Program-made: the position numbers and the translations under genes
The notes under the pieces: generated by a model
The model's input: the letters and a program-made list of their open reading frames with translations, nothing else
Databases searched by the model: none
Told to the model about the DNA's origin: nothing
Part shown: positions 1 to 64,000 of the stretch, piece by piece
How the letters are laid out: each line of letters begins with the position of its first letter
How positions within the stretch are numbered: the stretch's first letter is position 1
Assembly (NCBI GenBank): GCA_017409575.1
Contig: JAFQSM010000089.1
Coordinates: 1-64,000, forward strand
Reading direction: 5' to 3'
Origin: Clostridia bacterium
GTDB lineage: Bacteria > Bacillota > Clostridia > Monoglobales > Monoglobaceae
DNA length: 64,000 bases

Positions 1-254
1 ACCTTGATGATGAGGAAATGCACCTAACACCGACAGAATACAAGCTGCTTTGTGTGTTGTCGCAAAATGTAGGAAAGGTGCTTACACATAAATTTATCGC
101 TGAAAAAATTTGGGGCAGCGCATGGGAAACAGATATAGGTTCTCTTCGGGTGTTCATGACAACGCTTAGAAAAAAGATTGAAAAGCTTCCGGTCTCGCCG
201 CAGTATATTCAGACGCATATAGGTGTCGGGTACAGAATGATGAAGGTTGAATAG
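1..254 (+). CDS. kdpE: KdpE-like response regulator, C-terminal DNA-binding part (5' truncated)
   Basis: Only the end of the gene is in the window; the frame is already open at base 3. The visible part is an OmpR/PhoB winged-helix domain: LTPTEYKLL, a recognition-helix region with a LRVFMTTLRKKIE stretch, and the closing wing GVGYRMM. The wording (NVGKVLTHKFIAEKIWG, then YIQTHIGVGYRM) is closest to KdpE, which controls the potassium ATPase Kdp operon together with the sensor KdpD. The receiver domain and any kdp genes would lie upstream of base 1, so the KdpE assignment rests on the DNA-binding domain alone. A terminator follows about 45 bases downstream. Confidence 0.75.
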   Translation, partial: LDDEEMHLTPTEYKLLCVLSQNVGKVLTHKFIAEKIWGSAWETDIGSLRVFMTTLRKKIEKLPVSPQYIQTHIGVGYRMMKVE

Positions 255-300
255 ATGTCTATTTAACAAAGAAACTGGCATCTAAACCGTTCGGCTCTTC

Positions 301-340
301 CAAAAACAAAAGGACACCGTATGGTGTCCTTTTGTTTTTG
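301..340 (+). terminator. Intrinsic terminator after the KdpE-like gene
   Basis: AAAAGGACACC and GGTGTCCTTTT flank a 4-base loop (GTAT), followed by a T-rich tail. The A-rich 5' side means it could also stop transcription from the other strand. Confidence 0.9.
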
Positions 341-442
341 CATACAGTGCCTGAATTAAGTTGTTTGGTCTTCGTGTTATGAGCACGACGAGCGGAGCTC
401 TCAGCGGCCCCAAAATAAAGAAAGATATGTACGGATAGTGGG

Positions 443-471
443 TTGAAAAAATAGAGTCACTATATTATACT
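443..471 (+). promoter_or_regulatory. Sigma-A type promoter for the HTH/SOR gene
   Basis: TTGAAA (443-448), 17-base spacer, TATACT (466-471), about 20 bases upstream of the ATG at 492. The rest of the 255-491 gap shows nothing beyond the terminator. Confidence 0.7.
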
Positions 472-491
472 TAAGTTGCGGAGGTGAAAAT

Positions 492-1076
492 ATGGATTTA
501 ATCAAATGCGGAAAGCTTCTCTGCAATTTAAGAAAGGCAAAAGGAATGACACAAAAGCAAGTTGCTGACAAACTGGGTGTTTTGCCAAAAACTGTGTCTA
601 AATGGGAAACAGGGAATGGATTTCCGGATGTTTCGGCATTGTCGTCTTTGGCTGATGTTTTGGGAGTCTGCGAAAGGATGCTTCTGTCAGGAAATTTAAT
701 TCAAAACATGCAAGAGGTTGGGAATATGAAGAAAATAAGATTTTATGTATGTCCACAGTGTGGCAGCATTATGCAGGGGACCGGAGAGTGTCAGATTATA
801 TGCTGCGGAAGACCCGTAGAAGTATTGGAGAGTCAAAAGGCGGATGATGCTCATACGATAAATATTTCAGAAATCGAAAATGATTTTTATATTGAATTTA
901 ACCATGAAATGACTAAAGAACATTTTATTGGTTTTGTTGCATATGCAGGGTTTGACAGAGTTCTTATTGTGCGTATGTATCCCGAACAGGATTCGGCAGT
1001 GAGGTTGCCAAGAATGTTCAGAGGCAGGGTGTATTTTTATTGCAACAAGCATGGATTATTTGAATATAAAATATAA
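492..1076 (+). CDS. XRE-family regulator fused to a desulfoferrodoxin-type superoxide reductase domain
   Basis: Residues 4-60 form a Cro/C1-type helix-turn-helix (MTQKQVADKLGV...VSKWETG). After a short linker, residues 79-194 match a whole 2Fe superoxide reductase (SOR). A desulforedoxin-like knuckle has C87, C90, C104 and C105. It is followed by the neelaredoxin fold with H121, H138, H144, C184 and H187, which are the expected ligands of the catalytic iron. The Lys that usually precedes the first His in SOR (EKH) is Ala here (DAH). Known SORs reduce superoxide to peroxide; joined to an HTH, the domain more likely senses oxygen stress or iron. The gene stands alone behind its own promoter, with SD GGAGG. 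An internal ATG at 726 with SD AGAGG (713-717) could yield the SOR domain on its own. Confidence 0.85.
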   Translation: MDLIKCGKLLCNLRKAKGMTQKQVADKLGVLPKTVSKWETGNGFPDVSALSSLADVLGVCERMLLSGNLIQNMQEVGNMKKIRFYVCPQCGSIMQGTGECQIICCGRPVEVLESQKADDAHTINISEIENDFYIEFNHEMTKEHFIGFVAYAGFDRVLIVRMYPEQDSAVRLPRMFRGRVYFYCNKHGLFEYKI

Positions 1077-1173
1077 AAAGAACTTGTGTAAAAAAAGGAT
1101 TATTTATCAGTATTTCCTCAAGCCAATTCATATGATGTGCTCTACATGAAGTAGTAGAAGGACGAAAATGCGG

Positions 1174-1208
1174 TATAAAAAGGGACACCCGAAGGTGTCC
1201 TTTTTATA
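1174..1208. terminator. Bidirectional terminator between convergent genes
   Basis: GGACACC (1183-1189), loop CGAA, GGTGTCC (1194-1200), flanked by A and T runs on both sides. It ends the HTH/SOR gene (+) and thiT (-). Its stem is the same as in the terminator at 301-340. Confidence 0.88.
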
Positions 1209-1214
1209 CTTAAT

Positions 1215-1769
1215 TTATAAATTGAATTTGTCTTTTATTTTAGGGGCAATAAGTGCAAGAATTATGGTAGTAATAATCATTTCGGGTACCATGTACGAAC
1301 CATTATAAATAAGTGCATACAAAGGAATGCAGTCGGTATCGGCAAATGCTCCCCATATAAGAAGTCCTGAAAGCACATGCATTATATATCTTAGACCGGT
1401 AACGATTGTTCCACTTAGTGCAATTGCCCAGATTTTATTGCCCATTAGTTCCGCAAAAAATCCGGCAAGACCCAAAACAGTAAAAGCGATGACATAGTCA
1501 AGCAGTATTACTCCTGCAAAACTTAAAAAAGTGGTTACAGGGGGAAGATAAAAGTCTGTCATCATCTGGATAAGAGAAAATACAAAGCCTGAGGCAAGGC
1601 CCCATTTTGCATCAATAATTATAGAGATAAGAATGATTGGTACCATGCTTCCAATTGTTATGTATCCGCCTTGTGTCCAAGGAGATGGTAGCTGCTTTGA
1701 TACAAGTATCAGCGCAAATGCTGTGGCTGTGAGAACAGCGCTCAAAGTTAGTTTTTTTGTTTTTGTCAT
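1215..1769 (-). CDS. thiT: Thiamine ECF transporter substrate-binding subunit ThiT
   Basis: This 184-residue, very hydrophobic protein has about six membrane segments. ThiT-type signatures are visible: PWTQGGYITIGSMVPI in the first third and LIYNGSYMVPE near the end. In ECF transporters the S component binds the vitamin in the membrane and works with the shared EcfA/A'/T energizing module, which is not encoded here. The TPP riboswitch directly upstream supports thiamine as the substrate. The start ATG at 1769 has an AAGGAGTGA SD. No other thiamine genes are in the window, so this looks like a salvage-only transcription unit. Confidence 0.92.
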   Translation of the reverse strand: MTKTKKLTLSAVLTATAFALILVSKQLPSPWTQGGYITIGSMVPIILISIIIDAKWGLASGFVFSLIQMMTDFYLPPVTTFLSFAGVILLDYVIAFTVLGLAGFFAELMGNKIWAIALSGTIVTGLRYIMHVLSGLLIWGAFADTDCIPLYALIYNGSYMVPEMIITTIILALIAPKIKDKFNL

Positions 1770-1824
1770 AAAATCACTCCTTATAAAAAATAACTAAATA
1801 CAGAACTTTTGATTTGGGATTGAA

Positions 1825-1860
1825 TATAAGAAAAGAGATTACCTAAAAAAGATAATCTCC
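1825..1860 (-). terminator. Riboswitch-controlled terminator before thiT
   Basis: Read on the minus strand, GAGATTA and TAATCTC form a stem followed by TTTTCTT. It lies between the TPP aptamer and the thiT start, as expected for transcription attenuation when TPP is bound. Confidence 0.8.
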
Positions 1861-1880
1861 GAAAATTGCAATTTTAATAT

Positions 1881-1968
1881 ATTCCTACGCCGGCATTATC
1901 CGTATCAGGTTCATGGGTCGGAATGCACAATTCCCTCTCAGCCTTTTTGAAAGCTCCCCGAATATTCA
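1881..1968 (-). ncRNA. TPP (THI-element) riboswitch aptamer
   Basis: On the minus strand the conserved THI-box pieces appear in order: GGGGAGC, GGCTGAGAGG, GACCCATGAACCTGAT, GGATAATGCCGGCGTAGGA. They match the pyrimidine-sensing and pyrophosphate-sensing helices of TPP riboswitches. A terminator follows at 1825-1860, so high TPP should switch off the thiamine transporter. Confidence 0.96.
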
Positions 1969-1977
1969 GTTTCAGTT

Positions 1978-2006
1978 ATTTTATCACAAAGTTTGACAAA
2001 TGTCAA
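1978..2006 (-). promoter_or_regulatory. Promoter of the TPP riboswitch / thiT
   Basis: On the minus strand: TTGACA (2006-2001), 17-base spacer, TAAAAT (1983-1978), about 10 bases before the aptamer. The -35 lies inside a small palindrome, TTGACAAATGTCAA. Confidence 0.75.
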
Positions 2007-2049
2007 CTATAAGATTGTATCAAACTATTTGATTGTCCAAAACTAATAT

Positions 2050-3180
2050 CTATTGAAAACAAGTAATCCAAGAGTACAAAAACTTTTTGAAGGTATCAGA
2101 AAAGCCGGAGGACGGTTTGAAGATTGGTTTTTTAGTCTCAACATCGGTTTTTGCAACCAAAGGAAATTCGCCACATTTTTCACCGCTTACTTCAACAAGG
2201 ATTTTCCCCAAAACATCCCCTTTTTTTATGGGAGCTGTCAAAGCTTCAAAAGCTTCTGCTTTGATGTTTACCAGGTCTTTTTCTTCATCTTTCAGGGGAA
2301 CATACAAATCAGAGGCTGTTACAAGTTCTACTTCACTGATTGTGCCGTTGCTGACCTCTGCTGTATCGACAAGGGTATCTTTGTTTTTTATTTTTACCGC
2401 AGAGTATGTATCAAATGCCGAATCCAAAAGTGTGCGGTGGTCTGCCCAATCATCGGGGTCGTTAAGTGTTACACAAATAAGAGACAGTTCGTTTTTTTTG
2501 GCGGCGGTGACAAGACATCTGCCGGTGGCTTTTGTAAAGCCTGTTTTGACACCCATACACCCCTCATACATCGAAAGGAATTTGTTGTGATTTACCAAGG
2601 TCCGGGCATAGCCACCCTCTGATTGTGGTAGCTTTTTGGTCTTTGTTGCAACTATCTCGCAAAAGTCCGGATTTTGCATAGCATATGCGGTAATTTTTGC
2701 GAGGTCGTGAGCGGTGGTGTAGTGATTTTCGTCAGAAAGACCGTGCGGATTGGTGAAGCTTGTGTTATATGCACCGATTTCAGCAGCTTTTTTATTCATA
2801 AGAGCGGCAAATGTTTCGACATCTCCCGAAACAGTTTCGGCAATTGCAGTAGCAGCGTCGTTGCCCGAAACTATCATAAGGCCGCTGATTAAATCAATAA
2901 GAGGAAGCTTTTCCCCAATCGCAAGATACATTGATGAGCCCTCGATACCGGATGCAGTTGGGGATATCGTGACGATTTTTTGCGGATTTCCGTGTTCAAG
3001 AGCGCATATTGCTGTCATAATCTTTGTTGTGCTTGCCATACCTCGTTTTTCGTCTTTGTTGTGTGAAAAAAGAACCCGACCCGATTCTTTGTCGATAACA
3101 ACGGCACTTCGGGCCGAAATTGCAAAAACATTTGTGGAAAGAATTACAGTTGTCAAAATAAATAATAAAAGCTTTTTCAA
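2050..3180 (-). CDS. dacF: D-alanyl-D-alanine carboxypeptidase (DacF/PBP5 family, S11)
   Basis: This is a low-molecular-weight penicillin-binding protein that trims the terminal D-Ala from peptidoglycan stem peptides outside the membrane. A signal peptide (MKKLLLFILTTVILSTNVFA) leads into the S11 domain: STTK near residue 50, SGN in LMIVSGNDAA, and KTG in GVKTGFTKATGR. A PBP5-like C-terminal beta domain follows. I chose the TTG at 3180 because GGTGA (3190-3186) sits 5 bases before it and the protein then begins MKK. The GTG at 3189, three codons upstream, overlaps that SD and has none of its own. A 12-bp-stem hairpin (3189-3217) covers the SD. The gene follows the patatin-like gene on the same strand. 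Confidence 0.92.
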   Translation of the reverse strand: MKKLLLFILTTVILSTNVFAISARSAVVIDKESGRVLFSHNKDEKRGMASTTKIMTAICALEHGNPQKIVTISPTASGIEGSSMYLAIGEKLPLIDLISGLMIVSGNDAATAIAETVSGDVETFAALMNKKAAEIGAYNTSFTNPHGLSDENHYTTAHDLAKITAYAMQNPDFCEIVATKTKKLPQSEGGYARTLVNHNKFLSMYEGCMGVKTGFTKATGRCLVTAAKKNELSLICVTLNDPDDWADHRTLLDSAFDTYSAVKIKNKDTLVDTAEVSNGTISEVELVTASDLYVPLKDEEKDLVNIKAEAFEALTAPIKKGDVLGKILVEVSGEKCGEFPLVAKTDVETKKPIFKPSSGFSDTFKKFLYSWITCFQ

Positions 3181-3188
3181 AAAATTCA

Positions 3189-3217
3189 CCCCGTTAATAT
3201 TAAATATATTAACGGGG
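3189..3217 (-). other. Inverted repeat that covers the dacF ribosome-binding site
   Basis: The arms CCCCGTTAATAT and ATATTAACGGGG flank a 5-base loop. In the minus-strand RNA the 3' arm GGGG is part of the only SD available to dacF. It could hide the site or act as a weak processing or terminator hairpin after the upstream gene. Confidence 0.7.
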
Positions 3218-3234
3218 CATGTACTATATACTAT

Positions 3235-4101
3235 TTATGAAATACCGAGATATTTTTTGAGCTCAGACATATTTTTCTTCGCTGTCTGGTAACCGTCATC
3301 ATACATTTCTTTCAGTTTTTCGGGGCGACGCTCTGTGCGCGAAAAACCGGTAGTGTCGGTTGGTGCTATAACAAAGATATTATTGTTTTTTTCAAGTTCA
3401 AAAAGTTCGTTTCGGTCACGATTATAATTCTCGTGCCTTGACAAAAGAGTTTTTGCAAAGTTCGGATATTTTTTATAAATTTTACTTGCTATCCGTTCGG
3501 AAGAATCACTGGCTTTGGTATAGCTTCGTTCACGGGTAAGAACAGTAATTATTTTGTCACAGCCATCTTCAATAGCACGGCGAAAAGGAATAGGATCGCT
3601 GATGCCGCCGTCCATAAAAAGAGTTCCGTTTAAGTTTTCGGGTTGAAAAAGGATAGGAAGAGCACAGCTTGCCCAAAGTAAACGAATGTGATAGTCCCAA
3701 TCATCACTTGGAAGCTCTTTGTATTCAGCCTGTCCTGTCTCAAGATTTGTCACAACAGCGATCGCGACAGAATCTTGTGTGTTTTTTGCAAATGCATCAA
3801 AATCAAAAGGAACTATTTTTTCGGGGATTTGCCGAAAAGCAAAGTCCATATTGTAGTAAGAACGGTTTTTGGGATTTAAAAGGTGTCTTGTGCCCATATA
3901 CCGTTTGTCGTGCATATAATTTAATGAAAGCTCAAGATTTCTGCCTTTTTGCCTTGATACATAGCTGGTACCATATGCAATTCCGGCAGAGACGCCAATT
4001 ACATAATCAGCGATGATATTTTCGTCAAGAAGGGCGTCCATAACTCCGCACGAGAAAAGACTGCGGCTTGCACCGCCCTCTAAAACAAGACCAAGTTTCA
4101 C
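3235..4101 (-). CDS. Patatin-like phospholipase (RssA/YlbK type)
   Basis: This 288-residue protein starts with a glycine-rich oxyanion loop (LVLEGGASRSLFSCGV). The nucleophile elbow GVSAG lies near residue 40, and the catalytic Asp is in MDGGISDPIPF near residue 168. These proteins are predicted intracellular serine acyl hydrolases, so action on phospholipids or acyl chains is likely. The real substrate is unknown. The last third (RPEKLKEMYDDGYQTAKKNM) is typical of the bacterial family. It lies 12 bases downstream of the hemolysin III gene on the same strand and probably shares its transcript. Confidence 0.9.
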   Translation of the reverse strand: MKLGLVLEGGASRSLFSCGVMDALLDENIIADYVIGVSAGIAYGTSYVSRQKGRNLELSLNYMHDKRYMGTRHLLNPKNRSYYNMDFAFRQIPEKIVPFDFDAFAKNTQDSVAIAVVTNLETGQAEYKELPSDDWDYHIRLLWASCALPILFQPENLNGTLFMDGGISDPIPFRRAIEDGCDKIITVLTRERSYTKASDSSERIASKIYKKYPNFAKTLLSRHENYNRDRNELFELEKNNNIFVIAPTDTTGFSRTERRPEKLKEMYDDGYQTAKKNMSELKKYLGIS

Positions 4102-4113
4102 GATATAACCTCC

Positions 4114-4779
4114 TTATTGAACAGGCAGGGCATAGAATAAAAATGTAAAATATTGAAGAACGCTTCCTGCCAAAACAAAAAGATGCCATACCGAGTGCAT
4201 ATATCTGGGCTTTTTAAGAGCAAAAAATACTATGCCGCCGGTGTAGCTGAGACCGCCTGCCAAAAGGAGCATAATACCCCTAAAAGGAATTTTGCTGAGA
4301 ACAGGGGGTGCCACAAAAACTACCGACCAACCCATCAGGATGTAAAGAACCATTGAGATTTTCTGAAACTTTTTTACACTTATAGAATTAAGAACAATAC
4401 CGATAACCGCGCATGCCGCATTAACTCCAAAAAGACTCCAGCCCAAAGCTCCCCGGACAAGAGAAAGAGAGATGGGTATATATGAACACAAAATCAAAAC
4501 AAAAATCGAGCAATGGTCAAATACCTGGAAAACTTTTTTTGCTTTTATATTGGTAAGTGAGTGATAGAGTGTCGATGAAAGGTAGAGGATGATTAGTCCT
4601 GCACCATAAAGCGATGCCGCAACAACGCTCATAGCATCACCATGAAAACAGGCATAGATGATAGCTATGACTGTTCCTGCGATAGAAAGTAATGTTCCTA
4701 TTCCGTGCGAAACAGCATTTGCTATTTCCTCGCCTATACATTGGTTGTTGAATTTTGCGATTTCTTCTTTATTTACCAT
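4114..4779 (-). CDS. Hemolysin III family (PAQR-like) membrane protein
   Basis: This 221-residue protein has seven predicted membrane segments. It carries the family pattern: E and SH near the N-terminus (EEIANAVSHGIG), STLYHS after the third helix, a DHCSIF motif, and HSVWHLFVLAG near the end. These are the conserved metal-site residues of the PAQR/hemolysin III family. Despite the name, its role is uncertain, with a possible membrane-lipid or ceramidase-like hydrolase function. It is first in a three-gene minus-strand set with the patatin-like protein and dacF. SD AAGGAGG precedes the ATG. Confidence 0.92.
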   Translation of the reverse strand: MVNKEEIAKFNNQCIGEEIANAVSHGIGTLLSIAGTVIAIIYACFHGDAMSVVAASLYGAGLIILYLSSTLYHSLTNIKAKKVFQVFDHCSIFVLILCSYIPISLSLVRGALGWSLFGVNAACAVIGIVLNSISVKKFQKISMVLYILMGWSVVFVAPPVLSKIPFRGIMLLLAGGLSYTGGIVFFALKKPRYMHSVWHLFVLAGSVLQYFTFLFYALPVQ

Positions 4780-4819
4780 AAAAACCTCCTTGCTTTGAAG
4801 TAGAAGAATTGGTATATTT

Positions 4820-4860
4820 TAAAATAAAAGGTAAAGGCTAACCCTTTACCTTTTATTTTA
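4820..4860 (-). terminator. Terminator of the pfl operon
   Basis: The arms AAAATAAAAGGTAAAGG and CCTTTACCTTTTATTTT make a 17-bp stem with a 5-base loop. It overlaps the pflA stop codon and closes pflB-grcA-pflA. Confidence 0.9.
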
Positions 4861-5604
4861 ATGTTTTCTTACAGAATGAATTCCGTCCATAATAAAACTC
4901 TTGGCTGTCACTGCATCGCTCAGCGGCAAAGCAGGCATACCCTCGAGAGGATAAGGAATCCCCAAACTTTCGTATTTGGAAACGCCCATGGTATGATATG
5001 GGAGAACATCAAGTCCATGAAGATTTTTGAGTCCTCCAATAAATTTGCCAAGACGAATGAGATCGTCGGGGTTATCGGTGATTCCTTTTACTATGATATG
5101 TCTTATCCAGACAGAAATATTTTTTTCTTCAAGATATTTTGCAAACTGCAGAATATTTGAGTTATCATGTCCCGTAAGTTTTTTGTGACTTTCGGAATCG
5201 ATATGCTTTATGTCAAGCATTACAAGGTCGCAAAACTGCATAAGCTCATCAAGTTTGGATATATAATCCTCATTTTTTGGATTGTATGTAATTCCTGATG
5301 TGTCAATGCAAGTGTGAATTTTTTCTTTTTTTGCTGCCTTGAAAAGTTCGATAAGAAAGTCTATTTGCAGCAGAGGCTCGCCTCCGGTAACCGTGATGCC
5401 GCCTTCTTTGTAGAATACACTGTTGCGGTTGTATTCTGAAATAATTTCATCGACAGACATTTCTGTGCCTGAAGAGATGTCCCAGGTGTCCGGGTTGTGA
5501 CAGTAAGCACAACGCATCGGACAACCCTGCATAAAGACAACATACCGAATTCCGGGGCCATCCACGGTGCCAAAACTTTCGGTTGAATGAATACGACCTT
5601 TCAT
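4858..5604 (-). CDS. pflA: Pyruvate formate-lyase activating enzyme
   Basis: This 248-residue radical SAM enzyme has its [4Fe-4S] cluster motif at C28-x3-C32-x2-C35 (GCPMRCAYC) and the glycine-rich GGEP strand further on. It cleaves S-adenosylmethionine and abstracts a hydrogen from the catalytic glycine of PFL. Here that glycine is on the separate small protein encoded just upstream (5608-5850, 3 bases away), so PflA must act on a two-part substrate. The length is normal for the family. It is the last gene of the operon. Confidence 0.96.
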   Translation of the reverse strand: MKGRIHSTESFGTVDGPGIRYVVFMQGCPMRCAYCHNPDTWDISSGTEMSVDEIISEYNRNSVFYKEGGITVTGGEPLLQIDFLIELFKAAKKEKIHTCIDTSGITYNPKNEDYISKLDELMQFCDLVMLDIKHIDSESHKKLTGHDNSNILQFAKYLEEKNISVWIRHIIVKGITDNPDDLIRLGKFIGGLKNLHGLDVLPYHTMGVSKYESLGIPYPLEGMPALPLSDAVTAKSFIMDGIHSVRKH

Positions 5605-5607
5605 AAC

Positions 5608-5850
5608 TTAGATTTTGTCGTGGAATGTTCTTGAGATAACCTCGTCCTGCTGTTCTTTTGTAAGTTTGATAAAGTTAACAGCATAGCCACTTACACGGAT
5701 TGTAAGTTGAGGATATTTCTCGGGATGAGCCTGAGCATCAAGAAGTGTTTCTTTTGTGAATACATTTACATTAAGATGGTGTCCGCCTTTTTGAACATAG
5801 CCGTCAAGCAAAGATACCAAATTGTCTACCTGATTTTGATTTGCTGCCAT
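5608..5850 (-). CDS. grcA: Stand-alone glycyl radical domain of pyruvate formate-lyase (GrcA-like)
   Basis: These 80 residues correspond to the last part of ordinary [33 protein letters not shown] and the family's C-terminal end. G55 in RVSGY is the glycine that carries the radical. The gene has its own start with a perfect AGGAGG 8 bases upstream and lies 33 bases after the pflB stop. It is a designed gene rather than a frameshift product. The E. coli GrcA/YfiD spare part is longer (about 127 residues) and supplements a full-length enzyme. Here the neighbouring PflB lacks the domain altogether, so this protein looks obligatory. Confidence 0.93.
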
Positions 5851-5883
5851 AATAAATTCCTCCTAAAAAATATTTTTTAAAGA

Positions 5884-7989
5884 TTATTGTTCGTCTGTGT
5901 CAAGTCCTTCAAAAAGAGTAGGAGAAGAACAAGCTCCATTTGAACAGTCAAGATCTATATCGATGTCACCTGCAAAAATGCGGTCATTTTTGCCCAAAGC
6001 ATCCGGAATGATAGAGAAGGTGTTTGAAATGCCATCGCAAGCATCAATAAACGGAAGCTTGGATACAGATGAAAGTGATGCAACTGCGCCGTGAGTATCA
6101 CGTCTGTGCATGGGGTTTGCACCGGGTGCAAAAGCTTCGCCTTTCTTTCTGCCATCGGGTGTTGCACCGGTGTTTTTGCCGTAAACAACATTTGATGTGA
6201 TGGTAAGAATAGATGTTGTGGGAATACTTTCACGATAAGTATGGTTTTTGCGGATATGCTCCATAAATCTGTGAACGATATCATAAGCAATTTCGTCAAC
6301 ACGGTCGTCGTCGTTTCCGTATTTGGGGAAGTCACCTTCGGTCTCGTAGTCAACAATGATACCCTCTTCGTTGCGGATTGCTTTTACCTTTGCATACTTA
6401 ATTGCAGAAAGCGAATCGGCAACAACCGAAAGACCTGCGATACCGGTTGCAAACCAACGGGTAACCTTTTTGTCATGAAGAGCCATCTGAATCTTTTCGT
6501 AACAATACTTATCATGCATATAGTGAATGATGTTGAGGGTGTTTACATAAACACCGGCAAGCCATTTCATCATTTCGTCATATTTTTCCATAACTTCATC
6601 ATAATCAAGGTATTCAGAAGTGATAGGACGGTATGCGGGACCAACCTGTTTGCCAGAGATTTCGTCAACACCGCCGTTGATTGCATAAAGCAAACATTTT
6701 GCAAGGTTTGCACGAGCACCAAAGAACTGCATTTCTTTGCCGACACGCATCGAAGATACGCAGCAGGCGATTGCATAGTCGTCACCGTGAGTAAAACGCA
6801 TAAGGTCATCGTTCTCGTATTGAACAGACGAAGTTTCAATTGATGTTTTTGCACAGTAACGCTTAAAGTTTTCTGGAAGTCTTGTGGACCAGAGAACTGT
6901 AAGGTTGGGCTCGGGTGCAGCACCAAGGTTTGTAAGAGTATGCAAATAACGATATGACATCTTTGTAACCAAGTGTCTGCCATCGATTGCAACACCACCG
7001 ATTGATTCGGTAACCCACTGCGGGTCGCCCGAGAAGAGCGCGTTGTATTCGGGAGTACGAGCAAATTTTACAAGACGAAGCTTCATTACAAAATGATCAA
7101 CAAATTCCTGAATTTCTTTTTCGGTATAAACTCCGTTTGCAAGGTCTCTTGTTGCATAAATATCAAGGAAGGTAGAAGTTCTTCCCAATGACATTGCAGC
7201 ACCGTTTTGTTCTTTAACAGCGGCAAGATAACCAAAATAAAGCCACTGAATAGCTTCTTTTACGTCGCGAGCCGGCTTTGAAATATCATAACCATAGCTT
7301 GCAGCCATTTCTTTAAGCGCCTGAAGTGCACGGATTTGCTCAGACAATTCTTCTCTGTCACGGATTATATGTGAGTACATTGCCGAACGAGTAGTTTCTT
7401 TCTGCTCAGCTTTGTCTTCAATAAGTCTGTCAACACCATACAAAGCAACTCTTCTGTAGTCGCCGATAATTCTGCCGCGACCATAAGCATCGGGAAGACC
7501 GGTGATAATGTGGCTAGAACGGCAAGCACGCATCTCGGGGGTATATGCATCAAAAACACCGGCGTTGTGTGTCTTGCGGTGAGTTGTGAAGAATTCCTTT
7601 ATTTCAGGGTCAATTGTGTAGCCGTTGTCAGCACAAGCTTTTTCTGCCATACGGATACCGCCATAGGGCATAAGCGCACGCTTAAAGGGCTTGTCGGTCT
7701 GGAAACCAACGATTTTTTCCTTGTCTTTATTTAAGTAGCCGGGGCCGTGCGAGGTGATGGTGGATATAATATCCGTATCCATATCCAAAACGCCGCCTGC
7801 TTCGCGCTCTTTTTTGGTAAGTTCAAGAACCTGATCCCAAAGCTCCAGGGTATCTTTTGTAGGTGATTCCAAAAAGCTTTCGTCTCCGTCATAAGGAGTG
7901 TAGTTGTGTCTAATAAAGCTTCTTACATTGATTTCCTTTTTCCAAGTTCCACCCTCAAAGCCGTTCCAGGCTTCAAATTCGTAATTCAT
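5884..7989 (-). CDS. pflB: Pyruvate formate-lyase catalytic subunit lacking the glycyl radical domain
   Basis: This 701-residue protein follows PFL from its N-terminus. It includes the adjacent active-site cysteines C409-C410 (YAIACCVSS) and the late PFL blocks [19 protein letters not shown] and [12 protein letters not shown]. The reaction is pyruvate plus CoA to acetyl-CoA plus formate. After residue 669 it leaves the family and ends with a 32-residue acidic tail (with CSNGAC). The usual RVSGY radical loop is missing and is encoded by the next gene. SD AGGAGG lies 7 bases before the ATG, and a promoter is at 8029-8057. Fermentative role; first gene of pflB-grcA-pflA. Confidence 0.95.
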
Positions 7990-8028
7990 TTGTAATCCTC
8001 CTAATAGGTAAATCTATGTTACCTAACA

Positions 8029-8057
8029 ATTATACACCTTAATTAAAAAATAAACAA
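8029..8057 (-). promoter_or_regulatory. Promoter of the split pfl operon
   Basis: On the minus strand: TTGTTT (8057-8052), 17-base spacer, TATAAT (8034-8029), about 40 bases upstream of the pflB start. The next 80 bases upstream are very AT-rich and show no clear operator. Confidence 0.65.
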
Positions 8058-8142
8058 GAGGAATTTGAAAAAAAATAGTAAAAAATTGTTCAAAAAAGAA
8101 AATTTTTTTGATTACAATTTTGTTAAAGTTTTCACAGCTTTG

Positions 8143-8171
8143 TTGACAATGTATGAATTGTGTAGTATACT
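8143..8171 (+). promoter_or_regulatory. Consensus promoter of the lipoprotein gene
   Basis: TTGACA (8143-8148), 17-base spacer, TATACT (8166-8171). Divergent from the pfl promoter. Confidence 0.82.
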
Positions 8172-8184
8172 CAAGGAGCATAAT

Positions 8185-8232
8185 ATGCAGGGCAATAATT
8201 TTGCTGAAAATTTATTTAAAACAGGAGAATGA
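8185..8232 (+). CDS. Possible 15-codon leader peptide upstream of the lipoprotein
   Basis: ATG at 8185 follows a good AAGGAG (8173-8178) and encodes MQGNNFAENLFKTGE. The stop TGA (8230-8232) overlaps the lipoprotein start region, so the two frames could be translationally coupled. The promoter lies directly before it. Nothing in the peptide suggests an amino-acid attenuator. It could simply be a chance frame. Confidence 0.35.
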   Translation: MQGNNFAENLFKTGE

Positions 8233-8234
8233 AA

Positions 8235-8963
8235 ATGAAAAAACTTATTTCTATATTTTTGGTAATAGTTATGATTTTTGCTTTGGTTGCCTGCGGAGGC
8301 AAAAACAAAGTTGACGAGCAAGTAAACGAAGACAGCGGACAGGTTCAGGAAAATGTGAACACTGAAACCAATAAAGATGAAGTAAAAGAAGAAAATCCGG
8401 AGGATGACAAAAAGGATGAAAAAAATCCTGCAAATGTAACAGATAAAAAACCGGAAGCAAAACCCGAAACAAATCCTGAGACCAAACCCGAAACAAAACC
8501 CGAGGCAAAGCCTGAAGTAAAGCCTGAGACAAAGCCTGAAGAAAAACCTGCCCCGCAGGCATCAACAGCAGGCGAAAAGCTTTTGGCTGACTTTAATGCA
8601 AAGGCTGGCTCTTCGTCAAGTGCAACAGCACTTGCAGAAGCAATTTCGCAAAACCCGATCATTCCGTTTTCGGCTATGGCAGTGCCTGTTGAACCGGGAT
8701 TTCTGGCAGGTTTTGGGAACACTGAAATAAAAGGATTTAAAGAAGGCGCAATGTTTGGACCTGTAATCGGGTCAGTTCCGTTTGTGGGATATGTTTTTGT
8801 TCTTGAAGACGGAGTTTCGGCATCTGACTTTATATCAACCCTCAAATCGAACGCTGATTTAAGATGGAACATTTGTGTCGAGGCAGAAGAAATGGTTGCA
8901 GGAAGTGTGGGCAACAAAGTTTTCTTCGTAATGTGTAATAAAGATTTAAACGCACAGGAATAA
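8235..8963 (+). CDS. Surface lipoprotein with a Pro/Lys/Glu repeat spacer
   Basis: I prefer the ATG at 8235 (AGGAG 7 bases upstream) over the ATG at 8229. The protein starts with a lipoprotein signal (MKKLISIFLVIVMIFALVACGG), and the lipidated Cys is in LVAC. An acidic and lysine-rich linker follows, then about eight imperfect KPET/KPEA units, a spacer of the kind that holds a domain away from the membrane. The last 130 residues form a globular domain (GFGNTEIKGFKEGAMFGPVIGSVPF, YVFVLEDG, VFFVMCN) that I cannot assign to a known family. It stands alone between its promoter and a strong terminator, ahead of the acylation genes. Confidence 0.8.
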   Translation: MKKLISIFLVIVMIFALVACGGKNKVDEQVNEDSGQVQENVNTETNKDEVKEENPEDDKKDEKNPANVTDKKPEAKPETNPETKPETKPEAKPEVKPETKPEEKPAPQASTAGEKLLADFNAKAGSSSSATALAEAISQNPIIPFSAMAVPVEPGFLAGFGNTEIKGFKEGAMFGPVIGSVPFVGYVFVLEDGVSASDFISTLKSNADLRWNICVEAEEMVAGSVGNKVFFVMCNKDLNAQE

Positions 8964-8977
8964 TAAATACGAAAACT

Positions 8978-9015
8978 GAAAGACGGGCGCCGGAATTTTA
9001 TGCGCCCGTCTTTTG
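8978..9015 (+). terminator. Terminator after the lipoprotein gene
   Basis: GACGGGCGC and GCGCCCGTC form a GC-rich stem followed by TTTT. It ends 16 bases before the MBOAT start, so the downstream pair depends on read-through or an unseen promoter. Confidence 0.88.
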
Positions 9016-9030
9016 AAAATGAGGTGCGAA

Positions 9031-10431
9031 ATGGTATTTTCAAGCATTCCCTTTTTATATTATTTTTTGCCGGCAGTTGTTTTGGCATATATTGCTGCAC
9101 CAAGGTTTTTGAAAAACACAGTGCTTCTTTTGTTCAGCCTTGTTTTTTATGCCTGGGGCGAGCCAAGATATGTTTTTTTGATGATTGCAACTGTTCTGGT
9201 CAACTATTTGCTTGGAATTTTAATCGAAAAGTTCAAGGGCAAAGCTTTGTCAAAGCTTTTTATGGGACTTTCGCTTGCCTTTTCGCTTGGCTTTCTTGCG
9301 TACTTTAAGTATGCAGATTTTTTTATCGAAAACTTCAACCGGGCAACAGGGTTGTCTTTTAAGCTTTTAAATATCGCATTGCCAATTGGCATAAGCTTTT
9401 ATACATTTCAGATTTTAAGTTATACAATAGATGTTTACAGAGGGATTGTTTCGGCACAGAAAAATCCTGTAACACTTGCAACATATATAGCCCTTTTCCC
9501 TCAGCTTATTGCAGGACCGATTGTAAGGTATATAGATGTGGAGCGGGAGCTTGTATCAAGAACTCACAGCTTTGAAAAAACGGCCACAGGTATAAGAAGA
9601 TTTATATTTGGCCTTTCGAAAAAGGTTTTGCTTGCAAACACCCTTGGCGAATTGTGCGAGGCATTTTTGATGTCAGGCGAAAAATCAGTTTTGTTTTATT
9701 GGTTGTTTGTTTTGGCATATATGCTGCAGGTATACTTTGACTTTTCGGGGTACAGCGATATGGCAATAGGCCTTGGAAAAATCTTTGGTTTCAAATTTTT
9801 GGAAAACTTTGACTATCCGTTTATTTCAAGAAGCATAACCGAGTTCTGGCGCAGGTGGCATATGTCACTCGGGTCGTGGTTCAGGGACTATGTTTATATC
9901 CCCATGGGCGGAAACCGCGTAAAAAGAGGCAGACTGTTTATAAACGTTTTTACGGTATGGTTTTTGACGGGATTCTGGCACGGAGCAGAGTGGAACTTTA
10001 TCGTATGGGGACTTTATTTTGGTGTTCTTTTGACGCTCGAAAAGTTGTCTTTACGAAAGTATATAGAAAAGTCCGGGGCTTTGGGGCATATATACCTTTT
10101 GTTTTTTGTGGCAATAAGCTTTGCCATTTTCAGTGCTCCGACTTTAAGTGATGCAATTGGTTATGTCGGCGGAATGTTTGGAGCAGGAGGAATACCTGTT
10201 TATTCGGCATCGTTTTTTTATAATCTGCGCAATTTCGGTTTTGTGCTGATTATCTCAGCGGTTGCGGCGACTCCGCTGCCTAAGCTTGCTGCAATCAAAT
10301 TGCAAAAGAGTCCACGCATTTGTACTGCAATAAGAATTGCCGAGGTGCCTTTGCTGGTTGTTTTGCTGATTCTGGCAACTGCATATCTTGCTGACGGTGC
10401 ATTCAATCCGTTTCTTTATTTCAGATTTTAG
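9031..10431 (+). CDS. MBOAT-family membrane O-acyltransferase (AlgI/PatA/DltB type)
   Basis: I start at ATG 9031 (GAGG 6 bases upstream), which gives the family's usual beginning MVFSSIPFLYYFLP. The 466-residue protein has about ten or more membrane segments. Expected MBOAT motifs are seen: YFDFSGYSDMAIG, FWRRWHMSLGSWFRDYVYIP, and the catalytic His in TGFWHGAEWNFIVWG. Such enzymes move acyl groups, usually acetyl, across the membrane to cell-surface glycans. The DHHW protein encoded 17 bases downstream is the usual partner that completes transfer outside the cell. The glycan acceptor cannot be told from the sequence. Confidence 0.94.
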   Translation: MVFSSIPFLYYFLPAVVLAYIAAPRFLKNTVLLLFSLVFYAWGEPRYVFLMIATVLVNYLLGILIEKFKGKALSKLFMGLSLAFSLGFLAYFKYADFFIENFNRATGLSFKLLNIALPIGISFYTFQILSYTIDVYRGIVSAQKNPVTLATYIALFPQLIAGPIVRYIDVERELVSRTHSFEKTATGIRRFIFGLSKKVLLANTLGELCEAFLMSGEKSVLFYWLFVLAYMLQVYFDFSGYSDMAIGLGKIFGFKFLENFDYPFISRSITEFWRRWHMSLGSWFRDYVYIPMGGNRVKRGRLFINVFTVWFLTGFWHGAEWNFIVWGLYFGVLLTLEKLSLRKYIEKSGALGHIYLLFFVAISFAIFSAPTLSDAIGYVGGMFGAGGIPVYSASFFYNLRNFGFVLIISAVAATPLPKLAAIKLQKSPRICTAIRIAEVPLLVVLLILATAYLADGAFNPFLYFRF

Positions 10432-10448
10432 GCGGAGGGTGACAAACA

Positions 10449-11555
10449 ATGACTGAAAAGATTAAAAATATAGTGATTACAATATTGCTTTCTGCAATTG
10501 TTGCCGGTGTTTGTGTGTTGTGTATTTTCAAGCCTGCCGATGCCTTTTCAAAAAGCGAAAGGCGCGAGCTTGCGTCCTTCCCCAAAATCTCGGCAGAAGC
10601 GGTTTTAAGCGGACAGTTTATGAGGGACTTCGAAACATATTCGACCGAAAGATTTCCGTTTCGGGATGCGTTCCGAACGGTAAAGGCGTGGTTTAGCACA
10701 AAGGTTTTCAAAAAGCTTGAAAATAACGGTGTGTTTGTTGCCGACGGGCATATCTCCAAGATAGACGCAACCGAAAATCCACAGATGATGGATTATGCGA
10801 CAGAAAAGTTTTTGTATATTTACAATTCATATCTGAAGGATAAAAATACAAATGTATACTTGTCTGTAGTGCCGGATAAGAATTTTATTATTGCGGCGAA
10901 AAACGGATATCCGGCTCTTGATTATGAGGGATTTATCAAAAAGATAAGAGAAAAAGCCGGGTATATGAACTATATTGATGTTACCGACCTTTTGCAAAGC
11001 GAGGATTATTACACCACCGACACACATTGGCGTCAGGAAAAAATAACAGATATAGCCGAGCGGATTGGTGATAAAATGGGCGTGGATGTAAGGTCGGAAT
11101 ATACAGTCAATACACTCCAAAAACCTTTTTATGGCGTGTATTGGGGACAACTTGCACTTCCTTTTGACCCTGATGAAATCAGATATCTGACAAACGAATA
11201 TATAGACAAAAGTACGGTTACCTATTTTGATACAGGCGCACCAAGACAGGGCGAAATGTATGATATGAAAAAAGCTGTCGGCAAAGACCCGTACGAAATG
11301 TTCCTCTCGGGAAGTATGCCGCTTGTAACAATGGAAAACAGCCTTGCAGAAACCGATAAAGAACTTATTATTTTCCGTGATTCTTTCGGCAGCAGCCTTG
11401 CTCCGCTTTTTACAAAGGGCTACAAAAAAATAACTGTTGTTGATATCAGATATATCCAAAGTGCCTTTGTGGGTAATTTTGTTGAGTTTGAGGGCGCGGA
11501 TGTATTGTTTGTTTACAGTACGGCACTTCTTAACAACAGCCTGGCAATGAGGTGA
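10449..11555 (+). CDS. DHHW family protein (AlgJ/AlgX-like partner of MBOAT)
   Basis: This 368-residue protein has one N-terminal membrane anchor (residues 7-27) and an extracytoplasmic SGNH-like domain. The family signature is D191-T192-H193-W194 (TDTHWRQ), and a nucleophile-type RDSFGSS lies near residue 310. In polysaccharide acetylation systems this protein accepts the acyl group passed by the MBOAT enzyme and transfers it to the glycan. It lies directly behind the MBOAT gene, with SD GGAGG, and its stop is 6 bases before the glycosylase start. Confidence 0.9.
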   Translation: MTEKIKNIVITILLSAIVAGVCVLCIFKPADAFSKSERRELASFPKISAEAVLSGQFMRDFETYSTERFPFRDAFRTVKAWFSTKVFKKLENNGVFVADGHISKIDATENPQMMDYATEKFLYIYNSYLKDKNTNVYLSVVPDKNFIIAAKNGYPALDYEGFIKKIREKAGYMNYIDVTDLLQSEDYYTTDTHWRQEKITDIAERIGDKMGVDVRSEYTVNTLQKPFYGVYWGQLALPFDPDEIRYLTNEYIDKSTVTYFDTGAPRQGEMYDMKKAVGKDPYEMFLSGSMPLVTMENSLAETDKELIIFRDSFGSSLAPLFTKGYKKITVVDIRYIQSAFVGNFVEFEGADVLFVYSTALLNNSLAMR

Positions 11556-11560
11556 TAAGA

Positions 11561-12040
11561 ATGATAAGGCACCCATTTCCACCTTTATACAACAAAGACT
11601 CAAAGATTTTGATTTTGGGCAGCTTTCCGTCAGTGAAATCCCGTGAGAAAATGTTTTTTTATGGTCATCCGCAAAACCGTTTTTGGAAGGTGGTTTCTTC
11701 TGTGTTCGAATGTGATGAGCCTGAAACTGTTGAAGAAAAAAAGCAGTTTTTGTTTGAAAACGGCATTGCTCTTTGGGACGTTATAGCGTCGTGCGAGATA
11801 ACGGGAAGCTCGGATTGCTCCATTAGGAATGTAAAGGTAAATGACCTTTCGGAAATTTTGAAAGAAGCAGATATCAGGCAGATTTTTGTTAATGGAAGGA
11901 CTGCAGAAAAATACTTTAAAAAGTATACAAAAACTCATATAAACAGAGACGCGTTATGCCTGCCGTCCACATCTCCCGCAAACACTGCATGGTCTGTAAA
12001 ACAGCTTGTTGAAAAATGGAAAGTTCTTAAAAGTATTTAA
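11561..12040 (+). CDS. DNA-deoxyinosine glycosylase (UDG family 6)
   Basis: I take the ATG at 11561, with GAGGTG 6 bases upstream, over the GTG at 11552. The 159 residues show the HDG pattern: ILGSFPSVKSR near the start, FYGHPQNRFWKVV, and LPSTSPANTAW near the end. This family removes hypoxanthine produced by adenine deamination. It overlaps or abuts the DHHW stop and is probably co-transcribed with that gene by chance of position rather than shared function. Confidence 0.9.
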   Translation: MIRHPFPPLYNKDSKILILGSFPSVKSREKMFFYGHPQNRFWKVVSSVFECDEPETVEEKKQFLFENGIALWDVIASCEITGSSDCSIRNVKVNDLSEILKEADIRQIFVNGRTAEKYFKKYTKTHINRDALCLPSTSPANTAWSVKQLVEKWKVLKSI

Positions 12041-12114
12041 AGTAAAGCAGACAAGGGCGGTTTTTGTTGTCTTTAAAAAACAATATTTTTTGTCCTTAGT
12101 TTTACAAAATTATA

Positions 12115-12285
12115 TGCGGTCTGTGACCGCAATGAATTGCCTTGCGGCATGAATTGAAATCTGCGATTTCATAAATTGAGCCTTGTGGCTCATGAATTGC
12201 ACCTTTGGTGCATTTTAAGGCAATTCAATTCATGGAGCGATAGCGAGAATTCATGGCGTAGCCAATTCATGATAGCTTAAGTTGT
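12115..12285. repeat. Array of short hairpins separated by CATGAATTG / CAATTCATG units
   Basis: Within the 315-base gap after the glycosylase, at least five small stem-loops follow each other. Examples are GCGGTC-TGT-GACCGC, AAATC-TGC-GATTT, AGCC-TTGT-GGCT and CACC-TTT-GGTG. Each is separated by ATGAATTG or a close variant. From about 12220 the spacer appears in inverse orientation, CAATTCATG, around GCGATAGC and GCGTAGC. The left spacers can pair with the right ones, so the whole block can fold on itself. The spacers differ, there is no cas gene and the units are too short for CRISPR. It resembles a small non-coding mobile or regulatory repeat. Bases 12041-12114 hold only a weak AGACAA/TTGTCT hairpin. 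Confidence 0.85.
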
Positions 12286-12327
12286 CAATTCGTTTTTGAT
12301 TTTAACTTGGTTTTAGCCATATTGATA

Positions 12328-12344
12328 TGTCGAAAGATGTCGAA
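12328..12344 (+). promoter_or_regulatory. Tandem 0A-like boxes (TGTCGAA twice, 10-base offset)
   Basis: TGTCGAA at 12328-12334 and again at 12338-12344 both match the core of the Spo0A binding site. The second copy touches the SD of the next gene. They could equally be a 10-base direct duplication of ATGTCGAAAG. Confidence 0.4.
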
Positions 12345-12355
12345 AGGAGAAATGT

Positions 12356-12856
12356 ATGGACAATGATGTTAAATTAGTATTAGAAACAGACAATACTTTA
12401 ATAGAATTTAAAGTTATCGATTATAAAACAAAATTAGCATACTGCGATACACAAAATAAGGTTGACTATTTGACAAAAACAAATGAAGTAGAATGTTACT
12501 ATTATTTTAGTAGTGAAGGTATAGGCTGGGGTTCTGTCAGCGATGTATATATAACAACAAAAGATTTAGAATTATTATCAAAAGGACTTTCTCAAATACT
12601 AATAGATAAAACAAAGAAACTGCATTTTGAAACAGAGAAAAGATTGTTTGAAGTTGATGTTGTTGCAACCGGTGAAAAATACAATTTTTGCTTTAAAATC
12701 ATTGATGGACTTGAGGACGTTTGGGTGGAAACAACTTTTAATAATTTGAATGAAGAGCAGTTTAAAAAATATATAATTCTTTTTTTAGAGTGGTCAAGAA
12801 GATATCCTGTTCTTACGGAGGAACAGCTTTTCAATGTTGAAAAGGTTAGTTGGTAA
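12356..12856 (+). CDS. Hypothetical protein, possibly WapI-like immunity fold
   Basis: This 166-residue soluble protein has no signal or membrane segment. It is rich in Lys, Glu and aromatic residues and AT-rich compared with its neighbours. Alternating strands, a middle helix (KDLELLSKGLSQIL), more strands and a closing helix (NEEQFKKYIILFLEWSRRY) recall the layout of WapI-type immunity proteins. I see no diagnostic residues, so the resemblance is weak. It has a good AAAGGAG SD and follows the repeat array and tandem 0A-like boxes. The setting suggests accessory, recently acquired DNA. Confidence 0.7.
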   Translation: MDNDVKLVLETDNTLIEFKVIDYKTKLAYCDTQNKVDYLTKTNEVECYYYFSSEGIGWGSVSDVYITTKDLELLSKGLSQILIDKTKKLHFETEKRLFEVDVVATGEKYNFCFKIIDGLEDVWVETTFNNLNEEQFKKYIILFLEWSRRYPVLTEEQLFNVEKVSW

Positions 12857-13005
12857 GTGATTAATTTTTTGGGTTCTAACTTGACATAAACTTGACACCC
12901 AAAAGTTTTGCATCTAAACCTTATGTATCGCATTAACCGTAAATATGTGGCATCTAGATTATACAGTCTTTATAACGGAAAAATTTTTAAAAAGGAGAAA
13001 TTTCA

Positions 13006-14145
13006 ATGTTTGAGAATTTAAAAAAGTTTTGTGATTCATTTCTGGAACTTGGCGTTCCGGGGTTTGATTTAGCCGTTTGTAAAGATGGAGAATGCATTCT
13101 TAGGTATATGAATGGCTACAGTGACCTTGAAAACAAAGTTAAAATAAATGGAACGGAAAGATATAATATCTATTCCTGTTCAAAGGTTATCACTTGCACA
13201 GCGGCTTTGCAATTATGGGAAAAGGGATTATTTTCACTTGAAGACAAGCTTTCTGACTATATGCCCGAATTTAATGAAATGACAGTTATGACGGATGCCG
13301 GTATCAAAAAGGCACAAAATCAAATTTTGATAAAGCATTTGTTTGAGATGACAGCAGGTTTTTCATACGATTGCAGTTCGCCTCAATTAAAAAAAGCAAT
13401 TGACGAAACCGGCGGAAGATGCCCCACCCGTGAAGTAATGAAATATTTGGCTGAGGAACCCCTGATTTTTGAACCCGGCGACAGATGGAATTATAGTTTG
13501 TGTCATGATGTTTTGGCGGCTTTTGTTGAGGTCATATCGGGTGAGAAGTTTGAAAGTTATGTTAAAAAGAATATTTTTGATGTTCTTGGTATGAGCAAAT
13601 CTACATTTATTTTGCCCGAAACAGAAATCGAAACCATTGCACCGCAATACAGTTTTCAAGGCGGAAAAGCTGTTGATATTGGAAAAGCCATATTTAATTA
13701 CAAAATTGGCTCAGAATATGCTTCAGGCGGTGCAGGATGTATCTCTACTGTAGATGATTACATAAAGTTTTTAGAGGGTCTTCGTACCTATAAACTTTTA
13801 AAGCCGGAAACACTTAAATTGATGATGAGTGATCGCCTGACTGATGAACAAAAACGGACATATACGAAAAAAGCTAATTATGGATATGGCTTGGGAGTGC
13901 GCTGCCCTAAGGGTGACGAAAGATATATTGATTTTGGCTGGGGCGGTGCAGCAGGTGCATTTTTGGCAATTGATATGCAAAATGCTGTTTCAATTTATTT
14001 TGGCTCACATTTACTGGCTTCGCCTGCTCAAGGATTGAGGGATATGCTTTGCCGGTTTGTAAGAGCGGAACTGATTGACAGCAGTGAACTTGATGGGATA
14101 TACGAAGATTTGAAAAAATTGTATGATTACAAATTAACTTATTAA
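13006..14145 (+). CDS. Serine hydrolase of the beta-lactamase / esterase EstB family
   Basis: The 379 residues carry S57-C-S-K60 (SCSKVITC), the SxxK motif of class C beta-lactamases and related esterases. The second motif is Y163-S (WNYSLCHDVLAAF), in the form typical of the esterase branch. GWGGAAGAF near residue 310 lies where the third motif is expected. There is no signal peptide, so it is cytoplasmic and more likely an esterase or peptidase than a resistance enzyme. SD AAAGGAG. In the 149 bases upstream I see only the direct repeat ACTTGACA twice (12878-12896) and no convincing promoter. Confidence 0.85.
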   Translation: MFENLKKFCDSFLELGVPGFDLAVCKDGECILRYMNGYSDLENKVKINGTERYNIYSCSKVITCTAALQLWEKGLFSLEDKLSDYMPEFNEMTVMTDAGIKKAQNQILIKHLFEMTAGFSYDCSSPQLKKAIDETGGRCPTREVMKYLAEEPLIFEPGDRWNYSLCHDVLAAFVEVISGEKFESYVKKNIFDVLGMSKSTFILPETEIETIAPQYSFQGGKAVDIGKAIFNYKIGSEYASGGAGCISTVDDYIKFLEGLRTYKLLKPETLKLMMSDRLTDEQKRTYTKKANYGYGLGVRCPKGDERYIDFGWGGAAGAFLAIDMQNAVSIYFGSHLLASPAQGLRDMLCRFVRAELIDSSELDGIYEDLKKLYDYKLTY

Positions 14146-14156
14146 GACCCGGGTTT

Positions 14157-14495
14157 ATGGGATTATATTGGATGAATCAGACGGTGAAAAGAAAAAGTGT
14201 TATATGTTTGCTTATCGCTGTGATTTTAGTTGTTTTCGGAATGCTCTATGCAGATTATTTAAAGGATGACCGCATCCAAGCAGATATTGATACAAAGTTT
14301 GCCAGCGATTATGGAAATTTGATAATTGGTATTCTTAATAAGAGCATACAAACCGAAGGTGTTTTTATACATAAATATGATAAATTAAATGTTCTTGGAC
14401 AGACGGTATTTAGCAGACCGCAAAAATATACGGAAGAAATGCTGGAAGAGACATGGAAAGTGTTGAGCCTGACAGTTGATTTTGATGTGAAATAG
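14157..14495 (+). CDS. Hypothetical single-pass membrane protein
   Basis: This 112-residue protein has one hydrophobic segment (VICLLIAVILVVFGMLYA) near the N-terminus and a charged domain outside or inside the membrane. No family is recognised. There is no good SD for either ATG (14157 or 14172). It starts 12 bases after the serine hydrolase, so coupling is possible. Codon and base use match the accessory patch from 12.0 kb. Confidence 0.55.
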   Translation: MGLYWMNQTVKRKSVICLLIAVILVVFGMLYADYLKDDRIQADIDTKFASDYGNLIIGILNKSIQTEGVFIHKYDKLNVLGQTVFSRPQKYTEEMLEETWKVLSLTVDFDVK

Positions 14496-14618
14496 GTGGT
14501 TTTTTGTTTTTAATCCGTACAAAATGGAATAATCAGATAGTTTTTATTTCAAAAGTAATTTTTTAACTGTTTTCAGGATAAAATAAAGTGAGTATATATT
14601 CTGAAGGCGGGGAAGTAA

Positions 14619-16223
14619 ATGAGAAAGCTTTTTTATAATGGCGAAGTAATAACTGCTGATAAAGCGGATAGTGTACATCAGGCAATTGTGATTGAAGACG
14701 AAAAAATTGTTTTTGTGGGAAGTACTCAAAAATCTCTTAAATATATTGACGAAGAAACCGAGACGGTGGACCTTTGCGGCTGTAGCGTTTTGCCGGGTTT
14801 TGTAGATTGCCATATCCATATGGCTGTTGCAGAAGCAAAATCGGGGGATGAGATTTTTTTGACAGCACAAAACGGAATAAAAAGCGTAGCAGATGTTTTG
14901 ACCGAGGTAGAAAATGCTGCAAAAGGCAAAAATGAAGGGGAGTGGATTGTTGGAAGTGCCTACAACCATGAAGAACTTCAGGAAATGCGGCATATAACAA
15001 TAAATGAGCTTGACAAAGTGGCGCCCCGAAACCCTGTTATACTTGTCCACAAAAGCGGACATATGAGCGTTTGCAATTCTGCTGCTCTGCGGGTTGCCGA
15101 GGAGTCAGGGCTGCAGTTCCCGACAGAACATATATTAAAAAACACTGACGGAAGCCTGACGGGTCTTCTTAAAGAAACTGCGCATTTTATGATGCTTTCA
15201 AAATCACCGCTTTTACCCGATGACGAGGCTTTGGTTACAGGGATTGAAAAGTTTTGCAAGAAAATGCTTGCGGCAGGTATCACAAGCTCACATGATGCAG
15301 GGGGATACGGAACTGCGACCTACAGAAGTTTGCAGCTTGCTAAAAAAGAGGGCAAACTTAAAAACAGGGTGTATGCAATGCTTTGGACATTGTTTGGTAA
15401 AGATGCCCAGATTCAGAATGCGCGGACAATGATAGATTCGGGTTTTTATACCGGTCTTGGAGACGAATATTTGAAAAAAGGTCCAATAAAGCTTATGGTT
15501 GATGGCTCGGCAGTTGGTGGAACCTGTGCAACCGAAAAACCGATTTTACCCCAAATGAATATTTTCCCCACAACGTTTTCGCAAAAAGAGCTTGATGACA
15601 TTTTTTGTGAAGCACATCGGGCAGGGTTTCAGCTTACTGCTCACGCAGCAGGAGATAGGGCGGTAGAAATGACTTTGAATGCATATGAAAAAGCAATGGA
15701 GCACTTCCCTCGCAAAGATCCCAGACATCGCATAGAGCATTGTTTTTTATGTCCGGAAAGTCTTATTGAAAGAATAAAAAAACTTGGAGTATTGCCAATA
15801 CTCAATCCGGGATTTTTATCGGTATGGGGAAGTGTGTTTGAAAAGTATTATTCGGACCGGGTTGAGGATATTATTCCGCTTAAATCATTTGAAAGATACG
15901 GAGTAATGACACCTTTTGGTTCGGATGCAATGGTTATTGATGAATTTGAGCCGCTTTTTGGGATAGCTGCTGCTATGGAAAGACGTGACATCAAAAAGGG
16001 AACTGTAATAGGCGAAAATCAAAAAATAGATTTTATGAGGGCGCTTAAATCATATACTTTTTTTGGTGCCTATGCATCATTTGAAGAAAATATAAAAGGC
16101 AGTCTTGAGGTAGGAAAACTTGCTGATATAGTGATTTTAGACTCCTCAATACTCGGCAAAAGTCCCGAAAAAATCCGCAACATAAAGGTCGCGGAGACAT
16201 ATCTGAGAGGAAAAACAAAATAA
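14619..16223 (+). CDS. Amidohydrolase family 3 protein (YtcJ-like)
   Basis: This 534-residue cytoplasmic metal-dependent hydrolase has the metal-binding DCHIHM near residue 65. Further sites are the Lys region (KLMVDGSAVGG), TAHAAGDRAVE, RIEHCF and FGSDAMV, in the order seen in the YtcJ/N-substituted formamide deformylase branch. The composite N- and C-terminal beta-sandwich (LADIVILDSSI, VAETYLRGK) is complete. The substrate is unknown. The gene is alone, with a GGGG-type SD and a terminator downstream. Confidence 0.9.
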   Translation: MRKLFYNGEVITADKADSVHQAIVIEDEKIVFVGSTQKSLKYIDEETETVDLCGCSVLPGFVDCHIHMAVAEAKSGDEIFLTAQNGIKSVADVLTEVENAAKGKNEGEWIVGSAYNHEELQEMRHITINELDKVAPRNPVILVHKSGHMSVCNSAALRVAEESGLQFPTEHILKNTDGSLTGLLKETAHFMMLSKSPLLPDDEALVTGIEKFCKKMLAAGITSSHDAGGYGTATYRSLQLAKKEGKLKNRVYAMLWTLFGKDAQIQNARTMIDSGFYTGLGDEYLKKGPIKLMVDGSAVGGTCATEKPILPQMNIFPTTFSQKELDDIFCEAHRAGFQLTAHAAGDRAVEMTLNAYEKAMEHFPRKDPRHRIEHCFLCPESLIERIKKLGVLPILNPGFLSVWGSVFEKYYSDRVEDIIPLKSFERYGVMTPFGSDAMVIDEFEPLFGIAAAMERRDIKKGTVIGENQKIDFMRALKSYTFFGAYASFEENIKGSLEVGKLADIVILDSSILGKSPEKIRNIKVAETYLRGKTK

Positions 16224-16227
16224 ATAT

Positions 16228-16277
16228 AAAAGAACACCTGTTGACTATAGATTTATTTTCAAAACGGTGTTCTTTTG
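16228..16277 (+). terminator. Long-loop terminator after the amidohydrolase
   Basis: AAAAGAACACC (16228-16238) pairs with GGTGTTCTTTT (16266-16276) across a 27-base loop, with further Ts downstream. Confidence 0.7.
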
Positions 16278-16302
16278 CTTTTAGTTTTTTTGCGAAAATA
16301 CA

Positions 16303-16331
16303 TTGCAAAATTTATTTTGATGTGGTATACT
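16303..16331 (+). promoter_or_regulatory. Promoter of the DUF2232 / c-di-AMP phosphodiesterase operon
   Basis: TTGCAA (16303-16308), 17-base spacer, TATACT (16326-16331). It leads into the long + strand run that begins at 16415. Confidence 0.75.
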
Positions 16332-16414
16332 TATTGAATATAATGTAAAATGCGAAAACTGTCGGCTTTCGGCATGTTTATAAATTACTTGAAAAGAAGA
16401 TTCGAGGCCTCGTG

Positions 16415-17407
16415 ATGAAAAAAGAAAATATAAAGACATTGGTTTTTGCCGCAATGATGATTGCTCTTACAGCCATTTTGTTTCTTGTTTGCAGATATAT
16501 GCCGCTATTCTCTGTTTTTTCTACATTTGTCTGCGGTATTCCAATGGCTGTGTTTGCCGCAAAAAACGGACTTAAATCCGTGATACCGACACTGATTGCA
16601 ATTTTTGCTGTTTCGGTAATCATTGACGGAAATGTGATTTCGGCACTTTCGATGCTTTTTATGTCCGTTATTCCGGGATTTGCCGCAGGATATATGCAGG
16701 GCAGAAAAAAACCGTTTTTCGAAAGTTTGTTTGTTGTATGCCTTGCGGTTTGCATCGGATGGATATTTGAACTTCTGATGATAGAGGTTTTTGCATCTTC
16801 GGGAATTGAGGCTTTGTTTGACCAGGTGATGTCCGAAATGAAGCTCGCTACAGATTCACTTGTTGGCTTGATGGACGGAGCTGTGTCCCCAAATCTGAAG
16901 GTTTCGCCTGAACAAGCGGTAGATATGATTCTTGAAACTATGAAGTTTACAATGAGACTTTACTTCCCGTCTTTGATTGTGATAAGCTCAATGGTTACAG
17001 GCTACATAGTAATTCGGGTTTCGGGTTTTGTTTTAAACCGGGCAAGAATTCTGGATAGCAAAAATCCCTCGTTTTCATATTTGAAGGCTCCAAGAAGTAT
17101 GAGTACAGTTGCAATAATTTGTTATCTTTTTTATATTTTCTGGAGTCAGGAGTCGGCTTTTTGGCCAATACTTGCCAATGTTGTTACCATACTTTATACA
17201 ATCATAGGGATATGCGGCCTTTCGGTTGTTGACTTTAAGTTTAAAGCAAAAATAAAAAACGGTGTGCTGAGATTTTTGATATATCTGGCAGTCTTCTTTT
17301 TGGGGGGCGCTTTGATGGGCATTATTTCAAGTGTACTGGTTATAATTGGAATTATGGATGTAAACCGTGATTTCAGAATGATTGAGAAATCCCGCGAAGA
17401 CGCGTGA
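16415..17407 (+). CDS. DUF2232 (YybS-like) membrane protein
   Basis: This 330-residue protein has about eight membrane helices and a cytoplasmic loop (LDQVMSEMKLATDSLVGLMDG). It has the YybS/DUF2232 arrangement and, as in many Firmicutes, precedes the GdpP-type phosphodiesterase and rplI. Its function is not established; S-component-like transporter folds have been proposed for the family. I chose ATG 16415 (GAGG 7 bases upstream) over GTG 16412. Its stop is 16 bases before the next gene. Confidence 0.85.
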   Translation: MKKENIKTLVFAAMMIALTAILFLVCRYMPLFSVFSTFVCGIPMAVFAAKNGLKSVIPTLIAIFAVSVIIDGNVISALSMLFMSVIPGFAAGYMQGRKKPFFESLFVVCLAVCIGWIFELLMIEVFASSGIEALFDQVMSEMKLATDSLVGLMDGAVSPNLKVSPEQAVDMILETMKFTMRLYFPSLIVISSMVTGYIVIRVSGFVLNRARILDSKNPSFSYLKAPRSMSTVAIICYLFYIFWSQESAFWPILANVVTILYTIIGICGLSVVDFKFKAKIKNGVLRFLIYLAVFFLGGALMGIISSVLVIIGIMDVNRDFRMIEKSREDA

Positions 17408-17423
17408 TAGGAGGCTGATTTTT

Positions 17424-19433
17424 ATGAAGTCAGAGAATTCGACAATACAGGATTTTTATAATATAAAAAAGCAGTATTTAAAGCTCACTATTTATACAAT
17501 TGTCAGTTTGGGATTTGCGGCTGTTTTGGCACTTAAGCAAAGACCTGAAGCAATATGGTGGTTTGCTTTTACGGCAATAATTGTTTTTCTTGAAGCTTAT
17601 TTGATAAATAAAAAGCACTACAAATTTGTTAAATATATCGAAAACCTGGATTTTTGCCTGAATGACAATTCGCGTGGTACACTTTTTAATTATCCGGCAC
17701 CTCTTGTTATTACAAATATGCTGGGGAACATCACCTGGTACAATGAAAATTTTGGAAAAATTGTGGGAGAGGGCGAGCTTTTTGGCAGGTCTCTTTCCGA
17801 AATTATCCCTGAACTCAGGGCTGATAAGTTTGCCAAAGATGAAGAACAGACTCATATAAATCTTAAAATAGGCGAAAACCATTACGAAGTGTGGGGAAAT
17901 ATCGCTCGCAGTCACAAATCTGCTAAGCGTGAAAGCCTGGTGGTATTTTATTTTATTGACAAAACTGCCGAGAGTGCTGCAATCAGAATTCGCGAAGAAG
18001 AAAGAATGATTGAGTGCTTTGTGTTTATAGACAATTATGACGAGGTTCTGAAAGAAACAGCAGATTCAAATCATGGAGCTTTGCTTGGTGAAATAGAGCA
18101 AAAGATAACATCCTGGGCAGCACTTGGCAACGGAGTTTTGAAAAAATATGAGCGTGACAAGTTTATTGTATTTTTCACGAACAAAAATTTTGAAAAAATA
18201 ATGGAAAACAAGTTTTCCGTTCTTGATGAGGCAAGGTCAATAAATCACGAAAACAAGATTCCCGTTACTTTGAGTATTGGTGTCGGGAAAATGGGTGAGG
18301 ATGTTGCCGAGACCGACAAGTTTGCCAGACTTGCGATTGATATGGCTCTTGGCCGAGGTGGTGACCAGGTTGTTATTCGTGACAACGCAAACTTTACATT
18401 CTTTGGCGCAAAAACACGGGAAATCGAAAAACGCACAAAGGTAAAAGCAAGAGTTGTTGCACATGCCCTGCGCGAGCTTGTGGACCATTCACGAAATGTT
18501 ATCATTATGGGTCATGCAAATTCTGATATGGATTCAGTTGGTGCCGCTATAGGTCTTTTCAAATCAGTGAAAAGCCGTGGCAAAGATGCATTTATAGTTG
18601 TTGATTCGGCAAAAAACAATGCAAAACCTTTGATAAAAGAATTTTCGGCTTTGCCTGAATATGAAAATGCATTTATTTCTGCCGAGCAGGCTCTCAATAC
18701 ATTCAGTGTCGAGACACTGGTTGTGGTTCTGGATGTTCACAGACCCGGTATGGTTGAATGCCCCGAACTTTTGAAACACGCAAAAAATATTGTCCTTATT
18801 GACCACCACCGCAGGAGTGAGGATTTTATCGAAAATGCTGCACTCGTATATCACGAGCCTTATGCATCCTCGACCTGCGAAATGATAACCGAGATTATTC
18901 AGTATATCCAGGAGGGCCAAAGGCTTACCAAACAAGAGGCAGAGGCTCTTTATGCAGGTATCTTTATGGATACTAAGGGCTTTACCTTTAAGGCAGGTGT
19001 AAGAACATTTGAAGCCGCGTCATACCTCAGACGAATGGGTGTTGACCCTGTTAATGTGCGAAGACTCTTTAAGAGCGATATAAAAAGCTGCGTAGCAAAG
19101 GCAGAAATTATTAAGACAGCGGCAATTTATCGTGGGAATATCGCTTTTTCGTATCTTTATGAAGAATGCCCCGATATGTCGGTGACCATTGCTCAGGCAG
19201 CAGATGAACTTTTGGATATTGCCGGCGTTGAGGCATCGTTCGTTTTGGCAAAGTCAGGCAACCGTGTGCTTATAAGCGGTCGTTCGCTTGATTCGATAAA
19301 TGTTCAGGTTATACTCGAAAAGCTTGGTGGAGGCGGACATATAACAATCGCAGGAGCCCAGATTGTTGATGTAACAATTGAAGAAGCTGACGAGCTTCTT
19401 AAAAATGCCATCGATGAAGTACTAAGTCAGTAA
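17424..19433 (+). CDS. gdpP: Cyclic-di-AMP phosphodiesterase GdpP/YybT
   Basis: I start at ATG 17424, with AGGAGG 9 bases upstream; 669 residues. Domains in order: two membrane helices (about 20-65), a PAS domain (about 85-175), a degenerate GGDEF domain (about 190-320), then DHH/DHHA1. [15 protein letters not shown] and [10 protein letters not shown] give the metal-binding residues, and [12 protein letters not shown] lies near the end. It hydrolyses the second messenger c-di-AMP, which sets potassium, turgor and wall homeostasis. It sits between DUF2232 and rplI, as in many Firmicutes. Confidence 0.95.
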
Positions 19434-19450
19434 ATCAGGAGGAGAAATAT

Positions 19451-19900
19451 ATGAAAGTAGTATTGTTGAAAGATGTAAAAGCTCAGGGAAAAAAAGGTGA
19501 CCTTATTGATGTAAGTGATGGTTATGCGCGAAACTTTTTGCTTCCCAAGGGACTTGCAAAAGAGGCTAACAGCCAGGTTCTTAATGAACTTGAGGGTAAA
19601 AAAGAAGCGGCGGCTTATCACAGAAATGTTGAAGAAGAAAAAGCCCGTAATATAGCCGAAAGAATGAAAGAAATTATAGTGAAGCTTGAAGCAAAAGCCG
19701 GTGCGGGAGGGAAACTTTTTGGTTCTATAACATCAAAAGATGTGTCCGAGGCACTGAAAGCTCAGTTCAATATTGATATAGACAAGCGCAAGCTTGACCT
19801 TAAAGATGGCATAAAGGTTTGTGGCACGACGGAAGTGCCTGTCAAACTTTATCCCGGAATAACAGGTACATTCAGAGTGAGTATTACCGAGAAAAAATAG
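19451..19900 (+). CDS. rplI: 50S ribosomal protein L9
   Basis: This 149-residue protein begins [17 protein letters not shown] and has the L9 N-terminal signature [15 protein letters not shown] long connecting helix and a C-terminal rRNA-binding domain ([16 protein letters not shown]) follow. Length is normal. It lies 17 bases after gdpP with SD AGGAGG and just before dnaB, a common order in Bacillota. Confidence 0.98.
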
Positions 19901-19935
19901 GTTTTAAAAAGAAGTTAACAAAGGAGGGGACCATA

Positions 19936-21294
19936 TTGGATGAAAAGATGAATACCGAGCTTTTGGGTTATGAGCGAACAATGCCATACAGCCGCGAGGC
20001 AGAACAGTCTGTACTCGGTGCAATGCTTTTGGATGCAAAGTGTATCCCGGATATAATGAATGTTTGCAAAGCCGACGATTTTTATATTGAAAGGCATAAA
20101 GAACTTTATCTCACTTTGCTTGACCTTTACAATATGGGAAAACCCATAGATATAGTTACAATAAAGGAGCATCTTACTTTAAGAGGAACCTTTGATGCAA
20201 TTGGGGGCCTTCCGTTTGTTATGGAGACAATGAATGTTGTACCCACAACAAGAAATTCCAAACATTATGCTGCTATTGTTGCCGAAAAGGCGGTTGCAAG
20301 AAAGCTTATAAAAATTGCAGAAAATGTTTCGGAGCAGTGCTACCGTGGTGACAGCGAAATTGAGTCTGTTATTGCACAGACCGAACAATCGATTATAGAC
20401 ATAGCAGGCGACAGAAACACAAACGGTCCTGTTCATATCAGGTCGTTTATTGGTCAGAGTGTCGAAAAGTTGTCGGAGCTTTCGAACAACAAAGACGATA
20501 TAACAGGTATATCCACAGGGTTTATTGATGTGGACAAGCGAACTGCCGGTCTTCATGGGTCAGAGCTTATTCTGATTGCGGCACGACCCGGTATGGGTAA
20601 AACAAGCTTTGCGCTAAACATTGCGCAGAATGCGGCAATTCAAAGCGGAACAACCGTTGCAATCTTCAACCTCGAAATGCCAGGCATACAGCTTGCAAAT
20701 CGTATGCTTTCGAGTGAGGCAATGGTCAATTCTGAGTCTTTGAAAAAAGGCAATATAAAAGATGAAGAATGGGAAAAAATTGGCGAGGCAGTAGATGTTC
20801 TCAGCCAGGCTGAAATATATATTGATGATACTTCTGCAATTACTGTAGCAGAAATCTGCGCAAGATGCCGAAAACTTAAGCTTGAAAAAAATCTTGGAAT
20901 GGTTGTTATTGACTATATTCAGCTTATCAGCTCAAAAGGTTCGGGTAAAAGCCGCGAACAAGAGGTATCAGAAATTTCGCGTTCACTCAAAGTCCTTTCT
21001 AAAGAACTTAACATACCGGTAATTGCGCTTTCTCAGCTTAATCGTTCGGTAGAAAAACGAGATGTCAAAGAGCCTGCGCTCAGCGACCTTCGTGAATCTG
21101 GTTCAATCGAGCAGGACGCAGATATGGTTATGTTCCTCTATCGCGAGGGTTACTACAATGACGAGGCAGAGGAGCCAAACAAGACAAAATGTATTTTTGC
21201 AAAGCACAGAAACGGTGAAACAGGTTATGAATTTTTGACCTGGCTTGGCGAATATACAAAATTCTCTAACTGGAGTGGAAGCCGTGAGTATTAG
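19936..21294 (+). CDS. dnaB: Replicative DNA helicase
   Basis: This 452-residue hexameric helicase opens the replication fork. The N-terminal domain begins around YSREAEQSVLGAML. The RecA-like motor has Walker A ARPGMGKTSFALNIA, Walker B VVIDYIQLI and the motif SDLRESGSIEQDADMV. I chose the TTG at 19936 because AGGAGG lies 8 bases upstream, while the first in-frame ATG (19948) is 20 bases away from it. It ends 11 bases into the tilS gene. Confidence 0.97.
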   Translation: MDEKMNTELLGYERTMPYSREAEQSVLGAMLLDAKCIPDIMNVCKADDFYIERHKELYLTLLDLYNMGKPIDIVTIKEHLTLRGTFDAIGGLPFVMETMNVVPTTRNSKHYAAIVAEKAVARKLIKIAENVSEQCYRGDSEIESVIAQTEQSIIDIAGDRNTNGPVHIRSFIGQSVEKLSELSNNKDDITGISTGFIDVDKRTAGLHGSELILIAARPGMGKTSFALNIAQNAAIQSGTTVAIFNLEMPGIQLANRMLSSEAMVNSESLKKGNIKDEEWEKIGEAVDVLSQAEIYIDDTSAITVAEICARCRKLKLEKNLGMVVIDYIQLISSKGSGKSREQEVSEISRSLKVLSKELNIPVIALSQLNRSVEKRDVKEPALSDLRESGSIEQDADMVMFLYREGYYNDEAEEPNKTKCIFAKHRNGETGYEFLTWLGEYTKFSNWSGSREY

Positions 21295-22687
21295 TGCAAT
21301 AGTTCTCAAAACGGTAACTGAATATGATATGCTTGAAAAGGGAGACAAAGTTCTGGCTGCCGTTTCGGGCGGTGCAGATTCGGTCTGTATGCTGCATATA
21401 CTCAATCGTTTGAAAAATGATTTGGGATTTTCACTTGCCTGCGCCCATGTCAATCATGGACTGAGGGGTGAAGCTGCTGACAAAGATGAATCTTTTGTAA
21501 AGGATTTGTGCGACAGAGAGGGAATACCTTTTTATTCACAAAGGTTTGATGTTGCGACGATTGCTGCAGAGAGAAAACTTACGGTGGAAGAAGCCGGAAG
21601 ATATGTAAGATATAAGTTTTTTGATGAACTCAGACAAAAGTACGGCTTTGACAAAATTGCCACAGCCCATAACAAAAATGACAATGCCGAGACAGTTCTT
21701 ATGCGCATAATAAGAGGAACGGGCATAGATGGACTGTCGGGAATAGACTATGTAAGAGGCGACGGCGTGATACGCCCGGTACTTGATGTATCAAGAAAAG
21801 AGATTGAGGAATACTGCAAGGTTTATTCGCTTTCTTACTGCACGGATGCTACAAATGCTGACAACGATTATACACGAAACAAAATCCGAAATCAGCTTAT
21901 CCCTTATATCGAAAAAGAATTCAACAGCGCGGTGACAGATTCGCTTGTCAGACTTTCGGCAAATGCTGATGAGGACAGCCGCTTTTTAAAAGGTTATGCA
22001 AAACGCCTTTTTGAAAGACTTGGGAGTCCCCTGCCAAACCGAAAGCCAAACTGTTTACACATCGAGTCATTGAGAATGCTGGACAAAAGTATTGCGACAA
22101 GAGTGGTAAGGCTCGCTGCAGAGAGGTCCTGCAAAGATGTAAAGCTTGAAAGATGCCATATGGAAAGCATATTTGAACTTCTTGACAAGCCAACAGGTGC
22201 ATCAATTGATCTTCCTCAAAAATTAAGAGCAGAGATTGCTTACGGCTGGCTGACTTTTCTGGGCCCTGAGGACGAAAAAAAGATTTTGGCGAATGACGAT
22301 TTTTTTGCAGAAATCTCGGTAGGAGAATCGGTTTTTATTGATTCTCTGGGCAAAAGTATTTCAATCCGCGAAGAGTCTGTGCCATACCAATGCAGACCCA
22401 ACGAAATCGCGGCAGATCTTGACAAAATAGGAAACAAACTGCTTTTTCTGCGAAGCCGTCGCGAGGGTGATAAAATAGTATTTTTTGCCGATGGCAGAAC
22501 AAAAAAGATAAAAAAGATTTTTATAGATGACAAAATTCCTCAAAAGGACCGGAATAAAATTCCGTTACTTGCGACCGGCGACGAGATAATTGCGATAGCA
22601 GGAAGCCGTGTGAATGAAAAGTATAAAATAACAAAAGATACAGAGAGGATGCTGGTGATAGAATATGGAACTTTTAGCGAAGAGTAA
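21284..22687 (+). CDS. tilS: tRNA(Ile)-lysidine synthase
   Basis: This 467-residue ATP-dependent enzyme converts C34 of the tRNA(Ile) CAU anticodon to lysidine. The PP-loop is AAVSGGADSVCML near the N-terminus, followed by TAHNKNDNAETVLMRIIRGTG. The C-terminal TilS domains include DKIPQKDRNKIPLL. I take GTG 21284 with GGAG 8 bases upstream; it overlaps dnaB by 11 bases. Its last 23 bases overlap hpt, a pairing common in Bacillota. Confidence 0.95.
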   Translation: MSISAIVLKTVTEYDMLEKGDKVLAAVSGGADSVCMLHILNRLKNDLGFSLACAHVNHGLRGEAADKDESFVKDLCDREGIPFYSQRFDVATIAAERKLTVEEAGRYVRYKFFDELRQKYGFDKIATAHNKNDNAETVLMRIIRGTGIDGLSGIDYVRGDGVIRPVLDVSRKEIEEYCKVYSLSYCTDATNADNDYTRNKIRNQLIPYIEKEFNSAVTDSLVRLSANADEDSRFLKGYAKRLFERLGSPLPNRKPNCLHIESLRMLDKSIATRVVRLAAERSCKDVKLERCHMESIFELLDKPTGASIDLPQKLRAEIAYGWLTFLGPEDEKKILANDDFFAEISVGESVFIDSLGKSISIREESVPYQCRPNEIAADLDKIGNKLLFLRSRREGDKIVFFADGRTKKIKKIFIDDKIPQKDRNKIPLLATGDEIIAIAGSRVNEKYKITKDTERMLVIEYGTFSEE

Positions 22688-23192
22688 AGTTTTGATAGAC
22701 GAAGCCACTCTTGACAAGCGCCTTGACGAAATTGCCGAAGAGATAAACCGTGATTTCGCAGGCGAGAAAGTAATTGTTGTAGGCGTTCTTAAAGGTGCTT
22801 TTATGTTTATGAGTGACCTCTTGAAAAAGATAAAGCTTGACACAGAAGTCTACTTTTTAAAGGCAGAGAGCTATGGCTCGGGGACCGAGGCTTCAGGAAC
22901 TGTTAAAATCACTAAGGATATTGAATGTGATATCGCAGGTAAAAATATTATTGTCGTTGAAGATATCATCGACAGCGGTTATACCATGCGTGAAGTTTTC
23001 AAAATTCTGGATGGGCGCAACCCCAAAAGCCTTAAGCTTTGTTCCTGCCTGAGCAAGCCGGACAGACGCGAGTGCGAAATAAAAATAGACTATCTCGGAT
23101 TTGAAGTCCCTGATAAGTTTGTTATCGGTTATGGACTTGATTATGCCGAAAAGTACAGAAATTTGCCGTATATCGGTTACATAGAACAGTAA
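22665..23192 (+). CDS. hpt: Hypoxanthine phosphoribosyltransferase
   Basis: This 175-residue purine-salvage enzyme converts hypoxanthine or guanine to IMP or GMP. The PRPP-binding loop is VVEDIIDSGYTM, and VLKGAFMFMSDLL and LKAESYGSGTEASG match the family. The start lies inside the end of tilS (23-base overlap), so translation is probably coupled. Confidence 0.96.
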   Translation: MELLAKSKVLIDEATLDKRLDEIAEEINRDFAGEKVIVVGVLKGAFMFMSDLLKKIKLDTEVYFLKAESYGSGTEASGTVKITKDIECDIAGKNIIVVEDIIDSGYTMREVFKILDGRNPKSLKLCSCLSKPDRRECEIKIDYLGFEVPDKFVIGYGLDYAEKYRNLPYIGYIEQ

Positions 23193-23228
23193 ATTTAAGC
23201 GAAAGAAAAAGAAAGGATTGAAATTTAA

Positions 23229-24686
23229 ATGTCAACACCAGAAGTAAGAACAAGATTTGCACCAAGCCCGACAGGTTATATGCACATAGGGAATTTAAGA
23301 ACTGCACTTTATGCATATCTTTTGGCAAAATCAAATGACGGGAAATTTATTTTAAGAATTGAGGATACCGACCAGGAAAGATATGTTGACGGTGCCGTTG
23401 ATGTTATTTACAGAACAATGAAGGATACCGGACTTATCCATGACGAAGGTCCGGACATTGGCGGAGATTACGGTCCATATATCCAAAGCGAAAGACGAAA
23501 CCTTTACAAGGAATATGCCGAAAAACTGGTGGAAAGCGGCCACGCATATTACTGTTTTTGTGACAAAGAAAGACTGGAAGAACTTCGTGCACATCAGACA
23601 GTAATGAAGGTGCCGACAAAATACGACGGACTTTGCAGCAAGCTCTCAAAAGAAGAAATTCAGGCAAAGCTTGACGCGGGTGTTCCTTATGTTATAAGAC
23701 AAAAAATGCCCAAAACCGGAAAGACTGTTTTTCAGGACGAAGTTTTTGGTGAGATTTCGGTTGAAAATGCAATCCTTGACGACAATGTTTTGCTTAAAGC
23801 AGATGGTCTTCCCACATACAACTTTGCAAATGTAATTGATGACCATCTTATGAATATTACACACATTATCCGCGGTAGCGAATATCTTTCGTCAACACCA
23901 AAATACAATCTTTTGTACGAGGCATTTGGCTGGGAAATCCCCAAATACATTCATGTATCACCTGTTATGAAAGATGCAAACAACAAGCTTTCAAAGCGTC
24001 ACGGCGATGCATCATATGAAGATTTTATTGCAAAAGGATATCTTAAAGAGGCGATTATAAACTACATTGCACTTCTTGGCTGGGCTCCCGGAGACGAAAG
24101 AGAGAAGTTTACAATGGAAGAACTTCGTCAGGCTTTCAATGTAAAAGGTATAAGCAAGTCACCTGCAATATTTGATGAAAAGAAACTTGCATGGCTGAAC
24201 GGCGAATATATAAGGGAACTCTCGGCTGAAGATTTTCACAAAATGGCACTTCCTTATTATGAGGGAGTGATTACAAACCCGGACATTGATTTGACTGCAG
24301 TATCAGAGCTTTTGCAGCCAAGATGCGAAAAACTTTCGGATATTCCCGAACAGGTCGACTTCTTTGACAATCTTCCCGAGTATGACAACGAACTTTATAC
24401 TCATAAAAAGATGAAGACCAACCCCGAGAATTCACTTGAGGCTCTTAATGCTGTACTTCCTGTACTGGAAGGTATCACAGAGTGGACAAAAGAGAACATT
24501 CATGACGAGCTGATTGCTCTTGTAGAAAAAATGGAACTCAAAAACGGCAGAATTTTGTGGCCGGTAAGAGTTGCTGTTTCGGGCAAGGCGTTTACACCCG
24601 GCGGAGGTGTGGAACTTGCTTATATCTTAGGCAAGGATGAAAGTATTGTCCGCATAAGAAAAGGTATTGAACAACTTTCTAAATAA
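23229..24686 (+). CDS. gltX: Glutamyl-tRNA synthetase
   Basis: This 485-residue class I synthetase has the HIGH-type motif [12 protein letters not shown] near the N-terminus and the KMSKS-type loop KLSKRHG at about residue 255. The C-terminal anticodon-binding region is of normal length. It charges tRNA(Glu), and possibly tRNA(Gln) in a non-discriminating form, which the sequence alone does not settle. SD GAAAGGA. Part of the + strand run after hpt. Confidence 0.97.
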
Positions 24687-24711
24687 CTATTACAGATTGG
24701 ACTGATAAAAA

Positions 24712-25908
24712 ATGGATATTACATCAAAACTTTCGGACAAGGTAAAACACCTTGAAGCATCATCTATAAGAGAAATATTTAAGCTTCTTGCAAAGCCGGG
24801 AATAATAAGCTTTGCAGGAGGGGCACCCGACCCCAATTTGTTTCCCAAAAAGGAATTTGCTGAAATAGCAAAAGAAATTTTGGAAAACGAAGGAAATACT
24901 GCACTTCAGTACGGAATTACCGAGGGTTATGCTCCGCTCAGAGAATGGACAAAGGAAAGACTTGTAAGCCAGGGTATACTTGATGCAGATGATGATGTTA
25001 TTATTGTCAGCGGTGGACAGCAGGGTATAGATCTTGCAAGCAAATCGCTTATCAACCCCGGTGACGGTGTTGTTTGCGAAGAACCAAGCTTTATCGGAGG
25101 ACTAAACTGCTTCAGATCATACAATGCTCAGCTTTTTGGCGTACCGATGGAAGACGATGGTATTGATACCGATGCACTTGAAAATCTGCTTAAAGAGCAC
25201 AGCAACATAAAGCTTCTTTATACAATTTCGACTTTCCAGAATCCGTCTGGAATAACATCTTCTTTGGAAAAAAGAAAGAAACTTTTGGAGCTTGCCGAAA
25301 AATATGACTTTTTGATTTATGAAGATAACCCCTATGGCGAACTGAGATTTTCGGGCGAGGAGGTTCCGACTATCAAGTCACTGGATAAGTCGGGCAGAGT
25401 AATTTACTTTGGTTCATTCTCAAAAATTCTTGCCCCGGGTATGCGTCTTGGCTTTACCTCGGCAAAGGCAGAGCTTCTTGAAAGGATGATTATCTGCAAA
25501 CAGACACAGGATGTTCACACAAATGTTCTTTCGCAGATGATTGCATACAAATTTGTTACAAAATATTCCATTGACGAGCATATCGCAAAACTGCGCCAGG
25601 TTTACGGCAAAAAGTGCAAGCTTATGATGGAAACTATGGACAAATGCTTTCCGGAGTCGGTGAAGCATACCTGTCCCCAGGGCGGATTGTTCCTTTATTG
25701 CACAATGCCTGACGGCTTTGACAGCAAGGAATTTATGAAAAAAGCTCTTGAGAAAAATGTTGCATTTGTTCCCGGTACATCGTGTATGATTGATGACAAA
25801 GCAACTTACAGCACATTCCGCATGAACTATTCGACCGCAAGTGAGGAAGAGATAGTAAAGGGAGTAACATTACTTGGTGAAGTTCTTCATGATTATATGG
25901 GGGTGTAA
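24712..25908 (+). CDS. PLP-dependent aminotransferase (2-aminoadipate / MocR-like fold I)
   Basis: This 398-residue aminotransferase has no regulatory HTH. The PLP lysine is in GSFSKILAPGMRLG. Other family motifs are ISFAGGAPDPNLFP, GGQQGIDLASK, YEDNPYGELRF and FRMNYS at the end. It is close to LysN/2-aminoadipate and aromatic aminotransferases, but the substrate cannot be decided here. The SD is weak. It is followed 3 bases later by trpS. Confidence 0.9.
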   Translation: MDITSKLSDKVKHLEASSIREIFKLLAKPGIISFAGGAPDPNLFPKKEFAEIAKEILENEGNTALQYGITEGYAPLREWTKERLVSQGILDADDDVIIVSGGQQGIDLASKSLINPGDGVVCEEPSFIGGLNCFRSYNAQLFGVPMEDDGIDTDALENLLKEHSNIKLLYTISTFQNPSGITSSLEKRKKLLELAEKYDFLIYEDNPYGELRFSGEEVPTIKSLDKSGRVIYFGSFSKILAPGMRLGFTSAKAELLERMIICKQTQDVHTNVLSQMIAYKFVTKYSIDEHIAKLRQVYGKKCKLMMETMDKCFPESVKHTCPQGGLFLYCTMPDGFDSKEFMKKALEKNVAFVPGTSCMIDDKATYSTFRMNYSTASEEEIVKGVTLLGEVLHDYMGV

Positions 25909-25911
25909 GAA

Positions 25912-26931
25912 ATGTCGGAAATTATACAGGCAGTACCTAAAAAGCGAATTTTAAGCGGAATTCAGCCATCGGGAGCACTTACCTTAGGTAACTATGTAGG
26001 CGCGCTTAGAAACTGGGTGCAGCTTCAAAAGGAAGATATATACGAAAGCTATTATATGATAGCGGACCTTCATGCCATAACTGTTCGTCAGGAACCGAAG
26101 GACCTTCGGAAAAATTGTATGGATTTGCTGGCAATTTTTCTTGCCTGCGGTCTTGATGGCGAAAAGGAGCCGATTTTCTTCCAGTCACATGTGCCCGAAC
26201 ACACACAGCTCGGCTGGGTTCTTGACTGCAATACCTATATGGGCGAACTGTCGAGAATGACACAGTTTAAGGACAAAAGCCGCAAGCATGCCGACAACAT
26301 AAATGCGGGACTCTTTACATACCCTTCACTTATGGCGGCAGATATACTCTTGTATCAAGCTGATTTGGTGCCTGTCGGCAAGGACCAGAAACAGCATCTT
26401 GAACTGACACGCGATTTGGCAAACAGATTCAATAATGCATACAGTGATACATTTAAAGTTCCCGAGCCTTATATTCCCAAGGTTGGAGCAAAAATTATGA
26501 GTCTTCAGGAGCCAACTCAAAAGATGTCAAAATCTGACCCCAATGAGAATTCTTACATTTTGCTTCTTGACTCGGTCGACAAGATTGTCAAAAAGATAAA
26601 GAGAGCAGTTACAGATTCAGAAGCAAAGGTTTGTTGCGGAGAGGGCAAAGAGGGTATTGAAAACCTGATGAGCATTTACTCTGCAATGACAGGAAAGTCT
26701 TTTGATGAGATTACTCTTGAATTTGACGGTAAAGGCTATGGAGACTTTAAAGAAAAGGTTGCCGAAGCAGTTGTCGAGACATTAAAGCCAATACAGGAAA
26801 GATATCAGGACCTTATGAAAAACAAGGATTATCTTGAGCAGATCTACAAAACAGGTGCCGAAAGAGCACGGTATACTGCAAGAAAAACCGTCTCAAAGGT
26901 ATACCGCAAGGTAGGATTTATTCAAGGATAG
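25912..26931 (+). CDS. trpS: Tryptophanyl-tRNA synthetase
   Basis: This 339-residue class I synthetase has the HIGH-like motif SGIQPSGALTLGNYVGA at the N-terminus and the KMSKS loop TQKMSKSDPNEN near residue 205. Length is normal. It lies directly after the aminotransferase, so the two are likely co-translated. Confidence 0.97.
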   Translation: MSEIIQAVPKKRILSGIQPSGALTLGNYVGALRNWVQLQKEDIYESYYMIADLHAITVRQEPKDLRKNCMDLLAIFLACGLDGEKEPIFFQSHVPEHTQLGWVLDCNTYMGELSRMTQFKDKSRKHADNINAGLFTYPSLMAADILLYQADLVPVGKDQKQHLELTRDLANRFNNAYSDTFKVPEPYIPKVGAKIMSLQEPTQKMSKSDPNENSYILLLDSVDKIVKKIKRAVTDSEAKVCCGEGKEGIENLMSIYSAMTGKSFDEITLEFDGKGYGDFKEKVAEAVVETLKPIQERYQDLMKNKDYLEQIYKTGAERARYTARKTVSKVYRKVGFIQG

Positions 26932-26955
26932 TATTATTTGGAGGACTAAAGAAAA

Positions 26956-28014
26956 ATGTTTACAACAAGTGGTGTTTTTATAATTCTGGCATTGGCAGTT
27001 GCATTTTTGATTTCATTTGCAACCACCCCTGCCGTTATCGCTCTTGCCAACAAGATAAAAGCAATCGATATACCCAAAGACGAACGCCGTGTTCACAAAA
27101 AACCCATCCCTTTGATTGGCGGCCTGGCAATTTTCTATGGATTTGTAATAAGTGTCCTTTGTTTTGCTGTCATTGACAGACCCACAATGGGTATCCTTTG
27201 TGGCTCGGTGATAATGGTTACAGTCGGGGTAATTGATGATATGCATGATTTAAATGCCAGAGTAAAGCTTATTTTTCAAATTCTGGCGGCACTTGTTGTT
27301 GTATATTTCGGCATTGAAATAAGACATATTGCAAATCCCTTTTTTGGATGGTTTGGTCCGGAATATATAAATCTTGGACTTTGGAGCATCCCGCTTACAA
27401 TAATATGGGTTGTCGGGGTAACAAATGCTGTCAATCTAATTGATGGCCTTGATGGACTGGCAGTTGGAATTTCGTCAATTGCATCGGTTGCGCTTTTGTC
27501 GCTTACGCTTCTTTCACAAAATCTTAATGCGGCGATTATTACAGCGGCTCTTGCAGGTGCAGGTTTTGGTTTTTTGCCTTACAACTTCAATCCTGCAAAA
27601 ATATTTATGGGTGATACCGGCTCGACATTTTTGGGTTTTGTACTTGCCTGCATTTCAATTCAGGGTCTTATGAAGATGTATGCGATTATATCTTTTGCTA
27701 TACCTGTTCTTATTTTGGGACTCCCCATTTTTGACACGGTATTTGCAATTGTCCGTCGAATAGCAAAAAAGAAGCCCATAATGTCACCTGACAGAGGACA
27801 CCTTCATCACAGACTTCTGGATATGGGTCTTTCGCAAAAACAGACGGTTGGCATACTTTATACACTTACCAGTATTCTTTGCCTTACTGCCGTTGTTATG
27901 GCACTCAAGGATGCACTTCGCGGACTTATTCTTGTGTTTGCGGTGCTTTTTGTACTGATTGTAAGTTTGATTGTTATGGAACCCAAGGAGGAAGAAAAAG
28001 ATGAACAAAATTAA
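26956..28014 (+). CDS. tagO: Undecaprenyl-phosphate sugar-1-phosphate transferase (TagO/WecA/MraY family)
   Basis: This 352-residue integral membrane enzyme has about 11 helices. The Asp-rich loops VIDDMHDLNARVK and NLIDGLDGLAVG bind metal and substrate. FMGDTGSTFLGF and RGHLHHRLLDMG are the WecA/TagO-type signatures. It transfers GlcNAc-1-phosphate or a similar sugar phosphate from a UDP-sugar to the lipid carrier, the first step of wall teichoic acid or another glycopolymer. It overlaps wecB, which supplies UDP-ManNAc for the same pathway. Confidence 0.92.
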   Translation: MFTTSGVFIILALAVAFLISFATTPAVIALANKIKAIDIPKDERRVHKKPIPLIGGLAIFYGFVISVLCFAVIDRPTMGILCGSVIMVTVGVIDDMHDLNARVKLIFQILAALVVVYFGIEIRHIANPFFGWFGPEYINLGLWSIPLTIIWVVGVTNAVNLIDGLDGLAVGISSIASVALLSLTLLSQNLNAAIITAALAGAGFGFLPYNFNPAKIFMGDTGSTFLGFVLACISIQGLMKMYAIISFAIPVLILGLPIFDTVFAIVRRIAKKKPIMSPDRGHLHHRLLDMGLSQKQTVGILYTLTSILCLTAVVMALKDALRGLILVFAVLFVLIVSLIVMEPKEEEKDEQN

Positions 28015-29122
28015 GGTTATGACAATATTCGGCACACGCCCCGAAGCAATAAAAATGGCGCCGCTTGTAAAGGAACTTGAAAAACGCGAAGAAATCGAGT
28101 CAATAGTTTGCGTTACAGCTCAGCACAGACAGATGCTTGACCAGGTGCTTGATATTTTTGAAATAAAACCCGATTATGACCTCAATATTATGAAAGACAG
28201 ACAAACTCTTTTAAGTATCACAACAAGAGGTCTTGAGGGTCTTGACGAGGTAATGAAAGAGGCAAAACCCGACATCGTACTTGTGCACGGTGATACATCC
28301 ACAACTTTTGTGGGCAGCCTTGCGGCTTTCTACAACCAGATTACAGTAGGTCATGTCGAGGCAGGACTTCGTACCTATGACAAGTATTCGCCATTTCCCG
28401 AAGAGGTAAACCGTCGCCTGACCGGTGTGATAGCAGATATGCACTTTGCCCCGACTGAGCGAAACCGCGCAAATCTTCTTAAGGAAAATGTTTCGGACGA
28501 GACAATCTATATAACAGGAAATACAGTTATTGATGCACTCAAGACGACAGTAAGGGCGGACTACAGCTTTAAAGACGAAACACTTGCGAATATGGACTGG
28601 GATGGCAAGAGGGTAATTGTTATGACAGCTCACAGACGCGAAAATTTGGGTAAACCGCTTGAAAATATCTGTATGGCAGTTAAACGCCTTGTAGAGGAGT
28701 TTGAGGACATAGAGGTTGTTTATCCGGTGCATATGAACCCTGCAGTACGCGAGGTTGCAAACAAGGTTTTGGGAAATATGGACAGAGTAAAGCTGATCGA
28801 GCCTGTAAACGCTGACGAGCTTCACAACGCGATAAGCCGCAGCTTTATGGTTATGACCGACTCGGGCGGACTTCAGGAGGAAGCCCCCTCACTTGGAAAA
28901 CCTGTTTTGGTTATGCGTACCGAAACCGAACGCCCCGAGGCTGTTGATGCAGGAACAGTAAAGATTGCAGGCGTGGAAGAAGATAACATATACAATATGG
29001 CAAAAACCCTGCTTACAAAGCCGGAGGAATATGCCAAAATGGCAAAAGCAATAAATCCTTATGGTGATGGCCATGCATCAGAGCGAATTGTGGATGCGAT
29101 TATTGAAAAATATAGTAAGTAG
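28001..29122 (+). CDS. wecB: UDP-N-acetylglucosamine 2-epimerase (non-hydrolysing)
   Basis: I start at ATG 28001, with AGGAGG 9 bases upstream and a 14-base overlap with tagO; 373 residues. Family motifs: IFGTRPEAIKMAPL, HGDTSTTF, GHVEAGLRT, SPFPEEVNR and TDSGGLQEEAPSLGKPVLV. It interconverts UDP-GlcNAc and UDP-ManNAc for cell-wall polymer synthesis. A strong terminator follows and closes the long + strand run. Confidence 0.97.
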   Translation: MNKIKVMTIFGTRPEAIKMAPLVKELEKREEIESIVCVTAQHRQMLDQVLDIFEIKPDYDLNIMKDRQTLLSITTRGLEGLDEVMKEAKPDIVLVHGDTSTTFVGSLAAFYNQITVGHVEAGLRTYDKYSPFPEEVNRRLTGVIADMHFAPTERNRANLLKENVSDETIYITGNTVIDALKTTVRADYSFKDETLANMDWDGKRVIVMTAHRRENLGKPLENICMAVKRLVEEFEDIEVVYPVHMNPAVREVANKVLGNMDRVKLIEPVNADELHNAISRSFMVMTDSGGLQEEAPSLGKPVLVMRTETERPEAVDAGTVKIAGVEEDNIYNMAKTLLTKPEEYAKMAKAINPYGDGHASERIVDAIIEKYSK

Positions 29123-29124
29123 TA

Positions 29125-29156
29125 AAAAAGCCTTTCCGAAATGGAAAGGCTTTTGC
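29125..29156. terminator. Terminator after wecB
   Basis: AAAAGCCTTTCC, loop GAAAT, GGAAAGGCTTTT. It is symmetrical and can also serve the minus-strand XRE gene that ends at 29176. Confidence 0.92.
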
Positions 29157-29175
29157 TATTATTTTATCTCTTGTT

Positions 29176-29400
29176 CTAAACTATCAAATTCGGGAGTTGA
29201 AAAAATTCACCTAAAGAGATATCCAAACCATCACAAAACTTCTTAATAGTTTTGATTGAAATATCCCTACGTTTTTTGTCTGTCATACTATAGGCGGTAG
29301 ATGGAGTGACACCCGATAAATTTGCCAGCTCATTTATTTTTATGTTTCTTTGTTTACACAAATTCAAAAATCTTTTCACTACAGCATCTTTTACATCCAC
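29176..29400 (-). CDS. Small XRE-family HTH regulator
   Basis: This 74-residue protein is essentially one Cro/C1 helix-turn-helix domain (KINELANLSGVTPSTAYSMTD, then ISIKTIKKFCDGLDISLGEFF). It has a GTG start with GAGGTG 7 bases upstream. Such single-domain regulators are common in Clostridia and their targets are unknown. It lies 51 bases downstream of the ribbon-helix-helix gene on the same strand, and both interrupt the space between wecB and pfkB. Confidence 0.85.
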   Translation of the reverse strand: MDVKDAVVKRFLNLCKQRNIKINELANLSGVTPSTAYSMTDKKRRDISIKTIKKFCDGLDISLGEFFQLPNLIV

Positions 29401-29451
29401 TAAAATTCACCTCATAAATATTTTATGATATTTTACAAAAACAGAGCTGTT

Positions 29452-29637
29452 TTACAGCTCCGTTTTTGCGTTTAAGTCAATTTTGCCGTGCTCGGCTTCA
29501 AAATCTGATATTCTTTTCTTTATCATTTGTTCAAGCTCTTTATTTTTCGTTCTACCTTCATATTCAGCAACATATCCCAATTTGTCAAGCAAATTACGGT
29601 TGATTCTAAGAGTGTATCGGGTTAAATTATCTGCCAT
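29452..29637 (-). CDS. Arc-type ribbon-helix-helix DNA-binding protein
   Basis: The 61 residues have the RHH layout: a beta strand (RYTLRINRNLLDKL), then two helices (GYVAEYEGRTKNKELEQMIKKRISDFE). Such proteins are antitoxins or small repressors that bind short repeated operators as dimers. The region directly upstream (29641-29721) has several TGACG(C) words in both orientations around a divergent consensus promoter, a likely operator. SD GGAGG 9 bases upstream. No toxin gene is beside it. Confidence 0.85.
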   Translation of the reverse strand: MADNLTRYTLRINRNLLDKLGYVAEYEGRTKNKELEQMIKKRISDFEAEHGKIDLNAKTEL

Positions 29638-29662
29638 TTTTTGACGCCTCCATAAATAATTA

Positions 29663-29691
29663 TTGACATAATTATAGCGTCATAATATAAT
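29663..29691 (+). promoter_or_regulatory. Perfect consensus promoter with TGACGC operator words
   Basis: TTGACA (29663-29668), 17-base spacer, TATAAT (29686-29691). GCGTCA (minus-strand TGACGC) lies inside the spacer. Further TGACG words sit at 29642, 29705 and 29716. It points to the Cys-rich gene and is divergent from the RHH gene. Confidence 0.85.
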
Positions 29692-29746
29692 GTTAATATA
29701 AAAATGACGAAATTTTGACGCAATATTTTTGTTTAGGAGGATAAAA

Positions 29747-29959
29747 ATGTTTATTGATGTAACAGGTGTAAAGTTGATTCCGGGGAATAATGGTGACAAT
29801 TGTCCGGGGAATGATGAAACATTTGATGAAAATGGGGAGTTAATCGGGATGTGTTGTGATGAATGTAATTTTTTGATGTGTTGCTTGCCGGGTCATGACA
29901 AAAAGAAGTGTATTGTTTGCAAAAGAAACGAGTGTCCCCGTGCCGGCAAAGGATATTAA
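29747..29959 (+). CDS. Small Cys-rich protein of unknown function
   Basis: I start at ATG 29747 (AGGAGG 7 bases upstream); 70 residues. Nine cysteines fall mostly in the second half: one in NCPGN, then CCDEC, CC, CIVC and CPR, with H in LPGHDKKK. They could form a metal or zinc-knuckle site. I recall similar short proteins in other Clostridia but know no function. It is driven by a perfect consensus promoter divergent from the RHH gene, which suggests that the RHH protein represses it. Confidence 0.75.
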   Translation: MFIDVTGVKLIPGNNGDNCPGNDETFDENGELIGMCCDECNFLMCCLPGHDKKKCIVCKRNECPRAGKGY

Positions 29960-29990
29960 AAAAGGAAGCAGTGTTATCTGCTTCCTTTTG
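29959..29990. terminator. Terminator between the Cys-rich and Dabb genes
   Basis: AAAAGGAAGCAG and CTGCTTCCTTTT flank a 6-base loop. It lies between convergent genes, so it can act in both directions. Confidence 0.9.
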
Positions 29991-30005
29991 CCTGTTGTGA
30001 AAAAA

Positions 30006-30305
30006 TTATACCTCAAAATCAAAGCATTTTCTTTCGCCAACAACCGAACGGACAAATGTTGCAACAGCAACGTGGTCGGGGTTGACCTGATATGCTTCAA
30101 GTGCGGCCTGATCTTTAAAGGATGAGTCAAGAAGCAAGTCGCCCTTTGAAGACGGAAGCGGCGAGATGTGTACCTCGGCGTTTAAAAGACCGTCGATTTT
30201 GCCCACAAGGCTTTCAATTCCTGTCTTTATCTTTGCTGCAAATTCAGCCTTTTCGGCTGCAGAATATTCTTCCTTAAAACTCCATATTATTACATGTCTT
30301 ACCAT
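30006..30305 (-). CDS. Dabb (stress-responsive alpha/beta barrel) family protein
   Basis: The 99 residues start with the family opening MVRHVIIWSFKEE and contain the typical late block YQVNPDHVAVATFVR. The fold is a dimeric ferredoxin-like barrel. Bacterial members have no settled function; relatives are polyketide cyclases and stress proteins. SD AAAGGAG. Single gene, convergent with the Cys-rich gene. Confidence 0.92.
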   Translation of the reverse strand: MVRHVIIWSFKEEYSAAEKAEFAAKIKTGIESLVGKIDGLLNAEVHISPLPSSKGDLLLDSSFKDQAALEAYQVNPDHVAVATFVRSVVGERKCFDFEV

Positions 30306-30402
30306 TTTTAAGTCTCCTTTATTCTTATATTTTCAACTGTTTTATTCTATCATATACCAGGCTTAAAGTCAAACTTTTAAGAAAAAATTAGAGGTACAAT
30401 AG

Positions 30403-30431
30403 TTGATTTTGGGATTGGGGCGTGGTATAAT
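30403..30431 (+). promoter_or_regulatory. Promoter of pfkB
   Basis: TTGATT (30403-30408), 17-base spacer, TATAAT (30426-30431). It gives a leader of roughly 115 bases before the ATG at 30556. Confidence 0.75.
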
Positions 30432-30448
30432 GAATTTGAAGTCTTATG

Positions 30449-30481
30449 AACTTTCAATATGTTGATTACACAACGAAAGTT
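30449..30481 (+). other. Stem-loop in the pfkB leader
   Basis: AACTTTC and GAAAGTT close an outer stem, with an inner GTTG/CAAC stem over an ATTACA loop. It starts about 10 bases after the expected +1. No known riboswitch class is recognised. Confidence 0.5.
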
Positions 30482-30555
30482 TGGTTGTTATGATATTTTC
30501 TCTTGGTTTGTCACAGGAAAAACAAAAGATGAATAATTGCAGGAAGTGATTTTTT

Positions 30556-31473
30556 ATGATATACACCCTGACCCTCAATCCGGCGCTTGACTATGTTGTC
30601 AAAACTGAAGAATTTTTGCCCGGTGAGCTTAATCGTATGGAAAGCGAGCAACTTTTTGTGGGAGGAAAAGGAATAAATGTATCAAGAGTTTTAAAGACTC
30701 TTGGAGTGTCCTCAACTGCAATGGGTTTTGTCGCAGGATTTATCGGGAAAGAGATAGAGGAAAGCTTGACAAAAGAGGGAATATCAACCGATTTTGTAAG
30801 GCTTGGAAAAGGCAATTCGCGCATAAATATTAAAATAAAAGCAGAGCAGGAGACCGAACTTAACGGCAAAGGGCCAAAAGTTGATATAGCGGCAAAAGAG
30901 AAGTTGTTCAGAAAACTTGGGTGCCTTAAAAAAGGCGATATCCTTGTTATGTCGGGCAGTAATGCAAACGGATTGTCGGATGACATCTATGCCGGGATAA
31001 TGCAAAGCTTAGAGGGAAGAGGCATTGACTTTGTGGTAGATGCATCAGGGGGACTTTTGAAAAAAGCTCTTTGCTTTAAGCCGTGGCTTATAAAGCCAAA
31101 CAAACAGGAGCTTGAGCAGTTTTTTGATTGCAGGATTGAAAGTACGGACCAGGCTTTGATATATGCAAAACGATTTTTGGAATATGGCACCAAAAACATT
31201 TTGTTATCACTGGGCAAAGACGGAGCAATATTTGTCAGCAGCCAGGAACTTGCATACAAAGTCACAGCACCTTTGGGCAAAGTTGTCAATACGGTTGGCG
31301 CGGGGGATTCGATGGTGGCAGGATTTCTGGCAGGACACAGCCTGTACGAAAATACTGAGGAAATCCTGAAGCTTGCAGTGGCATCAGGAAGTGCAACAGC
31401 ATTTTCGGGGGACCTTGCCCAAAAAGAAGACATTGTGCATTTGTTTGACAAGGTTATGATTGAGAAAATTTAA
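30556..31473 (+). CDS. pfkB: 1-phosphofructokinase / tagatose-6-phosphate kinase family (PfkB)
   Basis: This 305-residue sugar kinase of the ribokinase/PfkB family has N-terminal MIYTLTLNPALDYVV and GGKGINVSRVLKTLG. The anion hole and catalytic Asp are in NTVGAGDSMVAGFLAG. The opening is typical of FruK/LacC-type enzymes that phosphorylate fructose-1-phosphate or tagatose-6-phosphate. No fru PTS gene or FruR regulator is adjacent, so the sugar is not settled. The gene has its own promoter and a structured leader; apt follows after 40 bases. Confidence 0.92.
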   Translation: MIYTLTLNPALDYVVKTEEFLPGELNRMESEQLFVGGKGINVSRVLKTLGVSSTAMGFVAGFIGKEIEESLTKEGISTDFVRLGKGNSRINIKIKAEQETELNGKGPKVDIAAKEKLFRKLGCLKKGDILVMSGSNANGLSDDIYAGIMQSLEGRGIDFVVDASGGLLKKALCFKPWLIKPNKQELEQFFDCRIESTDQALIYAKRFLEYGTKNILLSLGKDGAIFVSSQELAYKVTAPLGKVVNTVGAGDSMVAGFLAGHSLYENTEEILKLAVASGSATAFSGDLAQKEDIVHLFDKVMIEKI

Positions 31474-31513
31474 AGTAAGATAAAATAAATTTATTAAAGG
31501 AGACTGAACCACA

Positions 31514-32074
31514 ATGAAGGAATTTTATACTATGGAAATCGCTGGCGTCAAGAGAGATTTGCCGCTTTGCAGCGTTGCAGAAGATTTTTATATTGCAGGC
31601 TTTGTTATGTTTGGGGATGTAGAAATCACAAAAAAGGCGGCAGAAGCACTTTTAAAAAAAGCGCCTGAGTTTGATGTTATGATTACTGCTGAGTCAAAGG
31701 GAATACCGCTTCTTTATGAAATGGCAAGACAGGCAGGTCACAACTATTATGTTGTTGCACGCAAGGGTCCAAAAGTTTATATGAAGGATATAATAACAAC
31801 CGAGGTTGACTCGATAACAACAAGACACACACAAACCCTTTGCATAGGCAAGACCGAGGCAGATGCAATGCGTGGAAAGCGTGTTTTGATAGTTGATGAT
31901 GTAATCAGCACCGGCGAGTCTCTTGCTGCGCTTGAAACACTTGTTAATCAGGTGGGCGGAAATATCGTCGGCAAAATGGCAGTTCTTGCCGAGGGCGATG
32001 CGGCAAACCGTGACGATTTGATTTACCTCGAAAAACTCCCTGTGTTTCATGCAGACGGAAGTGTGATAGAATAA
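31514..32074 (+). CDS. apt: Adenine phosphoribosyltransferase-like protein
   Basis: This 186-residue type I phosphoribosyltransferase has the PRPP loop VLIVDDVISTGESLAALE and MITAESKGIPLLYEMARQ in the Apt/Xpt-type position. Closest in form to adenine phosphoribosyltransferase, which makes AMP from adenine and PRPP. Some Clostridia carry such paralogues with uncertain substrates, so the base is an inference. SD AAAGGAGA. Confidence 0.82.
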   Translation: MKEFYTMEIAGVKRDLPLCSVAEDFYIAGFVMFGDVEITKKAAEALLKKAPEFDVMITAESKGIPLLYEMARQAGHNYYVVARKGPKVYMKDIITTEVDSITTRHTQTLCIGKTEADAMRGKRVLIVDDVISTGESLAALETLVNQVGGNIVGKMAVLAEGDAANRDDLIYLEKLPVFHADGSVIE

Positions 32075-32146
32075 TAACCGAAGAGGAATTTTTTGACCGT
32101 TAAATGATATAATAAGAATTATTAAATATTTTGTACGGAGGACTTT

Positions 32147-33079
32147 ATGGCTAAGATATATAATTCAGCAGAAGAATTGATAGGGAAAACCCCGATTATG
32201 GAGGTTAAGAATATAGAAAAAGCTTTTGACCTCAAAGCGAGAGTTTTTGCAAAGCTTGAATATCTTAATCCTGCCGGGTCAGTAAAGGACAGAGCGGCAC
32301 TCCGTATGATTGATGATGCCGAAAAATCGGGAAAACTCAAAAAAGGCGCAGTGATTATTGAACCGACTTCGGGTAATACCGGCATAGGTCTTGCTCTTGT
32401 TTCGGCGGTAAGGGGTTATCGCCTGATAATTGTTATGCCTGACACAATGTCTTTGGAACGCCGTCAGATTATGATTGCTTATGGTGCAGAACTTGTCTTG
32501 ACAGACGGCAAAAAGGGAATGAAAGGTGCAATCGAAAAAGCTAATGAGCTTGCCGGCGAGATTCCGGAAAGCTTTATACCGGGACAGTTTGAAAACCCAT
32601 CAAATGCGGCGGCACATTTTGATTCTACAGGCCCCGAGATTTATGAAGATACTGATGGTAATATAGATATTTTTGTTGCAGGGGTTGGCACAGGCGGTAC
32701 AATAACTGGAACAGGCAGATATCTTAAGTCTAAAAACCCCAATATACAGATAATTGCGGCAGAACCCGAAAATTCTGCTGTTTTGTCGGGCGAGGTGGCA
32801 GGACCTCACAAACTTCAGGGGATTGGTGCAGGATTTGTGCCAGATGTGCTTGATGCTGATGTTTTTGACGAAGTGGTAAAGGTGTCAGAGGAAAAAGCTT
32901 TTGAATGCGGAAGAATGATGGCAAAAAAAGAAGGAATACTGGTTGGAATTTCGTCAGGCGCGGCACTTGCGGCTGCAATAGAAATTGCAAAAAGACCCGA
33001 AAATGAGGGGAAAAACATTGTTGTTTTGCTCCCTGATACCGGGGACAGATATCTTTCGACCGAGATGTTTAATATTTAA
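32147..33079 (+). CDS. cysK: Cysteine synthase A (O-acetylserine sulfhydrylase)
   Basis: This 310-residue PLP enzyme makes cysteine from O-acetylserine and sulfide. The PLP lysine is in NPAGSVKDRAALRM, the substrate loop is EPTSGNTGIGLA, and the phosphate-binding glycine loop is GVGTGGTITGTGRYLK. Near the C-terminus LVGISSGAALAAA is present. Length is normal. It precedes metF and metH, making a sulfur amino-acid cluster. Confidence 0.96.
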   Translation: MAKIYNSAEELIGKTPIMEVKNIEKAFDLKARVFAKLEYLNPAGSVKDRAALRMIDDAEKSGKLKKGAVIIEPTSGNTGIGLALVSAVRGYRLIIVMPDTMSLERRQIMIAYGAELVLTDGKKGMKGAIEKANELAGEIPESFIPGQFENPSNAAAHFDSTGPEIYEDTDGNIDIFVAGVGTGGTITGTGRYLKSKNPNIQIIAAEPENSAVLSGEVAGPHKLQGIGAGFVPDVLDADVFDEVVKVSEEKAFECGRMMAKKEGILVGISSGAALAAAIEIAKRPENEGKNIVVLLPDTGDRYLSTEMFNI

Positions 33080-33122
33080 GGGTTAAGGGGTTAAGTGCCA
33101 CTTGAATTAAGGAAGTGAAAGT

Positions 33123-33983
33123 ATGAAAGTTATTGATATAATAAAGGGAGAAAAACCCTCGCTTAGCTTTGAGGTGTTTCCGCCAAAACTGAGCGCCAAT
33201 TTTGAATCTGTGATGCAAGCTACTGCAAAAATCGCAGAGCTTAAGCCAAGCTTTATGAGCGTTACATACGGTGCAGGGGGCGGTACTTCAAAGTATACCG
33301 CAGATATTGCATCAAAGCTTTTGAATATGGGTGTTACACCAATTGCGCATCTCAGCTGTATTTCTTCAAAAAGGGATGAAATAGAGCTTCTGCTGAGCGA
33401 TTTGAAAGAGCGGGGGATTGAGAATATTCTTGCGCTCAGGGGCGATATTTCTGACGGAATGGACAGGACAAATCTTGAATACCACTATGCAAGCGAGCTG
33501 GCATCCGAAATCCGTGATTTTGGCGGTTTTTGCATAGGAGGTGCATGCTATCCCGAGACACATCCCGAAAGCAGAAACAGCAAAGAGGATATTGACAGTC
33601 TTAAAATCAAGGTTGAAAACGGCTGCGAATTTTTGACTACCCAGATGTTTTTTGACAATAATATTTTGTACAACTTTATGTACAGATTGTACCGCGAGGG
33701 AGTGGATGTGCCGGTTGTTGCAGGAATTATGCCTGTGACAAATGCCGCTCAAATAAAGCGAATTTGTTCAATCTCGCAAAATGTACTGCCGCAAAGGTTT
33801 TTAAGACTTGTTGACCGATATGGCGAAAATCCCGAAGCTATGAAGCAGGCAGGAATTGCCTATGCCACTGAGCAGATTATTGACCTTTATGCAAATGGTG
33901 TCAATGCAGTGCACGTATATTCGATGAATAAGCCGGATGTTGCGGCGGCAATACAAAATAATATTTCGGAGATTTTACGATGA
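33123..33983 (+). CDS. metF: 5,10-methylenetetrahydrofolate reductase
   Basis: This 286-residue TIM-barrel flavoprotein makes 5-methyl-THF, the methyl donor for MetH. The N-terminal SFEVFPPKLSANFE carries the conserved Glu. GAGGGTSKYTADIA, NILALRGDI and FLTTQMFFDN are family blocks. It overlaps the next gene by 4 bases (ATGA) and is clearly in one operon with metH. Confidence 0.95.
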   Translation: MKVIDIIKGEKPSLSFEVFPPKLSANFESVMQATAKIAELKPSFMSVTYGAGGGTSKYTADIASKLLNMGVTPIAHLSCISSKRDEIELLLSDLKERGIENILALRGDISDGMDRTNLEYHYASELASEIRDFGGFCIGGACYPETHPESRNSKEDIDSLKIKVENGCEFLTTQMFFDNNILYNFMYRLYREGVDVPVVAGIMPVTNAAQIKRICSISQNVLPQRFLRLVDRYGENPEAMKQAGIAYATEQIIDLYANGVNAVHVYSMNKPDVAAAIQNNISEILR

Positions 33984-34567
33984 ATTTGGTTAGCTGCGGT
34001 ACTCTTGCGGTGAGTGATATACCAATAAATGAATACGAACTTTCGATGCGTTTGAGTACCGAAAAAGGTTTCAGGAATGAAGATATTGAGCGGAATTTTG
34101 AAAGACTTCAAAAAGAGATTTCGTGCCGCTATCTGTATGCAAGGACTTTTGCAAAAAGGTTTGAAAACGGCAACTTAGACCTTGGGTTTGGCGAATTCAA
34201 AAGCGAGACGCTGCTTAAAAACCTTAAGGATAGCGAAGAGGTCTTTGTGTTTGCTGTGACCTTGGGCATAGGGGTTGACAGACTTCTTAATAAGCTTTCA
34301 AAAATATCTCTTGCGGATTATTTTATAACAGATGCAATTTCTTCGGCTTTGGCAGAGGGAGCAGCAAATGAGGCTGATGCTCGAATAAAAAAGGATATCT
34401 TGTGCAGACCAAGATTCAGCCCGGGGTTTGGCGATTTATCGCTTGAAATTCAGCCAAAGCTTTTGAGTTTTTTAAATGCTCAAAAACTGCTTGGGATAAG
34501 CATTGGCAAGTCTTATCTTATGTCACCGATGAAGACTGTTACCGCAATAATGGGGATAATTGAATAA
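33980..34567 (+). CDS. Separate methionine synthase reactivation-domain protein
   Basis: This 195-residue protein corresponds to the C-terminal activation (AdoMet-binding) domain of cobalamin-dependent methionine synthase. It has RPRFSPGFGDLSLEIQPKLL (the family's R-x-S-P-G-Y/F-G-D) and SYLMSPMKTVTAIMGI. In E. coli this is the last domain of MetH; Thermotoga has a stand-alone version (TM0269). It overlaps metF by 4 bases and lies 20 bases before metH, which lacks the domain. The two proteins presumably work together to reduce and remethylate inactive cob(II)alamin. Confidence 0.88.
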   Translation: MNLVSCGTLAVSDIPINEYELSMRLSTEKGFRNEDIERNFERLQKEISCRYLYARTFAKRFENGNLDLGFGEFKSETLLKNLKDSEEVFVFAVTLGIGVDRLLNKLSKISLADYFITDAISSALAEGAANEADARIKKDILCRPRFSPGFGDLSLEIQPKLLSFLNAQKLLGISIGKSYLMSPMKTVTAIMGIIE

Positions 34568-34587
34568 ATATTTAAGGGTGATTTTAA

Positions 34588-36960
34588 ATGGCAAAAAACA
34601 TACTGGAGATACTTAAAAAACATCGTCTTTATTTTGACGGGGGCACAGGAACTGTTTTGCAAGGCATGGGACTTCCTGCGGGGACTCCACCGGAAATATG
34701 GAACATTGAGGCTCCTGAAAAAATAATTGCACTTCACAAAGATTATATAAATGCCGGATGCAATATTATAAATACCAATACCTTTGGAATAAATGCCGAC
34801 AAGTATGAAAATTATGAAGAATTGATAAAAGGGGCGTTTGACTGCATAAACGCGGCTAAGAATGGTGCGGACAATGTTTTTGTTTCATTTGATGTGGGAC
34901 CGACAGGCAGACTTTTAAAGCCGCTTGGCGATATGGATTTTGAAGAGGCAGTTGAACTGTTTGCCAAAAATATCCGCTGCGCAGAAAAATATGGTGCAGA
35001 CCTTATCACAATCGAAACAATGAATGACAGCTACGAAACAAAGGCGGCTGTGATTGCGGCAAAGGAAAATTCAAATCTGCCTATTTTTGTTACGAATGTA
35101 TATGATGAAAGTAAAAAGTTGATGACAGGTGCAAGTCCGCAGGCTATGATTGCACTTCTTGAGGGTCTTGGTGTTGATGCTCTTGGTATGAACTGTTCGC
35201 TTGGACCGGACAAGATGCTGGATGTTCTGGAGGACTTTTTAAAATATTCTTCACTGCCCATTATTGTTAATCCGAATGCGGGACTTCCGGCTGTAGTTGA
35301 CGGAAAGACTGTTTATACCACCGATGCAGACGAGTTTTCGGATTATATGATAAAAATGGCGGAAAAAGGCGCAACGATTCTTGGTGGTTGTTGCGGTACC
35401 ACGCCGGAATATATGAAAAAAATGATAGAGAAGACAAAAAATCTTCCGTATACTTTGCCGTCATTTAAAACCGATACATTAGTATCGTCATATACTCATG
35501 CTGTTAGGATAGGGAAAGCGCCTGTCTTGATAGGCGAACGTCTTAATCCAACCGGCAAGGCAAAGCTGAAAGCCGCACTTAAAGAGAACAACCTTTCTTA
35601 TCTTGCAAACGAGGCGGTTATGCAGGAAGAAGCAGGAGTACATATACTGGATTTGAATGTCGGACTTCCTGAAATTGACGAGGTGAAAATGCTTAAGTCT
35701 GCGACGGAAGAGGTACAGACGGTAACGAATCTTCCCCTTCAGTTGGATTCAGCAAATCCAAAAGCTCTTGAGGCGGCTATGAGGATTTACAACGGCAAGC
35801 CACTTGTCAACTCGGTAAATGGAGAAAAAGACAAACTTGATGCTGTTCTTCCTCTTGTAAAGAAGTATGGCGGTACTCTTATTGCGCTTACTATGGACGA
35901 AAATGGTATACCAGACTCGGCAGATGAAAGACTTGAAATTGTCAAGAAAATTGCCAAGGAAGCAGCAAAGTACGGAATTGACAAAAAAGATATAATTGTT
36001 GACCCATTGGCGCTTACTGTTTCGGCGGATACAAAAAATGCTTTGATTACTCTTGAAACGGTAAAAAAAGTCAAAGAAATGGGCTTTTGCACTAGCCTTG
36101 GTGTTTCTAATATATCATTCGGACTTCCAAAACGCGAAAAAATCAATTCGGCATTTTTTGCTCTGGCTCTTGAAAATGGTCTTGACTGTGCGATAATGAA
36201 TCCTTTTTCAAAGTCGATGCTGGATGTTTATTATTCCTTCAAGGTTCTTCACAATATGGATGAATCCTGCGGCGGCTATATCAATTATGTCAGCCAAACA
36301 GAGGAAGAATCTGAAGACAATAAGCTGACCAAAACAGATAAGAGCAGTGGTGACATCAAATATTTTATTCAAAAAGGAATGAAAAAGGCGGCTGGTTTGG
36401 CGGCGCAAGAATTGATTGAAGTTGAAAAACCGATAGATATAATAAACAATTATATAATTCCTGCGTTGAATCAGGTCGGGAGTGACTTTGAACAAAAAAA
36501 GGTATATCTGCCGCAGCTTCTGGCAAGCGCAGAAGCCGCATCTGTGGTTTTTGAAGTTGTAAAAGAAAAGATGCCAAAAACAAATCAAATATCCCAAAAC
36601 AAAATTGTTTTGGCAACGGTAAAAGGCGATATCCATGATATAGGTAAAAATATTGTCAAAGTTTTGCTTGAGAGCTATGGATTTTTGGTGATTGACCTTG
36701 GCAGGGATGTACCGCCTGAAGTAGTGGTGGAGGCAGCGTTAAAAAATGACTGTCGGCTTGTGGGACTTAGTGCACTTATGACAACAACAGTGCCGACAAT
36801 GGAGGAGACCATAAAGCTTGTTCACGAGACTGACCCGGATATAAAGGTTATAGTAGGCGGAGCGGTGCTGAATGATGAATATGCAAAAATGATAGATGCT
36901 GATTTTTATGCCGAAGATGCAATGACGGCAGTTAATATTGCAAAAAAGTTTTTTGACTAA
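34588..36960 (+). CDS. metH: Cobalamin-dependent methionine synthase without activation domain
   Basis: 790 residues in the MetH order. The homocysteine-binding barrel (about 1-290) has zinc-ligand cysteines at GMNCSLGP and LGGCCGTTPEYM. The methyl-THF pterin barrel (about 315-570) starts at VLIGERLNPTG. The helical cap and the B12-binding Rossmann domain (about 600-790) carry the lower-ligand His in DIHDIGKN. It transfers the methyl group from methyl-THF to homocysteine. The usual fourth domain is absent and is encoded two genes upstream of its stop, next to metF. A strong terminator follows. Confidence 0.95.
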   Translation: MAKNILEILKKHRLYFDGGTGTVLQGMGLPAGTPPEIWNIEAPEKIIALHKDYINAGCNIINTNTFGINADKYENYEELIKGAFDCINAAKNGADNVFVSFDVGPTGRLLKPLGDMDFEEAVELFAKNIRCAEKYGADLITIETMNDSYETKAAVIAAKENSNLPIFVTNVYDESKKLMTGASPQAMIALLEGLGVDALGMNCSLGPDKMLDVLEDFLKYSSLPIIVNPNAGLPAVVDGKTVYTTDADEFSDYMIKMAEKGATILGGCCGTTPEYMKKMIEKTKNLPYTLPSFKTDTLVSSYTHAVRIGKAPVLIGERLNPTGKAKLKAALKENNLSYLANEAVMQEEAGVHILDLNVGLPEIDEVKMLKSATEEVQTVTNLPLQLDSANPKALEAAMRIYNGKPLVNSVNGEKDKLDAVLPLVKKYGGTLIALTMDENGIPDSADERLEIVKKIAKEAAKYGIDKKDIIVDPLALTVSADTKNALITLETVKKVKEMGFCTSLGVSNISFGLPKREKINSAFFALALENGLDCAIMNPFSKSMLDVYYSFKVLHNMDESCGGYINYVSQTEEESEDNKLTKTDKSSGDIKYFIQKGMKKAAGLAAQELIEVEKPIDIINNYIIPALNQVGSDFEQKKVYLPQLLASAEAASVVFEVVKEKMPKTNQISQNKIVLATVKGDIHDIGKNIVKVLLESYGFLVIDLGRDVPPEVVVEAALKNDCRLVGLSALMTTTVPTMEETIKLVHETDPDIKVIVGGAVLNDEYAKMIDADFYAEDAMTAVNIAKKFFD

Positions 36961-36965
36961 ATACA

Positions 36966-36996
36966 AAAAAACGGTCCGGATATCCGGACCGTTTTG
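36966..36996. terminator. Terminator after metH
   Basis: AAAACGGTCCGG, loop ATAT, CCGGACCGTTTT: an almost perfect palindrome between metH (+) and spoIVB (-), able to work both ways. Confidence 0.93.
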
Positions 36997-37049
36997 CTGT
37001 TGAATTTTATACAGCCTCAAGCTTTGAAGCTTCTTCTGTAAGCATGTCT

Positions 37050-38108
37050 TTATCGGGCAGTTATACTGAGCATATCCTCAATAAATATCCCATATCCGCG
37101 TGTGGGGTCATTTACAAAAACATGCGTAACAGCTCCTATCAGTTTACCATTTTGAATTATGGGACTTCCGCTCATGCCTTGCACTATACCGCCGGTTTTT
37201 TCAAGCAGTTTTTCGTCGGTTATCTGTATGACAAAGCCTTTTTGCTGCGAGATAACCTTTGGCATAATTTTAATTATTTCAATATCAAATTTTTGAGGCA
37301 AGCTGCCATTTACAGTTGTAAGAACGGATGCACTTCCGATTTTTATATCTCCGCGATGTCCGATTGGTATGGGGCTATTGCTTGGCTCGAATGATTCTGA
37401 CACAGTCCCCGAAATCCCCGATTCACTGTTTTTTGAGATTTCGCCCAAAGAGTTGCTGTCGCTCTTAAAAATTCCGTTAAGCTCGCCGGGAACACCTTTT
37501 TCACCTTTGTTTACCGAAACTATCCCGGCACTCAGGATACTTCCACTTTCAACAGGCAAGAGTTTGCCTGTTTCGGCATCGCATATTCCATGCCCTAAAG
37601 CCGCGAAAGCTTTTGTGTCCGGATCATAAAATGTCAAAGTACCTATCCCTGAAGCTGCATCTTTGACCCAGGCTCCTATTTTGGGACTTCCGTCATTTTT
37701 TGCAAGCTCAGGTTTAATCAACACTTCGGATTTTTTGCCGTTCCGGCTAAGTGTGAGGGAGGAGCTTTTGCCCGCGGAGGCAGAGATAGCTGACACAAGT
37801 TCCTCTACATTGGAAATCTTTTTTCCGTCAAACCCTTGTATCAAATCTCCGGCTTTAAGTCCGGCAACACGGGCGGGTGACGGGAGTTCTCCGCTACTGC
37901 TTTCTATATCCATAAAATCAACAACCAAAGCTCCGTTTGTTGAAAGTGTTACACCGATACTTCTGCCGTCGGGAACCAAACATTTTTCCTGATTTGCGGT
38001 GCTTAAAACGGGCAAACTGAGTTCGGTATCAAAAGGTATTATACTTTCTGAAAATGAAAAAACAAAAAAAAGCGCTAGCGTGATGGCAATGCTTTTTTTA
38101 AACCTCAC
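37050..38108 (-). CDS. spoIVB: SpoIVB sporulation signalling peptidase
   Basis: This 352-residue serine protease of clan S55 is made in the forespore. In Bacillus it cleaves SpoIVFA to trigger pro-sigma-K processing. An N-terminal membrane anchor (SIAITLALFFVFSF) precedes a PDZ domain (about 95-160, ARVAGLKAGDLIQGFDGKKI). The catalytic His is in FAALGHGICD and the Ser in QGMSGSPIIQ near the end. GTG 38108 is preferred (AGGAGG 6 bases upstream); ATG 38111 is only 3 bases from it. It lies before the BofA and SpoVM loci in a clearly spore-forming genome. Confidence 0.95.
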   Translation of the reverse strand: MRFKKSIAITLALFFVFSFSESIIPFDTELSLPVLSTANQEKCLVPDGRSIGVTLSTNGALVVDFMDIESSSGELPSPARVAGLKAGDLIQGFDGKKISNVEELVSAISASAGKSSSLTLSRNGKKSEVLIKPELAKNDGSPKIGAWVKDAASGIGTLTFYDPDTKAFAALGHGICDAETGKLLPVESGSILSAGIVSVNKGEKGVPGELNGIFKSDSNSLGEISKNSESGISGTVSESFEPSNSPIPIGHRGDIKIGSASVLTTVNGSLPQKFDIEIIKIMPKVISQQKGFVIQITDEKLLEKTGGIVQGMSGSPIIQNGKLIGAVTHVFVNDPTRGYGIFIEDMLSITAR

Positions 38109-38153
38109 CATATCCCTCCTTTCTTAAGTGGGGTTGACTGTCTTTGTCTTAAA

Positions 38154-38183
38154 TATTTTGCCCCGGTCGAAGTAGTAATATGG
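38154..38183 (-). promoter_or_regulatory. Possible forespore (sigma-F/G type) promoter of spoIVB
   Basis: On the minus strand CCATA (38183-38179) is followed 14 bases later by GGGGCAAAATA (38164-38154). This loosely matches the sigma-F/G pattern GYATA ... GGNNANAMTW. It sits about 45 bases upstream of spoIVB, whose Bacillus homologue uses these sigma factors. Confidence 0.35.
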
Positions 38184-38206
38184 TGTGAAAAAAATATATG
38201 TAGATT

Positions 38207-38233
38207 AAAAAAAGACCGCTGGGGTCTTTTTTT
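38207..38233 (-). terminator. Terminator of the Asn-rich small gene
   Basis: AAAAAAAGACC, loop GCTGG, GGTCTTTTTTT. On the minus strand it directly follows the stop of the 32-residue gene. Confidence 0.85.
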
Positions 38234-38246
38234 AATTCAAATTCAA

Positions 38247-38345
38247 CTATTTGCTATTTTTGTTGTTATTTGATTCGTTCTGGTTGTTGTTCTGGTTGTT
38301 TTTCTGGTTTTCCTTGTTCTTGTTTTCTTTGTTCTGATTGTTCAT
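38247..38345 (-). CDS. 32-residue Asn/Lys/Glu/Gln-rich protein, probably spore-related
   Basis: The start ATG at 38345 has AAAGGAG upstream and the gene ends at a TAG just before a terminator. The product is almost entirely Asn, Lys, Gln, Glu and Ser in short repeats (NQNKENKNK, NNQNNNQNE). It must be disordered and strongly hydrophilic. Short Asn-rich proteins of this kind are common in spore-forming Clostridia and some are spore proteins, but this one has no family signature I can name. It is divergent from the GerQ-like coat gene, and they share a 148-base intergenic region. Confidence 0.65.
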   Translation of the reverse strand: MNNQNKENKNKENQKNNQNNNQNESNNNKNSK

Positions 38346-38370
38346 ATTAAACACTCCTTTTAAAATTATA

Positions 38371-38389
38371 AAAATCTGATTCAGATTTT
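38371..38389. promoter_or_regulatory. Perfect dyad between the Asn-rich and GerQ-like genes
   Basis: AAAATCTGA and TCAGATTTT flank a single base. It lies 26 bases upstream of the minus-strand gene. A shared operator is possible. CATATTATA at 38452-38460, before the + gene, fits a sigma-K -10 (CATANNNTA) but no -35 is clear. Confidence 0.4.
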
Positions 38390-38493
38390 CATAAATAGTA
38401 TTGGGAGAAAAAAATTTTTTATTCATTTTTGTTTCAAAAAAAATAAAATCACATATTATATTATTGATATCATTAAAAAAGGGGTTATATATA

Positions 38494-38964
38494 ATGAGAA
38501 AGTATGGATGTTCAAAGCGCAATCCCGACCCAAAATGGCCGTGCGAACAAGCTGTGGTGGCGGTTCCGGCAGACAGTGCTGTGGCAACCGCAGCAAAAGT
38601 GAACGGAACCTTAAGGATAATGGAGTCACAAATCCCATCAACGCCCGAAATAAATCCAAGCGACAGTCCGCATTCGCGCGACGAACAAACGCCCATTATG
38701 GGATATATGACCCAGCCGGGTCAATCTTTAAGTCGACCGGATTGCGGAAAGACAGAAGTTTCGTCTTATCTGTGCCAAAGTATCGGCAGTTATGCAAAGG
38801 TGGAGTTTTTGTTTGGCGAAAATGTGCATGTTGAAAAAACAGGTGTGATGGAGAATGTAGGAAAAGACTTTATTGTCCTCAGCGAGGCGGGAACAGGAAC
38901 CAAAATTGTTTCTTCGTTAAAAAATATCAAATTTATAAATATTTACAATATAAATAACCGATAA
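38494..38964 (+). CDS. GerQ-like spore coat protein
   Basis: I start at ATG 38494 (AAGGGG 9 bases upstream); 156 residues. The first 95 are low-complexity, with Pro, Ser and Ala in a disordered run. The last 55 (SYAKVEFLFGENVHVEKTGVM, then GKDFIVLSEAGTGTKIVSSL) resemble the small beta-barrel at the end of the coat protein GerQ. There it is crosslinked into the coat and helps retain CwlJ. There are several Cys and Lys but no catalytic motif. The family link is by pattern only. Terminator at 38971. Confidence 0.6.
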   Translation: MRKYGCSKRNPDPKWPCEQAVVAVPADSAVATAAKVNGTLRIMESQIPSTPEINPSDSPHSRDEQTPIMGYMTQPGQSLSRPDCGKTEVSSYLCQSIGSYAKVEFLFGENVHVEKTGVMENVGKDFIVLSEAGTGTKIVSSLKNIKFINIYNINNR

Positions 38965-38970
38965 TTACAT

Positions 38971-39008
38971 AAACAATAGGGATTTGATAAAATCCCTATT
39001 GTTTTTTT
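38971..39008 (+). terminator. Terminator after the GerQ-like gene
   Basis: AAACAATAGGGATTT and AATCCCTATTGTTT form a long stem, followed by TTTT. The U-tract overlaps the -35 of the next promoter. Confidence 0.9.
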
Positions 39009-39027
39009 AAAAAGATGGGAGTATAAT
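38999..39027 (+). promoter_or_regulatory. Promoter of the polysaccharide deacetylase gene
   Basis: TTGTTT (38999-39004), 17-base spacer, TATAAT (39022-39027). The -35 is part of the preceding terminator stem and U-tract. Confidence 0.65.
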
Positions 39028-39079
39028 TAACATAGTTGTAAATGGCATTAAATAATTAAGATAAGAGGAGTAAGAGAGT

Positions 39080-39772
39080 ATGTTTGACGGAAAGATGAAA
39101 GCAATAACCTTCAGTTATGATGACGGCATCACGCAGGATATAAGACTGGTTGAGCTTTTTAATAAGTATGGTGTAAAGGCAACTTTCAATATAAATTCAG
39201 AACTTTTGGGTAAAGATGGTGAACTTAACATACAAGGCATAAAGGTTGGGCACAATAAGCTTTCACCGGCTGAAATCAAAGATGTTTATGATGGGCATGA
39301 GGTTGCAGTTCATACACTTACCCATCCTCGTTTGCAGGATATTGAGGATGATAATGAGATTATAAGACAAATTGAAGAAGACAGAAAAAATCTTGAAAAG
39401 CTTGTGGGTTACAAAGTTTGCGGAATGGCTTATCCGTACAACGGAAGAGATGCAGACAGAGTTGCTGCTATTATAAGGGAACATACGGCTGTAAAGTATG
39501 CCCGGACAACAAATTCTACTTTGAATTTTGATTTGCAGGATAATCTATATCAGTTCAACCCCACGATTCATCATGCGGATTATGATAATCTTTTTAAGCT
39601 TGGCGAAGAATTTGTAAATTTAAAGCCGGACAGCCCTAAAGTGTTTTATATATGGGGACACAGCTATGAATTTGATGCTTTTGACGATTGGGATAAATTT
39701 GAAGATTTTCTCAAGCTTATAAGCGGCAAAGACGATATTTTTTACGGAACAAACAGAGAAGTTTTGCTTTGA
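39080..39772 (+). CDS. Polysaccharide deacetylase family protein (CE4)
   Basis: This 230-residue NodB-type domain starts almost directly, without a signal peptide. The metal and catalytic residues are present: SYDDG (D14, D15) and HTLTHP (H78, H82), with a later H in WGHSYEF. Such enzymes remove N-acetyl groups from peptidoglycan or other GlcNAc polymers. A cytoplasmic location suggests a soluble oligosaccharide or precursor substrate, which is unusual for peptidoglycan trimming. SD AGAGGAG. It lies 66 bases upstream of murT. Confidence 0.9.
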   Translation: MFDGKMKAITFSYDDGITQDIRLVELFNKYGVKATFNINSELLGKDGELNIQGIKVGHNKLSPAEIKDVYDGHEVAVHTLTHPRLQDIEDDNEIIRQIEEDRKNLEKLVGYKVCGMAYPYNGRDADRVAAIIREHTAVKYARTTNSTLNFDLQDNLYQFNPTIHHADYDNLFKLGEEFVNLKPDSPKVFYIWGHSYEFDAFDDWDKFEDFLKLISGKDDIFYGTNREVLL

Positions 39773-39838
39773 AATTGATTTATACTATAAAGCGGACAGA
39801 ACTCTGAACTATTATCAGAAAGACGAAGGAGAAGATAA

Positions 39839-41182
39839 ATGAGATTACTTTTAGCAGTTTGGGCGGCAAAACTTTCGGCAGTTTTGGGACAACTTCTTGG
39901 CAAAAAATCGTCATCCACCCCGGGAAGCATTGCTCTTAGAATTTGTCCTGATATCATAAGAAAACTTAAATCAAAAATCAAAAATGAGGTTATTGTTGTT
40001 TGCGGAACAAACGGAAAAACCACAACCAATAACTTGCTTGCCACCGCTTTGGAAAAAGGCGGAGCAAATGTGGTGTGCAACCGACTGGGCGCCAATATGC
40101 TGTCAGGTGTTGCAACTTCTTTTGCACTTGGTTGCAATTGGTTTGGCAGACTCAGGGCAGATTATGCGTGTCTTGAGGTTGACGAAGCCTATACAGCAAA
40201 AGTTTTTAAGCATATCAAACCGGACATTGTTGTTGTAACAAACCTTTTCCGTGACCAGCTGGACAGGTACGGCGAGATGGATGCCCTTATGGATATTATG
40301 AAAAAAGCATTTGAGACGGCAGACCATCCGACCCTTATTTTAAATGGTGACGACCCGGTAAGCTCGGGCTTTGGCAGAGATTACAAAGGCGAAGTGCGTT
40401 ATTTTGGAATAAGTGAAAAAGTTCTTGACGAACAGGAAAGTGCTCAGGACGGAAAGTTCTGCTCAAACTGCGGAGCGGAGCAAAAATATAACTACCGTCA
40501 CTACAGTCAGCTTGGCGATTACTATTGCCCAAGTTGCGGTAATAAGCGCCCAAAGATTGATTTTGAAGCAAGCTGCGTGGATTTGACCGACGGAATTGGT
40601 TTTTTGGTAAATGGTGAAAAAATACATCTTAATTACAAGGGGTTTTATAATATATACAATGTTCTTGCTACTTTTGCAGGGATAAAGACCATTGGTAAAG
40701 ATACCAAATCTTTTGCTGATTCGCTTGCTTTGTACAAACCGCAGATTGGCAGAATGCAGCAGTTTGACCTGGGCAAGCCGTTTATACTCAATCTTGCGAA
40801 AAACCCTGCGGGATTCAATCAGGCTATACAAACGGTTGCACAGGATACACGCAAAAAGGATGTAATCATTGCGGTAAACGACATGCCAAGTGACGGAACG
40901 GATGTTTCGTGGCTTTGGGACGTGGATTTCGAAAAAATAGCAGATTCTTCTTTGAACAGACTGATAGTATCCGGTATGCGCAGATACGATTTGGCACTGA
41001 GGTTTAAATATTCGGGTGTAAGGGTAGATGTAATAACCGAGGATATGAAAAGCTTTCTTGATTCCTGCAGCTTGTCGGATGCAGAGGTTTGCTATGTGCT
41101 TGTAAATTACACAATGCTGTTTTCTACCGAAAACATTTTGAAAGAGCTTGAAGCAGAAAAGGAGAAAAACAAAAATGTCTGA
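39839..41182 (+). CDS. murT: Lipid II isoglutaminyl synthase, MurT subunit
   Basis: This 447-residue Mur ligase-like protein has Walker A VVCGTNGKTTTNNLLA. A Cys4 zinc ribbon inserted near residues 205-240 (CSNCG ... CPSCG) is typical of MurT. The C-terminal DUF1727 part has VIIAVNDMPSDGTDVSWLWD. With GatD it amidates the D-Glu of lipid II to D-isoGln using glutamine and ATP. That makes the peptidoglycan a better substrate for crosslinking. It overlaps gatD by 8 bases. Confidence 0.95.
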   Translation: MRLLLAVWAAKLSAVLGQLLGKKSSSTPGSIALRICPDIIRKLKSKIKNEVIVVCGTNGKTTTNNLLATALEKGGANVVCNRLGANMLSGVATSFALGCNWFGRLRADYACLEVDEAYTAKVFKHIKPDIVVVTNLFRDQLDRYGEMDALMDIMKKAFETADHPTLILNGDDPVSSGFGRDYKGEVRYFGISEKVLDEQESAQDGKFCSNCGAEQKYNYRHYSQLGDYYCPSCGNKRPKIDFEASCVDLTDGIGFLVNGEKIHLNYKGFYNIYNVLATFAGIKTIGKDTKSFADSLALYKPQIGRMQQFDLGKPFILNLAKNPAGFNQAIQTVAQDTRKKDVIIAVNDMPSDGTDVSWLWDVDFEKIADSSLNRLIVSGMRRYDLALRFKYSGVRVDVITEDMKSFLDSCSLSDAEVCYVLVNYTMLFSTENILKELEAEKEKNKNV

Positions 41183-41909
41183 TTACAAAATAAATATACT
41201 TCATATCTACCCCGACCTTTTGAATCTGTATGGAGATAAAGGAAATATCGAGTGTTTGCGAAAACGCCTTGAGTGGAGAGGAATTGACGCAACTGTTTCA
41301 AGCTGTACTATGGAAAACCCCAAAATTGATTTTCAGGATGCTGATATAATTCTTTTGGGCGGAGGGCTTGACCGCGAGCTTTCGATTGTTCTTGACAGAC
41401 TTAAAGAAAAGGCAGAAGAACTGAAATCTTTTGTTGAATCCGGCGGAACAATGCTTGCGATTTGTGGCGGATATCAAATTCTTGGCAAGCAATGTTTTAT
41501 AGGCGAAAACCGGACCGAAGGCCTTGGAATTTTGGATATTGTTACCGTCAAAAATGCGGACAATCACCGCTTTATAGGTGATGCGGTGATAGAATGTGAC
41601 GGTATACCGAAATTGGTTGTTGGTTTTGAAAATCACAGCGAAAAAACCAATATTGGGAAGTATACTCCCTTTGGAAAGGTAATAAAAGGCTTTGGCAATG
41701 ATGGCACAAGCGGTTTTGAGGGAGTTTTGTATAAAAACCTTATCGGAACATACCTCCATGGACCTTTGCTTCCTAAAAATCCCAAAGTTTGTGACAAAAT
41801 TTTGGAAAATGCTCTCAAAAATAAGTATCCTGATTTTAAAGAACTTGCACCGCTTGAAGATGGTGTGGAGGAGCTTGCAAATGAGTATATGCTGAAAAGG
41901 ATGCAGTAA
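41175..41909 (+). CDS. gatD: Lipid II isoglutaminyl synthase, glutaminase subunit GatD
   Basis: I start at ATG 41175 (AGGAG 10 bases upstream); 244 residues. This class I glutamine amidotransferase has the nucleophile Cys in MLAICGGYQILG and the catalytic His in NLIGTYLHGPLL. The opening INILHIYPDLLNLYGDKGNI is the GatD/CobQ-like signature. It releases ammonia from glutamine for MurT, with which it overlaps. After it, 220 non-coding bases lead to spo0A. Confidence 0.95.
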   Translation: MSDYKINILHIYPDLLNLYGDKGNIECLRKRLEWRGIDATVSSCTMENPKIDFQDADIILLGGGLDRELSIVLDRLKEKAEELKSFVESGGTMLAICGGYQILGKQCFIGENRTEGLGILDIVTVKNADNHRFIGDAVIECDGIPKLVVGFENHSEKTNIGKYTPFGKVIKGFGNDGTSGFEGVLYKNLIGTYLHGPLLPKNPKVCDKILENALKNKYPDFKELAPLEDGVEELANEYMLKRMQ

Positions 41910-42056
41910 AAATGGGAAAATCTTGCCTTTAACGATGTTTTTCATTGCAAAAGCATAAGTTGCGACATCATTAAACGACATACAACATATTGTGACAACG
42001 CTTGACACTGGACACTAAATATAATAAAAAAATATGGAAAAATGTGTAAAAAGCTA

Positions 42057-42085
42057 TTGACAAAAAGTTACAATAGTGTTAGAAT
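42057..42085 (+). promoter_or_regulatory. Promoter of spo0A
   Basis: TTGACA (42057-42062), 17-base spacer, TAGAAT (42080-42085), about 45 bases before the ATG at 42130. The rest of 41910-42056 holds only AT-rich sequence and an isolated TTGACA at 42002 with poor -10 spacing. Confidence 0.75.
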
Positions 42086-42129
42086 CTAATTGCAAATGGA
42101 AAATATTGGAAAATAAAGGAGTTATGAAA

Positions 42130-42924
42130 ATGGAAAAACAAATCAATGTCTTAATTGCAGATAGTGACACGAATTATGTAAAAGAAATGGTTGCAGGGAT
42201 TACAGCAGACTTCAGAATCAATGTGTGCGAAACGGTTACAAACGGATATCAGCTTATCGAAAGAGTAGATATTTTAAAACCTGATGTTGTAATTATGGAA
42301 ATTCTTCTTCCGAACATTGACGGAGTGGGCGTGCTTGAAAGACTGAGGGTAAAAAAGCAGGAATTTGAAAATTTCTGTATGCCCAAAATCATTATTCATT
42401 CCGCTATGGAAAACATATTCCCGGAGTGCAGCAATCTTGGTGCAAACTATTTTCTTAAAAAACCAATGGGAAGCGAAAGTGTAATCAGCGCAATCAAGCG
42501 CGTTTGTGACACTGGCGATAACAAGAAAAAGATTGCATCAACTGCAAAATTCGAAGTCAGCGGAAAGCCGGATGTCGAGACAATGGTTACACAAACTATA
42601 CACGAGATAGGAATTCCTGCACACATAAAGGGATACCAGTATATAAGACATGCTATAATGCTTGTTATTGAAAACCTTGATGTGATAAATTCAATAACAA
42701 AAACCTTGTACCCGACAGTTGCCGAGGATTTTCATACCACAGCAAGCCGTGTCGAGCGTGCGATACGCCATGCAATCGAGGTAGCCTGGGACAGAGGCGA
42801 TACAGAGACACTTAACTCCATTTTTGGATATACAATTGCAACATCAAAAGGGAAACCCACAAATTCTGAATTTATTGCAATGATTGCGGACAGACTCAGA
42901 CTGCAGATAAAAAATGCAAGTTAG
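42130..42924 (+). CDS. spo0A: Spo0A-type sporulation master regulator with Glu at the phosphorylation site
   Basis: I prefer ATG 42130 (AAAGGAG 8 bases upstream) over 42124; 264 residues. The receiver (1-125) lines up with Bacillus Spo0A without gaps around the active site. The phosphorylated Asp (PDVLVLDI) is Glu57 here (PDVVIMEI, codon GAA), and the second acidic pocket residue is S12 (IADSD, normally ADDN). The Ser/Thr and Lys positions (IHSAM, FLKKPM) are kept. The C-terminal DNA-binding domain is fully canonical ([19 protein letters not shown] and [14 protein letters not shown]). Spo0A normally starts sporulation when phosphorylated; this version may work without a phosphoryl group. Confidence 0.93.
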
Positions 42925-42926
42925 TT

Positions 42927-42960
42927 AAAAAATCACCTCGATTTTCGAGGTGATTTTTGT
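42927..42960. terminator. Bidirectional terminator between spo0A and the RNA methyltransferase
   Basis: AAAAATCACCTCG, loop ATTTT, CGAGGTGATTTTTG. Lies between convergent genes. Confidence 0.93.
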
Positions 42961-42968
42961 TTGTAAAC

Positions 42969-44090
42969 CTATTTAAAATACTGATAAATATAGCACTTAA
43001 GCATTCCGTTGTAGACTTTGCGGCGTTTGTCGGCAAAGCTGCCGTAGTGCTGCTCGAATTGTTCGTTTGATGTAAGGATAAATTTTTTCATTGCAGGGAA
43101 TTCGGCAAATTTTCTGCCCATTGAGCGATAAAGCCGTTCGCACTGTTTTGCATCAAGCAATCTTTCGCCATATGGCGGATTGCAGATGATGACGCCCTTT
43201 TCCTTGGATGGGGTCAGTTTTGCAACATCGCAAACACTGAACTTGATTTTGTCAGCGACACCTGCGTTTTCGGCGTTCTTCTTTGCAATGGCAATTGCCT
43301 CGGGGTCAATGTCGGATGCATAAATTTCGGTTTTGGTATTTGGCCTTGCATTTTCACGTGCTTCATCACGGATGTCCTTCCACATTTCGCGGGGTATGTG
43401 ATTTCGCCAGGTTTCAGCAACAAAGCGACGCTTGATTCCCGGTGCAGTATTTGTGGCATAAAGTGCAGCCTCGATGGCAAGGGTGCCGCTTCCGCAGAAG
43501 GGGTCAACAAACATTCTGTCACCGCGCCAGAAGCTGAGGTCAATCATTGAGTATGCCAAAGTTTCGCGCATGGGGGCAAGAACGCTGTTCTCGCGGTAGC
43601 CGCGTTTGTAAAGGTTTTCACCCGTGGTGTCAATGTAAATTGTCGCAACATCCTTCATAAGTGCAAATTGTATAGGATAAAGGGGTCCGGTTTCTTCAAA
43701 TCTTTCGATGCCGTAATGTGCAGAAAGACGCGAAACAATCGCCTTTTTTATTATTGCCTGACAGTCAGGAATACTGTGAAGAGCCGAACGGATGGAGTGC
43801 CCTTTTACGGGAAACGCGGCGTCTTTTTCGATTATGCTTTCCCAGCTGATTTTTTTTGTTTTTTCAAAGAGCTCGTCAAAGGATGTTGCCTTAAATTCGG
43901 CAAGCTTAATCATAACGCGTTCGGCAGCACGCAGATTTATATTTGCAAGGCAAATTGCTTCGGCATCGCCCTCAAATGTGACACTGCCGTCTTTGACCTC
44001 TTTTGTGTCGTATCCAAGATGCCGCACCTCGTTTGCGACTATTTGTTCTGTCCCCAAAAGTGTAGGGATAGTAAGTAACAGTTTTTTCAT
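42969..44090 (-). CDS. THUMP-domain class I SAM-dependent RNA methyltransferase (RlmL/YpsC-like)
   Basis: 373 residues. The N-terminal THUMP-type RNA-binding region (about 40-155) is followed by a Rossmann methyltransferase. Its SAM loop is FVDPFCGSGTLAIEAAL, and the catalytic NPPYGERL near residue 305 indicates an N-methyl transfer to a purine. The family acts on 23S rRNA guanosine (E. coli RlmL m2G2445). SD GGAGG. Single gene with its own promoter. Confidence 0.93.
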   Translation of the reverse strand: MKKLLLTIPTLLGTEQIVANEVRHLGYDTKEVKDGSVTFEGDAEAICLANINLRAAERVMIKLAEFKATSFDELFEKTKKISWESIIEKDAAFPVKGHSIRSALHSIPDCQAIIKKAIVSRLSAHYGIERFEETGPLYPIQFALMKDVATIYIDTTGENLYKRGYRENSVLAPMRETLAYSMIDLSFWRGDRMFVDPFCGSGTLAIEAALYATNTAPGIKRRFVAETWRNHIPREMWKDIRDEARENARPNTKTEIYASDIDPEAIAIAKKNAENAGVADKIKFSVCDVAKLTPSKEKGVIICNPPYGERLLDAKQCERLYRSMGRKFAEFPAMKKFILTSNEQFEQHYGSFADKRRKVYNGMLKCYIYQYFK

Positions 44091-44132
44091 AGACTGCCTC
44101 CGATAAAATAAAATTTGTGAGACTATATAGTA

Positions 44133-44162
44133 AGTATAACATCAACTTTGCTGCATAGTCAA
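44133..44162 (-). promoter_or_regulatory. Promoter of the RNA methyltransferase gene
   Basis: On the minus strand: TTGACT (44162-44157), 18-base spacer, TATACT (44138-44133), about 45 bases before the start. Confidence 0.6.
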
Positions 44163-44211
44163 TAAAAAATGACGGACAGGCTTTAAAGTTTACAAAAAGA
44201 TAAAATTTTGC

Positions 44212-44240
44212 TTGCGTTTGGCGAAAAAATAAGGTATAAT
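44212..44240 (+). promoter_or_regulatory. Promoter of glyQS
   Basis: TTGCGT (44212-44217), 17-base spacer, TATAAT (44235-44240). I see no T-box element in the roughly 90-base leader. Confidence 0.65.
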
Positions 44241-44337
44241 ATATGAGGTATATTTTTGTTTAAAATTCAGATGGCTTTGTCTGATGATTTTAATACTGCA
44301 TACAAAAGAAACAAATGCGAAAGGTTGCGTGATTAAA

Positions 44338-45720
44338 ATGAAAAATACAGAAAAAACAATGGAAAAGGTTGTTGCCCTTTGCAAAGGCCGCGGATTTGTT
44401 TATCCGGGATCCGAAATATACGGCGGACTTGCAAACACATGGGATTATGGTCCCTTGGGTGTAGAGCTTAAAAACAATGTTAAGCGTGCATGGTGGAAAA
44501 AGTTTATTCAGGAAAGTCCTTACAATGTAGGACTTGATGCTGCTATTCTTATGAACCCCGAGACATGGGTTGCATCGGGACATGTTGGCGGATTTTCGGA
44601 TCCGCTTATGGATTGTAAAGAATGTAAGACACGTTTCAGAGCAGACAAGCTGATTGAGGATGCGGCAGGCATTTCGGCTGACGGCTGGTCAGACGAAAAG
44701 ATGCTTGAATTCATCAATGAGCAGGATATCAAATGCCCCAATTGCGGAAAGCACAACTTTACCGACATCCGCAAATTCAACCTTATGTTCAAGACATTCC
44801 AGGGTGTAACAGAGGATAGCAAGAGCGAAATTTTCTTAAGACCCGAAACTGCACAGGGTATATTTGTAAACTTCAAAAATGTGCAGAGAACAGCAAGAAA
44901 AAAGGTTCCCTTTGGTATTGGTCAGATTGGTAAGTCGTTCAGAAATGAGATTACCCCCGGAAACTTCACATTCAGAACCCGTGAGTTTGAGCAGATGGAG
45001 CTTGAATTTTTCTGCAAGCCGGGAACAGACCTCGAGTGGTTTGCATACTGGAAAGACTACTGCAAAAACTGGCTTTTGTCACTTGGTGTAAAAGAAGAAA
45101 ATATCAAGCTTCGTGACCACGAGCAGGAAGAACTTTCGCATTACAGCAATGCAACAACTGATATCGAATTTATGTTCCCGTTTGGTTGGGGCGAGCTTTG
45201 GGGAATTGCTGACAGAACTGACTTTGACCTTACTCAGCACACTAACCACAGTGGCGAAAAGCTTGAATACAACGACCCCGAAACAAACGAAAAGTATATT
45301 CCTTACTGTGTTGAGCCGTCACTTGGCTGCGACCGTGTTACACTTGCGTTCCTTTGCGAAGCTTATGACGAAGAGGTTATTGATGCCGAGAAGAACGATG
45401 TAAGAACTGTTATGCGATTCCATCCTGCACTTGCACCTGTCAAGGCTGCGGTATTGCCGCTTTCAAAGAAACTTGCAGAGGGTGCGGGAGCAGTTTATGC
45501 AAAGCTTGCGTCTGAATTTATGTGTGAATATGACGAAGCAGGAAGTATCGGCAAGCGTTATCGTCGTCAGGATGAGATTGGAACACCATTCTGCATAACA
45601 TACGATTTTGATTCCGAAGAGGATGCATCGGTTACAGTTCGTATGCGTGACACAATGGAACAGGAACGTGTAAAGATTGATGAACTTGTAAATTATATAA
45701 GCGAAAGAATTAAGTTTTAA
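44338..45720 (+). CDS. glyQS: Glycyl-tRNA synthetase, dimeric type
   Basis: 460 residues of the single-chain class II enzyme. [29 protein letters not shown] at the N-terminus is the hallmark (residues about 10-40). Zinc-type cysteines occur at CKEC and CPNCGKHNF, class II motif 2 in FRNEITP and motif 3 in [15 protein letters not shown] take ATG 44338. An in-frame GTG at 44329 has AAAGG only 4 bases upstream and is an alternative. Followed 14 bases later by holB. Confidence 0.97.
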
Positions 45721-45734
45721 GGATTGGTGAAGGC

Positions 45735-46772
45735 GTGCTGTTTTCGGATGTAATCGGGCATAATAAAATAAAGAGTATTTTGACCCGGTCAGTAAGGGAC
45801 AGCCGGATTGGTCATGCGTATTTGTTTGAGGGACCCGAGGGTGTGGGCAAACTTTCGCTTGCAAGGGCATTTGCACAGATGATTGTTTGCGAAAACTTTC
45901 AGACAGATGATTCATGCGGTGTGTGTGCAAGTTGCAGCAGAGCTGCGTCGCAAAACCATCCGGATGTGACCATTGTAACAAATCAGTTTTATGATGCGTC
46001 TAAAAAATCTTCGGATATATTGGTTGACACAATCCGAAGTATGAAAAGCGATGTGTATATCAAACCTTTTTTGGGAGAACGGAAGATTTATATAATACCC
46101 AAAGCTGATACGATGAATGTGAGCGCGCAAAACAGTCTTTTGAAGGTTTTGGAAGAACCGCCAGAGTATTGCACAATAATTTTGCTTGCAGAAAACAGAG
46201 AGGCTTTTTTGCCCACAATACTTTCGAGGGTGTCTGCATTTAAATTTTTTGCCTTAACTGATGACGAAGTTGAAAAGTATCTTGCTGAAAATTTTGAAGA
46301 AACAGACCCTTCTCAGCGCAGACTTTTGGCAAAAATGAGCGGTGGCAGCATCAAAAAAGCAATAGAGTTGCTTGAAAATCCCGAAAGCAGACAATTAAGA
46401 GAAGATTTTTTTGATTGTATTTTTTCCATACCGGGTGGAAGCCGAAAAACAATTTATGATTTTTCTCTTTTCATCAAACAAAACAAAGACGAATTTGAGT
46501 TTTTGATAAATATACTGCAAAGTATATTTTGTGATGCTTTGCATATTTTGCAGACACAAAATGCCGAGAGTATTTCAAATACAGACAAGAAAGTAAAAAT
46601 ACAGAAACTTTCGGATTCTGTTGATACTAAAAACATATTGAAAGCTCTTGAAGCAATTTTAAAAGCTAATGATTATTTCTCAAAGAACATAGGCGTTGGC
46701 ACAATTTCGCAATGCCTTGGTTTGGAATTATGGGAGGCAATAAATGACCGAAGTTATAGGAGTAAAGTTTAA
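45735..46772 (+). CDS. holB: DNA polymerase III delta-prime subunit
   Basis: 345 residues from a GTG start. This AAA+ clamp-loader subunit has FEGPEGVGKLSLARAF as Walker A and a zinc module of four cysteines (CENFQTDDSCGVCASC). NSLLKVLEEPPEYCTIILL carries sensor-type residues. The usual Thr of the P-loop is Leu, which suggests weak or no ATPase activity, as in other delta-prime proteins. It overlaps ricT by 29 bases, the typical Bacillota order. Confidence 0.93.
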   Translation: MLFSDVIGHNKIKSILTRSVRDSRIGHAYLFEGPEGVGKLSLARAFAQMIVCENFQTDDSCGVCASCSRAASQNHPDVTIVTNQFYDASKKSSDILVDTIRSMKSDVYIKPFLGERKIYIIPKADTMNVSAQNSLLKVLEEPPEYCTIILLAENREAFLPTILSRVSAFKFFALTDDEVEKYLAENFEETDPSQRRLLAKMSGGSIKKAIELLENPESRQLREDFFDCIFSIPGGSRKTIYDFSLFIKQNKDEFEFLINILQSIFCDALHILQTQNAESISNTDKKVKIQKLSDSVDTKNILKALEAILKANDYFSKNIGVGTISQCLGLELWEAINDRSYRSKV

Positions 46773-47595
46773 TAAAGTTGGAAAAGTATACTACTTTGAC
46801 CCCAAGGGCAGCAAACTCAATGTCGGACAGGGCGTTGTGGTGGAAACTGCACGCGGCATCGAATTTGGGACGGTAGCTTTTTCCAACCATGAGGTTGCAG
46901 ACGAAGAGATTGTAGCACCGCTTAAGCCAATAATTCGCCCTGCGACAAACGCTGATTATGAAAGACTTGAAAACAACAAAATAAAAGAAAAAGAGGCATT
47001 TGAGGTTGCCTTGCAGAAAATCCGCGAGCATAAGCTTGATATGAAGCTTATAAGCACTGAATACACATTTGACGGAAGCAAAATCCTGTTTTATTTTACA
47101 GCAGATGGAAGAGTGGACTTCAGAGAGCTTGTAAAAACACTGGCAGGCATTTTTAAAACCCGAATCGAACTCAGACAGATGGGAGTCCGTGATGAAGCGA
47201 AATTGCTTGGTGCCATCGGTGGTTGCGGAAGGCAGCTTTGTTGCTCGACATTTCTCAACGATTTTCATTCGGTATCAATCCGTATGGCAAAGGACCAGGG
47301 ACTTTCGCTTAATCCGACAAAAATTTCGGGTATATGCGGCAGACTGATGTGTTGTCTTCAGTACGAGCAGGAAGCGTATGAGGATTTGCTTAAAAAAGTT
47401 CCGGGCAAGGGTGCACTTGTCGAATATGACGGTGAAAAGGGTGTTGTAACAGATACCTTTGTGCTTAAGGGTTTGATAAAGGTGAGGTTTGGAACTCAGG
47501 AAGAGCCTGTTTTTAAGATTCTTGATGCAAAAGAAGCAAAGATTTTGAAAAAAGGTAAAGTTGAAGAGCCTGAGGCTGAAGAAAACATAGAATAA
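46744..47595 (+). CDS. ricT: RicT/YaaT PSP1-domain protein
   Basis: 283 residues. The N-terminal PSP1 region is EVIGVKFNKVGKVYYFDP. Conserved cysteine pairs are GGCGRQLCCSTFL and GICGRLMCCLQYE near residues 165-205; they bind an Fe-S cluster in the Bacillus RicAFT complex. There it helps RNase Y mature transcripts and promotes the Spo0A phosphorelay. RicA and RicF are not in the window. It follows holB, with which it overlaps. Confidence 0.92.
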   Translation: MTEVIGVKFNKVGKVYYFDPKGSKLNVGQGVVVETARGIEFGTVAFSNHEVADEEIVAPLKPIIRPATNADYERLENNKIKEKEAFEVALQKIREHKLDMKLISTEYTFDGSKILFYFTADGRVDFRELVKTLAGIFKTRIELRQMGVRDEAKLLGAIGGCGRQLCCSTFLNDFHSVSIRMAKDQGLSLNPTKISGICGRLMCCLQYEQEAYEDLLKKVPGKGALVEYDGEKGVVTDTFVLKGLIKVRFGTQEEPVFKILDAKEAKILKKGKVEEPEAEENIE

Positions 47596-47684
47596 AATAC
47601 TGTAGGGGCGCCAGAATCGGGACAATGAAAAACTTTGTTGTTACCTTAAAAAGGCAGCCCTTTTGGTTTAGAGGAGGAAACAGT

Positions 47685-50600
47685 TTGTATCTTAAGAGTG
47701 TGGAACTGCAGGGATTCAAGTCATTTGCAGACAAGATATACCTTGATTTTAATCCCGGAATTACCGCTATTGTAGGGCCAAACGGCTCGGGCAAAAGCAA
47801 TATTTCTGATGCGATACGATGGGTTATGGGTGAGCAGAGTGTCAAATCGCTTCGTGGAAGTCGTATGGACGATGTTATATTTTCGGGAACAGAAGTAAGA
47901 AAACCTCATGGATTTGCTGAGGTTTCTTTGGTGATAGATAATTCTGAAAGACTGTTTCCTTTGGATTATGAAGAAGTGACCGTTACACGAAGAATTTATC
48001 GCAGTGGCGAAGGTGAGTATTTTATAAACCGTAATGCCTGCAGACTTAAGGATATCCATGAATTGTTTATGGATACGGGTCTTGGCAGAGAGGGATATTC
48101 GATTATAGGACAGGGTAAGATTGACGAGATTCTGAGCAACAAGTCAGAGGACAGACGCCGTATATTTGAAGAGGCAGCAGGTATAACAAAATACAAATAC
48201 CGCAAAGTTGAGGCAGAGAGAAAGCTTGAAAGAACCAACGAAAACCTGACCCGTGTGAATGATATAATGACCGAGCTTGAAGGTCAGCTTGAACCGCTTA
48301 AAAACCAGTCCGAAAAGGCAAAAAAGTACCTTAATCTGAGAGAAGAACTCAAAAATATTGAAGTAAATGCGGCTGTTGCCTCGATTGAAAAGTTTAAGGA
48401 AGAACTGAAAACAGCAGAAGAAAATTATAACGCAATTTCTGAAAGTGTCAGCACTTTGCAGGCAGATACTCAAGAGACCGAGGATACGATAACCTCGCTT
48501 TATCAAAAAATTGAAGAATACGACAAAGAAACCGAAAGCTTGCGACAAACAAAAGAAATTGAAACCGAAAAAGCAGCTGACGGGTCAAACAGCATAAGCA
48601 TCTGGCTTGCCAATATCGAGCATTTTAAAGAAAATATAGAGAGAATACAGCAGGAAATTCAAAAAAGCGAAAGAGGTACCCAGCACCTTGATGCTTTGAT
48701 TGACGAATACAAAACTGTTCTTTCGAACCTCAAAGGCGAGGTTGACAGTATTTTGAGTAAAAAAAGCGAGCTTGAAACTGAACTTGCCAAAACAAATGAC
48801 TTTTTCTCAAAAGGCTCTGACGAGGTAGAAGAATTAAAAAGTCAGATTATTGACAAAACCTCCGAGATTGCTTCGCTGAAAAGTAAAATTGCAAATTGTG
48901 ATATTTTGATTGAAAGTTTTGATTCCGAACGCATAAATGCAGAGGAACTTTTTAAAAATCAAAAAGACGGATATATAAAAATTCAGGAAGAAAACGCGGC
49001 TCTCAAAACACAGCTCGAGAGTGTGTTTGCAGAACTTGAAGCTTTGCGCAAAGAGGCGGAAGAGGCAACAAAAAATTATAACGGGTTGTCGGCGTCAGCA
49101 CAAAAGTATAATACTGACAAGAATACTGCATTGGCACAGCTGAGCCGTGATTCATCGCGCAAAAGTGTTCTTGAGGATATGGAAAATGAATTTGATGGTT
49201 ACAACCGCAGCGTAAAAGCGGTTATGACTGCACGTTCAAAAGGTGCGCTTAAATCCTGCAAAATTTACGGACCGCTTTCAAGCCTTGTAAATACCGACAA
49301 AAAGTATGTTACTGCAATAGAAACGGCGATGGCATCTGTGAGCCAGAATATTGTTACCGAAACCGAACAGGATGCAAAAAAGGCAATTGAGTACCTGAAA
49401 CAAAATCACCTTGGAAGAGCAACTTTTATGCCTGTTTCGACGATAAAAACAAGAACTCTTGATATCTCGCTTGCATCAAAGCTTGGCGGTTATATTGCAA
49501 CTGCAAAGGATTTGGTGCAGTATGATGCGCTTTATGAAGGTGTTGTTGGCAATGTTCTTGGCGCGACTGTTGTTGTTGATAATATTGACAATGCTATCAA
49601 TATGGCGGCAAAATGCGGTCACAAATTCCGTATTGTTACATTAGAGGGCGAAATTATGCAATCCGGCGGAGCTATGACCGGCGGAAGTATGGGCAAAAAT
49701 GCAGGATTTTTGTCGCGAAAGGCAGAAATTGATACCTTGAGTGAGCAGATTGAGGTACTCAAAAAGACAATCGAAAAAATTGAGGCGGAGCAGAAGAAGA
49801 ACACAGATTTTATCCAAACCGCCGAAAAAAAGATGAAGGATGTTCAGGAGAGACTTTCTTTAAAGAACGAAGAGTATGTAAATCTTAAGGCAGATGTTCA
49901 GCACAGCGACAAATATCTTGTTGAGGCAAATGAACGAAAAGAATCTTTGCTTAAGGATATAAATACAATAAATACCAGAACAAAAGAGATAAAGGCTGAT
50001 ATTGAGCAGAGCAACAATAAGATTGATATATTGAATAAAGAAATAGAGAGTCTTAAGTCTGACAGCGAAAGCAAGCAAAAAGATACCGAAAAGATTTTTG
50101 CAGATGTGCAGGAATTGCAGGAGCAAATCCTTTCTGTAACCATCGAGGAAAATGCAAAACAAAAGGATATTGAGCATCAAAACGAAAGACTTTTGGAGGT
50201 TGTATCCCAAAAAGAAGAAATTGAAGCCGAAATTTTTGAAAAACGAAGCCAGATAGCAGGCTTTGAACAAAAAATTGCCAAGACAAACAGCGATATAGAT
50301 AAAAACCGCAAGGATTTGAATGATTTGGCAGACAAAGCGGCTTTGATTGACAAACGCATAGAGGAACTTTCGGGACTCAGAAAGGCGGATGATCTTAAAA
50401 TCCGTCAGCTTCAGGACGACACAAAAGAAACACGTGAAAAACTTTTTGCTCTTGGTCAGCAAAAAGTCAAGGCAGAAACAAAAAAAGCAAAGCTTGAAGA
50501 GGATTTGGATGGTGTTTTTGCACATTTGTGGGAGGAATACGAACTTACATATTCCGAGGCAGTTAAGCTTAGGAGCGAAGAAGAAATCAATCTTACAGAA

Positions 50601-51248
50601 GCAAATCGCGAGATTGCAAGCCTGAAATCAAAAATCAAGGCACTTGGAAGCATAAATATTGATGCGATTGAGGAATATAAAAATGTCAGCGAACGCTTCA
50701 ACTTCCTTACCGAGCAAACCAACGATTTGGAAAAGGCAAAAGGCGAGCTTGAAGATTTGATTTCCGAAATGATTGAAATAATGAAAAAACAATTTTCGGT
50801 GCAGTTTGCAAACATCAGCAAAAACTTTAACACTGTATTTAAAGAACTTTTTGGTGGCGGTCAGGCTACTCTCAGTCTTGCAGACCCTGATGATGTGCTG
50901 GAAAGCGGTGTCGAAATCGAGGCACAGCCACCGGGCAAAAAACTGCAAAGCTTGTCACTTCTTTCGGGTGGCGAAAAAGCTTTTACCGCAATTGCATTGC
51001 TTTTTGCTATACTTAAGGTAAGACCGACTCCGTTTTGTATTCTTGACGAGATTGAGGCGGCACTTGATGATGTAAATGTGTACAGATATGCAGATTATCT
51101 TAAGAAATACAGCAAAAAAACTCAGTTTATAGTGGTAACACACAGACGCGGAACAATGGAAGCTGCGAACATTCTTTATGGTGTTACTATGCAGGAGAAA
51201 GGTATTTCAAAATTACTGGCATTAAATATTGACGAGGTGGCAGAATAA
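47685..51248 (+). CDS. smc: Chromosome segregation / condensin protein SMC
   Basis: I start at TTG 47685, with AGGAGG 7 bases upstream, which gives the family opening YLKSVELQGFKSFADK; the longer frame upstream has no SD. 1187 residues: ATPase head with Walker A GPNGSGKSNISDAI, coiled coil (about 165-500), hinge (about 505-660), second coiled coil (about 665-1010), and the closing head. The head has LLSGGEKAFTAIALLFA and the Walker B PFCILDEIEAALDD. It compacts DNA with ScpA/ScpB. Its stop overlaps ftsY (TAATG). Confidence 0.97.
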   Translation: MYLKSVELQGFKSFADKIYLDFNPGITAIVGPNGSGKSNISDAIRWVMGEQSVKSLRGSRMDDVIFSGTEVRKPHGFAEVSLVIDNSERLFPLDYEEVTVTRRIYRSGEGEYFINRNACRLKDIHELFMDTGLGREGYSIIGQGKIDEILSNKSEDRRRIFEEAAGITKYKYRKVEAERKLERTNENLTRVNDIMTELEGQLEPLKNQSEKAKKYLNLREELKNIEVNAAVASIEKFKEELKTAEENYNAISESVSTLQADTQETEDTITSLYQKIEEYDKETESLRQTKEIETEKAADGSNSISIWLANIEHFKENIERIQQEIQKSERGTQHLDALIDEYKTVLSNLKGEVDSILSKKSELETELAKTNDFFSKGSDEVEELKSQIIDKTSEIASLKSKIANCDILIESFDSERINAEELFKNQKDGYIKIQEENAALKTQLESVFAELEALRKEAEEATKNYNGLSASAQKYNTDKNTALAQLSRDSSRKSVLEDMENEFDGYNRSVKAVMTARSKGALKSCKIYGPLSSLVNTDKKYVTAIETAMASVSQNIVTETEQDAKKAIEYLKQNHLGRATFMPVSTIKTRTLDISLASKLGGYIATAKDLVQYDALYEGVVGNVLGATVVVDNIDNAINMAAKCGHKFRIVTLEGEIMQSGGAMTGGSMGKNAGFLSRKAEIDTLSEQIEVLKKTIEKIEAEQKKNTDFIQTAEKKMKDVQERLSLKNEEYVNLKADVQHSDKYLVEANERKESLLKDINTINTRTKEIKADIEQSNNKIDILNKEIESLKSDSESKQKDTEKIFADVQELQEQILSVTIEENAKQKDIEHQNERLLEVVSQKEEIEAEIFEKRSQIAGFEQKIAKTNSDIDKNRKDLNDLADKAALIDKRIEELSGLRKADDLKIRQLQDDTKETREKLFALGQQKVKAETKKAKLEEDLDGVFAHLWEEYELTYSEAVKLRSEEEINLTEANREIASLKSKIKALGSINIDAIEEYKNVSERFNFLTEQTNDLEKAKGELEDLISEMIEIMKKQFSVQFANISKNFNTVFKELFGGGQATLSLADPDDVLESGVEIEAQPPGKKLQSLSLLSGGEKAFTAIALLFAILKVRPTPFCILDEIEAALDDVNVYRYADYLKKYSKKTQFIVVTHRRGTMEAANILYGVTMQEKGISKLLALNIDEVAE

Positions 51249-52168
51249 TGGGACTTTTTGACAAACTAAAATCAAGCCTTTCAAAGACAAAGGAGTCGGT
51301 GTCTTCCAGACTTGACGAAGTTTTGAAGGTTTTTAAGTCAGTTGACGAAGAATTGTTCGAGGAACTTGAAGAAGCATTGATTATGGCAGATCTTGGTGTG
51401 AATACTGCCTGTGTTATAATAGATGAACTTAGGGCGAAAGCAAAAGAAAAGAAAATTACAGAAAGTGCTGACCTCAAGGCAGAGCTTCGCGAAATACTTG
51501 AACAAATTCTTACAGACGGTGAGAACAAGCTTGTTTTGGAGGGCTCGCCTGCTGTTGTGATGGTGATTGGCGTAAATGGAGTAGGAAAAACCACTTCAAT
51601 CGGCAAACTTGCCAATATGTATAAGAATCAAGGGAAAAAGGTTGTTATTGCTGCGGCTGATACTTTCCGTGCGGCAGCAGTTCAGCAGCTTGAAGTATGG
51701 GCAGACCGTGCAGGAGCCGAGATTGTTAAACAACAAGAAGGCGCTGACCCTGCCGCTGTTATTTTTGATGCAGTTACCGCTGCAAGAAAACGAGGGGCAG
51801 ATGTTTTGCTTTGTGATACGGCAGGCAGGCTTCACAACAAGAAAAATCTTATGGAAGAGCTCAAAAAGATTTATCGGATTCTTGATAAGGAACTTCCTGA
51901 TTCGTCAAAAGAAGTTCTTCTTGTACTTGATGCAACAACAGGTCAAAACGCAGTTCATCAGGCACAGCAGTTCAAAGAGGCTGCGGATATCACGGGAATT
52001 ATTTTGACCAAGCTTGACGGAACCGCCAAGGGAGGAATTGTATTTGCTATAAAAAATGACTATTCTATACCTGTAAAACTTATTGGACTTGGTGAACAGA
52101 TTGATGATATTGACGAGTTTGACCCGAAGGCGTTCGTTGATGCCATAATTCCAAAGTCGGAAGAATAG
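51248..52168 (+). CDS. ftsY: Signal recognition particle receptor FtsY
   Basis: 306 residues, the short acidic-domain-free type. The NG GTPase is complete: GVNGVGKTTSIGKLA (G1), DTFRAAAVQQL, DTAGRLHNKKNLM (G3) and TKLDGTAKGG (G4). It docks SRP-ribosome complexes at the membrane. Starts on the smc stop codon, so translation is coupled. Confidence 0.97.
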   Translation: MGLFDKLKSSLSKTKESVSSRLDEVLKVFKSVDEELFEELEEALIMADLGVNTACVIIDELRAKAKEKKITESADLKAELREILEQILTDGENKLVLEGSPAVVMVIGVNGVGKTTSIGKLANMYKNQGKKVVIAAADTFRAAAVQQLEVWADRAGAEIVKQQEGADPAAVIFDAVTAARKRGADVLLCDTAGRLHNKKNLMEELKKIYRILDKELPDSSKEVLLVLDATTGQNAVHQAQQFKEAADITGIILTKLDGTAKGGIVFAIKNDYSIPVKLIGLGEQIDDIDEFDPKAFVDAIIPKSEE

Positions 52169-52177
52169 ACTTTATAT

Positions 52178-52193
52178 GCCGAAGGTGTTCGGC
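52178..52193 (+). other. Hairpin before the UPF0182 start, shared with nagB
   Basis: GCCGAA, loop GGTG, TTCGGC, then AGAATGGAG leading to the SD. The block TTCGGCAGAATGGAG recurs exactly before nagB (63119-63133). Confidence 0.55.
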
Positions 52194-52208
52194 AGAATGG
52201 AGAGTTTT

Positions 52209-54938
52209 ATGATTGATGCAAAAGGTTTTGGCAAGGATTTTGCTGACAAAAAGAGGGGATTTTCAAAAAAGACCTTGTGGTATTTGATTGTAGCCGTGAT
52301 TTTGTTTGCAATCGGCTCAATTGCCGGCATTTTCTTTGAATATATAGAAATACTTGAAGTAGGCGAAAAATTTACATCTGTATTTGTTAAAAACATTATT
52401 TGGCGCATTGTGGTACAGGGAACAAGCTTTGCCTTGTTTTTTGTCTCCGCTTTATTTGGTATTTTGTTTGTCAGACGAAATCTTTCTCTTTTGAATGTCG
52501 AACGGGCAATTTTTGAAAAACTGACGGTTTCAGCACTTATTGCTCTTGTGTTTGCATTTATTCTCAGCCGCACTGTCGGGAGTTCACTTTGGGAAAAGTT
52601 GCTTGTTTTTATGAACGCAGGGGAATTTAGCCGGAATGATCCTGTATTTGGAAAAAATATAGGCTACTATGTTTTCCAAAGACCTTTTTTGGAGTCAGCT
52701 TTAAACAGTGTCCTTGGTGGATGGTTTGCAATTACAGTTTTTGTACTTGTGTCTTACTGGATTTTGGGAACAGTTGCGGGCGGATATTCATCCAGAGACC
52801 TCTTTGGAGTAAAGCGAATAGCAATTCACAATCTTGTGAATATCGCTGTATTGGTTTTGCTTTATTGCCTGACCTATATTTTCAAAGCCGAAGAAATTTT
52901 GTATGGAAGCTTTGGAGAACTGCAGGGTGCGGGGTATACAGACAAAACCATTTGGCTTGGGTTTTACAGATTAGCTCCGTTTGTTATTGTTTTCCTTTCG
53001 GTATTGTTCCTGGTTTTTGTTTTGAAGAAGAAATATAAGCCAGCTACTATTTCGGTTTTGGCTTTTCCGGGTTTGATGATTTTGACCGCTGTTTTGGCTT
53101 TTTTGGTGCAAAGTGTATTTGTCGCGCCAAACGAGGTTATCAAAGAACAGGAAAATATTTCGGCAAATATTGAATTTACTCAGGCTGCGTATGGACTTGA
53201 TAATATATCTGAGGTCGTGTTTGATGTTAAAAATGACCTGGTAGCAGAAGAAATTAAAGAGCACAGCGAGATTACAGATAATATCAGAATCCTTGATTTG
53301 TCTGCCAACTTGACGGTACTCAATCAGATTCAGGGTATCCGCAACTACTATAAGTTTGTCGAGACAGATATTGTTCCCTATACCATAAACGGTAAAAAAG
53401 CGGCAGTAGCAATCACTCCCCGAGAGATAACAAAAGAGAATTTAAGTGACTCAGCAGACACCTATATAAACAATACTCTGAGATACACTCATGGTTTTGG
53501 TGTTGTTGCAAATGCAATAAACACTGTTACTTCTCAGGGACAACCCGAATTTCTTATCAGGGATATACCGCCAAAATCAGCAGACGGACTTCCCGAAATC
53601 AAGCAACCAAGAATTTATTACGGCGAAATTACCGATGACTATGTTATTGTCGGCAATCAAAAGTACAAAGAGCTTGACTATTCCGAAAATCAGGAAGATA
53701 TCGAATTTTCCTATGACGGAAGTGGCGGATTGAGGCTTAGTCCGCTCAATCGTTTGCTTTTTGCGGCAAAGTTTGGTGATGTGCGTCTTGTTCTGTCAGA
53801 CCTTGTTTCAAATGAAAGCCGGATACTTATAAACAGAAACATAAACAAAAGACTCAATATTGTTGCACCGTTTTTAAAGTATGACAGCGATCCTTATATG
53901 ATAATTGCCGGTGATGGCTCGCTCAAGTGGATTGTTGATGCGTACACTTTTACTGACAAATATCCATATTCACAAAGTGTTGGCGATTACAACTATATAC
54001 GAAATTCGGTAAAAGCTGTGATCGATGCCTATAACGGTGATGTTAAACTTTATATTGTGGACAAAGCCGACCCGATTGCAAATATGTACAAATCTTTGTA
54101 TCCCGGAATTTTTGAAAACGAGGAATTACCCGAAGATTTGAAAAAGCATATAAAGTATCCTGAGTATTTGTTTGATGTTCAGTCACGTGTTTATGGAAAG
54201 TATCATCTTTCAAATCCGACGGTATTTTATAATAAAAATGATATGTGGGCAATCGCAAAAGAACGCTATGGCACATCAACCGAGGAGAAGGAGATTGCAC
54301 CCTATTACAATATGATGCGTCTTGAAAATGCCAAAGATGAGGAGCTTCTTCTTACAATTTCATATACTTTGTCAAACAAAGATAATATGGTTGCGTGGCT
54401 TGCGGTCAGCAACGAATGGGATAATTACGGCAAACTTCAGGTTTATAAGTTCCCCAAAGATATCAATATATACGGACCAATGCAGGTGGAAAACCGTATA
54501 AATTCGGATATGCAAATATCAAAAGAATTGAATTTGTGGAGTCAGGGCGGTTCGCAGGTAATCAGGGGCAATATGATAGTTGTCCCAATCGAAAAGTCGA
54601 TTTTGTATGTGGAGCCGATTTATATCGCATCAAGCAACAAAACAACTCTGCCCGAACTTAAACAGGTTGTGGTTGCCTATGATGAAAAAATTGAGATGAA
54701 AGCGACTTTGCAGGAGGCACTTTATGCTCTGTTTGGAGAAAGCGCCCCCGAAAAGCCTGACCAGTCAACACAGTACCAAGGCGAGAGTTATCAAACGATA
54801 GCAAACAAGGTGATAGCGGAGTTTGATAAAGTGAAAAAGGCAAGCGCAGAGAATGACTGGAATGCTTTTGGTAATTCACTAAAATCTCTTGAAGGGTCAG
54901 TAGAAGAACTCAGAAAAAGCATAAATGATGAAGAATAA
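52209..54938 (+). CDS. UPF0182 family membrane protein
   Basis: I start at ATG 52209 (GGAG 6 bases upstream); 909 residues. The first 330 residues hold about seven membrane helices. A large extracytoplasmic part (about 330-840) follows with the conserved blocks VVANAINTV, PRIYYGE, and YLFDVQSRVYGKYHLSNPTVFYNKNDMWAI. The family is widespread and its function unknown. It lies between ftsY and a convergent bofA and is ended by a strong terminator. Confidence 0.93.
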   Translation: MIDAKGFGKDFADKKRGFSKKTLWYLIVAVILFAIGSIAGIFFEYIEILEVGEKFTSVFVKNIIWRIVVQGTSFALFFVSALFGILFVRRNLSLLNVERAIFEKLTVSALIALVFAFILSRTVGSSLWEKLLVFMNAGEFSRNDPVFGKNIGYYVFQRPFLESALNSVLGGWFAITVFVLVSYWILGTVAGGYSSRDLFGVKRIAIHNLVNIAVLVLLYCLTYIFKAEEILYGSFGELQGAGYTDKTIWLGFYRLAPFVIVFLSVLFLVFVLKKKYKPATISVLAFPGLMILTAVLAFLVQSVFVAPNEVIKEQENISANIEFTQAAYGLDNISEVVFDVKNDLVAEEIKEHSEITDNIRILDLSANLTVLNQIQGIRNYYKFVETDIVPYTINGKKAAVAITPREITKENLSDSADTYINNTLRYTHGFGVVANAINTVTSQGQPEFLIRDIPPKSADGLPEIKQPRIYYGEITDDYVIVGNQKYKELDYSENQEDIEFSYDGSGGLRLSPLNRLLFAAKFGDVRLVLSDLVSNESRILINRNINKRLNIVAPFLKYDSDPYMIIAGDGSLKWIVDAYTFTDKYPYSQSVGDYNYIRNSVKAVIDAYNGDVKLYIVDKADPIANMYKSLYPGIFENEELPEDLKKHIKYPEYLFDVQSRVYGKYHLSNPTVFYNKNDMWAIAKERYGTSTEEKEIAPYYNMMRLENAKDEELLLTISYTLSNKDNMVAWLAVSNEWDNYGKLQVYKFPKDINIYGPMQVENRINSDMQISKELNLWSQGGSQVIRGNMIVVPIEKSILYVEPIYIASSNKTTLPELKQVVVAYDEKIEMKATLQEALYALFGESAPEKPDQSTQYQGESYQTIANKVIAEFDKVKKASAENDWNAFGNSLKSLEGSVEELRKSINDEE

Positions 54939-54978
54939 AAAAACTGTGCCAAATATATTTTGGCACAGTTTTTTTAAA
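54937..54978. terminator. Bidirectional terminator between UPF0182 and bofA
   Basis: AAAACTGTGCCAAA, loop of about 4 bases, TTTGGCACAGTTTT, with A and T runs on both sides. Confidence 0.94.
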
Positions 54979-55240
54979 GCAAGTATTGAAGAAAAACTAC
55001 AAGAAGCACACCGGGGACGCCAAGTGTTCCTGCAAACAGAGCTGCAAGAGGGCTGATGGTTACACAAAAGCCTGCAAAACCTCCCATAAAGTTGACTGCA
55101 GCAAGAATAAGACCGCCCAAAAGGCTGCTTGTCAAAAGCTTAAACATCCATTTTATTGGTCTTATAAAAATGCGGCACACAACAAGAACAAGCAAAAGCC
55201 CTGCCCCATAAGCGAATACCGATGAACCATCAAAAAACAT
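54974..55240 (-). CDS. bofA: BofA family protein (pro-sigma-K processing control)
   Basis: 88 residues from ATG 55240 (AGGTG 5 bases upstream), with two to three membrane helices. The conserved end ISPLAALFAGTLGVPGVLLVVFLQYL and the middle SSLLGGLILAAVNFMGG match BofA. In Bacillus BofA holds the SpoIVFB protease inactive until SpoIVB acts, and spoIVB is also in this window. Its stop lies inside the shared terminator. Confidence 0.92.
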   Translation of the reverse strand: MFFDGSSVFAYGAGLLLVLVVCRIFIRPIKWMFKLLTSSLLGGLILAAVNFMGGFAGFCVTISPLAALFAGTLGVPGVLLVVFLQYLL

Positions 55241-55305
55241 AAACACACCTTCTTTAACAGTTGTCCTGTTTTATAATTATTTGAGGATGTGTTTTAATAT
55301 TACTG

Positions 55306-56202
55306 TTATTTAAGCGATGCAATATGTTTTTTTATCATAAGGCATGGCTTATAGGATTTTTTTGCACGTCTCAGACCGGGCAGCCCCATGTCTTCTTCAC
55401 GATTTACATAAACACAGTCAGTCCATTCGTGCTCTAAAAATTGTTGATTTATAAACGGAAAGCTTCCCTGAAACTCTGTATCGGCGTGTTCCAGATGTAT
55501 TACCGCAACCGAATTTTTTGTGTTCAGGACTTCTCCGAATGAAAAGGCAACAATTTGCCCGTCAATAAGGATACATCCGCCTGTTACACCCAAAAAATCG
55601 AAATTATCAATAAGAGACTTGACTGCCGTGCGTTGCTCATCAATGTCTGAAATACTGTCCGCTTTGGTATTGCACCATTTTTCAAACATATCAAAACAGG
55701 GCGAAAGATGTTTTTCGGTTATTTTTTTATATTCAAAGTCAAACTTCGAAACAAATTGATTTATGTGGTTTCTTTTGGAGTGATACTGACTTCCGGTAAG
55801 GTTTACAAGGTCAGAAACTTTATAAACATAATCAAAGGAGTTTCGGTCCTCGGTGAATATAAATATGTCGGGAAGTATTTGGTTTAAAGCATCTATTTCG
55901 CTGTCGTTATAAATTCTGATAAGCGGTGCCTGATCAATAGAGGCAAAATAATCAAATAGCTTGTCAAAGACAGTTTTAAGATTGCCTTCTCCGATGGGAA
56001 AGTTTACGGTTTCGGGACTTTCACCATGCCTGGAAAAAATACAAAGAGTATCATCTATTATCGCGTAACGGATATTATAGCTTTTGCGCCACATAAACAT
56101 ATTGGTAAATGTGTATTCTGAATTCATACCATTGTAAGCCGAAAAATACCTGTCAAAAAGCGGTTTGTCTTCAAGAACAATAGGTTTTATCTCGAACTGC
56201 AT
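55306..56202 (-). CDS. DUF2156 phosphatidylglycerol lysyltransferase-like domain protein
   Basis: 298 residues from the second plausible ATG (MQFEIKP, AAAGG about 10 bases upstream); ATG 56211 is the alternative. This soluble GNAT-like double domain resembles the C-terminal half of MprF. Typical blocks are SEYTFTNMFMWRKSYN, SKRNHINQFVSKF, and LPGLRRAKKSYKPCLMIKK at the end. With no membrane flippase part, it may transfer an amino acid from aminoacyl-tRNA to a small molecule or peptide. It follows the radical SAM gene on the same strand with only 22 bases between them. Confidence 0.88.
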   Translation of the reverse strand: MQFEIKPIVLEDKPLFDRYFSAYNGMNSEYTFTNMFMWRKSYNIRYAIIDDTLCIFSRHGESPETVNFPIGEGNLKTVFDKLFDYFASIDQAPLIRIYNDSEIDALNQILPDIFIFTEDRNSFDYVYKVSDLVNLTGSQYHSKRNHINQFVSKFDFEYKKITEKHLSPCFDMFEKWCNTKADSISDIDEQRTAVKSLIDNFDFLGVTGGCILIDGQIVAFSFGEVLNTKNSVAVIHLEHADTEFQGSFPFINQQFLEHEWTDCVYVNREEDMGLPGLRRAKKSYKPCLMIKKHIASLK

Positions 56203-56224
56203 ACTGGTCATACCTTTCAAAAAA

Positions 56225-56836
56225 TTATTCAATGTACTTGCGGACTCTGAAGTTTACTCCACAATCATTTGCAAGCTGATTGCAAGCTTCTATTTCGGCT
56301 TTGCTGAGGTCGTGGTCCACAACCGAAAGTGTCACACTTGGGACAAAGTCCTTTGCACGTTTTGCAAAGTCAAGCAAAGCAGAAAAAGCCTCTTCACCAA
56401 AATCACTGCGGCAAAGCTTGTCATATTGTTTTGCCGTCGGTGCATTAAGACTGATTGATATTGCATCAATGATACCGTCAAATTCGGGGGTTACATCGCG
56501 GTTTTCGATAAGGTTTGCAAGGCCATTGGTATTGATACGGATTTTTGTATCGGGGTAGTTTTCCTTAAGCCACTTTGCTGTTTTGATGCAGGTGTCAAAA
56601 CGCATCAAAGGTTCACCATATCCGCAAAATACAACCCAAGGGTATCTGGACATATCGCGTTTTTCGAAGTCCTTTGAAATTTCTTCAAAAGTTGGCTCGC
56701 GGTCTAGCCATAGATTGTCCTCGCCGTTTACCGAGTCATGATTGTTGCGAAGACAAAATGTGCAGTCGTTGCAGCAACGGTTTGTAAAGTTGACATACAA
56801 TGCCCCTTCAAGCTCATAAGTTATGGTCATTGACAT
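56225..56836 (-). CDS. TatD-linked radical SAM protein
   Basis: 203 residues. The [4Fe-4S] motif C21-x3-C25-x2-C28 is in NRCCNDCTFCLR. FCGYGEPLMR, IRINTNGLANLIENRDV and ISISLNAPT match the small radical SAM family normally found beside a TatD nuclease gene. No tatD is in this window. The reaction and substrate are not known. Its stop lies 22 bases before the DUF2156 start, so they share a transcript. Confidence 0.9.
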   Translation of the reverse strand: MSMTITYELEGALYVNFTNRCCNDCTFCLRNNHDSVNGEDNLWLDREPTFEEISKDFEKRDMSRYPWVVFCGYGEPLMRFDTCIKTAKWLKENYPDTKIRINTNGLANLIENRDVTPEFDGIIDAISISLNAPTAKQYDKLCRSDFGEEAFSALLDFAKRAKDFVPSVTLSVVDHDLSKAEIEACNQLANDCGVNFRVRKYIE

Positions 56837-56854
56837 ATTTATATCCTTCTTTCT

Positions 56855-59236
56855 TTATGTTATTCGCAGTTCAGTATATTCGTTAAAAATATTTTTTGCC
56901 AAATCTGCAATGTGCTTGTGGCAGGTAAAAAACAATATTTGCGAAGCTGTGCCTGAATCTTCTAAATATTCTTTTAAAAATAACAGTGCTCTTTTGCAAT
57001 TTTCTTCATCATATTGCGAGAGTATGTCATCAAAAAACAGCGGAAGTGCTTGCTTTTCCTGTGCAATTATATCTGACATAGCAAGACGAAGAGCAAGATA
57101 TATGCGGTCAATCGCTCCTTGACTCATATATTTCCATTCGTGATATTCTTCGCCCGCCCCTTGTCTGACTTCAATGCTGAGGTCCCGGGGGACAAGAACA
57201 TCGTGATATTTGCCATCCGAAAGTTTGGAAAGATATTCGCCTACCTTGTTGCCAAGGTGTGAACCAAGACCCTTGTTTACATCCAAAATGGCTTCATTCA
57301 TTATATCCCTGGCAAGTGTCAGTTCTTTAAGTCGGGTTTCGAGCAAGAGACACTTTTCTTCGGTTTCTTTTATTTGCCGTCTGACTTCATCAAGATTTCG
57401 CTCGCTGATAACGATTTGTCCTTGAAGTTCTTCAAGCTTTGAACGCTTTGTTTGAATTTGAAAACGGATATTGTCCGCAGACACATTTTTTAAATCGTTA
57501 TGATTTTCGGTCTTTTGAATAAATTCACCAAGTTCTTTTATACGGTTGTCCACAAAGGCAGGGGAGGTATCCAAAATACCTGTTGCTTTGCAAAGAGTTT
57601 CAAGCTCGGCTTTCAAATTGTCAATCGCCAAAAGAGTTTCAGAAAGCTCAATATACATAATTCTGGCAGCAGAATAGGTGTTAACATCCTTGACCGAGGA
57701 AGCGAGACTGACAAAATTTTCTTTTTCAATCGAAAGCTCCAGGGTTGCAGCCTTAAGCTCTTCATTTTGCGCAGCGGTGGATTTTTTCCTGAGATCGGCA
57801 ATACTGCCTGCATGGTGTGAAGCAAGCGATGCCGACAGGTCCGAAACAGCATCCGAAAGAAGAGATTTTGCATACGCTGAAAGTTGGTCTGAATTTTTTG
57901 AAGTTATATCCTTTGAGAAGAACGAAAGCTCCGGGAGCAAATTATCAAATTCTCTTTTCAAAATACCAACTGAAAGGCTTGACAAAGCAAATTTTTTTGC
58001 TGTGCAAAAAAGACAAATAGTTAAAACAACTCCAAGACCCAAAACAATTGATGCCGAAGTTGCTGAAACCTGGAAAAACAGAAAAGCTGCAGCGACAAGT
58101 GATGCGATAAGAGGAAGAAGCGAAAGTACTCTGTTTTTTCTTGTTTCGCTGCGCGTTGTTTTTTTAAGTTCGTCATTCAGATTTGCAAGCTTACCATCGA
58201 TAAGAGTTATATCTCTCCTGAGCTTTGACACTTTTTCGTCAAGCTGCGAAAGTCGCATATATTCTTCGTCGGGAATTACCGTATCAGTTTGATTTTCGCT
58301 TATTTCCTGAATGGAAGTAAGGCAGGCATCGATTTTGTCATTTAGAGCCTTGGCGGACTTGATGTAGTTGCGAAGAACTTCTTCGGGAACACCATAAAGC
58401 AAAAGTCGATTTTGTTCCGCTGACAGCAGATTTTGCTTATTGTGGAGGGTGTAAAGAGCATTGAGTTCTTTTTTTGCAGATTCAACCTTTTCTTTCTCAG
58501 AGATATGAGCAAGTTTTTCTTCAAGTGCTGAGATTTCGTCCTTGAGTTTAGAAACTTCTGACTCAGCTTCACTTTGATTTTTCTCAATCATAACAAGTCT
58601 TTGTTCTTCAAACTTAAGGTCATCAAGCTTTTTGTTTGTATCAACCAGGATACCTTTTTTACCCGTTTTTGAAGAAAGCTCTTCAATGGCGGCAGAAAGG
58701 CGTTTTATTACGGTTTCGTGAGAAATGTTTTCGTCACCCGAAACCGAAAGGTTGGAGACCCTCATCGCAAGACTGTCACTTGAACCATCGGAAGAAAAAC
58801 CGCCGTTTTGACCGATAAAGACACTTCGCTCAAATTCGTCAAGTGTCATACCGAAAAAATACTCGCCGGCATCGTTTTTGTTATCAAATTGTATCTCTTC
58901 ACCTGTTGTTTTGCAAAAGACCGAAGCCTTATCGGATACTTCAGATTTCAAAAATTCTTTTTGCAAACGAAACTCCATACCGTCAAATTCAAATTCAATG
59001 GCACCCTGCATTTTACTTCCGTTCCAGGGCCTGTATTTTTTTCGCAAAGTTTTAAAAAGGTCGGTTGCCTTTTCGGTTTTACTGCTGCTGCTGTAAAACA
59101 TCATCTTGACAAAGGACATCAGTGTTGTTTTGCCATCTTCGTTGTTGCCAAAAACCAGGTTAAAACCTTTTTGGGGCGCAAAAGAAAAGTTTGAAAACTT
59201 GCCAAACCCGTCAATTTCGATTGATTTAATTATCAT
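56855..59236 (-). CDS. SbcC/YhaN-like AAA-ATPase of a DNA-repair complex
   Basis: 793 residues. N-terminal half-ATPase with Walker A FGNNEDGKTTLMSF. A long coiled coil (about 165-340 and 430-650) is interrupted by a hydrophobic hairpin (VLSLLPLIASLVAAAFLFFQ) near residue 375. The C-terminal half has the signature YMSQGAIDRIYLALRLA and Walker B LPLFFDDILSQYDEE. The membrane hairpin and missing zinc hook make it YhaN-like rather than true SbcC. It overlaps the nuclease gene by 11 bases, the usual paired order. Confidence 0.9.
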   Translation of the reverse strand: MIIKSIEIDGFGKFSNFSFAPQKGFNLVFGNNEDGKTTLMSFVKMMFYSSSSKTEKATDLFKTLRKKYRPWNGSKMQGAIEFEFDGMEFRLQKEFLKSEVSDKASVFCKTTGEEIQFDNKNDAGEYFFGMTLDEFERSVFIGQNGGFSSDGSSDSLAMRVSNLSVSGDENISHETVIKRLSAAIEELSSKTGKKGILVDTNKKLDDLKFEEQRLVMIEKNQSEAESEVSKLKDEISALEEKLAHISEKEKVESAKKELNALYTLHNKQNLLSAEQNRLLLYGVPEEVLRNYIKSAKALNDKIDACLTSIQEISENQTDTVIPDEEYMRLSQLDEKVSKLRRDITLIDGKLANLNDELKKTTRSETRKNRVLSLLPLIASLVAAAFLFFQVSATSASIVLGLGVVLTICLFCTAKKFALSSLSVGILKREFDNLLPELSFFSKDITSKNSDQLSAYAKSLLSDAVSDLSASLASHHAGSIADLRKKSTAAQNEELKAATLELSIEKENFVSLASSVKDVNTYSAARIMYIELSETLLAIDNLKAELETLCKATGILDTSPAFVDNRIKELGEFIQKTENHNDLKNVSADNIRFQIQTKRSKLEELQGQIVISERNLDEVRRQIKETEEKCLLLETRLKELTLARDIMNEAILDVNKGLGSHLGNKVGEYLSKLSDGKYHDVLVPRDLSIEVRQGAGEEYHEWKYMSQGAIDRIYLALRLAMSDIIAQEKQALPLFFDDILSQYDEENCKRALLFLKEYLEDSGTASQILFFTCHKHIADLAKNIFNEYTELRIT

Positions 59237-60350
59237 TAAGCATTACCTCCTTACCAAATGCCTGAAGACCGAATTTCAGAGCGTTTTTAAGGATGGATTC
59301 CTCGTCATCGGAAGCTGAAGATATTTTTTCGAGAGCTTTTTTAACAAAGACCCCCCTGAGAGACATTTCGTTTGCAAGTGCGAGCAAATCTGAAGTGTCT
59401 GCTGTTGTTTTGTCTGCAATTTCGACATAAAACAGCTTTTCGGACAAAAGCTTAACAAGCTGAGATGGGTCTACAAAAAAAGATGCCGAAACTTCACCGG
59501 TAAGATTTATGCGATAAAGATTTTTTGTATAACTTTCGGGGTTGTTTTGTTTAATGCTTTCCAAAATACTGTCGGCAATGTCAAACAGATTTTGATATGA
59601 TGTTACATCAAAACTTGTCTCGATATATTGACGCGAGGAAAGCTCTATGCGTCTAAACTCACAGGAGTCTTTTGATACAGTTCCCAGATAAACTCCATGA
59701 CTGTCGGTTTCGTCAAAACCCATACCGTCAGGTGAGCCGCTGTAGGCAAAGTATGTTTTGCCCAGTTTTTCTATATCCGAAAATTTGTGTATGTGACCAA
59801 GGGCAAGATAGTCAAAGCCCGACTTACTGATTAAAGCCGGATAAATGGGGTTGTAGGTGCTTGGCGAGTTGTCTGCAACAACTTCGCCATGCAGGACACA
59901 AATGTTTAAAAAATCATTGCTTGTATTTTCATTAGCTTGTAAAAGTGGTAAAGCTTCAAAACGGTCGGTAAAACCTGCTCCCCAAAGTCTGACATTTTTT
60001 TCAGGGAAATCCCGATATTCCAGAAACGAGCTGAAAACGATAACATTTTCGGGAAATTTATATTTGGAGTAAACTGACCCCGGACATACAAAATCGTGGT
60101 TTCCGGGAGAAATTGCAATAATAGTATCAGGAATTTTCGAAAAGGCAGAAATCACCTTTTCGGCGGTCTCGTGCGGAATATAAGGCGAATTGAAAAGATC
60201 CCCTGCAATAAGAAGAAAGTCAATATCTTCGCTTTTGCACAGGTCGATAATCCTGAAAAAAGTATTTTCGATTTCGACTTTTCCGTTTTTGACACCGGTC
60301 CTGCCCGAGCCAATATGAATGTCGGCTGTGTGTAGGATTTTTACTGCCAT
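59226..60350 (-). CDS. SbcD/YhaO-like metallophosphoesterase nuclease
   Basis: 374 residues. The calcineurin-like phosphoesterase motifs are in order: HTADIHIGS, LLIAGDLFNS, ISPGNHDF, and LALGHIHKF with VLHGE. The C-terminal region (about 260-374) is of the YhaO/Mre11-cap type. It is the nuclease partner of the YhaN-like ATPase, with which it overlaps. The pair presumably processes DNA ends. First gene of the two-gene unit. Confidence 0.92.
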   Translation of the reverse strand: MAVKILHTADIHIGSGRTGVKNGKVEIENTFFRIIDLCKSEDIDFLLIAGDLFNSPYIPHETAEKVISAFSKIPDTIIAISPGNHDFVCPGSVYSKYKFPENVIVFSSFLEYRDFPEKNVRLWGAGFTDRFEALPLLQANENTSNDFLNICVLHGEVVADNSPSTYNPIYPALISKSGFDYLALGHIHKFSDIEKLGKTYFAYSGSPDGMGFDETDSHGVYLGTVSKDSCEFRRIELSSRQYIETSFDVTSYQNLFDIADSILESIKQNNPESYTKNLYRINLTGEVSASFFVDPSQLVKLLSEKLFYVEIADKTTADTSDLLALANEMSLRGVFVKKALEKISSASDDEESILKNALKFGLQAFGKEVMLNDN

Positions 60351-60429
60351 TGCAACCTTTCCTTTCTGTAATAATTAATAATGTAATTTTACCATAAAAA
60401 ACATTAAAAAACAAGTGAAAGATAAAATA

Positions 60430-60462
60430 AAAATATCCTGCAAAAGCTTTGCAGGATATTTT
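60430..60462 (-). terminator. Terminator of the kdu operon
   Basis: AAAATATCCTGCAAA and TTTGCAGGATATTTT with a short AGC loop, 12 bases past the kduD stop. Confidence 0.9.
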
Positions 60463-60473
60463 GAGAAAGTTCA

Positions 60474-61262
60474 TTATTTGGGCTGTTTACCGATGTAAGC
60501 AAGGATACCGCCATCAACATACAGGATGTGACCATTTACAGCATTTGATGCTTCTGATGCAAGGAATACAGCAGGGCCAACCAATTCTTCGGGGTCAAGC
60601 CATCTGCCGGCAGGAGTCTTTGCACAGATAAAGCTGTCAAAGGGATGCTTGCTTCCGTCTTCCTGGGGTTCTCTAAGCGGTGCGGTCTGAGGAGTAGCGA
60701 TATATCCTGGTCCAATGCCGTTGCACTGAATGTTGTATTCGCCGTATTCCGAACAGATGTTTCGTGTAAGCATCTTAAGTCCGCCCTTTGCAGCAGCATA
60801 AGCTGAAACAGTTTCGCGGCCGAGCTCTGACATCATAGAGCATATGTTGATAATTTTTCCGTGACCCTTTTTCATCATTGCAGGGATAACTGCTTTTGAT
60901 ACAATAAAGGGACCGTTGAGGTCGATATCAATAACCTGTCTGAATTCTGCAGCAGTCATTTCGTGCATAGGAATTCTTTTGATGATGCCGGCATTGTTCA
61001 CCAAAATGTCGATTGTGCCAACTTCTTTTTCGATTTGAGCAACCATTGCATTTACAGCATCTTCGTCGGTAACATCGCAAACATAACCCTTTGCGTCTAC
61101 GCCTTCTGCTGCGTATGCATCAAGACCTTTTTTAACGAGGTCTTCATTGATGTCGTTAAAAACGATTTTTGCACCTGCTTTTGCAAAACCTTTTGCAATG
61201 GCAAAACCAATACCGTATGATGCACCTGTAACAAGTGCTACTTTTCCGTCTAATCTAAACAT
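60474..61262 (-). CDS. kduD: 2-dehydro-3-deoxy-D-gluconate 5-dehydrogenase / gluconate 5-dehydrogenase (SDR)
   Basis: 262-residue short-chain dehydrogenase with the cofactor loop TGASYGIGFAIA, NNAG motif LVNNAGIIKR, and catalytic Ser and Tyr-Lys in SAYAAAKGG. The C-terminal DGSKHPFDSFICAKTPAGRW is characteristic of the gluconate 5-dehydrogenase/KduD branch. With kduI, 27 bases upstream, it degrades unsaturated uronates from pectin or glycosaminoglycans to 2-keto-3-deoxygluconate. No lyase or kdgK/kdgA genes are in the window. Confidence 0.9.
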   Translation of the reverse strand: MFRLDGKVALVTGASYGIGFAIAKGFAKAGAKIVFNDINEDLVKKGLDAYAAEGVDAKGYVCDVTDEDAVNAMVAQIEKEVGTIDILVNNAGIIKRIPMHEMTAAEFRQVIDIDLNGPFIVSKAVIPAMMKKGHGKIINICSMMSELGRETVSAYAAAKGGLKMLTRNICSEYGEYNIQCNGIGPGYIATPQTAPLREPQEDGSKHPFDSFICAKTPAGRWLDPEELVGPAVFLASEASNAVNGHILYVDGGILAYIGKQPK

Positions 61263-61289
61263 AATATTTATCCTTTCTTTAATTAAAAA

Positions 61290-62120
61290 TTATCTCAAAT
61301 CTTTGGTTTCGATATGATCCATATCAGTAAACTCCTGATTTTCGCCGCACATAGCCCAGATGAAGGAGTATGCTTTTGTTCCAACGCCCGAATGGATTGA
61401 CCAGCTTGGGCTGATAACTGCTTCTTCGTTGTGCATAATGATATGGCGTGTTTCTGTGGGTTCGCCCATCATATGGAAAACAACATCATCTTCAGACATA
61501 TCAAGATACATATAAACTTCCATTCTTCTGTCGTGAGTATGTGATGGCATTGTGTTCCAGTTCGAACCGGGTTCAAGCTGTGTAAGACCCATTGCAAGCT
61601 GACAGCTTTGCATTACTTCGGGGTGTATGTACTGATTAATTACACGCTTGTTACATTCTTCAACGCTTCCGCACGGAACTTTTTTTGCCTTTGTAATATC
61701 GATTTTTACTGTCGGATATTCCTTGTGTGCGGGACATGAAGATACATAAAACTTGGCAGGTTCATTGCTGTCAACACTCTTAAAAGTAACATCTTTGTTG
61801 CCCATACCAATATAAATACCATCACGGGGGTTCATTTCGTACTCGGTGCCGTCAATGGTGATTATACCTTTGCCGCCGATGTTGATACAACCCATCTCGC
61901 GTCTCTGAAGGAAATAATCAGCAGCAAGTTCTTTGCCTGCCTCGAGCTTAAGTTCTTTTGTAACCGGCATAAAACCTGCAGTGATAATTCTGTCTATATG
62001 GCTGTAAACCATCTTAAAATTGTCTTTGGTAAAAAGACCCTGAATTAAAAATTCCTCTCTTAATCTTTCTGTTGTGTAGTGTTTTACATCTCTGGAATTT
62101 GATGCATTTCTTACTTCCAT
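61290..62120 (-). CDS. kduI: 5-dehydro-4-deoxy-D-glucuronate isomerase
   Basis: 276-residue cupin enzyme. Metal-binding residues are visible in PSHTHDRRMEVYMY and in SPSWSIHSGVGT. It converts 4-deoxy-L-threo-5-hexosulose uronate to 2,5-diketo-3-deoxygluconate, the step before KduD. SD AAGGAGG. A promoter lies at 62166-62193. Confidence 0.96.
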   Translation of the reverse strand: MEVRNASNSRDVKHYTTERLREEFLIQGLFTKDNFKMVYSHIDRIITAGFMPVTKELKLEAGKELAADYFLQRREMGCINIGGKGIITIDGTEYEMNPRDGIYIGMGNKDVTFKSVDSNEPAKFYVSSCPAHKEYPTVKIDITKAKKVPCGSVEECNKRVINQYIHPEVMQSCQLAMGLTQLEPGSNWNTMPSHTHDRRMEVYMYLDMSEDDVVFHMMGEPTETRHIIMHNEEAVISPSWSIHSGVGTKAYSFIWAMCGENQEFTDMDHIETKDLR

Positions 62121-62165
62121 TTTGTGAAAAGCCTCCTTAGTTATAAAAAATTTCCTACTTTAAAT

Positions 62166-62193
62166 ATTTTATCATATTTATTTTTTTTGTCAA
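62166..62193 (-). promoter_or_regulatory. Promoter of kduI-kduD
   Basis: On the minus strand: TTGACA (62193-62188), 16-base spacer, TAAAAT (62171-62166), about 45 bases before kduI. I see no operator palindrome. Confidence 0.7.
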
Positions 62194-62285
62194 TAGCAAA
62201 ATAGGGGCAGTTTTGCCTTTTAAATGTTTTGCGGTAACCAAATTTTCATCAATGAATATACTGAGACTAAAGGATGGTGAGGTGA

Positions 62286-62459
62286 ATGCAAAGAAAGCGA
62301 AAATGTTGCTCTCGAAGAAATAATTGCAGTGTGGGATATTTTTTTATAGCTGTGGGTGTGGGACTTTTTCTGGCTTATGCTATTCCAAGATATCTGTTAA
62401 TCACCTTGCTGGGCCTTTCGTTTGTGGGTGTGGGAGTGTGTATAATCATAAAAAAGTAG
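62286..62459 (+). CDS. 57-residue Cys/Arg-rich two-helix membrane protein
   Basis: ATG 62286 to TAG 62459, MQRKRKCCSRRNNCS at the start, then two hydrophobic helices (YFFIAVGVGLFLAYAI and YLLITLLGLSFVGVGVCII) and a Lys-Lys end. The SD region is G-rich (AAGGAT, then GAGG close to the ATG). I remember similar tiny Arg/Cys-headed membrane proteins next to spoVM or other spore genes in Clostridia but know no function. It starts 190 codon-free bases before spoVM, which begins 17 bases after its stop. Confidence 0.75.
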   Translation: MQRKRKCCSRRNNCSVGYFFIAVGVGLFLAYAIPRYLLITLLGLSFVGVGVCIIIKK

Positions 62460-62475
62460 AGGGGAGGAGCAGAAA

Positions 62476-62559
62476 TTGAAGATTGTTGTTGTAAAAGCAC
62501 CTAAGCTTCTTAGGGGGATTCTGAAAAGTATTTTTAAAATGAATAGCGACAACGCCTGA
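62476..62559 (+). CDS. spoVM: Stage V sporulation protein SpoVM
   Basis: TTG 62476 with AGGAG 6 bases upstream gives 27 residues, MKIVVVKAPKLLRGILKSIF then KMNSDNA. This matches the pattern of Bacillus SpoVM (MKFYTIKLPKFLGGIVRAML): a short start, Pro at position 9 and an amphipathic basic helix. SpoVM binds the convex forespore membrane and anchors SpoIVA, the base of the spore coat. rpmB lies immediately beyond it on the opposite strand, and spoVM and rpmB are also neighbours in Bacillus. The gene is short enough to be missed by ordinary gene finding. Confidence 0.85.
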   Translation: MKIVVVKAPKLLRGILKSIFKMNSDNA

Positions 62560-62569
62560 ATTTACATAA

Positions 62570-62604
62570 AACAAAAGGACCACAAAATGTGGTCCTTAAA
62601 TTTG
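62570..62604. terminator. Terminator between spoVM and rpmB
   Basis: AAAGGACCAC, loop AAAAT, GTGGTCCTT, with A/T-rich flanks. It lies between convergent genes. Confidence 0.85.
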
Positions 62605-62611
62605 TTTGTAA

Positions 62612-62800
62612 TTAAACAGCTCTCTGTACTTTACCTGATCTCAAACATCTTGAGCATACATAAACTCTTTTTGGTGTTCCGTCAACAACAGCCTTAACTC
62701 TTCTGATATTAGGCTTCCAGGTTCTGTTAGAACGACGGTGTGAATGGGAAACCTTAATTCCAAACTTCATTTCCTTGCCGCAAACTTCGCATTTTGCCAT
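62612..62800 (-). CDS. rpmB: 50S ribosomal protein L28
   Basis: 62 residues with the four-cysteine (zinc-binding) form: CEVCGKEM near the start and CSRCLRSGKVQR at the end. SHSHRRSNRTWKPNIRRV is the rRNA-binding core. SD AGGAGG. Own promoter at 62858-62886. Confidence 0.97.
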   Translation of the reverse strand: MAKCEVCGKEMKFGIKVSHSHRRSNRTWKPNIRRVKAVVDGTPKRVYVCSRCLRSGKVQRAV

Positions 62801-62857
62801 TATATATACACCTCCTACGTAAAATCAAATAATTAAGAAATTAATTCAACTTGAATT

Positions 62858-62886
62858 ATTATAGCAGAATAGTTTTAGTTTTGCAA
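62858..62886 (-). promoter_or_regulatory. Promoter of rpmB
   Basis: On the minus strand: TTGCAA (62886-62881), 17-base spacer, TATAAT (62863-62858), about 58 bases before the start codon. Confidence 0.78.
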
Positions 62887-63109
62887 GCTTTTTTTCGAAA
62901 AATTATGAAAAATATGTTTAAAGTCCAAAAAAATAACATTTTAATCAGCAAAATCAGCGGTTGCACTTTGATATATTATAGGTTGCGATTTAATATAATG
63001 CAAAAAAAAATTACTTTTGTGCAAATACAATTTAAATATATTGATATATAATATAAGAGGTTGTGCGCAAAATATGCACACAGTCTTTGTTTTTATTTTT
63101 TAGCTTTAA
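62887..63109. other. AT-rich gap between rpmB and nagB
   Basis: Very AT-rich DNA with runs of A and several TATAAT-like words (62994, 63047), but none with a well-spaced -35. I see no gene, repeat or known RNA in it. The nagB promoter must lie here. Confidence 0.6.
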
Positions 63110-63124
63110 GCCGATAGTTTCGGC
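63110..63124 (+). other. Hairpin before the nagB start, shared with UPF0182
   Basis: GCCGA, loop TAGTT, TCGGC, followed by AGAATGGAGG. It ends 6 bases before the SD of nagB. Same design and same 15-base block as at 52178-52202. Confidence 0.55.
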
Positions 63125-63139
63125 AGAATGGAGGATGTT

Positions 63140-63865
63140 ATGAGAGTTATTGTTTGTAAGAATTATGATGAAATATCCAAAACAGCAGCGGATATTATTG
63201 CAAGTCAGGTGATTTTAAAACCTGATTCGGTTTTGGGACTTGCTACAGGGTCTACTCCTGTTGGAACATACAAGCTTCTTGCCGAAAAGAACAAGGCGGG
63301 CGTTATTGATTTCAAGGATGTAACAACATTCAATCTTGATGAGTATTATCCTATATCTCCCGAAAATGACCAGAGCTATAGATATTTTATGAACGATAAC
63401 CTGTTCAATCATATAAACATCGATATCACAAGAACCCATGTTTTAAATGGTATGGCAGAGGACACCGACAAGGAATGTGACGAATTTGAAAAAATGATTG
63501 AGGCTGCCGGCGGTATTGATTTGCAGGTTTTGGGAATAGGCCAGAATGGGCATATCGGTTTTAACGAGCCTGACGAAGAGTTGGTTGCAAAAACTCATCT
63601 TACCGGACTTACTGAAAACACAATACAGGCAAACTCAAGATTTTTTGAGAAAATAGAGGATGTTCCCACACAGTCGCTTACTATGGGAATTGCTACAATT
63701 CTTGCAACAAGAAAAATAATTATTCTTGCAAGCGGAAAAAACAAGCACGAAGCTGTTGACAAACTTATAAACGGCGGAATTACAACAAGCAACCCGGCAA
63801 CTATGCTTAAACTTCATCCGGATGTTATCGTTATTTGCGACGAGGAAGCATATACAGGAAAATAA
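63140..63865 (+). CDS. nagB: Glucosamine-6-phosphate deaminase
   Basis: 241 residues from ATG 63140 (GGAGG 5 bases upstream; the earlier ATG 63128 overlaps the SD). Motifs: LGLATGSTPVGTYKLL, TFNLDEYYPISPENDQSYR, and GIGQNGHIGFNEPDEE. It converts glucosamine-6-phosphate to fructose-6-phosphate and ammonia, opening amino sugars to glycolysis. Length is normal. The next gene begins 66 bases later and may be a sugar kinase. Confidence 0.97.
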   Translation: MRVIVCKNYDEISKTAADIIASQVILKPDSVLGLATGSTPVGTYKLLAEKNKAGVIDFKDVTTFNLDEYYPISPENDQSYRYFMNDNLFNHINIDITRTHVLNGMAEDTDKECDEFEKMIEAAGGIDLQVLGIGQNGHIGFNEPDEELVAKTHLTGLTENTIQANSRFFEKIEDVPTQSLTMGIATILATRKIIILASGKNKHEAVDKLINGGITTSNPATMLKLHPDVIVICDEEAYTGK

Positions 63866-63875
63866 ACCAAGGGAA

Positions 63876-63908
63876 AATTCGCAGACAAGAACATTGTTTG
63901 CGTGAATT
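63876..63908 (+). other. Imperfect hairpin between nagB and the next gene
   Basis: AATTCGCAGACAA and TTGTTTGCGTGAATT pair with one 2-base bulge around a GAACA loop. No U-tract follows, so it is more likely an intercistronic RNA element than a terminator. Confidence 0.5.
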
Positions 63909-63930
63909 AAGGTCGTGGAGGATTTGTTTG

Positions 63931-64000
63931 ATGAACTATGATATAAATGAAATAAGTTCACATTTTGCAGTGGAAAAAGTAATAGGCAATTACGGAAACG
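63931..64000 (+). CDS. Start of a gene, possibly an N-acetylhexosamine/aminoglycoside-type kinase (3' truncated)
   Basis: ATG 63931 has GGAGG about 9 bases upstream. Only 23 residues are visible: MNYDINEISSHFAV then EKVIGNYGN. The rhythm (EISSHFAV, then a glycine-rich YGN) resembles the N-terminus of NahK-like phosphotransferases that phosphorylate GlcNAc or GalNAc. The position behind nagB fits amino-sugar use. Too short to be sure. Confidence 0.45.
   Translation, partial: MNYDINEISSHFAVEKVIGNYGN

Follow-up and report, generated by a model that had tools for sequence, protein, structure and literature searches.

A dispersed hairpin array of Clostridia that may be the solo leader of a small S23 mobile element

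The window analysed here is a stretch of 64,000 nucleotides from a Clostridia bacterium (contig JAFQSM010000089.1). Between protein genes it carries a solo feature, which consists of a left stem-loop (12116 to 12130) followed by a 164-bp array (12131 to 12294) whose borders were set from homologous copies. The preliminary description of this DNA had placed the feature at 12115 to 12285, correct within 10 bp. The array has seven stems, with the spacer CATGAATTG in its first part and CAATTCATG afterwards. Direct reading and a repeat search locate the linkers AATGAATTG at 12131, CATGAATTG at 12148 and 12191, and CATAAATTG at 12170, and the inverted linkers CAATTCATG at 12226 and 12263 and GAATTCATG at 12247. 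Each linker pair encloses a small stem of differing sequence; the centre AAGGCAATTCAATTCATG precedes the inverted linkers CAATTCATG, and the array terminates in CAATTCGTT. Both approaches hence recover what had been noticed earlier, i.e., differing hairpins separated by linker units that then appear inverted. The parts are as follows.

12116 to 12130, + strand: target-side stem-loop GCGGTC-TGT-GACCGC, adjoining the left end of the array (from the sequence; identical stem at loci L054 and L119)
12131 to 12294, + strand: hairpin array, the mobile repeat proper, AATGAATTG...CAATTCGTT (borders from homologous copies; covariation)
12133 to 12141, + strand: TGAATTGCC, with a possible 9-bp pairing to the centre GGCAATTCA (12219 to 12227), a rival of stem 1 (paired in 60/60 copies)
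12138 to 12149, + strand: stem 1, TGCC-TTGC-GGCA (97.9% of cells paired; one-sided variation only)
12155 to 12171, + strand: stem 2, TGAAATC-TGC-GATTTCA (two-sided change in 4/7 pairs)
12177 to 12192, + strand: stem 3, TGAGCC-TTGT-GGCTCA (two-sided change in 4/6 pairs)
12198 to 12212, + strand: stem 4, TGCACC-TTT-GGTGCA (two-sided change in 2/5 pairs)
12219 to 12234, + strand: conserved centre GGCAATTCAATTCATG, where the linker orientation flips (near-invariant in the alignment)
12235 to 12246, + strand: stem 5, GAGC..GCGA, elsewhere TTGC..GCAA (62.5% standard pairs; two alternative forms)
12254 to 12264, + strand: stem 6, TGGC-GTA-GCCA (two-sided change in 2/4 pairs)
12270 to 12287, + strand: stem 7, TGATAGC..GTTGTCA, in most copies TGACAAC..GTTGTCA (two-sided change in 2/6 pairs)
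12303 to 12338, + strand: degenerate AACTTGGTTTGCATCTAAACCTTATGTGTCG module, a possible right end or a separate module (by-eye similarity to the right flanks at loci L012 and L010; an inference for the window copy)

Directly 3′ of the array, a 166-aa protein without a Pfam or NCBIfam match is encoded at 12356 to 12856 (+). Further on, positions 12866 to 12974 (about 110 bp) hold another repeat of dispersed type with a promoter-like make-up (TTGACATAAACTTGACACC...GCATCTAAACCTTATGTATCGCA...GGCATCTAGATTATACAGTCTTTATAA); it has 76 to 90% matches at many sites in relatives, and related modules stand behind many solo arrays. No covariance model of Rfam 15 matched at 12116 to 12294, and no group II ribozyme was found by Rfam in the window, its sole gathering-score match being a TPP riboswitch elsewhere (1865 to 1970, - strand, 69.2 bits).

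Folding of the region 12080 to 12320 as RNA gave -71.4 kcal/mol (z = -3.97), a value equalled by none of 200 shuffles. Across the whole window, CATGAATTG-like 9-mers are not enriched (23 versus 31 expected); the signal lies in their clustering within 140 bp. In an alignment of 60 distinct copies, the seven stems comprise 36 pairs and 93.8% of the pairs are standard. Two-sided change was observed in 17 of the 36 pairs and in 64 cells, compared with 5.6 pairs and 8.7 cells in shuffles, and none of 500 shuffles reached these values; when the partner was slid by 1 to 3 columns as a control, only 3 to 6 pairs remained. The covariation test suggested earlier is thus significant, and selection on the pairing of the array stems is supported. 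The accompanying claim that structure rather than sequence is selected holds for the first half only: the two-sided changes speak for selected pairing, but the sequence is conserved as well, with a mean column identity of 83% between copies.

Besides the local stems, the 5′ TGAATTGCC can form 9 bp with the central GGCAATTCA in all 60 copies, a pairing that is practically invariant and lacks covariation support. Because it competes with the first local stem, we infer that the array may have two alternative states. As a separate observation, stem 5 (alignment columns 112 to 124) reads either TTGC..GCAA or GAGC..GCGA, and the two forms exclude each other. In many cases the GAGC..GCGA form contains GCGAAGC, a known DNA mini-hairpin of very high stability.

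The array is not confined to this locus. One more copy, which is truncated, is present in the genome of the window and matches over 119 bp with 84% identity; a search for the exact CATGAATTG chain in this genome gave no match, the pattern being too strict. Of 100 relatives, 20 had matches at E<=0.1, and many of these matches span all 165 bp with 82 to 91% identity; of 391 genomes sampled evenly across the class, 26 had matches at E<=1e-10. When the central 18-mer was used as a probe, 83 stretches were recovered, nearly all from Clostridia or Oscillospiraceae metagenome-assembled genomes (MAGs), mostly of herbivore guts. The 18-mer matches in Verrucomicrobia, Opitutales, Janthinobacterium, Paenibacillus and Planctomicrobium were taken as chance, as nhmmer found no array there. 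With a profile search, the number of distinct copies in Clostridia MAGs came to about 107. Full copies measure 160 to 165 bp, start with AATGAATTG and end with CAATTCATT or a close variant, and their flanks are unrelated. The idea of a non-coding mobile repeat put forward in the preliminary description is borne out by these dispersed copies with sharp ends; what would have refuted it, a single-copy region without conserved pairing, is contradicted by the matches in relatives together with the covariation.

No constant direct target duplication was seen in the flanks of the copies, the right end of the element being unsettled. A GCATCT-like motif occurs in the right flanks of 39 of 90 copies versus 10.5% of control random stretches; this module 3′ of many solo copies may belong to the element as its 3′ end, or it may be a dispersed module in its own right. 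Tandem copies exist, with three at locus L086 and several on contig JAFWXR010000037. Integron-like cassettes were considered for them and rejected, as no recurrent integrase was present. For the window copy, the upstream gene is present in relatives and no syntenic empty site was recovered. Phage and plasmid collections queried with the array DNA gave no match; among viral contigs, the central 16-mer had 16 matches, and only one of these contigs (locus L134) bears the array. A literature search limited to open-access PMC found no account of such arrays.

A perfect stem-loop abuts the left end of the array with no base in between in 76 of 94 copies, compared with 9 of 94 on the right side and 2.7% of shuffles. 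About 50 different stem-loops serve as left neighbours, some of which are the intrinsic terminators of tRNA-Leu or tmRNA genes (loci L108, L110 and L076). Two stem-loops recur, GAGTTTGC-NNN-GCAAACTC and GATTTCATC-NNN-GATGAAATC, usually right 3′ of a promoter-like TATAATG, and they also stand before other array families. These recurring stem-loops at unrelated loci look as if they had been carried along, whereas the terminators and the arms at rumA described below look like target. Because of this difference, no single simple insertion rule can be given yet. In the 7628 region of locus L104, a perfect palindrome, ATGTTATAATGAGTTTGC-AAA-GCAAACTCATTATAACAT, has no array behind it and resembles a fold-back copy of a -10 box plus stem.

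In several genomes, an array of one of at least two linker families lies, in differing host backgrounds, at the 3′ end of a gene that we take from its sequence to be rumA, encoding a 23S rRNA uracil methyltransferase. The 5′ arm of the abutting stem consists of the last host codons before the array (HVE-S/T/C-V...LL) and the 3′ arm is new sequence; at three loci (L046, L056 and L081), the stop codon of rumA falls within the element's AATGA. The inserted ends folded with -20.4, -24.0, -17.7, -21.1, -28.1, and -5.3 kcal/mol, compared with -1.4 to -9.6 kcal/mol for 16 uninserted orthologs, and the stem-loop was seen only where the array is inserted. The 3′ arms vary among species in step with the local codons; therefore, the arm is made from the target or chosen by pairing with it. 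Template switching during replication is able to create such stems (PMC8794818).

Among unrelated copies, only one neighbour gene recurs. In 18 copies, a gene for an S23 (23S-rRNA-IVP) four-helix-bundle protein starts 14 to 18 nt 3′ of the array, and 3 of these 18 genes are decayed remnants. This recurring protein (MKENKLVDLSKQFAVDIVNLC...) matches PF05635 23S_rRNA_IVP (E=1.6e-24) and TIGR02436 (four helix bundle protein), and 2RLD is a solved relative. Homology among the S23-bearing copies stops at about the S23 stop codon. Other families were sought with a generic array detector, by a PF05635 search of 100 relatives and by inspection of upstream sequence. Subfamilies of S23 were found to have their own linkers within the same array plan, namely CATGAATTG, AGCTAAAT, ATATCGC, ATATCGA, AGTGATATT, ATGAAATA, and ATGATATA. 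Under the strict detector, an array lies upstream of 28 of 55 S23 genes, downstream of 0 of 48 and in no shuffled upstream sequence. The upstream fraction is biased upwards by 14 of the 55 genes that came from array-based searches, and about half of the sampled S23 genes lack an upstream array by this strict criterion. When the linker types, 8 in number, were mapped on a tree of 28 S23 proteins, 7 changes sufficed, which is the minimum possible; shuffles required 18.3 changes on average, and none of 200 came as low as 7. Arrays and S23 also co-occur across genomes (13/15 versus 23/85, p=1.9e-5; within the window's own family 8/8 versus 7/30, p=1.3e-4); both tests used the same 100 genomes, and kinship of the genomes was not fully controlled. 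Since the only S23 of the window genome (MESPLLNKSLEFATQ...) belongs to another subfamily, the window copy is probably now an orphan.

Several further occurrences of S23 were recorded. S23 is also present on two phage contigs from the human gut, one with a AGTGATATT array and the other with a ATGAAATA array, and the AGTGATATT array stands directly behind a tRNA terminator. Three array families (AGCTAAAT, CATGAATTG, and ATGAAATA) follow in a row at positions 1299 to 1903 of locus L016, the last of them upstream of an S23 gene. Small membrane-protein ORFs (e.g., MKRKLLLLNIAIIIPCLFVYIGILP...) occur directly after S23 in several linker families (loci L160, L086, L164, L146, and L176) and are possible cargo. 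S23 genes with degenerate tandem repeats upstream were noticed, in other phyla too, on a Nostoc plasmid (pTCL26-01_B, L236), where the gene is located between cas2 and cas1, and in Bernardetia (L237), Treponema saccharophilum (pTS1, L233) and Monoglobus (L232). By eye, the repeats are inverted downstream in some of them; their excess over shuffles is significant only for Nostoc. An arrangement with S23 flanked on either side by arrays in inverted orientation was looked for across phyla; it exceeded shuffles in a minority only and is not claimed.

We lean towards reading the feature in the window as the 5′ leader of a small S23 mobile element, here in a solo copy that is non-autonomous and MITE-like. 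The full element would consist of a hairpin array with family-specific linkers, about 15 nt of spacing, and an S23 ORF of about 117 codons. The cognate S23 protein is inferred to recognise the repeated linkers between the leader hairpins, as RNA or as single-stranded DNA. Exposed strands with a stem-loop at their end would be the sites of insertion; the adjacent target, through being copied in inverted form or through pairing, might give rise to the stem or extend it, and host enzymes would perform the strand transfer. S23-less copies such as the window's may have been moved in trans or may be relics. Mobility and the tie to S23 are well supported by sequence, while the mode of movement is inferred; neither this tie nor the position behind host hairpins was visible to the preliminary description. 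All of the evidence for mobility is comparative and comes from source genomes that are nearly all MAGs, many of them incomplete; no movement was observed and there are no transcript data. To our knowledge, S23 has no catalytic activity, which counts against the S23-element reading.

Alternatively, the array could be mainly a cis-acting leader RNA that is bound by the S23 encoded behind it in autoregulation, solo arrays regulating or stabilising other mRNAs, and that spread by recombination between 5′ regions. The co-orientation of 64 of 81 copies with the downstream gene, many of them within 150 nt of the gene start, would suit such a role, as would the promoter-like TTG-N17-TATAAT just upstream of about half of the copies (46/96) and the match between S23 and linker. 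However, upstream genes are equally co-oriented (67/82), as would be expected if terminators and gene 3′ ends are the places behind which insertion occurs, and copies behind tRNA or tmRNA terminators and at rumA ends are not obvious leaders. Moreover, fixed ends in unrelated flanks need a mobility step anyway. We regard a mainly regulatory role as unlikely, without dismissing it. A REP/BIME-like repeat moved by a Y1 transposase (IS200/IS605 or RAYT) that recognises single-stranded DNA hairpins would account for the rows of short palindromes that occur in either orientation, and Y1 domains of 250 to 280 aa do exist in some genomes, including the window's. Their presence is nevertheless not associated with arrays (10/15 versus 39/85, p=0.17), five array genomes have no Y1 (with the caveat of incomplete assemblies), and no Y1 gene recurs beside the copies; the S23 association is stronger and accounts for the linker types, and we consider Y1 transposition improbable.

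Movement in trans by a reverse transcriptase (RT), of a group IIC intron-like or DGR-like kind with S23 in the role of Avd, is suggested by the use of hairpin targets in group IIC introns and in DGR homing (PMC3240598), and by the membership of Avd and S23 in the same Pfam family. Weak PF05635 matches adjoin RVT_1 in three genomes (G078:C24 5011/5863, G067:C21 18816/17778, and G088:C105 1879/672), probably as Avd-RT pairs of DGRs. Against an RT, RVT_1 is found in only 2 of 15 array genomes versus 28 of 85 others, and it is missing from the window genome as well as from the remaining 13; we find this route very improbable. Equally little credence is given to the absence of any dedicated mobile element, the hairpins arising from replication template switching and S23 being merely a neighbour. 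A single such event can make perfect stems and restore pairing (PMC8794818), and at rumA the new 3′ arm repeats, in inverted form, host codons that lie close by. Nonetheless, template switching leaves unexplained why one 160-bp sequence with fixed ends recurs at unrelated loci and in different families, and why S23 and linker match; it may still be one step of insertion. Returning to the S23 element, linker and S23 subfamily correspond so strictly that binding of S23 to its own array can be tested directly, and the position behind hairpins suggests movement without a transposase or an RT.

Several known systems share traits with these elements. MITEs are likewise short, non-coding and dispersed, with terminal inverted repeats and a larger gene-bearing relative, and all full copies of the array have the AATGAATTG/CAATTCATT ends expected of such an element. 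In contrast to MITEs, the parent of the array carries S23, the sole recurrent neighbour gene; no transposase-bearing parent with common ends was found, and the position behind stem-loops is fixed. REP/BIME repeats with RAYT also chain short palindromes in both orientations, but the stems of the array differ mutually while its linkers repeat, and the linked gene is S23; no Y1 transposase was linked to the copies or associated with them across genomes. Group IIC introns, too, insert directly behind intrinsic terminators (use of target hairpins as cited in PMC3240598), whereas the window has neither a ribozyme match in Rfam nor an intron-encoded protein.

S23/IVP proteins have been known since the description of 23S rRNA intervening sequences (IVSs), which RNase III excises from the RNA. 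The function of the protein is still given as unknown, the IVS being proposed as mobile and S23 as its mobility factor (PMC4990558). The IVSs of Coxiella and Leptospira share with our elements a PF05635 protein, a single ORF, base-paired ends, a location at hairpins and a proposed mobility, and at about 430 to 580 bp they are short like the S23 array elements (PMC4990558). The S23/IVP protein itself is present in the S23-bearing relatives (PF05635, TIGR02436), the window copy being solo. Unlike an IVS, which lies inside rRNA, the array elements are intergenic, behind terminators, promoters and gene ends; copies were found behind tRNA, tmRNA and protein genes and not in a 23S rRNA helix. Their leader is an array of linkers and hairpins, and solo arrays occur. 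It is possible, though we would put it forward only tentatively and with more doubt than confidence, that S23 elements form a widespread minimal mobile class without transposase or RT, built of one four-helix-bundle protein and a cognate hairpin-array leader in which the linkers act as a recognition code specific to the subfamily. Such elements would insert behind stem-loops and make or lengthen the stem with sequence that is complementary to the target, and the 23S rRNA IVS would be a special case. DGR homing needs a target hairpin whose stem sequence is free (PMC3240598), and Avd of the DGRs belongs to the S23 fold family. Arrays differ from DGRs in having no adjacent RT, template or variable repeat, and RVT_1 is absent from the window genome and from 13 of 15 array genomes. 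Since the defining feature is missing in each case (the RT, or the location in rRNA), the array is a member of neither the DGRs nor the IVSs. The likeness to DGR target hairpins, which are needed for their structure and not their sequence, and to IVSs is a functional analogy plus a common protein family. If the S23-element reading is true, it would tie the IVS proteins to the Avd of diversity-generating retroelements, which depend on a target hairpin but leave its sequence free (PMC3240598).
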